The position numbers and the translations under genes were made by a program. Source: Thermoplasmata archaeon (GTDB taxonomy: Archaea > Thermoplasmatota > Thermoplasmata > Lutacidiplasmatales > UBA184). Taken from it: a stretch of 36,475 nt of DNA. The notes beneath the pieces were generated by a model that ran no database searches, was not told the origin of the DNA, and saw only the letters and a program-made list of their open reading frames with translations. Of the stretch, positions 1 to 36,475 are shown in pieces. The stretch lies in the NCBI GenBank assembly GCA_021812305.1, contig JAKAOB010000006.1:1-36475 (forward strand), in the 5' to 3' direction. Numbering within the stretch: position 1 is the stretch's first letter; each line of letters opens with the position of its first letter.

Positions 1-2
1 TC

Positions 3-1058
3 GCGCACCGCCGCTTTGACACCCAGAAGTACTACTTCACCATCATCGACGCGCCCGGCCACCGCGACTTCGTCAAGAACATGATCACGGGGACCAGCCA
101 GGCCGACGGGGCCGTCCTGGTCTGCTCGGCGGCGGAGGGGATCCAGGAGCAGACACGCGAGCACGTCTACCTGTCGAAGACCCTCGGCGTCACCCAGCTC
201 ATCTGCGCCATCAACAAGATGGACCGGCAGGAAGTCGGGTACAAGGAGTCGAAGTACAACGAGATCAAGGACGAGCTGACCAAGCTGCTCAAGAGCGTCG
301 GCTTCAAGGTCGACACCCAGGTCGTCTTCGTCCCGATCTCGGCGTTCAAGGACGACAACATCAACAAGGCGTCGCCCAACATGCCCTGGTTCAAGGGCCC
401 GACGCTGCTCCAGGCGCTCGACAACCTCAAGGTCCCCGAGAAGCCGACGGACAAGCCGCTGCGGCTGCCCGTGCAGGACGTCTACACGATCACCGGGATC
501 GGCACCGTGCCGGTCGGGCGGGTCGAGACGGGCAAGCTCAAGGTCGGCGACAAGATCGTCTTCATGCCCGGCGGGAAGAGCGGCGAGGTCAAGTCGGTCG
601 AGATGCACCACGAATCCGTCCCCGAGGCGATCCCGGGCGACAACGTCGGATTCAACGTCCGGGGCATCGACAAGAACGACATCCGGCGCGGCGAGGTCGC
701 GGGCCCGGCGTCGAACCCCCCGACGGTCGTCGAGAGCTTTACCGCGCGGATCCAGGTGCTCAACCACCCGTCGGTCATCACCGCGGGCTACACGCCGGTC
801 TTCCACTGCCACACGGCGCAGGTCGCCTGCGAGTTCACCGAGCTCCTCAAGCGCCTCGACCCGAAGACGGGCCAGGTCGCGGAGGAGAACCCTCAGACCC
901 TCAAGACCGGGGACGCGGCCATCGTCCGCATCACGCCCCGCCGCCCCCTGGTCCTCGAGCGGTTCAAGGACTTCCCGCCCCTCGGGCGGTTCGCGGTCCG
1001 CGACATGGGTCAGACCGTCGCGGCCGGGATCGTCGACGAGGTCAAGAAGCGCGAGTAA
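3..1058 (+). CDS. tuf: Translation elongation factor EF-1alpha (5' truncated by window edge)
   Basis: Frame is open from the window start: [41 protein letters not shown]3 DAPGH and G4 NKMD motifs; EF1A C-terminus. Confidence 0.97.
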
Positions 1059-1097
1059 GCGCCGGACCTACGCGCGGTCGGCTTCGGGGAGGGAACG

Positions 1098-1409
1098 ATG
1101 GTGCAGAAGGCCCGGATCTCGCTCAGCGGGACGGACCCGAAGAAGGTCGACACCGTCTGCCGCCAGATCCGGGACATCTCGCAGAAGACTGGCGTGGCGA
1201 TCGCCGGCCCGATCCCCCTCCCCACCAAGCACCTCAAGGTGCCCGTCCGCAAGGGACCGGACGGCGGCGGCTCCAGCACGATCGACCACTGGGAGATGCG
1301 CATCCACAAGCGGCTGATCGATATCGACGCCGACGAGCGCGCACTGCGCCAGGTGATGCGCATCCAGGTCCCGGACGGCGTCAACATCGAGATCGTGCTG
1401 AAGAGCTAG
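1098..1409 (+). CDS. rpsJ: Small ribosomal subunit protein S10
   Basis: 103 aa; S10 signature [40 protein letters not shown]; directly follows EF-1alpha as in many archaea. Confidence 0.97.
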
Positions 1410-1415
1410 GGCGAC

Positions 1416-2042
1416 GTGTTCGCGCCCGGCGCGGGCCGCTTCCTGGTTCCCGCGGTCGTCCTCCTCGCGGCGCTCTGGGGCCTGGTCGCCCTCGCGGTGC
1501 TCCCGCGCACGGTCCCCCCGATCCTTCTGCTCGCGGCCGCGAGCGTCGTCGTCGCGTTCCTCGCCGTGTTCTTCCGTGACCCGGAGCGGGTCGCCGGTCC
1601 GGGGGTCGTCTCCGCGGCGGACGGCCGGGTGCGCGACGTGCGGCAAGAGGGCGATCGCTGGCGGATCTCCGTGTTCATGAACGTGACCGACGTCCACGTC
1701 AACCGCTTCCCCCTGACGGCCCGGGTGGCGGGGGTCTCGGAGGGCGGGCACGGGTTCCGGCCCGCCTACCGGCCGGAGGCCGAGCACAACGTCCAGCGCG
1801 GCTACCGGCTGGACACGGCCTTCGGACCGGTCGAGGTGGTCCAGATGACGGGGGTCGTCGCCCGCCGCCTGGTGAGCTTCGTGCGGCCCGGGGACACCCG
1901 GGCGAAGGGCGACCGCCTCGGGATGATCGTCCTCGGCTCCCGCGTCGACGTGCTCGTCCCCGCGGCGCACTTCGCGCCCACGGTCCCGGTCGGATCGCGG
2001 GTGACGGCCGGGGTCACGACGATTGCCGAGGAGCGGTCGTGA
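1416..2042 (+). CDS. Phosphatidylserine/archaetidylserine decarboxylase-like
   Basis: N-terminal TM segments; PSD fold motifs DGRVRDV, NVTDVHVNRFPL and C-terminal LGS autocleavage site (GMIVLGSRVDVLVP). Confidence 0.88.
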   Translation: MFAPGAGRFLVPAVVLLAALWGLVALAVLPRTVPPILLLAAASVVVAFLAVFFRDPERVAGPGVVSAADGRVRDVRQEGDRWRISVFMNVTDVHVNRFPLTARVAGVSEGGHGFRPAYRPEAEHNVQRGYRLDTAFGPVEVVQMTGVVARRLVSFVRPGDTRAKGDRLGMIVLGSRVDVLVPAAHFAPTVPVGSRVTAGVTTIAEERS

Positions 2043-2785
2043 CGGGCCGCTGGGCGGCGAACCTCGCGACGCTCGCGAACGCGCTCGTCGGCCTCGGCGC
2101 GATCGCCTACACGCTCGCGGGCAACCCGCTCTGGGGAATGCTGCTCATCGTCTGCGGGCTCGGCTTCGATGGCCTCGACGGGTACCTCTCCCGGCGCTCC
2201 GGCCTCCCCCCGTCGGCCTTTGGCCGCGTCGCGGACTCCGTGGCGGACGCGGTGACCTTCGGGCTTGCGCCCGCGGCGCTGGTGATCGTCCACACCGAGC
2301 GGGCCGCGCTCTGGGCCCCGTGGCAGTCGGACGCCGTGATCGTCGGTGTGCTCATCGCCGCGCTCGCGTTCGCCCGACTGGTCTATTTCACCCTGCGAGC
2401 GTTCCGCGTCCCGCACTTCGTGGGCGCTCCGACCCCTCAGAACGCGCTGGCGGTCGCGGCGCTCGTGCTCTTCCTGGACGTGCCCGGGTTCCTCGGAACG
2501 GACCCGATCGCGTTCCTGCTCGGCAGCGGGCTCGTCGCGCTGACGATGGTCGTCCCGGTGCCCTTCCCGAAGGTCCGACGCGGAAGCCGCGTGCGGCTTC
2601 CGGCGACGGTCACCTCCGTCGCGCTCGTGGTCGCGCTCGTGCCGCTCCAGTTCCGTCCGGCGCCCGGATCGTGGCCGTTCCTCGTCGCCGAGGCGGCGGC
2701 GGTGGTGGCCGCGGCCGGCATCGCCTTCTATTACCTCGCGGGACCGTTCCTGGTCCCGCGGGGAGGGACGGCGGTCTCCGAATGA
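2039..2785 (+). CDS. CDP-alcohol phosphatidyltransferase (likely archaetidylserine synthase)
   Basis: Motif FDGLDGYLSRRSGLPPSAFGRVADSVAD; multiple TM helices; 4-nt overlap with the decarboxylase. Confidence 0.88.
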   Translation: MTGRWAANLATLANALVGLGAIAYTLAGNPLWGMLLIVCGLGFDGLDGYLSRRSGLPPSAFGRVADSVADAVTFGLAPAALVIVHTERAALWAPWQSDAVIVGVLIAALAFARLVYFTLRAFRVPHFVGAPTPQNALAVAALVLFLDVPGFLGTDPIAFLLGSGLVALTMVVPVPFPKVRRGSRVRLPATVTSVALVVALVPLQFRPAPGSWPFLVAEAAAVVAAAGIAFYYLAGPFLVPRGGTAVSE

Positions 2786-3198
2786 GCCCGAGCGCCGCCG
2801 CCCGGCTCCATCCGATCCGCCTGACCCCGCGCGAGGCCCTCCTGTTCGAGGCCGGCATCAAGCTCGGCGGGATCTTCCACCAATACCTCGGAACGCCGGT
2901 CGCGCCGCGCACGGCCGCGGGCCTGGCCCGAACGATCGAGCGCGCGGTCGGCCTGCAGCCCTTCGTGGCCGAGGTCCGGGTCCGGATCGACCCGACGGTC
3001 GGCGGCCCGGCGGGTCGGGGCCGGTTCGCCTACCGCTACCTCACCGCCGAGATGCTGACGGCGCGCGTCTCGCTCGTGGACGGCCCGGTCCGCGTCGAGG
3101 CCGGGCTCGCCCTCGACCCGCGCCGCCGCTACCCGCTCATGTCCGTCCGCTCGGTCGCGACCGGCCGCCCGCGGTCCGGTCGGGCCCGCGCCCGCTAG
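2782..3198 (+). CDS. mptD: Archaeal dihydroneopterin aldolase (MptD family)
   Basis: LTPREALLFEAGIKLGGIFHQYLGTPV ... LQPFVAEVRVRID ... YPLMSV matches the archaeal MptD pattern; ATGA overlap with the upstream gene. Confidence 0.85.
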   Translation: MSPSAAARLHPIRLTPREALLFEAGIKLGGIFHQYLGTPVAPRTAAGLARTIERAVGLQPFVAEVRVRIDPTVGGPAGRGRFAYRYLTAEMLTARVSLVDGPVRVEAGLALDPRRRYPLMSVRSVATGRPRSGRARAR

Positions 3199-4319
3199 GC
3201 CCGCTGGTCGACCGGGGCGTAGCGCAGGTCGACGGGGCCGATGTACTGGGCCGTCGGCCGGATCAGGCGGAGGTCCTGGTACTCCTCGAGCACGTGGGCC
3301 GTCCAGCCGACGACGCGGCTCGCCGCGAAGACCGGCGTGAACAGATCGCTCGGGATCCCGAGGAGCGTGTAGACGCTCCCGGAATACAGGTCGACGTTCG
3401 GATAGAGCCCCTTTTCGCGGTGGACGACGCGCTCGAGCTCGCGCAGGAGCTCGAAGTAGTGGAGGTCGTGGTGCGCCTCGCCGGCCCGGTAGGACCAGTC
3501 GCGCAGGATCGTCGCCCGGGGGTCCTCGACCTTGTAGACCCGGTGCCCGAAGCCCATGATCCGCTCGTGGCGCGCGAGCTTGCCCCGCACGATCGCATCG
3601 ACCCGATCGACCGTGCCGCACTCGTTGAGCAGCTCCATGACGCGCTCGTTGGCCCCGCCGTGCAGCGGTCCCTTGAGGGTGCCGACGGCGCTCGTGACGG
3701 CGGAGTAGAGGTCGCTGAGCGTCGAGGCCGTGACGCGGGCCGCGAAGGTCGAGGCGTTGAGCTCGTGGTCGGCGTGGAGGATGAGGGCGATGTCGAGGGC
3801 CCGGCCCTCGAGCTCGCTGCCCTCGCGGTCGCGCAGCGCGTAGAGCAGATACTGCGCGTGGCCGAGCTCGGGACGGGGCGCGAGGGGCGGAAGGCCCTTG
3901 CGCCGGCGGTGGAAGTAGCCGAGGATCGAGGGGAGCACGGCGGTCAGCCGCTGGGCGCCGCCGATCGAGCTTGCGCCCGGGCGGGTCTCCGCCGGCTCGA
4001 AGTGCGCGAGGGCGCTCACCGCGGTGCGCAGGACGTCCATCGGCGCGCACTCCTTCGGGATGCGGTCGAGGATGCCGGTGAGCTCGGCCGGGATCTCGCG
4101 CAGGCGCGCGAGGCGCGTCCGCAATTCGTCCAGCTGGGCGCGCGTCGGCAGGCGGCCGTACCAGAGCAGGTAGGCGACCTCCTCGAACGTCGACTGCTCG
4201 GCGAGCTCGCGGATGTCGTAGCCGCGGTAGATGAGCCGCCCGCCGTGTCCGTCGATGAAGCAGATCTGCGACTCGAGGGCGACCACGTCCTCGAGCCCGC
4301 GCTGGACCTCTCCCGCCAT
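3195..4319 (-). CDS. gltA: Citrate synthase
   Basis: 374 aa; HADHELNASTFAARVTAST, GPLHGGANERVMELL, MGFGHRVYKVEDPRA. Confidence 0.96.
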   Translation of the reverse strand: MAGEVQRGLEDVVALESQICFIDGHGGRLIYRGYDIRELAEQSTFEEVAYLLWYGRLPTRAQLDELRTRLARLREIPAELTGILDRIPKECAPMDVLRTAVSALAHFEPAETRPGASSIGGAQRLTAVLPSILGYFHRRRKGLPPLAPRPELGHAQYLLYALRDREGSELEGRALDIALILHADHELNASTFAARVTASTLSDLYSAVTSAVGTLKGPLHGGANERVMELLNECGTVDRVDAIVRGKLARHERIMGFGHRVYKVEDPRATILRDWSYRAGEAHHDLHYFELLRELERVVHREKGLYPNVDLYSGSVYTLLGIPSDLFTPVFAASRVVGWTAHVLEEYQDLRLIRPTAQYIGPVDLRYAPVDQRA

Positions 4320-4350
4320 GGCCTTCCCGGCCCGCCGAGGCGTGGGAGGG

Positions 4351-5739
4351 TTAATCGGTTTCGATGCGACCGGCCGGCGGCGGCGTCGGCGTGGGGCGGA
4401 CGGCCGCGGGCGCCTCCTTGCGACGGAGGTAGGCGACCTGGGCCGCCGACCAGAGCGGCAGGGAGGCGAGGAGCGCGCCCGCGGCGATGAGGAAAGTGTA
4501 CCGGTAGCCGAGGAACGAGAGCACTCCGGAGAGGACGGCGCCCAGCACGGCGGCGACCCCGCCCAAGGCGCTGCTCACCCCGAGCAGGCTGCCGGCGTCC
4601 CGCCCGCGGAGGGCGCGGAACAGGATGAGGGACGAGGACGTCGAGTAGAAGGCAATGGCCGCGCCGAGGATCGCGAAGGCGAGCACGTTCGCCCCGTACA
4701 CGCCGCCGGTGGCGAGGGGAACGAAGGTGAAGCCGGCCACGGCGAGATACCCCAGGCTGCGGACATAGGTCGAGCGCTGGACGAGACGATCGGAACCGAG
4801 CCGGGAGGTGAGGTTGCCGCTCGACGGGAAGGCGAGGCCCTGGGCGAGGTTGTTCGAGAAGTTGACGAGGAAGATCGAGGAGGCGGTGAGGCCCGCGGCG
4901 TAGAGATACGGTACGTAGGAGATGTTGAACAGGTTCGAGGAGACGTTGAAGAGGAACGACGCCGCGAAGATGAGCGGCAGCTCGTGGCGGAACTCCTCGC
5001 GCAGCCAGCGGCGGAAGCGCGCGCGGGACGGCCGCGACAACCCGGGCCGCTTGGGGAAGAACGGGATGGCGATCCGGAGCGCGGCCGAGTGGTAGATCCT
5101 CGACGCCAGGCTATCGGCGTGGACGGCGACGTTCGCGGTCGTCCGCACCCGGTCGGGCGGCACGTCGCGGATGCCGACCCAGACCGCGGCGACGGAGACC
5201 GCGGCGAGGGCGGCGAGCACGTAGAGGAGCGGCTCGAGCGGCCGGCCGCCCAGAAGCCAAAAGTAGCCGATGAGGAGACCGGCGATCGCCCCGATCATGC
5301 TCATCTCCTGGAATGACGCGAACGCGTTCGGCCGCTCGTCCTCGCGGAACTTCTCGAGAATGAGGAGGTTCGACGCGCTCGCCCCCGCCGGGGCGATGAG
5401 CCCGACCACCACGTAGAGGACGTAGAGGGCGGGGAGGGAGGGGGCCTGGGCGAGGAGGACGTAGATCACCGCGAAGCCAATGTAGTTGATGAGGAGGAAT
5501 CGGCGGCGGGTCGGATAGCGGTCGGAGAGATACCCCCACAGCATCGAGGCGAGGATCACGGCGCCGTTGAACAGCGACGCCGCCAGGGCCACATCGACCC
5601 AGGCGCCGTGCAGCGTGATCAGGATGAGGAGGGGCAGCGCGACGCCGAATCCGGACGTCGCCGCGTTGATCGGCACGAACGCGAGCAGCCAGGGACGCGC
5701 GACCAGGCGGCTCGGGAACGTCTTGAGGTGGGTCTCCAT
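4351..5739 (-). CDS. MFS transporter
   Basis: Approx. 12 hydrophobic segments; start METHLKTFPSRLVARPWLLAF; TATA-like CCATAAAG (minus strand) approx. 30 nt upstream. Confidence 0.85.
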   Translation of the reverse strand: METHLKTFPSRLVARPWLLAFVPINAATSGFGVALPLLILITLHGAWVDVALAASLFNGAVILASMLWGYLSDRYPTRRRFLLINYIGFAVIYVLLAQAPSLPALYVLYVVVGLIAPAGASASNLLILEKFREDERPNAFASFQEMSMIGAIAGLLIGYFWLLGGRPLEPLLYVLAALAAVSVAAVWVGIRDVPPDRVRTTANVAVHADSLASRIYHSAALRIAIPFFPKRPGLSRPSRARFRRWLREEFRHELPLIFAASFLFNVSSNLFNISYVPYLYAAGLTASSIFLVNFSNNLAQGLAFPSSGNLTSRLGSDRLVQRSTYVRSLGYLAVAGFTFVPLATGGVYGANVLAFAILGAAIAFYSTSSSLILFRALRGRDAGSLLGVSSALGGVAAVLGAVLSGVLSFLGYRYTFLIAAGALLASLPLWSAAQVAYLRRKEAPAAVRPTPTPPPAGRIETD

Positions 5740-5869
5740 CGGGTACGGACGGCCGGTTCTGGGGCCGGGCTTTATGGGAGTTCGCCCCGATAGGAATCGT
5801 CCTCTCGCGGCTGACAACCCTTATTAAGTGGGGCAGGTGTCGCCGGGCCGTCCGAGAGGGAAAAACCCC

Positions 5870-6103
5870 GTGGCCATCGGATTCGTCCTGATCAGCACCG
5901 CGCCTGCGAAGGAGCATGAGGTGTACACCGAGCTCCTTCGGGTGAAGGGGATCGTGGAGCTCCACCCGCTCTTCGGTGAGTACGACCTCATCGCGAAGGT
6001 CGAGGCGGAGGACTTCAACGCCCTGGGCCAGCTGGTCGTGGACAAGATCCGTTCGGTCCCCGGCGTCATCGACACCAAGACCCTGACGGGCATCAAGTTC
6101 TGA
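5870..6103 (+). CDS. Standalone Lrp/AsnC ligand-binding (RAM) domain protein
   Basis: 77 aa MAIGFVLISTAPAKEHEVYTELLRVKGIVELHPLFGEYDLIAKVEAEDFNALGQLVVDKIRSVPGVIDTKTLTGIKF; GTG start; TATA-like TTATTAAG about 45 nt upstream. Confidence 0.92.
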   Translation: MAIGFVLISTAPAKEHEVYTELLRVKGIVELHPLFGEYDLIAKVEAEDFNALGQLVVDKIRSVPGVIDTKTLTGIKF

Positions 6104-6118
6104 AGGAGGCACACGATC

Positions 6119-6442
6119 GTGTTTGAGGTGTGGGCGGCCAACAGCGCGAATCTGATCGGCGGTTGGCAGGAGTTCGTCACGATCCTGCTCCTGGTCTTCG
6201 GACTGTTCCTGATCCTGGCGGGAGTGTTCACGGCCTACTTCGGCAGCGGCAAGAGCCGGACGATCGGCGTCGTGCTCCTCGTCGTCGGCCTGGTCGTGGG
6301 TCTGCTCTCCGGCTATTGGTACCACACGCTGCACGCGTCGCTCTCGACGCTGGTCTGGCAGGCCTTCCTCGTCCTGCTCGCCGCCGTCGTGGGCGCCCTC
6401 ATCGCGATCGCCATCTTCCTCGTGGCGATCATGAAGTCGTAG
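6119..6442 (+). CDS. Small integral membrane protein, unknown function
   Basis: 107 aa, about three TM segments, SD AAGGAGG upstream, GTG start. Confidence 0.75.
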   Translation: MFEVWAANSANLIGGWQEFVTILLLVFGLFLILAGVFTAYFGSGKSRTIGVVLLVVGLVVGLLSGYWYHTLHASLSTLVWQAFLVLLAAVVGALIAIAIFLVAIMKS

Positions 6443-6469
6443 GGCCGGTCGCACGGGAGCGGGCGGCGC

Positions 6470-7336
6470 ATGGCGCGCCCCCGCCTCGTCACCCTGACGA
6501 CGGACATCGGCGGCGTCTACGCCGCCCAGATGAAAGCCGTCCTCTACCGACGCCTTCCCCCGGGCCACGTCATCGACCTCGTCCATGACGTCCCGCCGCA
6601 CCGCGTCGTCGAGGCGGCGTTCCTCCTGCGACAGATGGGCGCGATGTTCCCGGCGGGCACGGTCCACGTGGCGGTCATCGACCCGGGCGTCGGGTCGACC
6701 CGGGCACCGATCGCGGTGAAGTGCGCCGACACCAGCCTGCTCGTCGGCCCGGACAATGGGGTCCTCTTTCCTCTGGCCGAGCGGCTCGGCGGGGGCGACG
6801 CCTACCGCCTCGATCCTGCCCGGGTCGCCCCCGGACACCCTCCGAGCCCGACCTTCCAGGGCCGAGACCTCTTTGCCCCGGCGGCCGCCCGGCTGGCCTG
6901 CGGAACTCCCCCCGAACGGCTCGGCACGCGCTGCGACTTCCAGCACCGGGCCCTGCCGGTCCCGCGCCGACGCGGCCGCACGGTGCGGGGCGTCGTTCTG
7001 CACGTCGACCCCTTCGGCAACCTCATCACGAACGTACCGGGAGAGTGGCTGCCGGCCCCGGGGACGCCGCTCTCCGTGCGCGTCGGGCGGGGCACGCCCC
7101 GCCCCGTGATGCGGGCGCGGACGTATGCCGACCTCGCCCCCCGGGCGCTCGGCAGCCTCGTCTCCAGCTTCGGCACCGTCGAGGTGAGCGCGCGCGAATC
7201 CTCCGCCGCACGCCGCCTCGGTGGCCGATTTGGGACCGCCGTCGTCCTCCGACGGCCGCGCTCGCGCGGCGGCCCGGGGCCCCGTCCGCCCGTCGGCGGT
7301 GCCCGCGCCCGCCGCTCCGCCTCGACGAGACGGTAA
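6470..7336 (+). CDS. SAM hydroxide adenosyltransferase (DUF62; chlorinase/fluorinase family)
   Basis: [53 protein letters not shown]. Confidence 0.93.
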
Positions 7337-7392
7337 ATAGACGCGCCTCTAGGTCCGGTCGGTCCGCCACCGGGGCGGTCCGGCCGGACGGA

Positions 7393-8547
7393 ATGCCCAG
7401 CAAGCGAGACTACTACGAGGTCCTCGGCGTCGGACGGGGCGCCAGCGCCGACGAGATCAAGTCGGCCTACCGGCGGCTCGCCCGCCAGCACCACCCCGAC
7501 GTGAACAAGGACAACCCGAAGGCCGCCGAGGAGCGGTTCAAGGAGCTGTCCGAGGCGTACGAGATCCTCGCGGATCCCGAGAAGCGCCGTCGCTACGACG
7601 CGATGGGATTTTCCGGCGTCGCGACCGACTTCGGTCCGCAGGGGTTCACCTGGCAGAACTTCACGCACGCCGGCGATCTCGAGGACCTCCTCGGCGGCTC
7701 GAACTTCTTCCAGCAGCTGTTCGAGCAGGGCTTCGGCGGGGGGCTCTTCGATGCCGGCCGCCGGAGGGGCAGCGGGCGCGGCAACGATCTCGAGGTCTCC
7801 GTGCGTCTCCCGCTCTCGGCCGCGGTCACCGGCGCGGATCGCACGATCGAGGTGCCGCAGGCGACCCGGTGCGAAGACTGCCGGGGGACCGGCGCGCGGG
7901 ACGGGACCGCGCTCGAGACGTGCCCGGAGTGCGAGGGACGGGGCCAGATCCGCCGCTCGCAGAGCCGCGGCTACAGCCAGCTCATCACGATCACCGACTG
8001 TCCGATGTGCCACGGGTCGGGTCGCCGCATCAAGGCGCCGTGCCCGACGTGCGACGGGACCGGCACCCTGCGGCGGGTGAAGAAGCTCGAGGTGACGATC
8101 CCGCCCGGCGTGGACGACGGCACGATCCTTCGTCTCCCGCGCCAGGGGGTACCGGGCGGACCCGGCGGCCCTCCCGGCGACCTCTTCGTCCAGGTCATGT
8201 TCGAACCGTCGGACCGCTTCGCCCGCCAGGGGATGGACGCCTACAGCGAGGCGACGATCCCGCTCGCCGATGCCCTGTTCGGGGCCGAGGTACGGGTCCC
8301 GACGCTCACCGGGGAAGCGCTCCTGACGGTTCCCCCAGGGACCCAGCCCGAGGCGCAGTTCCGTCTGCGGGGCGAGGGGTTCCCGCGCTTCCGGGGACGC
8401 GACCGCGGCGATCTCATACTCACGGTCCACGTCGAGCTGCCGCGTTCCCTCGGCGGCCACCAGAAAGAGCTCCTCCGCGAGGCCCTCGGGAGCGGCGGCG
8501 CCCGCACGTCGTCGCGCCGCTCGGGGCTCTTCGGCCGACGGAACTGA
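7393..8547 (+). CDS. dnaJ: Chaperone DnaJ
   Basis: J domain with HPD; four CxxCxGxG repeats; C-terminal substrate-binding domain. Confidence 0.97.
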
Positions 8548-8550
8548 GCG

Positions 8551-9189
8551 ATGGGGTCGGAAGAGCCGGCCCCGGAGCACTACTTCACCGCGCGCCCGCG
8601 CTCGCCCTCGCGACGGCGGAGCTTCCGCTTCCTCTACCGCGGCCAGATCCTGATCTTCGAGTCCGACCGCGGGATCTTCGGCGCCGAGGGGCTCGACCCC
8701 GGCACCGCCCTGCTCATCGAGTCGATGACGGTCGGGGCGAGCGACCGTGTCCTCGACCTCGGGTGCGGGTGGGGGGCGGTCGGCGTCGCCGCGGCGAAGG
8801 CCGCCCCCGGCGGCCGCGTGGTCCTCACCGACGTGAACCGCCGGGCGGCCCACCTGGCGCGGAGCAACCTGCGCCGCAACGGGGTCGGGAACGCGGAGGT
8901 GCGCGTCGGCTCTCTGTTCGAGCCGGTCGCCGGGGAGACCTTCGACCTGATCGCGACGAACCCGCCGTACCACGCCGGTCGACCGCTCGTCCTCGCGCTC
9001 CTGGCCGGGGCGCGCACCCACCTAGCGGAAGGGGGCCGGCTCGTGGTCGTCGGAAAGGGGAGCCAGGGGATCCGGTTCTACCAGTCGTGGCTCGAGGAGC
9101 ACTGGGACGGACCGGTGGAGGTCGTCGGCCGGCGCAGCGGCTACCGGGTGCTCGAGGCGCGCCGCGGGCCGATGATCCGGAACGAATAG
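8551..9189 (+). CDS. Class I SAM methyltransferase (RsmC-like 'small' methyltransferase)
   Basis: VLDLGCGWGAVGVAAA and NPPY motifs; HYFTARPRSPSRRRSFRF N-terminus. Confidence 0.9.
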   Translation: MGSEEPAPEHYFTARPRSPSRRRSFRFLYRGQILIFESDRGIFGAEGLDPGTALLIESMTVGASDRVLDLGCGWGAVGVAAAKAAPGGRVVLTDVNRRAAHLARSNLRRNGVGNAEVRVGSLFEPVAGETFDLIATNPPYHAGRPLVLALLAGARTHLAEGGRLVVVGKGSQGIRFYQSWLEEHWDGPVEVVGRRSGYRVLEARRGPMIRNE

Positions 9190-9878
9190 AGGCGCCCGAG
9201 GTGCCGGAGGTAGTCGCCGATCTGCCCCGACCCGAGCTTGCTCTCCCCGGCCACGCGCGGGCCGAACGTGAACGGCACCTCGAGGACGGGGCGAGGGCGG
9301 CACCGCACGAGGACCTCGAGCGCGATCTTGTAGCCGATCGGGGCGAGCTCGGCCCGTGCCAGGATGCGCCGGTCGAGCGCGAAGAAGCCGCTCATCGGGT
9401 CGAGGACGTGGACGAGGGGACGGGCGAGGAGGCCGCCGCCGAAGGAGACGGCCCGGCGCCACCCGACGAGCCCCGGCGCGCTCCCGCCCGCGACCTTGCG
9501 GCTGGCGAGCACGAACTCGGCGCGACCGTCGAGGATCGGGGTCACGAGCGACGGGATCACCTCGGGCGGATGGCTTCCGTCCGCGTCGAGGACGACGATC
9601 ACCCGCCCCCGGGCGGCCCGGAAGCCCTCGAGCACGGCCGAGGCGAGACCGAGGCGGCCCGGCCGCTCGATCAGCCGGAACGGCGCTCCGTCGCGGGACC
9701 GGACGAACTCCCCCGTGCCGTCCGGAGAGCTGTCGTCGACCACGACGACCTCGCTCGAGAACCGGGCGAGGGATCGGCCGATGCGCGGGTCCAGGAGCTC
9801 GAGGGCCTTCCGCTCGTTGAACGTCGGAAGGACGATGGAGACCTCCGGCTCCCCGGGCACACCCGACCGACGCCGCAT
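9141..9878 (-). CDS. GT2 glycosyltransferase, dolichol-phosphate mannosyltransferase-like
   Basis: SIVLPTFNERKALELL, VVVDDSSPDGTGE, VVLDADGSHPPE, SGFFALDRR. Confidence 0.9.
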   Translation of the reverse strand: MRRRSGVPGEPEVSIVLPTFNERKALELLDPRIGRSLARFSSEVVVVDDSSPDGTGEFVRSRDGAPFRLIERPGRLGLASAVLEGFRAARGRVIVVLDADGSHPPEVIPSLVTPILDGRAEFVLASRKVAGGSAPGLVGWRRAVSFGGGLLARPLVHVLDPMSGFFALDRRILARAELAPIGYKIALEVLVRCRPRPVLEVPFTFGPRVAGESKLGSGQIGDYLRHLGRLYSFRIIGPRRASSTR

Positions 9879-9943
9879 GGGCTAAAGGCGATGCCTCCCC
9901 GGCCCGCCGACCGGCGGGGCGCGGCCGCCGGCCACCGAAGCAC

Positions 9944-9949
9944 TTAAAA
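9944..9949 (+). promoter_or_regulatory. TATA-like box TTAAAA of the S13-S4-S11-RpoD operon
   Basis: AT island in GC-rich intergenic DNA, about 90 nt upstream of the S13 coding start. Confidence 0.55.
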
Positions 9950-9973
9950 GGAGAGGCCAGTTCGGCGGCGCTA

Positions 9974-9989
9974 CCCGCGGCTTCGCGGG
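9974..9989 (+). promoter_or_regulatory. Leader hairpin CCCGCG-GCTT-CGCGGG
   Basis: Perfect 6-bp all-GC stem with 4-nt loop, located at the expected 5' end of the r-protein transcript. Confidence 0.5.
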
Positions 9990-10039
9990 CCCCGGCCGGG
10001 CCTCCGGTCGTGGGCCGCCCGCCGCAGCATCGAAGGAGA

Positions 10040-10779
10040 GTGGGACCGCGCCCAAGAACCCGAAGGACCCCGAGGCCGCCCCGGCCACGCCCGCGGCGGC
10101 GCCACCGGCGGAGTCCGAGAAGTCCTCCAAGAAGGAGAAGACCGGCAAGCCGAAGGAGGGCAAGGGGAAGGGCGGCAAGGCCGGCGCGCCCGGCGCTCCA
10201 ACGAAGGGCGGGGCCAAGCCGATCCCGGACAATCCCAACTTCCGTTACATCGTTCGCCTTGCGGGCAGCGACCTCGACGGGCGCCGCCCGTCGGCGCTCG
10301 CCCTCACCGGCGTCCGCGGCGTGGGTCTGCGGGTGGCCGAGGTCGCCTGCCGCCTCGCGGCCGTCGACCCGCGCGAGATGATCGGCAACCTTCCCGAGCC
10401 TGCCGTCGATGGGCTCGAGTCCGTCCTCACCACGCTACCGGAGAAGCTCCCGCCCTGGATGCTCAACCAGCCGATGGACCTTGGCACCGGCGAGGTGCAC
10501 CACCTGGTCGGCGCCGACCTCGAGACCGCGCGGCGGGACGACGTGAACCAGATGAAGATGATCCGGTCGTATCGCGGCGTCCGCCACGAGCGCGGGCAGA
10601 AGGTCCGCGGTCAGCGGACCCGGTCCAACGGACGCACCGGCATGGCCGCCGGCGTTCTCAAGAAGGCCGCCAAGGAGGCGGCCGCCGCCAAGGGCAAGGA
10701 GGGCGGCGCCGCCGCCGCCGCGCCCGCTGCGCCGGCGGCGGCCCCGGCCCCCGCGGCCGCCCCGGCCGCGAAGAAGTAG
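10040..10779 (+). CDS. rpsM: Small ribosomal subunit protein S13 (start codon unresolved, see findings)
   Basis: NFRYIVRLAGSDLDGRRPSALALTGVRGVGLRVAEVACR ... SYRGVRHERGQKVRGQRTRSNGRTG. Conserved region is in frame with 10321; no ATG/GTG/TTG in that frame between the stop at 9883 and 10321. Confidence 0.9.
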
Positions 10780-10786
10780 GTGCTCC

Positions 10787-11380
10787 ATGGGCGATCCGAA
10801 GTTCCTCAGGCGGACGTACGACACGCCGAAGCATCCGTGGGAGGCCGGGCGGATGGACGAGGAGCGCAAGCTCCTGCAGCGCTACGGGCTCAAGAACAAG
10901 CGCGAGCTCTGGAAGGCCCAGTCGATCCTGCGCGGCTTTCGCCGCCAGGCCCGCGACCTCCAGGCCGACCTCCGGGCCGGGGTCCCCCAGGCGAAGCGGG
11001 AGACCGACGGGCTGCTCGGACGACTGACCCGCCTCGGCGTTCTCCCGGTCGGAAGCCCCACGCTCGATGACGTGCTGGCCTTGCGCGTCGAGCAGGTCCT
11101 CGAGCGGCGGTTCGAATGGATCGCGTTCACGAAGGGGCTCGCCCCGACGGCGAACGGCGCGCGCCAGCTCATCGTCCACGGCCACCTTTCGATCGGAGAT
11201 CACCGCGTGACGCGACCGGGCTATCTCGTCCCGTCGGCGGAGGAGATTCAGATCGCCTATGCGCCGACGAGCCCGCTCAACTCCGACGATCACCCCGTCC
11301 GGGCCGCGCTGCGCGCCCGCCTCGAGGCGCGGCCGGCCGAGGCGCCCCCGGCGGCCCTGCCGGCCGAGGGAGGTCGGTAG
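10787..11380 (+). CDS. rpsD: Small ribosomal subunit protein S4
   Basis: [42 protein letters not shown]4 domain [23 protein letters not shown]. Confidence 0.97.
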
Positions 11381-11382
11381 GC

Positions 11383-11766
11383 ATGGCGAAGATCGGCATC
11401 GCGCACATCTTCGCGAGCTACAACAACATCCACATCACCGTCACCGATCTCACCGGTGCGGAGACCCTGACGAAGGCGACCGGCGGGATGGTCGTCAAGG
11501 CCGCCCGCGACGAGTCGAGCCCCTACGCCGCGATGAAGGCGGCCGACCAGGTCGCCGCGGTCATCAAGGAGAAGGGCTACGACACCCTTCACGTGCGCGT
11601 CCGCGCCCCCGGGGGCAACCGCGCGCGCTCGCCCGGGCCCGGCGCCCAGGCCGCGATCCGCGCGCTGTCGCGTGCGGGGATCAAGATCAGCCGGATCGAG
11701 GACGTGACCCCGATCCCGCACGACGGGACGAAGGCGAAGGGTGGCCGTCGCGGCCGGCGGGTGTAG
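11383..11766 (+). CDS. rpsK: Small ribosomal subunit protein S11
   Basis: [46 protein letters not shown]. Confidence 0.98.
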
Positions 11767-11767
11767 C

Positions 11768-12613
11768 GTGCAGGTCTCGGTCCTCGAGCTCAAGCCGCGC
11801 GCGGTCCGCCTCGAGCTCACGGGCACCACGGCGACCCAGGTCAACGCGATCCGCCGCACGCTGCTCTCCGACATCCCCCGGCTCGCCATCGAGGAGGTCG
11901 AGTTCCACCTCGGGCCGATCCGCGATGAGGCGACCGGCAAGGACTACGACTCCTCGACGAGCATGTTCGACGAGGCCGTCGCGCTACGGATGGGCCTCCT
12001 CCCGATCCCGACGGACCTCGGCCAGTTCCGGCGCAAGTCGGAGTGCACGTGCAACGGCGCCGGCTGCCCGAACTGCCAGGTGATGTACTCCGTCGACAAG
12101 AAGGGCCCCTGCACGGTCTACTCCCGCGACCTCGTGCCGCTGGGCGACCCCTCGCTCGCGATCGTCGAGCCGGAGATCCCCATCGTGCGCCTCGGCGCCC
12201 GCCAGGCGCTCCTCGCCTACGCCACCGCCGTCGTCGGCAGCGCGCGCGAGCACGCCAAGTACCAGGTGGCGCTCGCCGTCGGCGCCTCCCCCCGCCCCCA
12301 CGTCAAGATCCACCGGGCCTCGGGCTGCTCCGACGCGTGCCTGAAGCGCGTCGCGGGCACCTGCCCGGTCGACATTCTCGAGTTCGGGGGCGGCAAGCTC
12401 TCGGTCACCGACGAGACCGCGTGCATCCTGTGCGAGGCGTGCGAGAAGGCCTGCGAGCACGGCTCGGTCAAGGTCGAGCCGGACGAGGCGGATTACTTCC
12501 TGCGCTACGAGACCGACGGATCGCTCACCGCCCGCGAGGCGTTCCGCTTCGCCCTCAAGGACCTCAAGCGCCGCTTCGAGGAGCTGCGCGAGGCGGTCCA
12601 GGCCATCCCGTAG
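11768..12613 (+). CDS. rpoD: DNA-directed RNA polymerase subunit D with ferredoxin-like insert
   Basis: TQVNAIRRTLLSDIPRLAIEEVEF; ECTCNGAGCPNC; CILCEACEKAC Fe-S motif; GTG start at 11768. Confidence 0.96.
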   Translation: MQVSVLELKPRAVRLELTGTTATQVNAIRRTLLSDIPRLAIEEVEFHLGPIRDEATGKDYDSSTSMFDEAVALRMGLLPIPTDLGQFRRKSECTCNGAGCPNCQVMYSVDKKGPCTVYSRDLVPLGDPSLAIVEPEIPIVRLGARQALLAYATAVVGSAREHAKYQVALAVGASPRPHVKIHRASGCSDACLKRVAGTCPVDILEFGGGKLSVTDETACILCEACEKACEHGSVKVEPDEADYFLRYETDGSLTAREAFRFALKDLKRRFEELREAVQAIP

Positions 12614-12620
12614 GACGGCG

Positions 12621-13715
12621 CTAGCGCCCCCGCGGCGTCGTGCTCGTCCAGTCGAATCGGAGGATCGCCCCGATCCTGCCGAGCGCCGCGAGGCGCTTAC
12701 CGGCCCCGCCGTCGGACCGGACGACGAAGAGGCGGGCCCGCTCCTCGCGCGCGCGCTCGAGCAGGGGGGCGATCTCGGCATCGCGCAGGAGCTCCTCGCC
12801 GACCAGGAGCGTCTCGACGGCCCCCGCCTCGATCGCCTCGCGGCACTCGCGCGGACCCACGGCCGCCCGCTTGCCCCCGGCGAGGGAGCCGATCAGGCGT
12901 TCGACGAGGTCGGCCTCCTCCGCGGCCGCGGTCCCCGCAAGGACCTCGCTCGCCCGGCCCGAGCGCAATAGCTCGTCGATCCCGATGCGACCGGTCTCGG
13001 CCGTGGCGAGGACGCGGAGCTTCTTCTTCAGCGTCGGGTGCCGCTCGCTGAGGTCGTGGGCGAGCTCCTCCTTGAGGAATCCCGGGCCGGCGAGGACGAG
13101 GGTCGACGCGGCCTCCACCTCCCCCTCGAGCAGCTCGAGGAGCTCCTCGACGTAGGCGCGGCGGTCCCGGTGGCTGCCGGCGAGCGCGTACCGCTTGCCG
13201 GGCAGCGAGCGGTTCACGTCCGCCACCGGCTCGATGGCCCGGCCCCGCAGGCGCACGATGGACGACTCCCCCCAGTCGACGCAGGCGAGGACGACCCGGG
13301 GCTCCCCCTGGGCGGCCAGGCCCTCCTCGAGGAGGGCGCGGTCGGCCGGGGACAGCCGCTCCTTGTGCAGCGCCACCTCGTCCTCGGGACCGATGTCGAG
13401 GGTGTGGTGCCGCCCGAGGTCGAACGGCCCCTCCACGATCGGACCGGCGATCCGTACGTGGTGGGAGAAGCCGTGGAACTCGACCTGGTCGGCCCGGACC
13501 TCGAGCCAGACCCGGCGGCGCTCCTTGTGGGCCGCCGAGGTCTCCGCCGGCGCCTCTGGGTCCCGTCGCGTCGTCGAAGCGCCGACGCGCTCCCCCGGGG
13601 CGATGAGACGGGCGATGCGCCAGAGGTCGCTCGGGGTCTCGAGGCGGAGCTTGAGGAGACCGAGCCCCGGGTCCTGATGGATGAGCCGCACGAGGCCTCC
13701 CCGGTCGAGCGCCAT
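12621..13715 (-). CDS. pelA: mRNA surveillance protein pelota (Dom34/eRF1 family)
   Basis: Pelota N-domain (DLWRIARLIAPGERV), VDWGESSIVRL, GPGFLKEELAHDL, VETLLVGEELL; convergent to rpoD. Confidence 0.93.
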   Translation of the reverse strand: MALDRGGLVRLIHQDPGLGLLKLRLETPSDLWRIARLIAPGERVGASTTRRDPEAPAETSAAHKERRRVWLEVRADQVEFHGFSHHVRIAGPIVEGPFDLGRHHTLDIGPEDEVALHKERLSPADRALLEEGLAAQGEPRVVLACVDWGESSIVRLRGRAIEPVADVNRSLPGKRYALAGSHRDRRAYVEELLELLEGEVEAASTLVLAGPGFLKEELAHDLSERHPTLKKKLRVLATAETGRIGIDELLRSGRASEVLAGTAAAEEADLVERLIGSLAGGKRAAVGPRECREAIEAGAVETLLVGEELLRDAEIAPLLERAREERARLFVVRSDGGAGKRLAALGRIGAILRFDWTSTTPRGR

Positions 13716-13837
13716 CCGTCGCCGGGTACATAGGCGCTTGGCCGCCGGGCACCGTGCTCCGGGGCACTTTTCGGCGCGGGTCCCCGGGTCGGAAGGTTTT
13801 AGGTAGCGCCCTCCCGTCGAGCCAAGGGGATGAGCAC

Positions 13838-15190
13838 CTGAGCCCGTTCCGCGAGCTCCTGGCCCGGGGGCCGTTCCGCACCTTCCTGACCGCGGGGGCG
13901 GCCTCCTTCGCCGCCCCGACGTCCTCGCTCGTGGTCCTGCTCTGGACGATCGCGACCGCGTACCCCGACACGGGGGCCGGCCACACCGCGGCGGCGTACG
14001 CCCTCGCCTTCCTGGGGCTCTCCTCGACGATCCCGACCCTCGCGGCCGCCGTGTTCTCCGGGACGCTCGCCGACCGGGCCGATCGGCGCCGCCTCATGCA
14101 GGAGGTCAACCTCCTCGCACTGTTCGCCACGGCGGCCATCGCGTTCGTGCTCTATCTCCGGCCCGGCGGGGTCGTCGTCGGCGGGGGAGGGTTCTACGCC
14201 CCGGTCTGGGTCCTCGCGACCTTCCCGCTCTGGGCCGTCGAAACGACGGCGGTGACCATCTTCCGCCCGACGTTCAACTCCTCGCTCCCGCGCCTCGTCG
14301 GCCGCGCCGAGCTCGGTTCGGCGAACGGCCTCGTCTACGCGAGCGCCGTGGGGGTCCTCGTCGCGGGAAGCCTCACGACGAGCGCCGCGCTCGGCTGGGT
14401 GGGCCCGGCGCCGGCGCTGCTATTGCCGATCGCCCTCTTCGCCCTCACCACGGTCGCCCTGGCGGTGCTCCGGGCGGATCTCGCTCCCCGCCGGGAGCGT
14501 CCCCCCCGACGCTTCCTCTCCGAGGCCGCGGACGGCTATCGCTACCTGTTCCGGCGACGCGAGCTGCTCGAGATCACCCTGAGCGCGCTCGTCGTGAACT
14601 TCTTCTCGGCCGTCGCGTTCGTCGAGCTGGCCCTCTACGTCCAGGTCGGACTCGCCCTCTCGAACGCCGTGTTCGTTGGCGCCATGCTCTCCGCCGGGAG
14701 CCTCGGATCGGCCGTCGGGACCCTGGTGATCAACCGGTGGCGGTTCGAGGCGCGCGCGGGCCGTTTCCTCGCGGCCTTCACGCTCCTGCAGGGTCTGAGC
14801 GTCGTCGGGCTCGGCCTGGTCCACAGCCCCTGGCTGGCCCTCCCGATCATGTTCCTGTTCGGCGTCTTTCCCGGGATGTTCACGACGGTCTTCCTGGCGA
14901 CGATCCAGGCGACGGTCCCCGAGGACCGGCTGGGCCGGGTCCTTGCGGCGGACGAGGTCGGGAGCTACGGGCTCGTCCCGTTCGGGCAGTACGCGGGCGG
15001 CGTGCTGACGGCCGCGACCTCGGTCGACGCCACATACCTGGTCGCCGGGGCCGGGACCGTCGCGATCGGCGGGCTGATGGCCGCCCTCCCGCACCTGCGC
15101 CGCCTCGGCTTCACGCCGACCGACGAGGGGGCCAGCGCTCCGTCGGAGGGCCCCGGGGCGACCCCCGTCGCCGACGGGCCGTCACCCTGA
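13838..15190 (+). CDS. MFS transporter (start ambiguous: CTG 13838, GTG 13754, or ATG 13830 with an indel)
   Basis: Multi-TM MFS; LAAAVFSGTLADRADRRRLM (loop 2-3 motif A-like). Confidence 0.88.
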   Translation: MSPFRELLARGPFRTFLTAGAASFAAPTSSLVVLLWTIATAYPDTGAGHTAAAYALAFLGLSSTIPTLAAAVFSGTLADRADRRRLMQEVNLLALFATAAIAFVLYLRPGGVVVGGGGFYAPVWVLATFPLWAVETTAVTIFRPTFNSSLPRLVGRAELGSANGLVYASAVGVLVAGSLTTSAALGWVGPAPALLLPIALFALTTVALAVLRADLAPRRERPPRRFLSEAADGYRYLFRRRELLEITLSALVVNFFSAVAFVELALYVQVGLALSNAVFVGAMLSAGSLGSAVGTLVINRWRFEARAGRFLAAFTLLQGLSVVGLGLVHSPWLALPIMFLFGVFPGMFTTVFLATIQATVPEDRLGRVLAADEVGSYGLVPFGQYAGGVLTAATSVDATYLVAGAGTVAIGGLMAALPHLRRLGFTPTDEGASAPSEGPGATPVADGPSP

Positions 15191-15214
15191 AGGCCCCGTC
15201 GGCCATCCGCCGCC

Positions 15215-15703
15215 GTGGGCGCCCTCACCGAGGAGATGCGCCGGCTCGTCGACCGGATGCATCTCGGCTACGTGGCGTCGGAGGGGCCGGACGGTGCGCC
15301 GAACCTCTCCCCGAAGGGGACCCTGGCGGTCTGGGACGACGACCATCTCGTCTTCGCCGACCTCGCGTCGCCCCGTACGGTCGAGAACCTGCGTCGGCGG
15401 CCCGCGTACGAGGCGAACGTCGTCGACCCGTTCTCGCGCCGGGGGTTCCGGTTCCGGGGGACGGCCCGCGTGATCGATCCCGGACCCGACCTCGAACCGT
15501 TCCTCGTGTTCTTCGCCCGGTTCGGGGTCGTCCGGGCGCACGAGAGGGTCCGCACGGCCGTGCTGCTCGCGGTCGAGCGGGCGCGACCGGTCGTCTCCCC
15601 GGCCTACGACACGGGGGCGACGGAGGAGTCGCTGCGTCGCCACTGGCTGGACTACTACTCCGGGCGTGGTCGGGAAGCTCCCGAATCGCTGGACCTCGAA
15701 TAG
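15215..15703 (+). CDS. Pyridoxamine 5'-phosphate oxidase-like FMN-binding split-barrel protein
   Basis: LGYVASEGPDGAPNLSPKGTLAVWDDDHLVFADLASPRTVENLRRRP. Confidence 0.88.
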   Translation: MGALTEEMRRLVDRMHLGYVASEGPDGAPNLSPKGTLAVWDDDHLVFADLASPRTVENLRRRPAYEANVVDPFSRRGFRFRGTARVIDPGPDLEPFLVFFARFGVVRAHERVRTAVLLAVERARPVVSPAYDTGATEESLRRHWLDYYSGRGREAPESLDLE

Positions 15704-15821
15704 CGGGTCGGCCGCGACGTTCGGCCTCCGATCGCGGTCCGGCTTCGTTCAGGACCCGGTGGGAAGTGAGACGGCGCGAAAAGTGCTTAAGGGGTCCGCG
15801 GAGCTCGAGCGCTCACCGGGT

Positions 15822-16502
15822 ATGGGTGGAGTGGACAGCCTCCCGCCGGCCGGGGCGGTCGGCAGGGACACGGTCGAGGTGCGCGACCGGGACGACCGCC
15901 GCTTCGAGCTGCTCCTGCGCATCCACGAGAACGGGATGCGGGCGCTGCTCGGCGTCACCAAGCACGACGACTGGAAATCCCGCCCGCACAACACGAGCTA
16001 CTTCGACTGCGTCATCGGCGCCCGCCTCGCCCGGATGGCGTACGATCGGTTCACCGATGCGCCGGAGCCGGTGCGGAACTTTCTGCGCCTGCACCATGTC
16101 CACGAGCTCTGCCACTGCACGATGGAGCGACGCCCGGTGGCTCAGCCGCTGGCCGATCGCATCTCCGGGTTCCTCGAGAAGGTCCTCACCGAGCACGGGC
16201 TGGTCGCCTACCTTGCGTGCGCCCCCCTGACCGCCGAGCGCTCGGCGTTCGGGGTCGCCATGTTCGGTCGGTTCGACGACGACCCCCACACGACGACGAA
16301 GGGCGGGCTCGACGAGTTCTACCACACGACGACCCCGCTGCTGCTCTTGGCCTACCTGGCTCCGAGCGAGGCCGAGCTCGAGCAGGCGATCCGGGACCAG
16401 GAGGAGTTCCTCGCGCTGATGCGCGTCCCCGTCACCGGCCTCTACGCCCCCTCGCTCGAGGTCCGCTGCACGCTCGCCGGGCGGGACGCCCACAACGTCT
16501 AG
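15822..16502 (+). CDS. Conserved-looking protein of unknown function with HHVHELCHC motif
   Basis: 227 aa ORF with good coding character; TATA-like GCTTAAGG about 35 nt upstream. Confidence 0.8.
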   Translation: MGGVDSLPPAGAVGRDTVEVRDRDDRRFELLLRIHENGMRALLGVTKHDDWKSRPHNTSYFDCVIGARLARMAYDRFTDAPEPVRNFLRLHHVHELCHCTMERRPVAQPLADRISGFLEKVLTEHGLVAYLACAPLTAERSAFGVAMFGRFDDDPHTTTKGGLDEFYHTTTPLLLLAYLAPSEAELEQAIRDQEEFLALMRVPVTGLYAPSLEVRCTLAGRDAHNV

Positions 16503-16598
16503 CGGCCTACCTCGCCGCCACCCGGTGGCGTTCGGCTACCGGCGGGGGCGGGAGGTTAATAGAGGGGGGCGTCTGCGCCCCCGCGCTGCGGTGGACCC

Positions 16599-17276
16599 AT
16601 GAGCTCCCCCCTTCCTGTCCAAGAGGTCGCTTCCCGGCTCAAGACCGGCACGACGACGATCGGCCTCGTCCTCAAGGACGGGGTCGTCATGGCCTCCGAG
16701 CGCCGTGCGACCGACGGCAGCTTCATCGCCAACAAGAACACGGTCAAGGTCTTCTCCCTCGACCGCCACCTCGCGGCGACCGTCGCCGGGGGCGTCGGCG
16801 ACGCGCAGGCGCTGGTGCGCTACCTGCGCGCCGAGGTCGCGCTCTACCGGCTGCGGCGCGGCGGCGCGCTCCCGGTCGAGGGGGCGGCGACGCTGCTCGC
16901 GAACATCCTCAACGGCAACCGCTACTTCCCCTACTACGCCTGGCTGATCGTCGGAGGCGTCGACGGAAAGGGCGGCCACGTCTACTCCGTCGATCCGGCC
17001 GGCGGTTCGATGGAGGACCGATTCGTTTCCGTCGGAAGCGGTTCGACCTTCGCCTACGGGATCCTGGAGGAGGGCTACTCGCGCGACCTCGGCGTCGCCG
17101 AGGGTGTCGACCTCGCCCTGCGCGGCCTGACCGCCGCGATGAAGCGGGACAGCGCGAGCGGGGACGGCTACATCATCCACGCCATCACCGCGAAGGAGTA
17201 CCGCGAGTACTCGGACGACGAGATCCTGCGGCGGCTCAAGGCGCTCAAGATACCGCCCCCGCCGGCGCTTCCCTGA
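16599..17276 (+). CDS. psmB: Proteasome beta subunit
   Basis: Propeptide then KTG|TTTIGLVLKDGVVMASERRATDGSFIANKNTVKVFSLD; TATA-like GGTTAATAG upstream. Confidence 0.96.
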   Translation: MSSPLPVQEVASRLKTGTTTIGLVLKDGVVMASERRATDGSFIANKNTVKVFSLDRHLAATVAGGVGDAQALVRYLRAEVALYRLRRGGALPVEGAATLLANILNGNRYFPYYAWLIVGGVDGKGGHVYSVDPAGGSMEDRFVSVGSGSTFAYGILEEGYSRDLGVAEGVDLALRGLTAAMKRDSASGDGYIIHAITAKEYREYSDDEILRRLKALKIPPPPALP

Positions 17277-17346
17277 GCGGGCCGCCGCCGATCCCCGGTC
17301 CGCCCCCCGCGGGTCCCGCCGGCCGGCCCGCGCTCCTCGGCACTAG

Positions 17347-17355
17347 ATTTATATT
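17347..17355 (+). promoter_or_regulatory. TATA box of the RHH-ftsZ operon (GATTTATATT)
   Basis: Strongest AT island in the local intergenic region, about 60 nt upstream of the RHH ATG. Confidence 0.65.
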
Positions 17356-17374
17356 CCCGGCACCCATATGCCAA

Positions 17375-17406
17375 TTGTCAGACAAAGGAGCAATCAACGT
17401 CTGACG
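17375..17406 (+). promoter_or_regulatory. Twin palindromic operator candidate TTGTCAGACAA ... CGTCTGACG
   Basis: Two perfect odd palindromes centred at 17380 and 17402 (22 bp apart), with GTCAGAC and GTCTGAC cores that are reverse complements; between TATA and ATG. Confidence 0.6.
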
Positions 17407-17410
17407 CAGA

Positions 17411-17779
17411 ATGGTCGATACCTCCGAGCGCGTCACAGTACGGATCCCCCAGGACCTCCTCGAAAAGCTACGCCAGATCCAGCTCGCCAAGGGGACCGCC
17501 ACGATCTCCGACACGATCCGGGAAGGGCTCGAGCGGTACATCGAGGTGAACCTTCCTCCGCCGAACATCCGCAAGGTCGTGGTCGACCTCTCGCGGCAGG
17601 ACAACCGCCAGCTCGAGGAGTTCGTCCGCGAGGGCAACAGCGTCTCCGTCGACGACGCGGTGCGCTCGGCCGTGCGGGAGTACATCCGGGCCCGGGTCGA
17701 GCATCTCGCCGCCACGTCGGCACGCCCCCGCCGGGACTCCGAGACCGTCGCGGCGGCCGAGGGCCCTCCTCCCCCGTAG
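17411..17779 (+). CDS. Tandem ribbon-helix-helix DNA-binding protein (CdrS-like candidate)
   Basis: ERVTVRIPQDLLEKLRQIQLAKGTATISDTIREGLERYIE followed by a second RHH-like unit IRKVVVDLSRQDNRQLEEFVREGNSVSVDDAVRSAVREYIRARV. Confidence 0.88.
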   Translation: MVDTSERVTVRIPQDLLEKLRQIQLAKGTATISDTIREGLERYIEVNLPPPNIRKVVVDLSRQDNRQLEEFVREGNSVSVDDAVRSAVREYIRARVEHLAATSARPRRDSETVAAAEGPPPP

Positions 17780-17795
17780 GGGCCGGGAGGCGGGC

Positions 17796-18812
17796 ATGGA
17801 CGACTCGATCGAGGCCTGGGCGACCTTGGCCCACCGCAACGCCTTCGCGGTCGTCGGGCTCGGCGGTGCCGGGGGCGATGCGGTCCACGACATGCTGACC
17901 CTGGGGATCCCGGGAGTCCAGGCCATCGCGGTCAACACCGACGCGCGCCACCTCAAGGACAAGCCGATCGATGAGCGGATCCTCCTCGGCCACCGCCGGC
18001 TGCGCGGGAGCGGCAGCGGAGGGGACCGGTCCGTCGTCCTCGAGGCCGCGGAGGAGAGCCGGGAGGAGCTCGTCCGTCGCCTCGGCCGATACGAGATCGT
18101 CTTCCTGTTGGCCGGCCTCGGCGGTGGGACCGGCAGCGCCCTTCTCCCGTTCCTGGCGCGCACGCTGAGGGAGACCGAGCGGACCCTGCCGGTCCCCATC
18201 GCGTTCCTCCCGTTCCAGATCGAGCTCGAGACGAACGCGGACCGGCGCGACAACGTCTTTGCGACCCTCGAGGAGCTCGAGGAGATGGGAGGGCTCGTCC
18301 TGGCCCTCTCCAACGAGAAGCTGCGGCGCTTCGAGGCGCTGCCGCTGCCCCGGGTCTTCCAGGTGCGCAACACCTACCTGCACAACCTCGTCACCAGCCT
18401 CGTCGACATGGTCGAGAACCCCTCCCAGCTCAACGTCGACCTGGCCGGGCTCAAGGGCCACCTGAGGGAGGCGGGCCTCTCCACGCTCCTGCACGGGGAG
18501 TACCACGTCACGGAACCGGACCGCCTCGTCCACCAGGCGTTCTCCGAGACCCTGCTCGACTTCTCGCTCCCCGAGCGGGCGAGCGCCCTCGTCCACCTGG
18601 ACGGCGGGTCGAACATGACCCTGCGCACCCTCGAGCGGGTCCTCTCCTGCTTCCGCCGCCGGCTGGGGGAGCCGCGGCGCCTCCTCTTCGGCACCCGGGT
18701 GCACCCCGAGCGGCGCGAGGTCGTCCGCATGACCGCGGTCGTCGGCGGCCTCAAGCCGCGGACGATGCGGGACGCGCTCGACCGGGCGCCCTCGATCGCC
18801 GAGCCCGCCTAG
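17796..18812 (+). CDS. ftsZ: FtsZ-family cell division GTPase
   Basis: VVGLGGAGGDAVHDML, AVNTDARHL, LAGLGGGTGSALLPFL (tubulin/FtsZ signature), NADRRDN, T7-like NVDLAGLK. Confidence 0.92.
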   Translation: MDDSIEAWATLAHRNAFAVVGLGGAGGDAVHDMLTLGIPGVQAIAVNTDARHLKDKPIDERILLGHRRLRGSGSGGDRSVVLEAAEESREELVRRLGRYEIVFLLAGLGGGTGSALLPFLARTLRETERTLPVPIAFLPFQIELETNADRRDNVFATLEELEEMGGLVLALSNEKLRRFEALPLPRVFQVRNTYLHNLVTSLVDMVENPSQLNVDLAGLKGHLREAGLSTLLHGEYHVTEPDRLVHQAFSETLLDFSLPERASALVHLDGGSNMTLRTLERVLSCFRRRLGEPRRLLFGTRVHPERREVVRMTAVVGGLKPRTMRDALDRAPSIAEPA

Positions 18813-19420
18813 GCGCGGCGCGCGGACTCGCGGCGGTCGAACTCGTTGTGGAGGACGTCCACGCACTGCGACGAGCGCATCGACCGGGGGCCGAGGGAAA
18901 CGGCCGGGATCCCCTCGGCCGTGAGGACGGCCGCCTCGGCGTCCGTCACGTCCGTCGGATCGCTCAGCACCGCCGCGAACCCGCCGGTGGGATCGGCCCA
19001 GTCCCCGACGGGGCGGCCGGTCTCCCGAAGCCATATCGCCGAGGGCCGGCGGCAGAACTCCCCGAGCGCGACCAGCGGCTCGACCGGCCCGACGACGATG
19101 CCGGGGGAGACCTCCCGGTCGCGGTCGAACGGGATCGCGCGGACGAGGGCGTTCTTGAGGAGCGCCGCCGTGCTCCGCTCGTCCGGGTTGAGATGCCGCA
19201 GCCGCTCGCCGCGGAGCCGGATCCGGCGGGCGGCCGGGGGCGGCGGGGCGACGAAGAGGATCTCGAGCTCCGTGTCGCGGCGCAGGTCGTTCGAGAGGGT
19301 GAACGCGGTCGATACGACCCGGGCGACCTCGTCCATCCGGCCCGCCCCCCCGGCGAGGTCGTTGAGGGTGAACGCCCCCGAAACGGGCACCCGGTGGGCG
19401 ATCAGGAGGAACTGACGCAT
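18809..19420 (-). CDS. trmY: tRNA (pseudouridine54-N1)-methyltransferase TrmY
   Basis: MRQFLLIAHRVPVSGAFTLNDLAGGAGRMDEVARVVSTAFTLSNDLRRD; 203 aa. Confidence 0.94.
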   Translation of the reverse strand: MRQFLLIAHRVPVSGAFTLNDLAGGAGRMDEVARVVSTAFTLSNDLRRDTELEILFVAPPPPAARRIRLRGERLRHLNPDERSTAALLKNALVRAIPFDRDREVSPGIVVGPVEPLVALGEFCRRPSAIWLRETGRPVGDWADPTGGFAAVLSDPTDVTDAEAAVLTAEGIPAVSLGPRSMRSSQCVDVLHNEFDRRESARRA

Positions 19421-19494
19421 CGCCAACGGTACCGGGCCCGGGTCTTGACTTCGCCCGGTCCCGGCCTCCGCGCGGGAGCGGAGGGACGGACGGC

Positions 19495-20157
19495 CTACTC
19501 GTCCGGGCGCCGCCGCGACGGCCGCGCGGGCGGGGTCGGGCCCGGGGCCGGGGGCGTCGACGTCGTGCGCTCGAGCCAGACCTCGTCGCCGAGCTCGTGG
19601 TAGACGGCGTGGGCGGCCAGGCCGGTGCCGCGCTCCCCGTGGGGAAGGAGGAAGGCGCCCGATCGGGCGGCGTTCGAGGAGTAGACGACGTCCGCCTCGC
19701 CCGCCTCGGCCATCGCCTGGGTCTCCTCCCGGGCCAGGTCGAAGATGCGGTCCTTGCGGAACATCCAGTAATGGATCCGCCACTCGCGGCCGTCGTAGAG
19801 GGTCGTCTCGTCGCGCTCGGTCTCGAGGATGCCGGTGTCCTCGAGCATGTAGAACGTGTCCCGGTCGTCCGGCTCGAGCACGTTGTCGATGATCCGCTCG
19901 TTGAACCCGAAGAAGTTGAGCACATGGGCCGCGATCGATCGGGCGTCCTCCGGTCGCATCCCGTCGTGCCCGACGGAACGCCGGATCGCCTTGGCGAGCG
20001 AGTCGTGGTCCACGGGCCCCGCGGCGGCGAGCGCCGCATCCTGGGGGAGCCCGGCACGCGTCATCCTGACGTCCTCGGCCGACCTGAGCGGCACGGGGTT
20101 GCGCAGCGTGTAGCGGCCCCGTCCCGCCGAGTGACCCGGTGACCCGGTAGGTTCCAT
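19495..20157 (-). CDS. DUF6015-like conserved archaeal protein
   Basis: LAKAIRRSVGHDGMRPEDARSIAAHVLNFFGFNERIIDNVLEPDDRDTFYMLEDTGILETERDETTLYDGREWRIHYWMFRK; minus-strand TATA TTTTTATATTG about 25-30 nt upstream of ATG suggests a leaderless mRNA. Confidence 0.75.
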   Translation of the reverse strand: MEPTGSPGHSAGRGRYTLRNPVPLRSAEDVRMTRAGLPQDAALAAAGPVDHDSLAKAIRRSVGHDGMRPEDARSIAAHVLNFFGFNERIIDNVLEPDDRDTFYMLEDTGILETERDETTLYDGREWRIHYWMFRKDRIFDLAREETQAMAEAGEADVVYSSNAARSGAFLLPHGERGTGLAAHAVYHELGDEVWLERTTSTPPAPGPTPPARPSRRRPDE

Positions 20158-20275
20158 GCGCTCTAGATTTCTGAAGGACAATATAAAAAGGTTCGGACCC
20201 CGTCTGAGTTATCCGACCCAATCGCAACTGGCCCGAAACGACCCCTACCCAGGGGCCGGCCGGCGGGCCGGACCC

Positions 20276-20857
20276 TCATCCCGCCCTCCGGGGGCGGCCG
20301 ATGCGCTGGAGCGCCTCGACCCGCGGACGCCACTCCTCCGCCTCGATGCGGGACTCCAGATCGGCGAGCTCGCCGAGGTCGCGGTCGAGCGGGAGGAGCG
20401 ACTTGGCCAGGTAGACGTGGGCAAAGCCGCCCGGGGCGGGGCCGTTCCAGCCCCGGGAGGTCCGCTCCTGGGCACGGTACTCGTAGTACTCCGGGGCGGG
20501 CAGGAACCACAGCAGGGTGTCGTCCGTCGCCTTCGTGGCGTTCGGGCCGCGCGGGGCCACCTGCAGCCCAAGATGGCGGACCACCGCCCCGGGGATGTTG
20601 AACAGCAGCTTGTCGCTGAGCCGGGCGGGGGCGATGTAGCGGTTGCGCACCGTCTCGACGGCCAGGATCTCCCGCGCGGCGTAGGAGGCGACGACCCGGA
20701 CGAGGCCGGGCCCCCGGGCCAGGAAGGCGATCCCGCGTCCGGGGGAGCGGAGGTCCCTCACCTCGTTCGGGCGGTACTCGAGCAGCTCCGCCACCTCCGT
20801 CGGGAGCTGGGCCGCGAGCCAGGTGGGATGGACCGCACGGAGGACCACGTACTCCAT
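20276..20857 (-). CDS. Hypothetical protein, 193 aa
   Basis: Coherent ORF in a gap otherwise without genes; aromatic and hydrophobic pattern consistent with a globular domain. Confidence 0.75.
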   Translation of the reverse strand: MEYVVLRAVHPTWLAAQLPTEVAELLEYRPNEVRDLRSPGRGIAFLARGPGLVRVVASYAAREILAVETVRNRYIAPARLSDKLLFNIPGAVVRHLGLQVAPRGPNATKATDDTLLWFLPAPEYYEYRAQERTSRGWNGPAPGGFAHVYLAKSLLPLDRDLGELADLESRIEAEEWRPRVEALQRIGRPRRAG

Positions 20858-20896
20858 CGGCCGGTGGGTACGAGCGCCCCCCGGGTATAAGAACCC

Positions 20897-21574
20897 TCAT
20901 CGAAGGGGTGGGGCATCGTTCACCGGCCGGCGCGGCCGCGCCGCCTCGAGCACCGCCAGCAGCGCGGTGAGGTCGGACCCGTCCACGACCGCGTCCGCGG
21001 CCCGGCGGACCTCGGGGCGCCCCGAGCGGAAGGCGATGCCGTAGCCGACGTGCGGGAAGACCGCGGCGTCGGCCCATCCGTCGCCGACATGGGCCACCGC
21101 CCCCGCCGCGATCTTCGACCGCGCCCGCAGGCGGTCGAGCCCCTCGATCTTGCCGGCATGGGCGGGTCCGTCCGGCACGATACGGCCCGCCCGGACCCGG
21201 CGGCCGTTCGTCCCTTCGTAGTCATCGAACCCGTACGTCCGCGCGTACCATGCGCAGACGTAGTCGGGGTTGTGCGTGAGGAGCGCGAGGCGGACCCCGT
21301 CCTCGTGCAGCGCCGACAGCGTCGCGGGGATCCCGGCGACCTTCGGGGTGCGGGCGAGGACCTCCTCGATCTCGGTGACGCGAAACCCCTCCGCCAGCGC
21401 CAGCAGGTCGTTCAAGTGGGTGTCCTCGTCCACTTCCCGGGCGCGGAACGCGCGCTGGGTCCTCTCAAAGGCGGCCAGGGTGCCGGTCGCCCGTGCGATC
21501 TCGAGCCATCCGTGCTCCGTCGTGAGCGTGCCGTCCAGATCGAAGGTGACGAGGCGGAACGGGAACCGCGCCAC
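20897..21574 (-). CDS. HAD-family phosphatase (SerB-like)
   Basis: LVTFDLDGTLTTEHGWLEIARATG, LLTHNPDYVCAWY, VAHVGDGWADAAVFPHVGYGIAF. Confidence 0.92.
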   Translation of the reverse strand: MARFPFRLVTFDLDGTLTTEHGWLEIARATGTLAAFERTQRAFRAREVDEDTHLNDLLALAEGFRVTEIEEVLARTPKVAGIPATLSALHEDGVRLALLTHNPDYVCAWYARTYGFDDYEGTNGRRVRAGRIVPDGPAHAGKIEGLDRLRARSKIAAGAVAHVGDGWADAAVFPHVGYGIAFRSGRPEVRRAADAVVDGSDLTALLAVLEAARPRRPVNDAPPLR

Positions 21575-21576
21575 GG

Positions 21577-21819
21577 CTACCTCCGGCGCCGACCGGAGGA
21601 GGCGCCCATCAGCAGTCCCCCCACCCACACGGCCAGGAGGGCGGCGCCGAGCAACGCGATCCCCTGGGAGAGGGCCGTCCCGGACGTGGGGAGCTCGGCC
21701 GCTGCCAAGAACAGCCCCACGAAGGTGAGCGCGAGGCCCAAGAAGACGCGTCCTTGGCGCCGTCGGCGCACCCGGTCCGCGTCCTCGCCGGGCGGTCCGG
21801 ACGGCCACGATGCGCCCAT
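21577..21819 (-). CDS. Small membrane protein, two TM segments
   Basis: 80 aa, VFLGLALTFVGLFLAA ... IALLGAALLAVWVGGLLMG; adjacent to the HAD gene. Confidence 0.6.
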   Translation of the reverse strand: MGASWPSGPPGEDADRVRRRRQGRVFLGLALTFVGLFLAAAELPTSGTALSQGIALLGAALLAVWVGGLLMGASSGRRRR

Positions 21820-21864
21820 CGCGGGCCCGAGCCGCCGGGAGAGATAACCTTCCGCGCTGGCCCG

Positions 21865-23163
21865 CTACGGGTCGGGCGGGACCTCGGCCCCGGTGAGCGG
21901 GAGCGGCGGCGCGCCCGCCTTCCAGCCCACGATACCGGACCCCCGCCGATCGAGGCGCGGCCCCCCGAAGTACGCCGCCCCGATGGGCGCCACGATCGTC
22001 GTGATCAGGCCGACGGCGGCGACGATCGTGTAGAGTCGGGGGGAGAAGATCCCGCTCTGCAGGAGGATCACGGCCATCGCGAGCTCGACCGCCCCCCGGC
22101 TGCTCACGAAGAACCCGATCGCCATCGCCTGCGGCGTCGCCCAGCGCTGGAGCCGGGCGACGAGGGCGCCCACCCCGACCTTCCCGAGGATCGCCAGGGC
22201 GACGATCCCGCCGAACAGGGCGAGGTCGGCGGGGGCGCCGGCGAGGAGCCGCAGGTTCATCCCGAGGCCCACGAACGCGAAGAACAGGGGGATGAAGAAT
22301 CCCCAGGTCATCGCGTCGAACACCTGGCTGATCGAGCGGTGGGAGCGCGGGCCGGCGCTCTCCGGCGTGATGAGGAGCCCGGCGTAGAACGCTCCCACGA
22401 GGAACGTGAGCCCGAGGTACTGGGAGTAGAGGGCCGAGCCGAGCGCCATCACCATCAGCACCGCGAACCCGGCTTCCCGGGACCGCCAGGTCCGCCGGAA
22501 GTTCCGGCGGAGCCGCTCCCAGGCCCGGGTCGCCCGCAGCGCCCGCAGGGCCATGTGCGCGCTGAGCACCGTCGTGAGGAACACGGCGACGGAGACCACG
22601 GCGATGGCGGCGGCGACGAAACCGCTCCCCGTCCCGAGCCGCAGGAGGACCGCGAAGACGGTCACGGCGGCGAGCTCGTTGAGGACGGCCGTGTTCATCA
22701 GGACGCGTCCGAGCTTCGAGCGGGACAGCCCGAACTCGCGGAGCATCACTCCCATCACCGGGAGCGCCGTGATCGACAGCGTCAGCGCGACGAACAGGGA
22801 GGTGAGCGGGGGCAGCCCCGGCAGGAGGAACGGGAGGGTCAGCGCGGCCAAGAGGAACGGACCGACGAACACCGCCCCGCCCAGCAGACCCGAGGAGAGC
22901 CCGGTCGCGTAGATCTCCTCGATCGAGACCTCGAGGCCGGCCATGACGAGGATGAAGAACGTCGCGAGGAACTGGATGCCGCTGAACCCCGGCGTCGATG
23001 TCGAAAGGCCGAGGTACGGGCCGAGAAGGGTCGGCCCGAGGACCACGCCCACCAGCAGCTGGCCGACGAGCGCGGTCTGTCCGAGGCGGCTCGTGAGCTC
23101 CCCGACCAGGACCGCGGCGGCGAGGAGGAGGAAAAGGTCGATGAGGAAGGCGGTGAGGTCCAT
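21865..23163 (-). CDS. CPA2-type Na+(K+)/H+ antiporter
   Basis: MDLTAFLIDLFLLLAAAVLVGELTSRLGQTALVGQLLVGVVLGPTLLGPYLG; multi-TM; SRGAVELAMA. Confidence 0.93.
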   Translation of the reverse strand: MDLTAFLIDLFLLLAAAVLVGELTSRLGQTALVGQLLVGVVLGPTLLGPYLGLSTSTPGFSGIQFLATFFILVMAGLEVSIEEIYATGLSSGLLGGAVFVGPFLLAALTLPFLLPGLPPLTSLFVALTLSITALPVMGVMLREFGLSRSKLGRVLMNTAVLNELAAVTVFAVLLRLGTGSGFVAAAIAVVSVAVFLTTVLSAHMALRALRATRAWERLRRNFRRTWRSREAGFAVLMVMALGSALYSQYLGLTFLVGAFYAGLLITPESAGPRSHRSISQVFDAMTWGFFIPLFFAFVGLGMNLRLLAGAPADLALFGGIVALAILGKVGVGALVARLQRWATPQAMAIGFFVSSRGAVELAMAVILLQSGIFSPRLYTIVAAVGLITTIVAPIGAAYFGGPRLDRRGSGIVGWKAGAPPLPLTGAEVPPDP

Positions 23164-23285
23164 ACCGGTGGCCGGCCCGAGGGCGGTCCCGCGGTCGACG
23201 GGGGACCGTCCGCGGGGCCCCCATAACTAGCTTTGCCTGGAGCGGGTCCGCAGCGCCTAAGTCCCGGAAGAGGCCTCGCCGCGGT

Positions 23286-23726
23286 GTGCCGTCCCGTCCT
23301 CCGGAGGAGCCGCGCCCGGTCCGACCCGCCCGGGAGCTGGCCGGAGAACGGCGGACCCGCGCCCTCGAAGAGCGCCTCGACGTGCGACCGAGGCGAGATT
23401 CGCCGTACCTGCGGGCCGAGGTGCGCAACCCGGCCCACCGTACCCGCTACGAGGTCCTCGTTCCCGCGTATCCGTCGCGCGAGGGCGCCTTCTGCTCCTG
23501 CGAGGACTTCGCGCGACGCGGGATCGGGACGTGCAAGCACGTCGAGGCCGCCGCCCTCTACTTCGATGAGCACCCGGAAGCGGCCGGCCGGCGCGCTCCG
23601 GTGGCCCCACCCGCGGGGCTGTGGGGCGAGATCGACCGGCGCCTGGAGGGCGGCGGACCCATCGAGGCGACCCGGCGCCTGCGCTGGCCCGGAGCCGCGC
23701 TCGTCGAAGAGGAGACGGCGCCGTGA
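23286..23726 (+). CDS. SWIM zinc-finger protein
   Basis: FCSCEDFARRGIGTCKHVEAAALYF (CxCx(n)CxH). Confidence 0.85.
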   Translation: MPSRPPEEPRPVRPARELAGERRTRALEERLDVRPRRDSPYLRAEVRNPAHRTRYEVLVPAYPSREGAFCSCEDFARRGIGTCKHVEAAALYFDEHPEAAGRRAPVAPPAGLWGEIDRRLEGGGPIEATRRLRWPGAALVEEETAP

Positions 23727-23814
23727 TCTCACGCCGCCCGGGCCGGTCCCAGCGTGGATCGACCCCCGGCGGGGGCACCGAAAGGGTTGGTCGGGGGAAC
23801 GGTCTCGGACCGCC

Positions 23815-25524
23815 CTAGCTCGACATGCCCGGCGCGCGCTTCATCGCCCGGATCTTGTAGTACTCCGGGTCGACGATCACCTCGCCGTTGACGCCCATCG
23901 TCTCGATGGTCTTGAGCATGGGTCCGGCGGAGCCCTTCGCCCGCTGCCAGTCGGGGATCGGGATCGAGAACTTCTTCTCGACCTCGGTCCGGTAGATCGG
24001 ACCGGAGTTGTACGAGCAGAACGGGATGATCCGCCCGTCGGGGACCGAGTAGTGGATATCGCAGCGCATCAGGCGCTGGATATCGTAGTCGTAGGCGTCC
24101 TGGAAGTGCATGTTCCCGATGTAGAGGGTCCGCCAGGTGAACTTGGCGAGGGCTTCCTTGTTCCCCTCGGTGAAGATCGCGGCGATGACCTTCACGACAT
24201 TGCGCTCGTTGAGCCCTTCGGGGGCCTTCGAGAAGTCGAAGTACTTCGCCACGTCGAGCAGGAGCCGGGCCCCCGCGACCTTCGAGCGGATCTTCGCGAA
24301 CCGCGCATCGCGGTAGCGCTCGATCATGCTCTCGACGTTCTCGAAGAAGCCGTCGACGTCCATGAAGCGCGGCAGCGGCGTGATCTTCTGCCCGTCCTGG
24401 GAGACGAAGGCGAAGGTGGCGCAGCCGCAGCCCGGGTGCGTCGTGAGGGTCATCTTCTCCTCGCCGTGGATGATCGACACGAGCTCCGAGATCGGGGCGA
24501 CCGACGGGACCGGGAAGAAGTCCGACTTCTCGAACGGTCCGTCCGTGCAGAGGATGCGGACGAGGTCGCTCTGGGTAAAGCGCATCTGGAAGCGGTCCCG
24601 GTCGGGGATCCGCGCCGTCAGCGCGACCGGCTGGAAGTTGACGCCGCGGACGACATCGATGTTGTCGATCGCGAACTTGACCGTCGGCCAGATCTCCTTC
24701 TCGTTGAACCCACCGACCAGGGTGGGGACGAGGACCACGCTGAGCGGTTTGTCCGGCTTGCCGGCGGCGAGCTCGGCCTGGGACGAGTGGGTCTCCCGCG
24801 CCGCCTGGATCGCCTTCTGCTTGACCTTGAGCAGCGGGACCCCGCGGACCTTGCGGTAGATCTCGTCGTCGAGCCCGTCGAACTGGAGGTAGAGCGTGTG
24901 GAGCCCGTTGTCGCGGCACGCCTGGGCGAAGCCGGGCTCGTTCGCGACCCGGATGCCGTTCGTGGCGACCTGGACCTGCTTGAACCCGAGGTCACGGGCC
25001 ATCGAGCAGGCGTCCAGGAACAGCGGCGAGAGCGTCGGCTCCCCACCGGAGAACTGCACCGCGACCGCACCGACCGGCTTCTGCTCGCGCAGGGTCTTGA
25101 GCATGAAGTGGATCTGCTCGCGGGTCGGCTCGTAGACGTAGCCGGCGGCGTTGGCGTTCGCGAAGCAGACCGGGCACTTCAGGTTGCACCGGTTCGTCAG
25201 GTCCATCAGGGCGAGACCCGTGTGCGACTTGTGGTGGCTGCACATCCCGCAGGTCGTCGGGCAGCCCTTGAACTTCTCGTAGTAGGGGTTCTCGTAGCCG
25301 ACCCCGTCGTGGGCGTAGACCTCCATCCGCAGGTAGAGGTCGACGTCGTTCGAGATGATGTCCCAGAAGTAGCCGTGCACCCGGCACGTCTTCTCCATGA
25401 TCACGCGGCCGTCCTTCTCTCGGACGACGGCGGGGATCACCTTGATGCATTCGGGACACACGGAGGCGGTCTTGCGCGGCAGGCCCCGCGGGGCCTGGAA
25501 CTCCTTCATCACCCTCGCCGGCAT
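23815..25524 (-). CDS. tes: Radical SAM tetraether lipid synthase (Tes/GDGT synthase family)
   Basis: KGCPTTCGMCSHHKSHTGLALMDLTNRCNLKCPVCFANANAAGYVYEPTREQI; CxxxCxxC radical SAM motif; C-terminal CDIHYSVPDGRIIPFCSYN; start MPARVMKEF. Confidence 0.9.
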   Translation of the reverse strand: MPARVMKEFQAPRGLPRKTASVCPECIKVIPAVVREKDGRVIMEKTCRVHGYFWDIISNDVDLYLRMEVYAHDGVGYENPYYEKFKGCPTTCGMCSHHKSHTGLALMDLTNRCNLKCPVCFANANAAGYVYEPTREQIHFMLKTLREQKPVGAVAVQFSGGEPTLSPLFLDACSMARDLGFKQVQVATNGIRVANEPGFAQACRDNGLHTLYLQFDGLDDEIYRKVRGVPLLKVKQKAIQAARETHSSQAELAAGKPDKPLSVVLVPTLVGGFNEKEIWPTVKFAIDNIDVVRGVNFQPVALTARIPDRDRFQMRFTQSDLVRILCTDGPFEKSDFFPVPSVAPISELVSIIHGEEKMTLTTHPGCGCATFAFVSQDGQKITPLPRFMDVDGFFENVESMIERYRDARFAKIRSKVAGARLLLDVAKYFDFSKAPEGLNERNVVKVIAAIFTEGNKEALAKFTWRTLYIGNMHFQDAYDYDIQRLMRCDIHYSVPDGRIIPFCSYNSGPIYRTEVEKKFSIPIPDWQRAKGSAGPMLKTIETMGVNGEVIVDPEYYKIRAMKRAPGMSS

Positions 25525-25744
25525 CTCGTGTACCTCTATCCACGGCCCGCGTCCACCGCTGGGCCTTGAACCGTCCCACCCTCTCTCCCTTACATATACA
25601 ATCTGTAGTCCACGGGGCGACAGATCGGGCCATCCATGACGGGGGTTCGCACGCCTTTTCGAGCGACAGGCACCGGCGCGGAGGCGCTTCCCGTCGCCCC
25701 TACAGATTAATTCCCGGAGAGATTCCCCGCACCGGAGCGCGGAC

Positions 25745-26365
25745 ATGTCCCCCCGGAGCCGGCGGCGGAGAGCCCCCCCTGCACGAACGAAGTCCACGGC
25801 ACGCCGCGCCCGCGGGTCCCCGCGGGCCCGCGCGGCCCGCAAGGGGTTCGTGGGTCGCGACGGCTCTCCGGTGCTGGATCGCTATCCCCCCCGCGACGCG
25901 GCGGGCGGCCCGCCGGGGCCGATCCGACCCCCTCCCCCTGCGCTAGCGACATCGTCGTCGTTCGCGTCGGCCCCGCCTCCTCCCGTCGGCACGAAGGCGG
26001 CCGACCGGGCCTCCCCCCTGCCCGCGGCGCAGGCGCCGGCGGCCACCCCCCCGGTCGGCGGGCTCCTGTCGCTCGATGCCCCGTTCGATATCGACGGCTT
26101 CTCCCAGCTGCTGGGCGAGCCGAACCTGAGGGTCACCGTGCCCCGAGAGGACCTGCCCGAGGTGCTGCGGCGGGTGACCGACTTCATGGGTTTCGGCATC
26201 TACGTCTACGCGATCCGCGTGGAGCCGGCGCCGGAGGAACGGCTCCGTCAGTTCGTCGTGACCCTGGAGCGGGTCGATTATTCGGCCGCCCGGGGCGCGT
26301 GGGCGCCGTTCGAGGAGAAGGGGCGCAGCGAGAGCCCGTTCGGGCCCGGCGACGTCCGCCCATGA
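25745..26365 (+). CDS. Hypothetical protein: low-complexity Arg/Pro/Ala N-terminus plus about 95-aa folded C-terminal domain
   Basis: PFDIDGFSQLLGEPNLRVTVPREDLPEVLRRVTDFMGFGIYVYAIRVEPAPEERLRQFVVTLERVDY; promoter-like ATTAATT upstream. Confidence 0.7.
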   Translation: MSPRSRRRRAPPARTKSTARRARGSPRARAARKGFVGRDGSPVLDRYPPRDAAGGPPGPIRPPPPALATSSSFASAPPPPVGTKAADRASPLPAAQAPAATPPVGGLLSLDAPFDIDGFSQLLGEPNLRVTVPREDLPEVLRRVTDFMGFGIYVYAIRVEPAPEERLRQFVVTLERVDYSAARGAWAPFEEKGRSESPFGPGDVRP

Positions 26366-26415
26366 CCGGCGCTGCCGCTATCTAGGGGCCGTACTTCGGG
26401 CGGTGAGGTCGGAGG

Positions 26416-26628
26416 ATGTCGACGGATTCCGGTCACGCGACCCTCGAGGCCGAGGTGCGGACCCTGCGTCGTGAGGTCGCCGAGCTCCGGGCCGAGCAGC
26501 GCGAGCTGGCCCGTTCGATCGAGGAGCTCACGCGGACGTTCCGGGCCCTGGCGACCCATCTCGGGATCGCCGCCGAGCCGTACCGCCGCTCGGAGGACCC
26601 GGGCCGGCAGCCGCCGGGATTCGCCTGA
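26416..26628 (+). CDS. Small coiled-coil protein
   Basis: 70 aa heptad-rich LEAEVRTLRREVAELRAEQRELARSIEELTRTFRALATHL. Confidence 0.65.
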   Translation: MSTDSGHATLEAEVRTLRREVAELRAEQRELARSIEELTRTFRALATHLGIAAEPYRRSEDPGRQPPGFA

Positions 26629-26682
26629 GCGACGTGGGGCCGTAACGCGGGGGACCCCTCGGAAGACCACGGAGCGCGTACC

Positions 26683-28464
26683 ATGGCGATCCTCTACCGG
26701 GTAGGATTCGAGCGTGCGTCGGACCCACGGCTCGATGTCACCGGCGAGTTCGGGGCCGTTGCGGGCCCCAGCGTGGACCTCGTCCTCCCGTCCTGGGTCC
26801 CCGGTTCGTACCACATCCTCGACTATGCGAAGAACCTGCTCGCCCTGCGGGCGACGGATGCGCCGGGAGGCGCTCCGCTCCCGGTCGAGCGGGTCGCGAA
26901 GGACCGGTGGAGGATCACGACCGGTTCGTCTCCGACGCTCGCCGTGCGCTATACGGTCTACGCCCACGGGCTCATCACGGAGGGCGTCGACCTCTCCCCG
27001 GAGCACCTCTTCCTCAACCCCGCGCTTTCGCTGCCGTACGTCGACGGGCGCGTCCAGGAGCCGTACGAGGTCGAGCTCCATCTTCCCGCCGGATGGAAGG
27101 CGTATGCCGAGCTGCCCGAGGTCCAGCGCGCCCCGCCCCGGTTCCGGGCCAAGGACTACGATGAGCTCGTCGACTCGCCGATCGACTGCGGCACGCCCGT
27201 CGAGCTCGGCTTCCACGCGGCCGGCGTCCCCCACCGCGTTCTCCTCTGCGGCAGCGGCGGCAACTACGAGGCGCACCGGCTCGAGACCGACCTCGCCCGT
27301 ATCGTCGAGGCGACCGCGCGGCTGTTCGGTGAGATCCCGCTCGACCGTTACACGTTCTTCTACCACCTGACGGACGAGCCGGACGGCGGGCTCGAGCATG
27401 CCCGCTCCAACTCCTCCGTCCTCCACCGCTTGACGTTCCGCCCCGAGAGCTCGTACCAGCGCTTCCTCGACATCTCCAGCCACGAGTACTTCCACCTCTT
27501 CAACGTCAAGCGGATCCTCCCCGCCCGTCTCCTGCCGTTCGACTACACCCGCGAGGTCTACACCCGCCTTCTCTGGGAGATGGAAGGGACGACGGACTAC
27601 TACGGTCTCCTGCTCCTGCGGCGGGCCGGGCTCCTGACCCCCGCGCGGTACCTGGAGGAACTGGCGAAGCTCGGCCGTACCTACCTCAACACCCCCGGCC
27701 GACGGGCCCGCTCGCTCGAGGAGGCCTCGTTCCTCGCGTGGATCGACCTGTACCAGCCGCACGAGGACCTCTCCAACCGCACCGTCTCGTACTACCTCAA
27801 GGGCCACCTCGTCTCCTGGGCCCTGGACATGGAGATCCGCCACCGGAGCGAGAACCGCACCTCGTTGGACGATGTGATGCGGATGCTCTGGAGGGAGTAC
27901 GGCCGACCCCGGCGCGGCCTCCGGGAGGGGGAGGTCGCGGAGGTCGCGGGGCGGGCGACCGGGGTCGACCTGACCGATCTCTTCGCCCGGTACGTGGCCG
28001 GCGTGGACGAGCTCGACCTCGCGGCCGGTGCCCGCCGCGCGGGGCTCGAGTTCGCCGCGAAGCGGCGGACCCCCGAGCCCGGCGAGGACGCCGAGGCGGG
28101 GGACCTCGGGATCGACTACGACCCTGCCCGGGGCCCGGTCCGCATCACCCGGGTCCTCGACGGCGGGCCGGGGCGCCGGGCGGGATTGCTGCCGGGGGAC
28201 GAGATCGTGGCGATCGACCGCGTCCGGGTCCCGCCCGCCGACTTCCCGAAGGCCCTCGCCCGCGCGCCCGCCGGGACCAACCTGACGCTCTCCCTGTTCC
28301 GACGGGGCTTTCTCATGGACGTGGAGGTCGAGACCGGCCCCGCGCTCGCCGAGAAGTTCGCCTTCACCCCCGTCGCCGCCCCGACCGATCTCGAGAAGGC
28401 GATCTTCGTCGGGTGGCTCGAGACCCCGTGGGAAGCTCGCAAACCGACCGGCGCGACGGACTAG
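26683..28464 (+). CDS. M61-family (glycyl) aminopeptidase with C-terminal PDZ domain
   Basis: HEYFH zinc motif in DISSHEYFHLFNVKRI, LWEMEGTTDYYG; PDZ ITRVLDGGPGRRAGLLPGDEIVAID. Confidence 0.93.
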   Translation: MAILYRVGFERASDPRLDVTGEFGAVAGPSVDLVLPSWVPGSYHILDYAKNLLALRATDAPGGAPLPVERVAKDRWRITTGSSPTLAVRYTVYAHGLITEGVDLSPEHLFLNPALSLPYVDGRVQEPYEVELHLPAGWKAYAELPEVQRAPPRFRAKDYDELVDSPIDCGTPVELGFHAAGVPHRVLLCGSGGNYEAHRLETDLARIVEATARLFGEIPLDRYTFFYHLTDEPDGGLEHARSNSSVLHRLTFRPESSYQRFLDISSHEYFHLFNVKRILPARLLPFDYTREVYTRLLWEMEGTTDYYGLLLLRRAGLLTPARYLEELAKLGRTYLNTPGRRARSLEEASFLAWIDLYQPHEDLSNRTVSYYLKGHLVSWALDMEIRHRSENRTSLDDVMRMLWREYGRPRRGLREGEVAEVAGRATGVDLTDLFARYVAGVDELDLAAGARRAGLEFAAKRRTPEPGEDAEAGDLGIDYDPARGPVRITRVLDGGPGRRAGLLPGDEIVAIDRVRVPPADFPKALARAPAGTNLTLSLFRRGFLMDVEVETGPALAEKFAFTPVAAPTDLEKAIFVGWLETPWEARKPTGATD

Positions 28465-29744
28465 GGCGTGGGGGCCGGCCCCCCGGGCAGCGCCTTTCGG
28501 CCGTAGCGCCACTCGCCGTCCATCGGGTAGAGCCGGCGCAATCCGGTCCGGACCGTGTCGCCGATGCGCAGCCGGCCGGCGGGGAGGTCGGCGACCTGGA
28601 GCGTGAGCCGCGCGCCGGGGGCGAAGGCGACGAGCGCCACATCGTAGGCCCCGACGGACGCGACGAGGGCATCGAACTCCGTCGGCTGCGCCCCGGGCGC
28701 GACGGTGGTGACCGCCTCCACGAGCCCCGCCTCCGGCAGGCGTTCTCGGGTCAGCGCGTCGGAGCGGCCGCAGGCGCGACAGGACGCGCGCGGCGGGAAC
28801 GTCAGGTTCCCGCACGCCCCGCACCGGTCGGCGGCGAGCCGCCAACGGGCGCCGAGGTTCTCCAGGTACCGCGGGCGAGGGACGTAGGCCCCCTCGGAGA
28901 GCGCGCGCCGAAGGTCCGGTTCCTCCGCGGGCGCGAGGGCGCCGCGGCGCGGCAGCGGGGCCGTCTCGTCCCAGCGGCCCGTCCATTTCACCGGGGCCGT
29001 GCTCTCGAAGCCGGCGAAGACCGTCGCGTCCGGCGCGATGCGCGCCAGCGCGACGGACGCCGGCGCGGCCGCGGGGGCCGCCAGATCGTGCAGGGAACGG
29101 GCCTCCGCGATCATCGGACCGGGCGCGAGCGGGCCGATGGCATCGGGACCCGTCTCCACCGCCGCGTGCGGCCATCGCTTTCCGATCGCAACGAGGAGGG
29201 CCGGCGGGGGCGTTCGTGCGCGGACCAGGAGCCGGACGGGCCCGCCTTCGGCGATCCCGCTGCCCTTCTCCAGCGCATCGGTCCACGCGCTCGCATCGGG
29301 AAGGTCGCCCCGGGGATGCCGTCGGCCGCCGTGGGCCCGCGGCCGTAGCCCGTGGCCCTCCTCCAAGAGGAACGCCGCGGCGGCGGCGCCGTAGGTCCGC
29401 GTCCCCCCCGTGGGGGCCGACCCTTCCGGAACGACGAGGATCGAGGCGCCGGGGCCCGGGGCGTTGGCCGCCGCGTCGAGGGCCTGGAAGAGCGAACCCG
29501 GCTCGCCGACGTGCCTGCGCAGGGTGAGGTGGCCGAGATCCAGCGCCTCGGCGAGCGCCCAGTCGGAGCCCGGGAGCGACGGGCCGACCCAGTCAAGCCG
29601 GTCGACCGGACCGGATCGGTGCGGGAGGAGCTCCGTCGCCGCGACCGCGAGCGTGAGGGCGTCCTCGTCCGGCCCCTCGGCGGGCCGACCCTCGAACTCC
29701 CACGACGGGCGGTAGAGCGCCGCGGCGACGATCGCGCGCGTCAC
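28461..29744 (-). CDS. HMG-CoA synthase-like thiolase-fold domain (no cysteine) fused to DUF35 Zn-ribbon/OB-fold
   Basis: N-terminal EGPDEDALTLAVAATELL resembles archaeal HMGCS; C-terminal CGACGNLTFPPRASCRACG zinc ribbon then OB-like segment. Confidence 0.82.
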   Translation of the reverse strand: MTRAIVAAALYRPSWEFEGRPAEGPDEDALTLAVAATELLPHRSGPVDRLDWVGPSLPGSDWALAEALDLGHLTLRRHVGEPGSLFQALDAAANAPGPGASILVVPEGSAPTGGTRTYGAAAAAFLLEEGHGLRPRAHGGRRHPRGDLPDASAWTDALEKGSGIAEGGPVRLLVRARTPPPALLVAIGKRWPHAAVETGPDAIGPLAPGPMIAEARSLHDLAAPAAAPASVALARIAPDATVFAGFESTAPVKWTGRWDETAPLPRRGALAPAEEPDLRRALSEGAYVPRPRYLENLGARWRLAADRCGACGNLTFPPRASCRACGRSDALTRERLPEAGLVEAVTTVAPGAQPTEFDALVASVGAYDVALVAFAPGARLTLQVADLPAGRLRIGDTVRTGLRRLYPMDGEWRYGRKALPGGPAPTP

Positions 29745-30913
29745 GGTCCCCCCACGTCGAACAGCGTCACCGTGGCGCTGGCCCCCGAGCCGCCGACGTT
29801 GTGGGCGAGCGCCCGCTCCGCGCCCGCGACCTGACGTCGCCCCGCGCTGCCGCGCAGTTGCTGGAAGATCTCGTACGCCTGGCTGGCTCCGGTCGCGCCG
29901 ATGGGGTGGCCCTTCGCCTTGAGGCCGCCGTCGGGGTTCACCGGGAGCCGTCCCCCGAGACGGGTCGCGCCGGACAGCGTCAGTTCCGCGGCCTGGCCCG
30001 GCGGGGCAAGCCCCAGGTCCTCGAGCGCGACGAGCTCGGCGATCGTGAAACAGTCGTGCACCTCGGCGAAGGAGACCCGGTCCGGTCCCCAGCCCGCCCG
30101 ACGCGACGCCTCCGACGCCGCCCGCCGGGTCGCCGCGAGGCTCGTCAGGCTCGACCGTTCCTGGAGGGCCAGATAGTCGGAGCCGGCGCCCGTCCCGGCG
30201 ATGCGGACGGGCGTGTCGGTGAGGGTGCGGGCGATCTCCTCCCCCGCCAGGAGCACCGCGGCCGCGCCGTCGCTCACCGGGCAGCAGTCGAGGAGGCCCA
30301 AGGGGGCGGCGACGCGGGGGGCGGCGAGGACGTCCGCGCGCGTGATCGCCTTGTGGAACTGGGCGTTCGGATTGGACCGCGCGTGATCGTGGTTCTTCAC
30401 CGCGACCTCCGCGAGCGCCTCGGCGGGCGTCCCGTGCTCGGCCATGTGCCGGGCGGCGATCAGGGCGTAGACCCCGGCGAAGGTGAGGCCCGCGAGCCGC
30501 TCCCACTCCGTGTCGCCCGAGACCCCGAGCCAGTAGCGCCGTCGTGCCGAGCCCACGTCCGTCATCTTCTCGAGCCCCGCGACGAGGACGAGGTCCGCGG
30601 CCCCGCTCTCGATTGCCCGGGCCCCGGAGCGCAGGGCGAAGCCGGCCGAGGCGCAGGCGTTCTCGACGTGGGTCACCGGCGCCCCGACGACCCGGGCCTC
30701 CTCGGCGAGGATCGCCGAGGCGTTGCCGAGCTGCCAGCCGGAGAACCCGAGGCTGCCGAGGTACGCCTCGTCCACGCGGGACCGTTCGAGACCCCGGTCG
30801 ACGCTCGCGAACGCGGCGTCGCACGCGGCGCGGAGGAGCTCGCGCGGACCTTCGGGGAGGACGCCGAAGCGGGTGTGCCCCGCCCCGACCATCGCTGCCC
30901 TCCGACCGGCCAC
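29741..30913 (-). CDS. Thiolase (acetyl-CoA acetyltransferase, archaeal/SCP2-type)
   Basis: THVENACASAGFAL (catalytic Cys), NPDGGLKAKGHPIGATG (catalytic His), AHNVGGSGASATV. Confidence 0.94.
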   Translation of the reverse strand: MAGRRAAMVGAGHTRFGVLPEGPRELLRAACDAAFASVDRGLERSRVDEAYLGSLGFSGWQLGNASAILAEEARVVGAPVTHVENACASAGFALRSGARAIESGAADLVLVAGLEKMTDVGSARRRYWLGVSGDTEWERLAGLTFAGVYALIAARHMAEHGTPAEALAEVAVKNHDHARSNPNAQFHKAITRADVLAAPRVAAPLGLLDCCPVSDGAAAVLLAGEEIARTLTDTPVRIAGTGAGSDYLALQERSSLTSLAATRRAASEASRRAGWGPDRVSFAEVHDCFTIAELVALEDLGLAPPGQAAELTLSGATRLGGRLPVNPDGGLKAKGHPIGATGASQAYEIFQQLRGSAGRRQVAGAERALAHNVGGSGASATVTLFDVGGP

Positions 30914-30976
30914 CCCTCCCCCCGAACGCTCTTATCACGCCAGCCGTTGGAACCCATAAAGGGGAAGGGAGCGAAA

Positions 30977-31552
30977 CTGTCCGACGAGCCGCCGATCGTG
31001 GTGGGGGTGACGGGGGCCAGCGGCGCCCCGATCGCCGTCCGCCTTCTCAAAGCCCTCCACGAGGCCGGCCGGCCGGTCGCGCTCGTCGTATCCGACGGCG
31101 CGGTCCCGGTCCTCTTCGAAGAGTGCGGGATGCGGCCCGCGGAGCTCGCAGCGTTCGCCGGCCAGGTCTACTCGGATCACGACCTCGCGGCCCCGATCGC
31201 GAGCGGGTCGAACCCCACCCGCGCCATGGTGATCGTCCCCTGCTCGGGCAACACGGTGGCGAAGGTCGCGTTGGGCCTCGGCGACACCCTGCTCACGCGG
31301 TGCGCCCAGGTCCACCTCAAGGAGCGGCGGCCGCTCGTCGTCGTGCCGCGCGAGACCCCGATGTCGACGACCCTCCTGCGCCACCTCGTGAGCCTGAGCC
31401 AGGACGGGGCCCTCGTCCTTCCCGTCGCCCCGCCGTACTACCTCCACCCGCGGAGCGTCGACGACCTCACGGACTACATCGCGGGCAAGGTGCTCGACCA
31501 CCTGAAGGTCCCCCACCAGCTCTACCGCGGGTGGCGACCGGCCGGGGGCTGA
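30977..31552 (+). CDS. ubiX: Flavin prenyltransferase UbiX family (start CTG 30977 or TTG 30947)
   Basis: IVVGVTGASGAPIAVRLLKAL, VIVPCSGNTVAKVALGLGDTLLTRCAQVHLKERRPLVVVPRETPMS. Confidence 0.93.
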   Translation: MSDEPPIVVGVTGASGAPIAVRLLKALHEAGRPVALVVSDGAVPVLFEECGMRPAELAAFAGQVYSDHDLAAPIASGSNPTRAMVIVPCSGNTVAKVALGLGDTLLTRCAQVHLKERRPLVVVPRETPMSTTLLRHLVSLSQDGALVLPVAPPYYLHPRSVDDLTDYIAGKVLDHLKVPHQLYRGWRPAGG

Positions 31553-31554
31553 CG

Positions 31555-32100
31555 GTGGCCCGCCCGGCGTGGACCGAGCTGTTCCCCTGGCCGTTCGTCG
31601 GGGTCGTCGCCCTCCTCGTCGCCTTGATCTTCCTCACTCCGAACCTCATCACCACCAACGAGCCGGCCGCCGGCAGCCTGATCACCCAGGCGGAGCTCGT
31701 CGTGGACCGCGGACCGGGCGCCAACGCGACCGACTTCTACCTGGAAGGACTCGGCAACGTCCGCTACGCGGAGATCCGCTGGGCGATCGCCGCCCCCGGG
31801 GCCTGGCCGGTCACGACCCCGGTCGGGAACTTGACGTGGAACGTCTCGGGCAACGTGACCGCCCGGCTCGTGGCGGTCTTCTCCTCCCCGGCGAACCCCG
31901 TCGCGGTCAACGTCTCGATGGTCTACGTGGACGCGGCCGGGGTCCGGGTGACCTACGTGGGCGCCTTCGCCTTCGATGTCGCGGGCGGCATGCTCAATAC
32001 CCTCCCTCTCCTCGGGGGCCTGGGCGGAGTGCCGCCGACCTCCGTCGCGGACCTCCCGATCGTGCTCGTGCTCGAGACCGCGCCACCGGGGGCCGGATGA
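31555..32100 (+). CDS. Membrane-anchored, sequon-rich extracytoplasmic protein
   Basis: N-terminal TM (WPFVGVVALLVALIFLTPNLI) then beta-rich ectodomain with NAT, NLT, NVS, NVT, NVS sequons; hydrophobic C-terminal stretch. Confidence 0.75.
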   Translation: MARPAWTELFPWPFVGVVALLVALIFLTPNLITTNEPAAGSLITQAELVVDRGPGANATDFYLEGLGNVRYAEIRWAIAAPGAWPVTTPVGNLTWNVSGNVTARLVAVFSSPANPVAVNVSMVYVDAAGVRVTYVGAFAFDVAGGMLNTLPLLGGLGGVPPTSVADLPIVLVLETAPPGAG

Positions 32101-32459
32101 GGCCGGCGCGGCTCATCCCGTTCTGGGCGGCCATCATCGCCGTCCTCCTGTTCGTCGAGGTCGCCGAGCTCACCCACCTGTTCACCCTCCCCGTCCAGTC
32201 GGCGGTCGGGAACCTCCTGTCGTTCATCTTCGCGCTCGTCTTCACGACGATCCTGGCGCTCGTCGGGGCGATCTTCATCGGCATCTACATCTCCCACCGC
32301 CTCCAGTCCCCCACGGGCTTCACCCCCTTCGAGGAGGAGATGCTCAAGATGCGGGCCGACGTGAGCCGGCTGCGCGAGGACGTGGCGGAGCTCAAGGCGG
32401 CGCGGGACCCGGCGGGACCGGAGTCGCTGCGGACCGGCGATCGGGAGGCCGGTCGATGA
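32097..32459 (+). CDS. Two-TM membrane protein with C-terminal coiled coil
   Basis: FWAAIIAVLLFVEVAELT, LLSFIFALVFTTILALVGAIFIGIYI, then EEEMLKMRADVSRLREDVAELKA; ATGA overlaps both sides. Confidence 0.75.
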   Translation: MRPARLIPFWAAIIAVLLFVEVAELTHLFTLPVQSAVGNLLSFIFALVFTTILALVGAIFIGIYISHRLQSPTGFTPFEEEMLKMRADVSRLREDVAELKAARDPAGPESLRTGDREAGR

Positions 32460-33043
32460 GGATCCCGGTCGTGGACAACGGCGGCCAGTGGACCCATCGG
32501 GAATGGCGCGTCCTGCGCGACCTCGGGGTCGATACCCGCATCGTGCCGAACACCGAGCTGCTTCGCCCGGGCGACGTGGACGGAGTCCTGCTCTCGGGGG
32601 GCGCGCTGAGCCTGGAGGACTCGGAGGCCCCGTTGGGCCGCATCGGCGACTGGGTCGACACGATCGGCGTGCCGGTCCTCGGCATCTGCGTCGGGCACCA
32701 CTTCCTCGCCCGGCACTTCGGCGGGACCGTGGGCCGGGCCCCGGCCCCGGAGTTCGGCCGCGTCGAGGTCACCGTCGACCGTCCCGACCACCCGCTGCTG
32801 AGCGGGTTCGGTCCGACCCTCCGCGTCTGGGAGAGCCACAACGACCACGTCACCCGGCTTCCGCCCGGCTGGCGCTCGCTGGCCCACTCCGCCTCGTGCC
32901 CCGTCCAGGTGATGGTGCACCCGGAGCGGCCCATCTTCGGGGTGCAGTTCCACCCCGAGGTCGAGCATACCGAGCACGGCCGCGACCTGCTGGAGCGGTT
33001 CGTCGGCCGCTGCCGCACCGCGCCCCACCCAACCCCTAAGTAG
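32456..33043 (+). CDS. guaAA: GMP synthase glutaminase subunit (class I GATase)
   Basis: PVLGICVGHHFLARHFGG nucleophile Cys, FGVQFHPEVEHTEHG catalytic His/Glu. Confidence 0.94.
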   Translation: MRIPVVDNGGQWTHREWRVLRDLGVDTRIVPNTELLRPGDVDGVLLSGGALSLEDSEAPLGRIGDWVDTIGVPVLGICVGHHFLARHFGGTVGRAPAPEFGRVEVTVDRPDHPLLSGFGPTLRVWESHNDHVTRLPPGWRSLAHSASCPVQVMVHPERPIFGVQFHPEVEHTEHGRDLLERFVGRCRTAPHPTPK

Positions 33044-33070
33044 CCCGGCCGGCTCGGCGGCGCGGCGGCG

Positions 33071-34618
33071 ATGCGCGCGCGAAAGGCCTCGGGCGGACGG
33101 GAGGGGGACCTCACCCAACGGGCCGCGAAGCTCCGGAAGAGCGTCGAGCCGCTGTTGCCGCGTCTGACCGACGACTGCCCGCCGGAACGCTTCGACAAGC
33201 TCCGGGCGGGACTCGAGCGGGTCCGCGAGGCGAAGGACGACGAGCGCGCGCTCGGCCGGGTGAGCCGCTGGGAGGACCCGATCGTCCGGGCCTACGCCGG
33301 CCTGCTCCGCTTCTATCTCGAACCGGAGCTGCCGGGGATCCTCGTCGCCCAGTTCCCCGCGGGCGCGATCTCCTTCGCCCCCCTTGGCCCGGCGCCGAAG
33401 GAGGCCCACATCGCCGTCCAGCAGTTCGACGATCCGCGTCGCCTCCTCATCGGCTACCTCGATTGGGCCCGCAAGGGCTTCCACTTCTTCGCGACGAAGG
33501 ACGCCCTCTACTGCACCGGCCGGTCGCCCGAACCCCCGCGCGAGTTCCTTCGCGCCCAGCTGGACGCCCTGCCCTATCGCCTCCAGAGCGTCGACGGCGG
33601 TCGGGGCCACGACTGCGCCCACCTGGTGGCGGGCGAACCGCGCCCGTTCGTCCGGGTCGACTGGCCCGGAGCGGCGACGGCCTTCCGCGTCTGCCGCGCC
33701 TGCGCCAAGGCCGACCGCCAGCTTCTCGCGAGCCTCTCGGCCGGTCTGGCCGTCCCGCACCCGGAGCGGGCGCTCCCGTTCGAGGTCGCCCTCAACGTCG
33801 ATTGCCGCGGGGGGGACGCCTGCGTCCACCACCGCCTACCGGACCCGTCCCGGGGCCTAAGGCGGGCCTACCTGTTCGGCCGGGTCTCCGATGCGGAGCT
33901 GCTCGACCAGTACGCGAAGGAGGTCCGCCCGATCCTGGACGCGGTCCGCACTCCCACCTACGTCGCCGCCGGCCGCTGCTTCGGCTCCGACCGGAGGGCG
34001 TTCCTCGACGCCCTCTCCCCCACGGACGAGGAGCGGACCGCGCTCGAGGAGGCCCTCCCCGAGGTCGAAGGACCGTTCGAGGTGGAGGAGGCGAGCGCGA
34101 GCCAGGCGCTCGAACGGCTCTGGCCCCGGCACGCCGAACGGATCGTCCGGGCGATCGTCCCCGACCCCGAACGCGCCGACCGGCTCGTGAGGGACGCCCG
34201 CGCCGCGCCCGGCCGGGTCTCGGACCTGCTGCGCCGCGCCGCCCAGGAGACCCGGGAGCGGTCCGCCCTCGCGGCCCTCCCACGCTACCGCTCGCTCGTG
34301 CCCGAGGCGGCGTACGCCGATCGGGTCGCCCGCAGCTTCCGCACCGGCGGGGCCGGCGCCGCCGCGAAGGTGCTTCAGCAGCACCTTCCGAGGGAGGGGA
34401 AGGAACGCGGGATCGGGTTCGCGCTGCTCCTCGCGCTCGACCAGGCCGCGGCGCACCGCTGGCAGTTCAGCGACACCGAGCAGCAGTTCGGCTCCGCGCT
34501 CGAGGGCAGCGCCCGCTCGCTGCTGACGGCTTCCCCGGACGGCTATGACGCGGCCCTGGGGCAGTTCCTCGCCGCCGCAGGGGTCACCGCGTGGGGAACT
34601 CGCGAGTCCGGTGACTGA
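33071..34618 (+). CDS. Large protein of unknown function with Cys/His cluster
   Basis: 515 aa; GHDCAHL ... RVCRACAKADRQ ... VDCRGGDACVHH; helical C-terminal half. Confidence 0.82.
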   Translation: MRARKASGGREGDLTQRAAKLRKSVEPLLPRLTDDCPPERFDKLRAGLERVREAKDDERALGRVSRWEDPIVRAYAGLLRFYLEPELPGILVAQFPAGAISFAPLGPAPKEAHIAVQQFDDPRRLLIGYLDWARKGFHFFATKDALYCTGRSPEPPREFLRAQLDALPYRLQSVDGGRGHDCAHLVAGEPRPFVRVDWPGAATAFRVCRACAKADRQLLASLSAGLAVPHPERALPFEVALNVDCRGGDACVHHRLPDPSRGLRRAYLFGRVSDAELLDQYAKEVRPILDAVRTPTYVAAGRCFGSDRRAFLDALSPTDEERTALEEALPEVEGPFEVEEASASQALERLWPRHAERIVRAIVPDPERADRLVRDARAAPGRVSDLLRRAAQETRERSALAALPRYRSLVPEAAYADRVARSFRTGGAGAAAKVLQQHLPREGKERGIGFALLLALDQAAAHRWQFSDTEQQFGSALEGSARSLLTASPDGYDAALGQFLAAAGVTAWGTRESGD

Positions 34619-34691
34619 AGGCGCAAAGGAACTGCGAAATATCGGAAGGTTCCTGCTCCCGCGTACGGGATACGTTCCCGGGAAAGTGCAA

Positions 34692-35105
34692 ATGGCCACC
34701 CCGACGGCCTCGAACGCCGTGTCGACCGAGCGTTCGGCGGTCCTCCTCGCGGCGGAGGGCGAGATGCGCGTTCTCCTGCGGGGCCTCCTGCGGCTGAACC
34801 GCTTCCGGGTGCTCGGGGAAGCGGCGGGCTGGGACGAGGCCCGGGGACTTTTGAGGTCGGGGCGGCCGACGCTCCTGCTGGTGGACGAGCCCCGGGACGA
34901 TGGGGCGCTGCTCGCCCGCATCGCCCAGGAGCGCGAGGGGCTGGCGCCGCTGCGCGTCGTCCTCATCAGCGCCGCGAGACCGGCCCCCGACCAACCGGCG
35001 GGCGGGGTGGTGGACGCGGTGCTGCCCCGACCGTTCCGGCTGCGCGATTTCGCCGGGGCGGTCGATCCCGACGGACGGCCGGCCGGGACCGCCCCCGGGC
35101 CCTGA
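34692..35105 (+). CDS. Receiver-like (CheY-fold) protein, degenerate
   Basis: SAVLLAAEGEMRVLLRGLLRLNRFRVLGEAAGWDEARGLL ... LLLVDEP ... VVLISAA ... VLPRPF. Confidence 0.72.
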   Translation: MATPTASNAVSTERSAVLLAAEGEMRVLLRGLLRLNRFRVLGEAAGWDEARGLLRSGRPTLLLVDEPRDDGALLARIAQEREGLAPLRVVLISAARPAPDQPAGGVVDAVLPRPFRLRDFAGAVDPDGRPAGTAPGP

Positions 35106-35127
35106 CCCTCGGTCGCCGGGACGCGGT

Positions 35128-35970
35128 CTACCCGGGCCCGTCGTTCCGGGCCGGCGGCGACGGCCGGCGCGGAGGGGAGCCGGGGACCGCCGGACGTTCC
35201 GGGCTCGACCGGAAGCGCTCGAGCGCGGCCGCTTCCTCGAAGTGGAGCTCGGGCGCCGGGACCACGAGGGCATGGAGGGGCGGTCCGAACTCCGTGTCCG
35301 CGAGGCGCTCCCGGGGCCCGTACCAGGCGCGGGCCTCGTCCGTTCCCACCCGGGCCACGACCGCCACCTCGATCCCCGGAGGGAACCGTCCGAGGTCCGC
35401 GTCCCGCTCCGCGAGGACGCGGATCGCCTCCCCGGCCCCGAGGTACCGCCCCTCCGCCGGCCGCAGGTCGAGCAGGACGAGGGTGTGGAGCCCCGAGCGC
35501 CGGTTCGCGTCGATCATCTCCAGCGGGGAGGTCGGTGCGAAGTGCGCCTCGGGGAACGGCAGGGAGACCACGCGGCCGAAGCGGTAGTGCTGGAGCCCGA
35601 GGTAGCTCGCGGCGGAAGTGAGGACGCTCGCGTTCGGCAGATAGCTCCAGGAGTGCCCGGCGCGCTCGGCGGCCAGGCGCAGCGCGACGTGGGTGGTGGC
35701 GGCGAACGGGTCGCCCGGAACCACGAAGGCGACCCGCCGCGGACCGGCGAGGGCCGCGAGGATCTCCTCCGGCTCCTCGACCTGGGCGCGGTCGAGGCAC
35801 CGGATCGGACGCGCGACCTCCTTCGCGAGGCGGTCGAGGGCCCCCGGGTCGAATCGCGCCGTGTACGCCTCGCAGAAGATCGTATCGCACGAGCGCAGCC
35901 GCTCGAGCGCCCGGCGCGACAGGTCCCGCTCGTCGCCGAGACCGGCGCCGATGAAGACGAGCTCGCCCAT
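35128..35970 (-). CDS. dphB: Diphthine synthase
   Basis: MGELVFIGAGLGDERDLSRRALERL, VPGDPFAATTHVALRLAAERAG, ASYLGLQHYRFGRVVSLPF. Confidence 0.95.
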   Translation of the reverse strand: MGELVFIGAGLGDERDLSRRALERLRSCDTIFCEAYTARFDPGALDRLAKEVARPIRCLDRAQVEEPEEILAALAGPRRVAFVVPGDPFAATTHVALRLAAERAGHSWSYLPNASVLTSAASYLGLQHYRFGRVVSLPFPEAHFAPTSPLEMIDANRRSGLHTLVLLDLRPAEGRYLGAGEAIRVLAERDADLGRFPPGIEVAVVARVGTDEARAWYGPRERLADTEFGPPLHALVVPAPELHFEEAAALERFRSSPERPAVPGSPPRRPSPPARNDGPG

Positions 35971-35975
35971 GGCCC

Positions 35976-36475
35976 CTAGCTGCGGACGGCCACCACCGGG
36001 CACGGGGCGGCACGGAACAGCTCTTCGAGGAAGCGGCGGGTGATCTGGAGGCCGCCGCCCTCGGCCTCCTCGGCGACGAGGAGCAGGCCGTAGCGTTCCC
36101 GCGCCGCGGCGGTCAGGACGAGCTCCGCGAGGCGGTTGCCCGCGCCGAGGCCCAGTCCCCGCAGAAAGACCGGCCGGTGCTGGATGGGGACCCCCCGCGG
36201 GGAGCGCTTGGGCCCCCGCGCGGCGAGCGCCGCCGCCTCACCGGCGAGGTGAAGCGAGACGATCGGGACCCCCTTCTGCCGGACGGAGATCTCTTCCGCG
36301 AGCCGAAGGGCCATCGGCTCGGGCTGGGCGCCGAGCCAGGGGACCAGGATCCGCGGGACCTTCTCCTCCGCGAGGGCGAGCCGGTTGACGACGACGACGT
36401 CGCAGCGGCTGTGGTGGAGGATGCTCGAGGCGGTGTGGCCGACGAACGGGTTGCGGCTGCGGCGGTCGCCCCGCA
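35976..36475 (-). CDS. Universal stress protein domain(s), truncated by window edge
   Basis: Frame open to window end: NPFVGHTASSILHHSRCDVVVVNRLALAEEKVPRILVPWLGAQPEPMALRLAEEI; end of one USP domain followed by another. Confidence 0.8.
   Translation of the reverse strand, partial: RGDRRSRNPFVGHTASSILHHSRCDVVVVNRLALAEEKVPRILVPWLGAQPEPMALRLAEEISVRQKGVPIVSLHLAGEAAALAARGPKRSPRGVPIQHRPVFLRGLGLGAGNRLAELVLTAAARERYGLLLVAEEAEGGGLQITRRFLEELFRAAPCPVVAVRS

Follow-up and report, generated by a model that had tools for sequence, protein, structure and literature searches.

A soil archaeon of the Thermoplasmata (order Lutacidiplasmatales) encodes a protein with two RHH units directly upstream of an FtsZ-family protein that lacks the second catalytic Asp, and conserved GTCNGAC sites precede this gene pair as well as further promoters that we predict to be its targets. 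On comparative sequence grounds, we consider it probable that the pair is a tandem-RHH variant of cdrS-ftsZ2, the regulator of which represses its own operon via GTCNGAC, also controls a canonical ftsZ, and sets the ratio of altered to normal FtsZ. The predicted operator, the further target promoters, the Asp loss in the partner, and a second RHH-FtsZ-like pair in the same genome are new here; all were absent from the first-pass annotation of this DNA.

A tandem RHH gene directly upstream of ftsZ

In the window (the whole stretch of 36,475 nucleotides that was analyzed), the RHH gene occupies positions 17411-17779 on the plus strand and encodes, from an ATG, a CdrS-like protein of 122 aa (ORF list, Pfam, NCBIfam, and AlphaFold2). 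Its stop codon is followed after 16 nt by the start of the partner gene (17796-18812, plus strand, 338 aa). Coordinates and Pfam matches thus agree with the first-pass annotation, which had described a 122-aa two-unit RHH ORF lying 16 nt before an FtsZ-family ORF on the same strand. A TATA-like box, TTTATATT, lies at 17348-17355 on the plus strand, and most of the 79 leaders compared within the genus have an AT-rich box about 63 nt before the ATG. One such box and a 16-nt gap are consistent with a single promoter for the pair.

Pfam RHH_1 matches the 122-aa protein in two separate stretches (E 1.9e-7), which we call unit 1 (residues ~6-47) and unit 2 (residues ~53-102). The strand residues differ between them: unit 1 carries R-T-R (R7, T9, and R11, invariant class-wide), whereas unit 2 carries mostly K-x-V/T-x-D/E, its third strand position being usually acidic in the class-level alignment. 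Two NCBIfam models matched far below their cut-offs, namely aCcr1 on unit 1 (residues 8-44; 22 bits versus 60) and CdrS (NF058555) on unit 2 (residues 58-99; 24.4 bits versus 100). The CdrS model matched 21 of 21 aligned class members (best E 4e-22), and no protein in the six genomes tested exceeded its cut-off. An AlphaFold2 model of the chain, built on a shallow genus-level alignment and of low confidence (pTM 0.38), contained two helix-helix pairs (14-27/32-47 and 65-73/80-102) and a low-confidence tail formed by the last ~20 residues, outside unit 2. Foldseek returned mostly RHH proteins for this model (NikR on top with prob 0.99; Arc, SvtR, and VapB), none with an E value below 0.1. The proposed two-unit fold is therefore borne out, with modest model confidence.

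We then consider how widely the arrangement is shared. An ftsZ gene lies 3' of the RHH gene on the same strand in 79 of 79 genus-level loci, and in 18 of 20, 29 of 29, and 26 of 40 loci of three class-level sets, the third of which was picked to include families without a neighboring ftsZ; the genomes compared are related, so that these counts overstate independence. The expected conservation of adjacency in relatives was thus found, and its class-wide extent excludes chance. The tandem RHH family is present in 191 of 201 class genomes and 75 of 76 genera, a count that takes in weaker paralogous matches; our own genome is ~80% complete. Among the matches listed, those closely related to the RHH protein come from Thermoplasmata MAGs, with 'Candidatus Lutacidiplasma silvani' and UBA184 among them. 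The two genes need not be linked: tandem RHH genes without a neighboring ftsZ occur in families f19 (L206-L213), f30 (L204-L205), part of f8 (L194, L195, L197, and L078), and one f28 genome (L220). Several f19 genomes gave no FtsZ match. At one further locus (L067, G047:C19), ~1.1 kb separates the tandem RHH gene from the next recognizable ftsZ.

Outside the class, tandem RHH genes adjoin ftsZ in families f33, f38, f43, f45, and f49, and a 75-aa single-RHH protein is encoded at ten loci (f32 and f40), with ftsZ following at nine and the tenth being at a contig end. In these sister-class pairs (L424-L433), the RHH gene is likewise immediately upstream on the same strand, and several leaders contain GTCNGAC. 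They differ from the window's operon in having one RHH unit with a helical tail, and a site that is mostly at about -80 to -95 rather than beside the start codon. Single-RHH CdrS-like proteins ahead of ftsZ in sister classes of this phylum make the locus look inherited; the simplest history that the sequences suggest is a single-RHH CdrS-like gene before ftsZ that later underwent internal duplication. On the same grounds we rejected a convergent origin. Of the equivalent or convergently evolved division switch that had been proposed, a CdrS-like RHH-ftsZ operon outside Haloarchaea stands and convergence does not. More distant tandem-like RHH proteins, encoded in other families of the phylum (L438-L442; f41 and f47), have leaders rich in TGTAAT/TGTATT and no ftsZ nearby.

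The proteasome beta gene psmB (16599-17276) lies directly upstream of the operon, and Haloferax CdrS binds the psmB promoter. We rejected psmB as a part of the system because it is not beside the pair in relatives.

The GTCNGAC signal and its predicted targets

Two copies of a short palindrome lie between the TATA-like box and the start codon. Site 1, GTCAGAC (extended, TTGTCAGACAAA), is at 17377-17383 on the plus strand by leader alignment; site 2, GTCTGAC, lies 22 bp further 3' (17399-17405, plus strand) and is inverted, with T rather than A at its center and mirrored flanks. The window has no other GTCNGAC pair (0.03 expected), and a search of the own genome for the double 22-bp motif gave one hit, with zero control hits. 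Each of the 79 genus-level leaders has two or more GTCNGAC sites in this interval, set in DNA that otherwise varies, and the last of them stops a few bases short of the ATG. The step is 22 bp, except for a final step of 21 in two leaders, and some leaders have a third site. The center base is A in 60 of 73 first sites and T in 59 of 73 second sites, again with mirrored flanks, so that one element, slightly asymmetric, occurs here in two opposite orientations.

The signal extends across the class. Among 86 distinct RHH leaders, 77 have at least one GTCNGAC (shuffle mean 1.4, maximum 5), 54 have at least two (shuffle mean 0.02), and nine have none. Steps of 22 bp occur 48 times and steps of 11 or 33 bp five times, which places the sites on the same helix face. 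GTCNGAC ranks first of 64 palindromes of the same shape, the runner-up reaching a count of 9. Many of the tandem RHH genes without ftsZ (f19, f30, part of f8, and one f28 genome) retain it; hence, the sites follow the regulator. Several GTCNGAC double sites also occur on a single contig of another genome (G024:C50:9-20505), perhaps a mobile element that carries the signal.

We suggest that the RHH protein binds GTCNGAC. With the TATA box at 17348-17355, transcription is expected to start near site 1, so occupancy should repress. Bound to this pair of sites, whose spacing is two helical turns, the protein would sit between TATA box and ATG, block its own operon, and thereby hold the levels of both itself and the FtsZ2-like protein. 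In Haloferax, CdrS sites are mostly 41-110 nt upstream of the transcription start, whereas those described here are at or downstream of the expected start, which suggests repression. The regulator could instead activate, as CdrS mostly seems to do in Haloferax, where it binds upstream of the start.

For the two RHH units, we lean slightly toward an intramolecular pseudo-dimer rather than two separate modules: the operator sites are inverted and slightly asymmetric, which fits one asymmetric chain per site. It is quite possible, if short of probable, that the units are instead unpaired within the chain, as in NikR, such that unit 1 dimerizes between chains on each palindrome while unit 2 oligomerizes and bridges the sites 22 bp apart. 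NikR, the best structural match, binds two half-sites about two helical turns apart; its C-terminal domain serves nickel binding and tetramerization instead of forming another RHH unit. The GTCNGAC cores are all perfectly palindromic, R7/T9/R11 are invariant in unit 1 while unit 2 usually has an acidic third strand position, and the strands of the two units are unpaired in the AlphaFold2 monomer model, all as this arrangement would have it. That model is, however, the low-confidence one (pTM 0.38), and the center base and flanks are asymmetric and mirrored between sites, which suits one chain per site. There is also a precedent for pairing within a chain: in F-plasmid TraY the whole RHH dimer fold is made by one polypeptide, and R1 TraY is a single-unit homolog (PMC12117103). 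The tandem regulator resembles F TraY in this two-unit architecture and differs from it in context, TraY being a conjugation relaxosome protein with no FtsZ link and one for which the intramolecular fold has been shown. The NikR-like arrangement rivals the pseudo-dimer in this detail alone and is compatible with autorepression.

Two further classes of promoter carry the signal. First, canonical ftsZ genes of group 1 (MKSIIQEA...; own copy L001:1366-2496) have a GTCNGAC 27-31 nt before the ATG in the own genome and in 18 of 20 further genomes; the remaining two, from other genera of the family, have it at shifted positions. In most genomes this site lies inside a conserved AGCGTATGACGCTCGTCTGACAAAC block. 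Canonical ftsZ genes of group 2 (MRPLAQEIL...) had no conserved GTCNGAC in the leaders compared. The group 1 site belongs in most congeners to an 11-bp composite, GTAYGAC-N4-GTCNGAC, of which 23 of 25 congeners have about two copies per genome (0 control hits). Second, the other copy of this composite lies, in most congeners, in the leader of an operon of two small ORFs (L418, G000:C31:10493-10510, in the own genome; L397-L422). These ORFs encode about 50-60 and 65 aa, the second ending in ...GTPRGYG.RP.LSPEAAAAFAT..D.ARARA..EGRTLVYTVRW. Through the composite, the RHH protein would act on one canonical ftsZ promoter and on the two-small-ORF operon. In many congeners a 28-bp sequence, TGTCCGACACCCCCGGCCGGGGTCAGAC (TGTCCGACACCCCCGG...GGGTCAGAC), recurs in another conserved context (L295, L298, L300, L301, and others).

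In a narrower explanation, the RHH protein would serve its two-gene operon alone, as a local autoregulator, and canonical ftsZ would answer to another RHH protein or to some unrelated factor with a similar target sequence. GTAYGAC, the first half of the composite, does not fit GTCNGAC and may have a different protein as its reader; the own genome yielded a single instance of the double 22-bp operator and moreover encodes a second RHH protein. We nevertheless consider this explanation unlikely. The GTCYGACAAA of the own operator reappears in the second half of the composite, and leaders of the second RHH pair mostly have no GTCNGAC. The 22-bp double site also recurs in three Aciduliprofundum-like genomes (L257, G051:C1:1187451-1188474; L336; L337), and in G051, the one of the three in which the gene behind it was read, it precedes an ftsZ copy without an RHH neighbor.

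A partner FtsZ without the second T7 aspartate

The partner is a member of the FtsZ family by Pfam (Tubulin/FtsZ, E 3e-25; FtsZ_C, E 1e-9) and by fold, the AlphaFold2 model being confident (pLDDT 87.8; Foldseek to FtsZ, E 6e-29). It scored 183 bits against NCBIfam ftsZ TIGR00065, below the cut-off of 295. In a tree that lacked an FtsZ2 reference, M. jannaschii FtsZ1 grouped with solo canonical FtsZs (98/89) and the RHH-linked FtsZs fell outside, those of the window's family as a long-stem clade; the RHH-linked FtsZs are therefore FtsZ2-like by elimination.

The GTP-binding motif GGGTG[T/S] is kept as GGGTGS, and residues 109-114 are invariant in the family alignment (A3). The T7 loop, in contrast, departs from the NxDxx[D/E] motif that holds the residues for hydrolysis (PMC12583498). 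In the window, sequence and alignment place N213-V-D-L-A-G218, against the canonical NxDxxD, at codons 18432-18449 (plus strand), and the second catalytic Asp is gone. This Asp is replaced in 110 of 110 family members (Ser 82, Thr 15, His 5, Leu 4, Gly 2, and Asn 2), all of which keep the first. Sister family f2, of the same order, keeps both; the motif is degraded in some f3, f4, f8, and f25 sequences as well, and T7 degradation may have occurred more than once in the class. Invariant GTP loops and a dN/dS of 0.09 versus the nearest relative indicate a selected protein and not a decaying gene. We predict from these residues that the partner binds GTP and hydrolyzes it poorly.

The RHH protein would then set the ratio between a hydrolysis-competent FtsZ1-type protein and a partner without the second T7 Asp, which would co-polymerize and hydrolyze poorly. 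In its fullest form, which we put forward as a doubtful extension, a one-chain asymmetric pseudo-dimer would read phased GTCNGAC sites and fix the ratio of FtsZ1 to a hydrolysis-dead, co-polymerizing FtsZ2-like protein, and division in the order would be tuned by the dose of this inactive subunit. Alpha/beta-tubulin, with hydrolyzing and non-hydrolyzing interfaces, is comparable to such a hypothetical copolymer.

The own genome contains a second RHH-FtsZ-like pair (L003:775-2235, G000:C12), in which a 167-aa RHH protein with one clear RHH_1 match is encoded 33 nt before a 307-aa FtsZ-like protein. The latter is more divergent and has no recognizable T7 motif. Comparable second pairs occur in many class genomes; their leaders share no common GTCNGAC, which is mostly absent. 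Canonical FtsZs had no RHH neighbor at the loci read.

Such a recurrent pairing of an RHH protein with a tubulin homolog might also describe a DNA segregation cassette, in which the RHH protein is a centromere-binding adaptor and the tubulin homolog a filament motor (compare ParR-ParM and TubR-TubZ). RHH adaptors are known for other motors, as in ParR and SegB, and both the gene order with autoregulation, like that of partition operons, and the second pair in the genome would suit this role. We judge it highly improbable: one to three promoter-proximal operators stand in place of an iteron array, the same motif lies at canonical ftsZ promoters, the partner family lacks the catalytic Asp that a dynamic motor should need, and the pair is broadly conserved on chromosomes across the class.

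Relation to known division regulators

RHH genes near archaeal ftsZ2 have been published: the cdrS-ftsZ2 pair has been traced across the archaea, with the exception of DPANN (PMC7439475), ftsZ2 occurs 'frequently with parD' (PMC8178401), and RHH_1 usually accompanies ftsZ2 (PMC9871819). Outside Haloarchaea, a CdrS-like operon is therefore not new. In the literature searched, which covered few subscription papers, we found no report of the tandem form, its operator, or the FtsZ Asp loss.

As in the haloarchaeal CdrS-FtsZ2 system (Darnell 2020, PMC7439475; Liao 2021, PMC8406309), an RHH_1 gene lies directly upstream of an ftsZ other than ftsZ1 and is probably co-transcribed with it. Haloferax CdrS also binds the ftsZ1 promoter (PMC8406309), and the ftsZ1 promoter is a predicted target here. 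The regulators differ in size, 122 aa in tandem here versus a single domain of 55 aa there, and the partner in the window's family lacks the catalytic Asp. The Sulfolobales aCcr1 is likewise an RHH cell-cycle regulator that acts on a division gene (cdvA); it differs in having a single RHH and in serving ESCRT-based division.

The timing of FtsZ-based division in archaea is known mainly from Haloarchaea. With a class-wide DNA signal before the regulator and other ftsZ genes, the proposed regulon becomes open to experiment in those members that are in culture, such as Aciduliprofundum. A conserved FtsZ in which the GTP-binding motifs persist and one catalytic Asp does not offers a natural experiment on the need for hydrolysis in division, and the tandem RHH protein may illustrate one way in which a homodimeric regulator can become a single-chain one.
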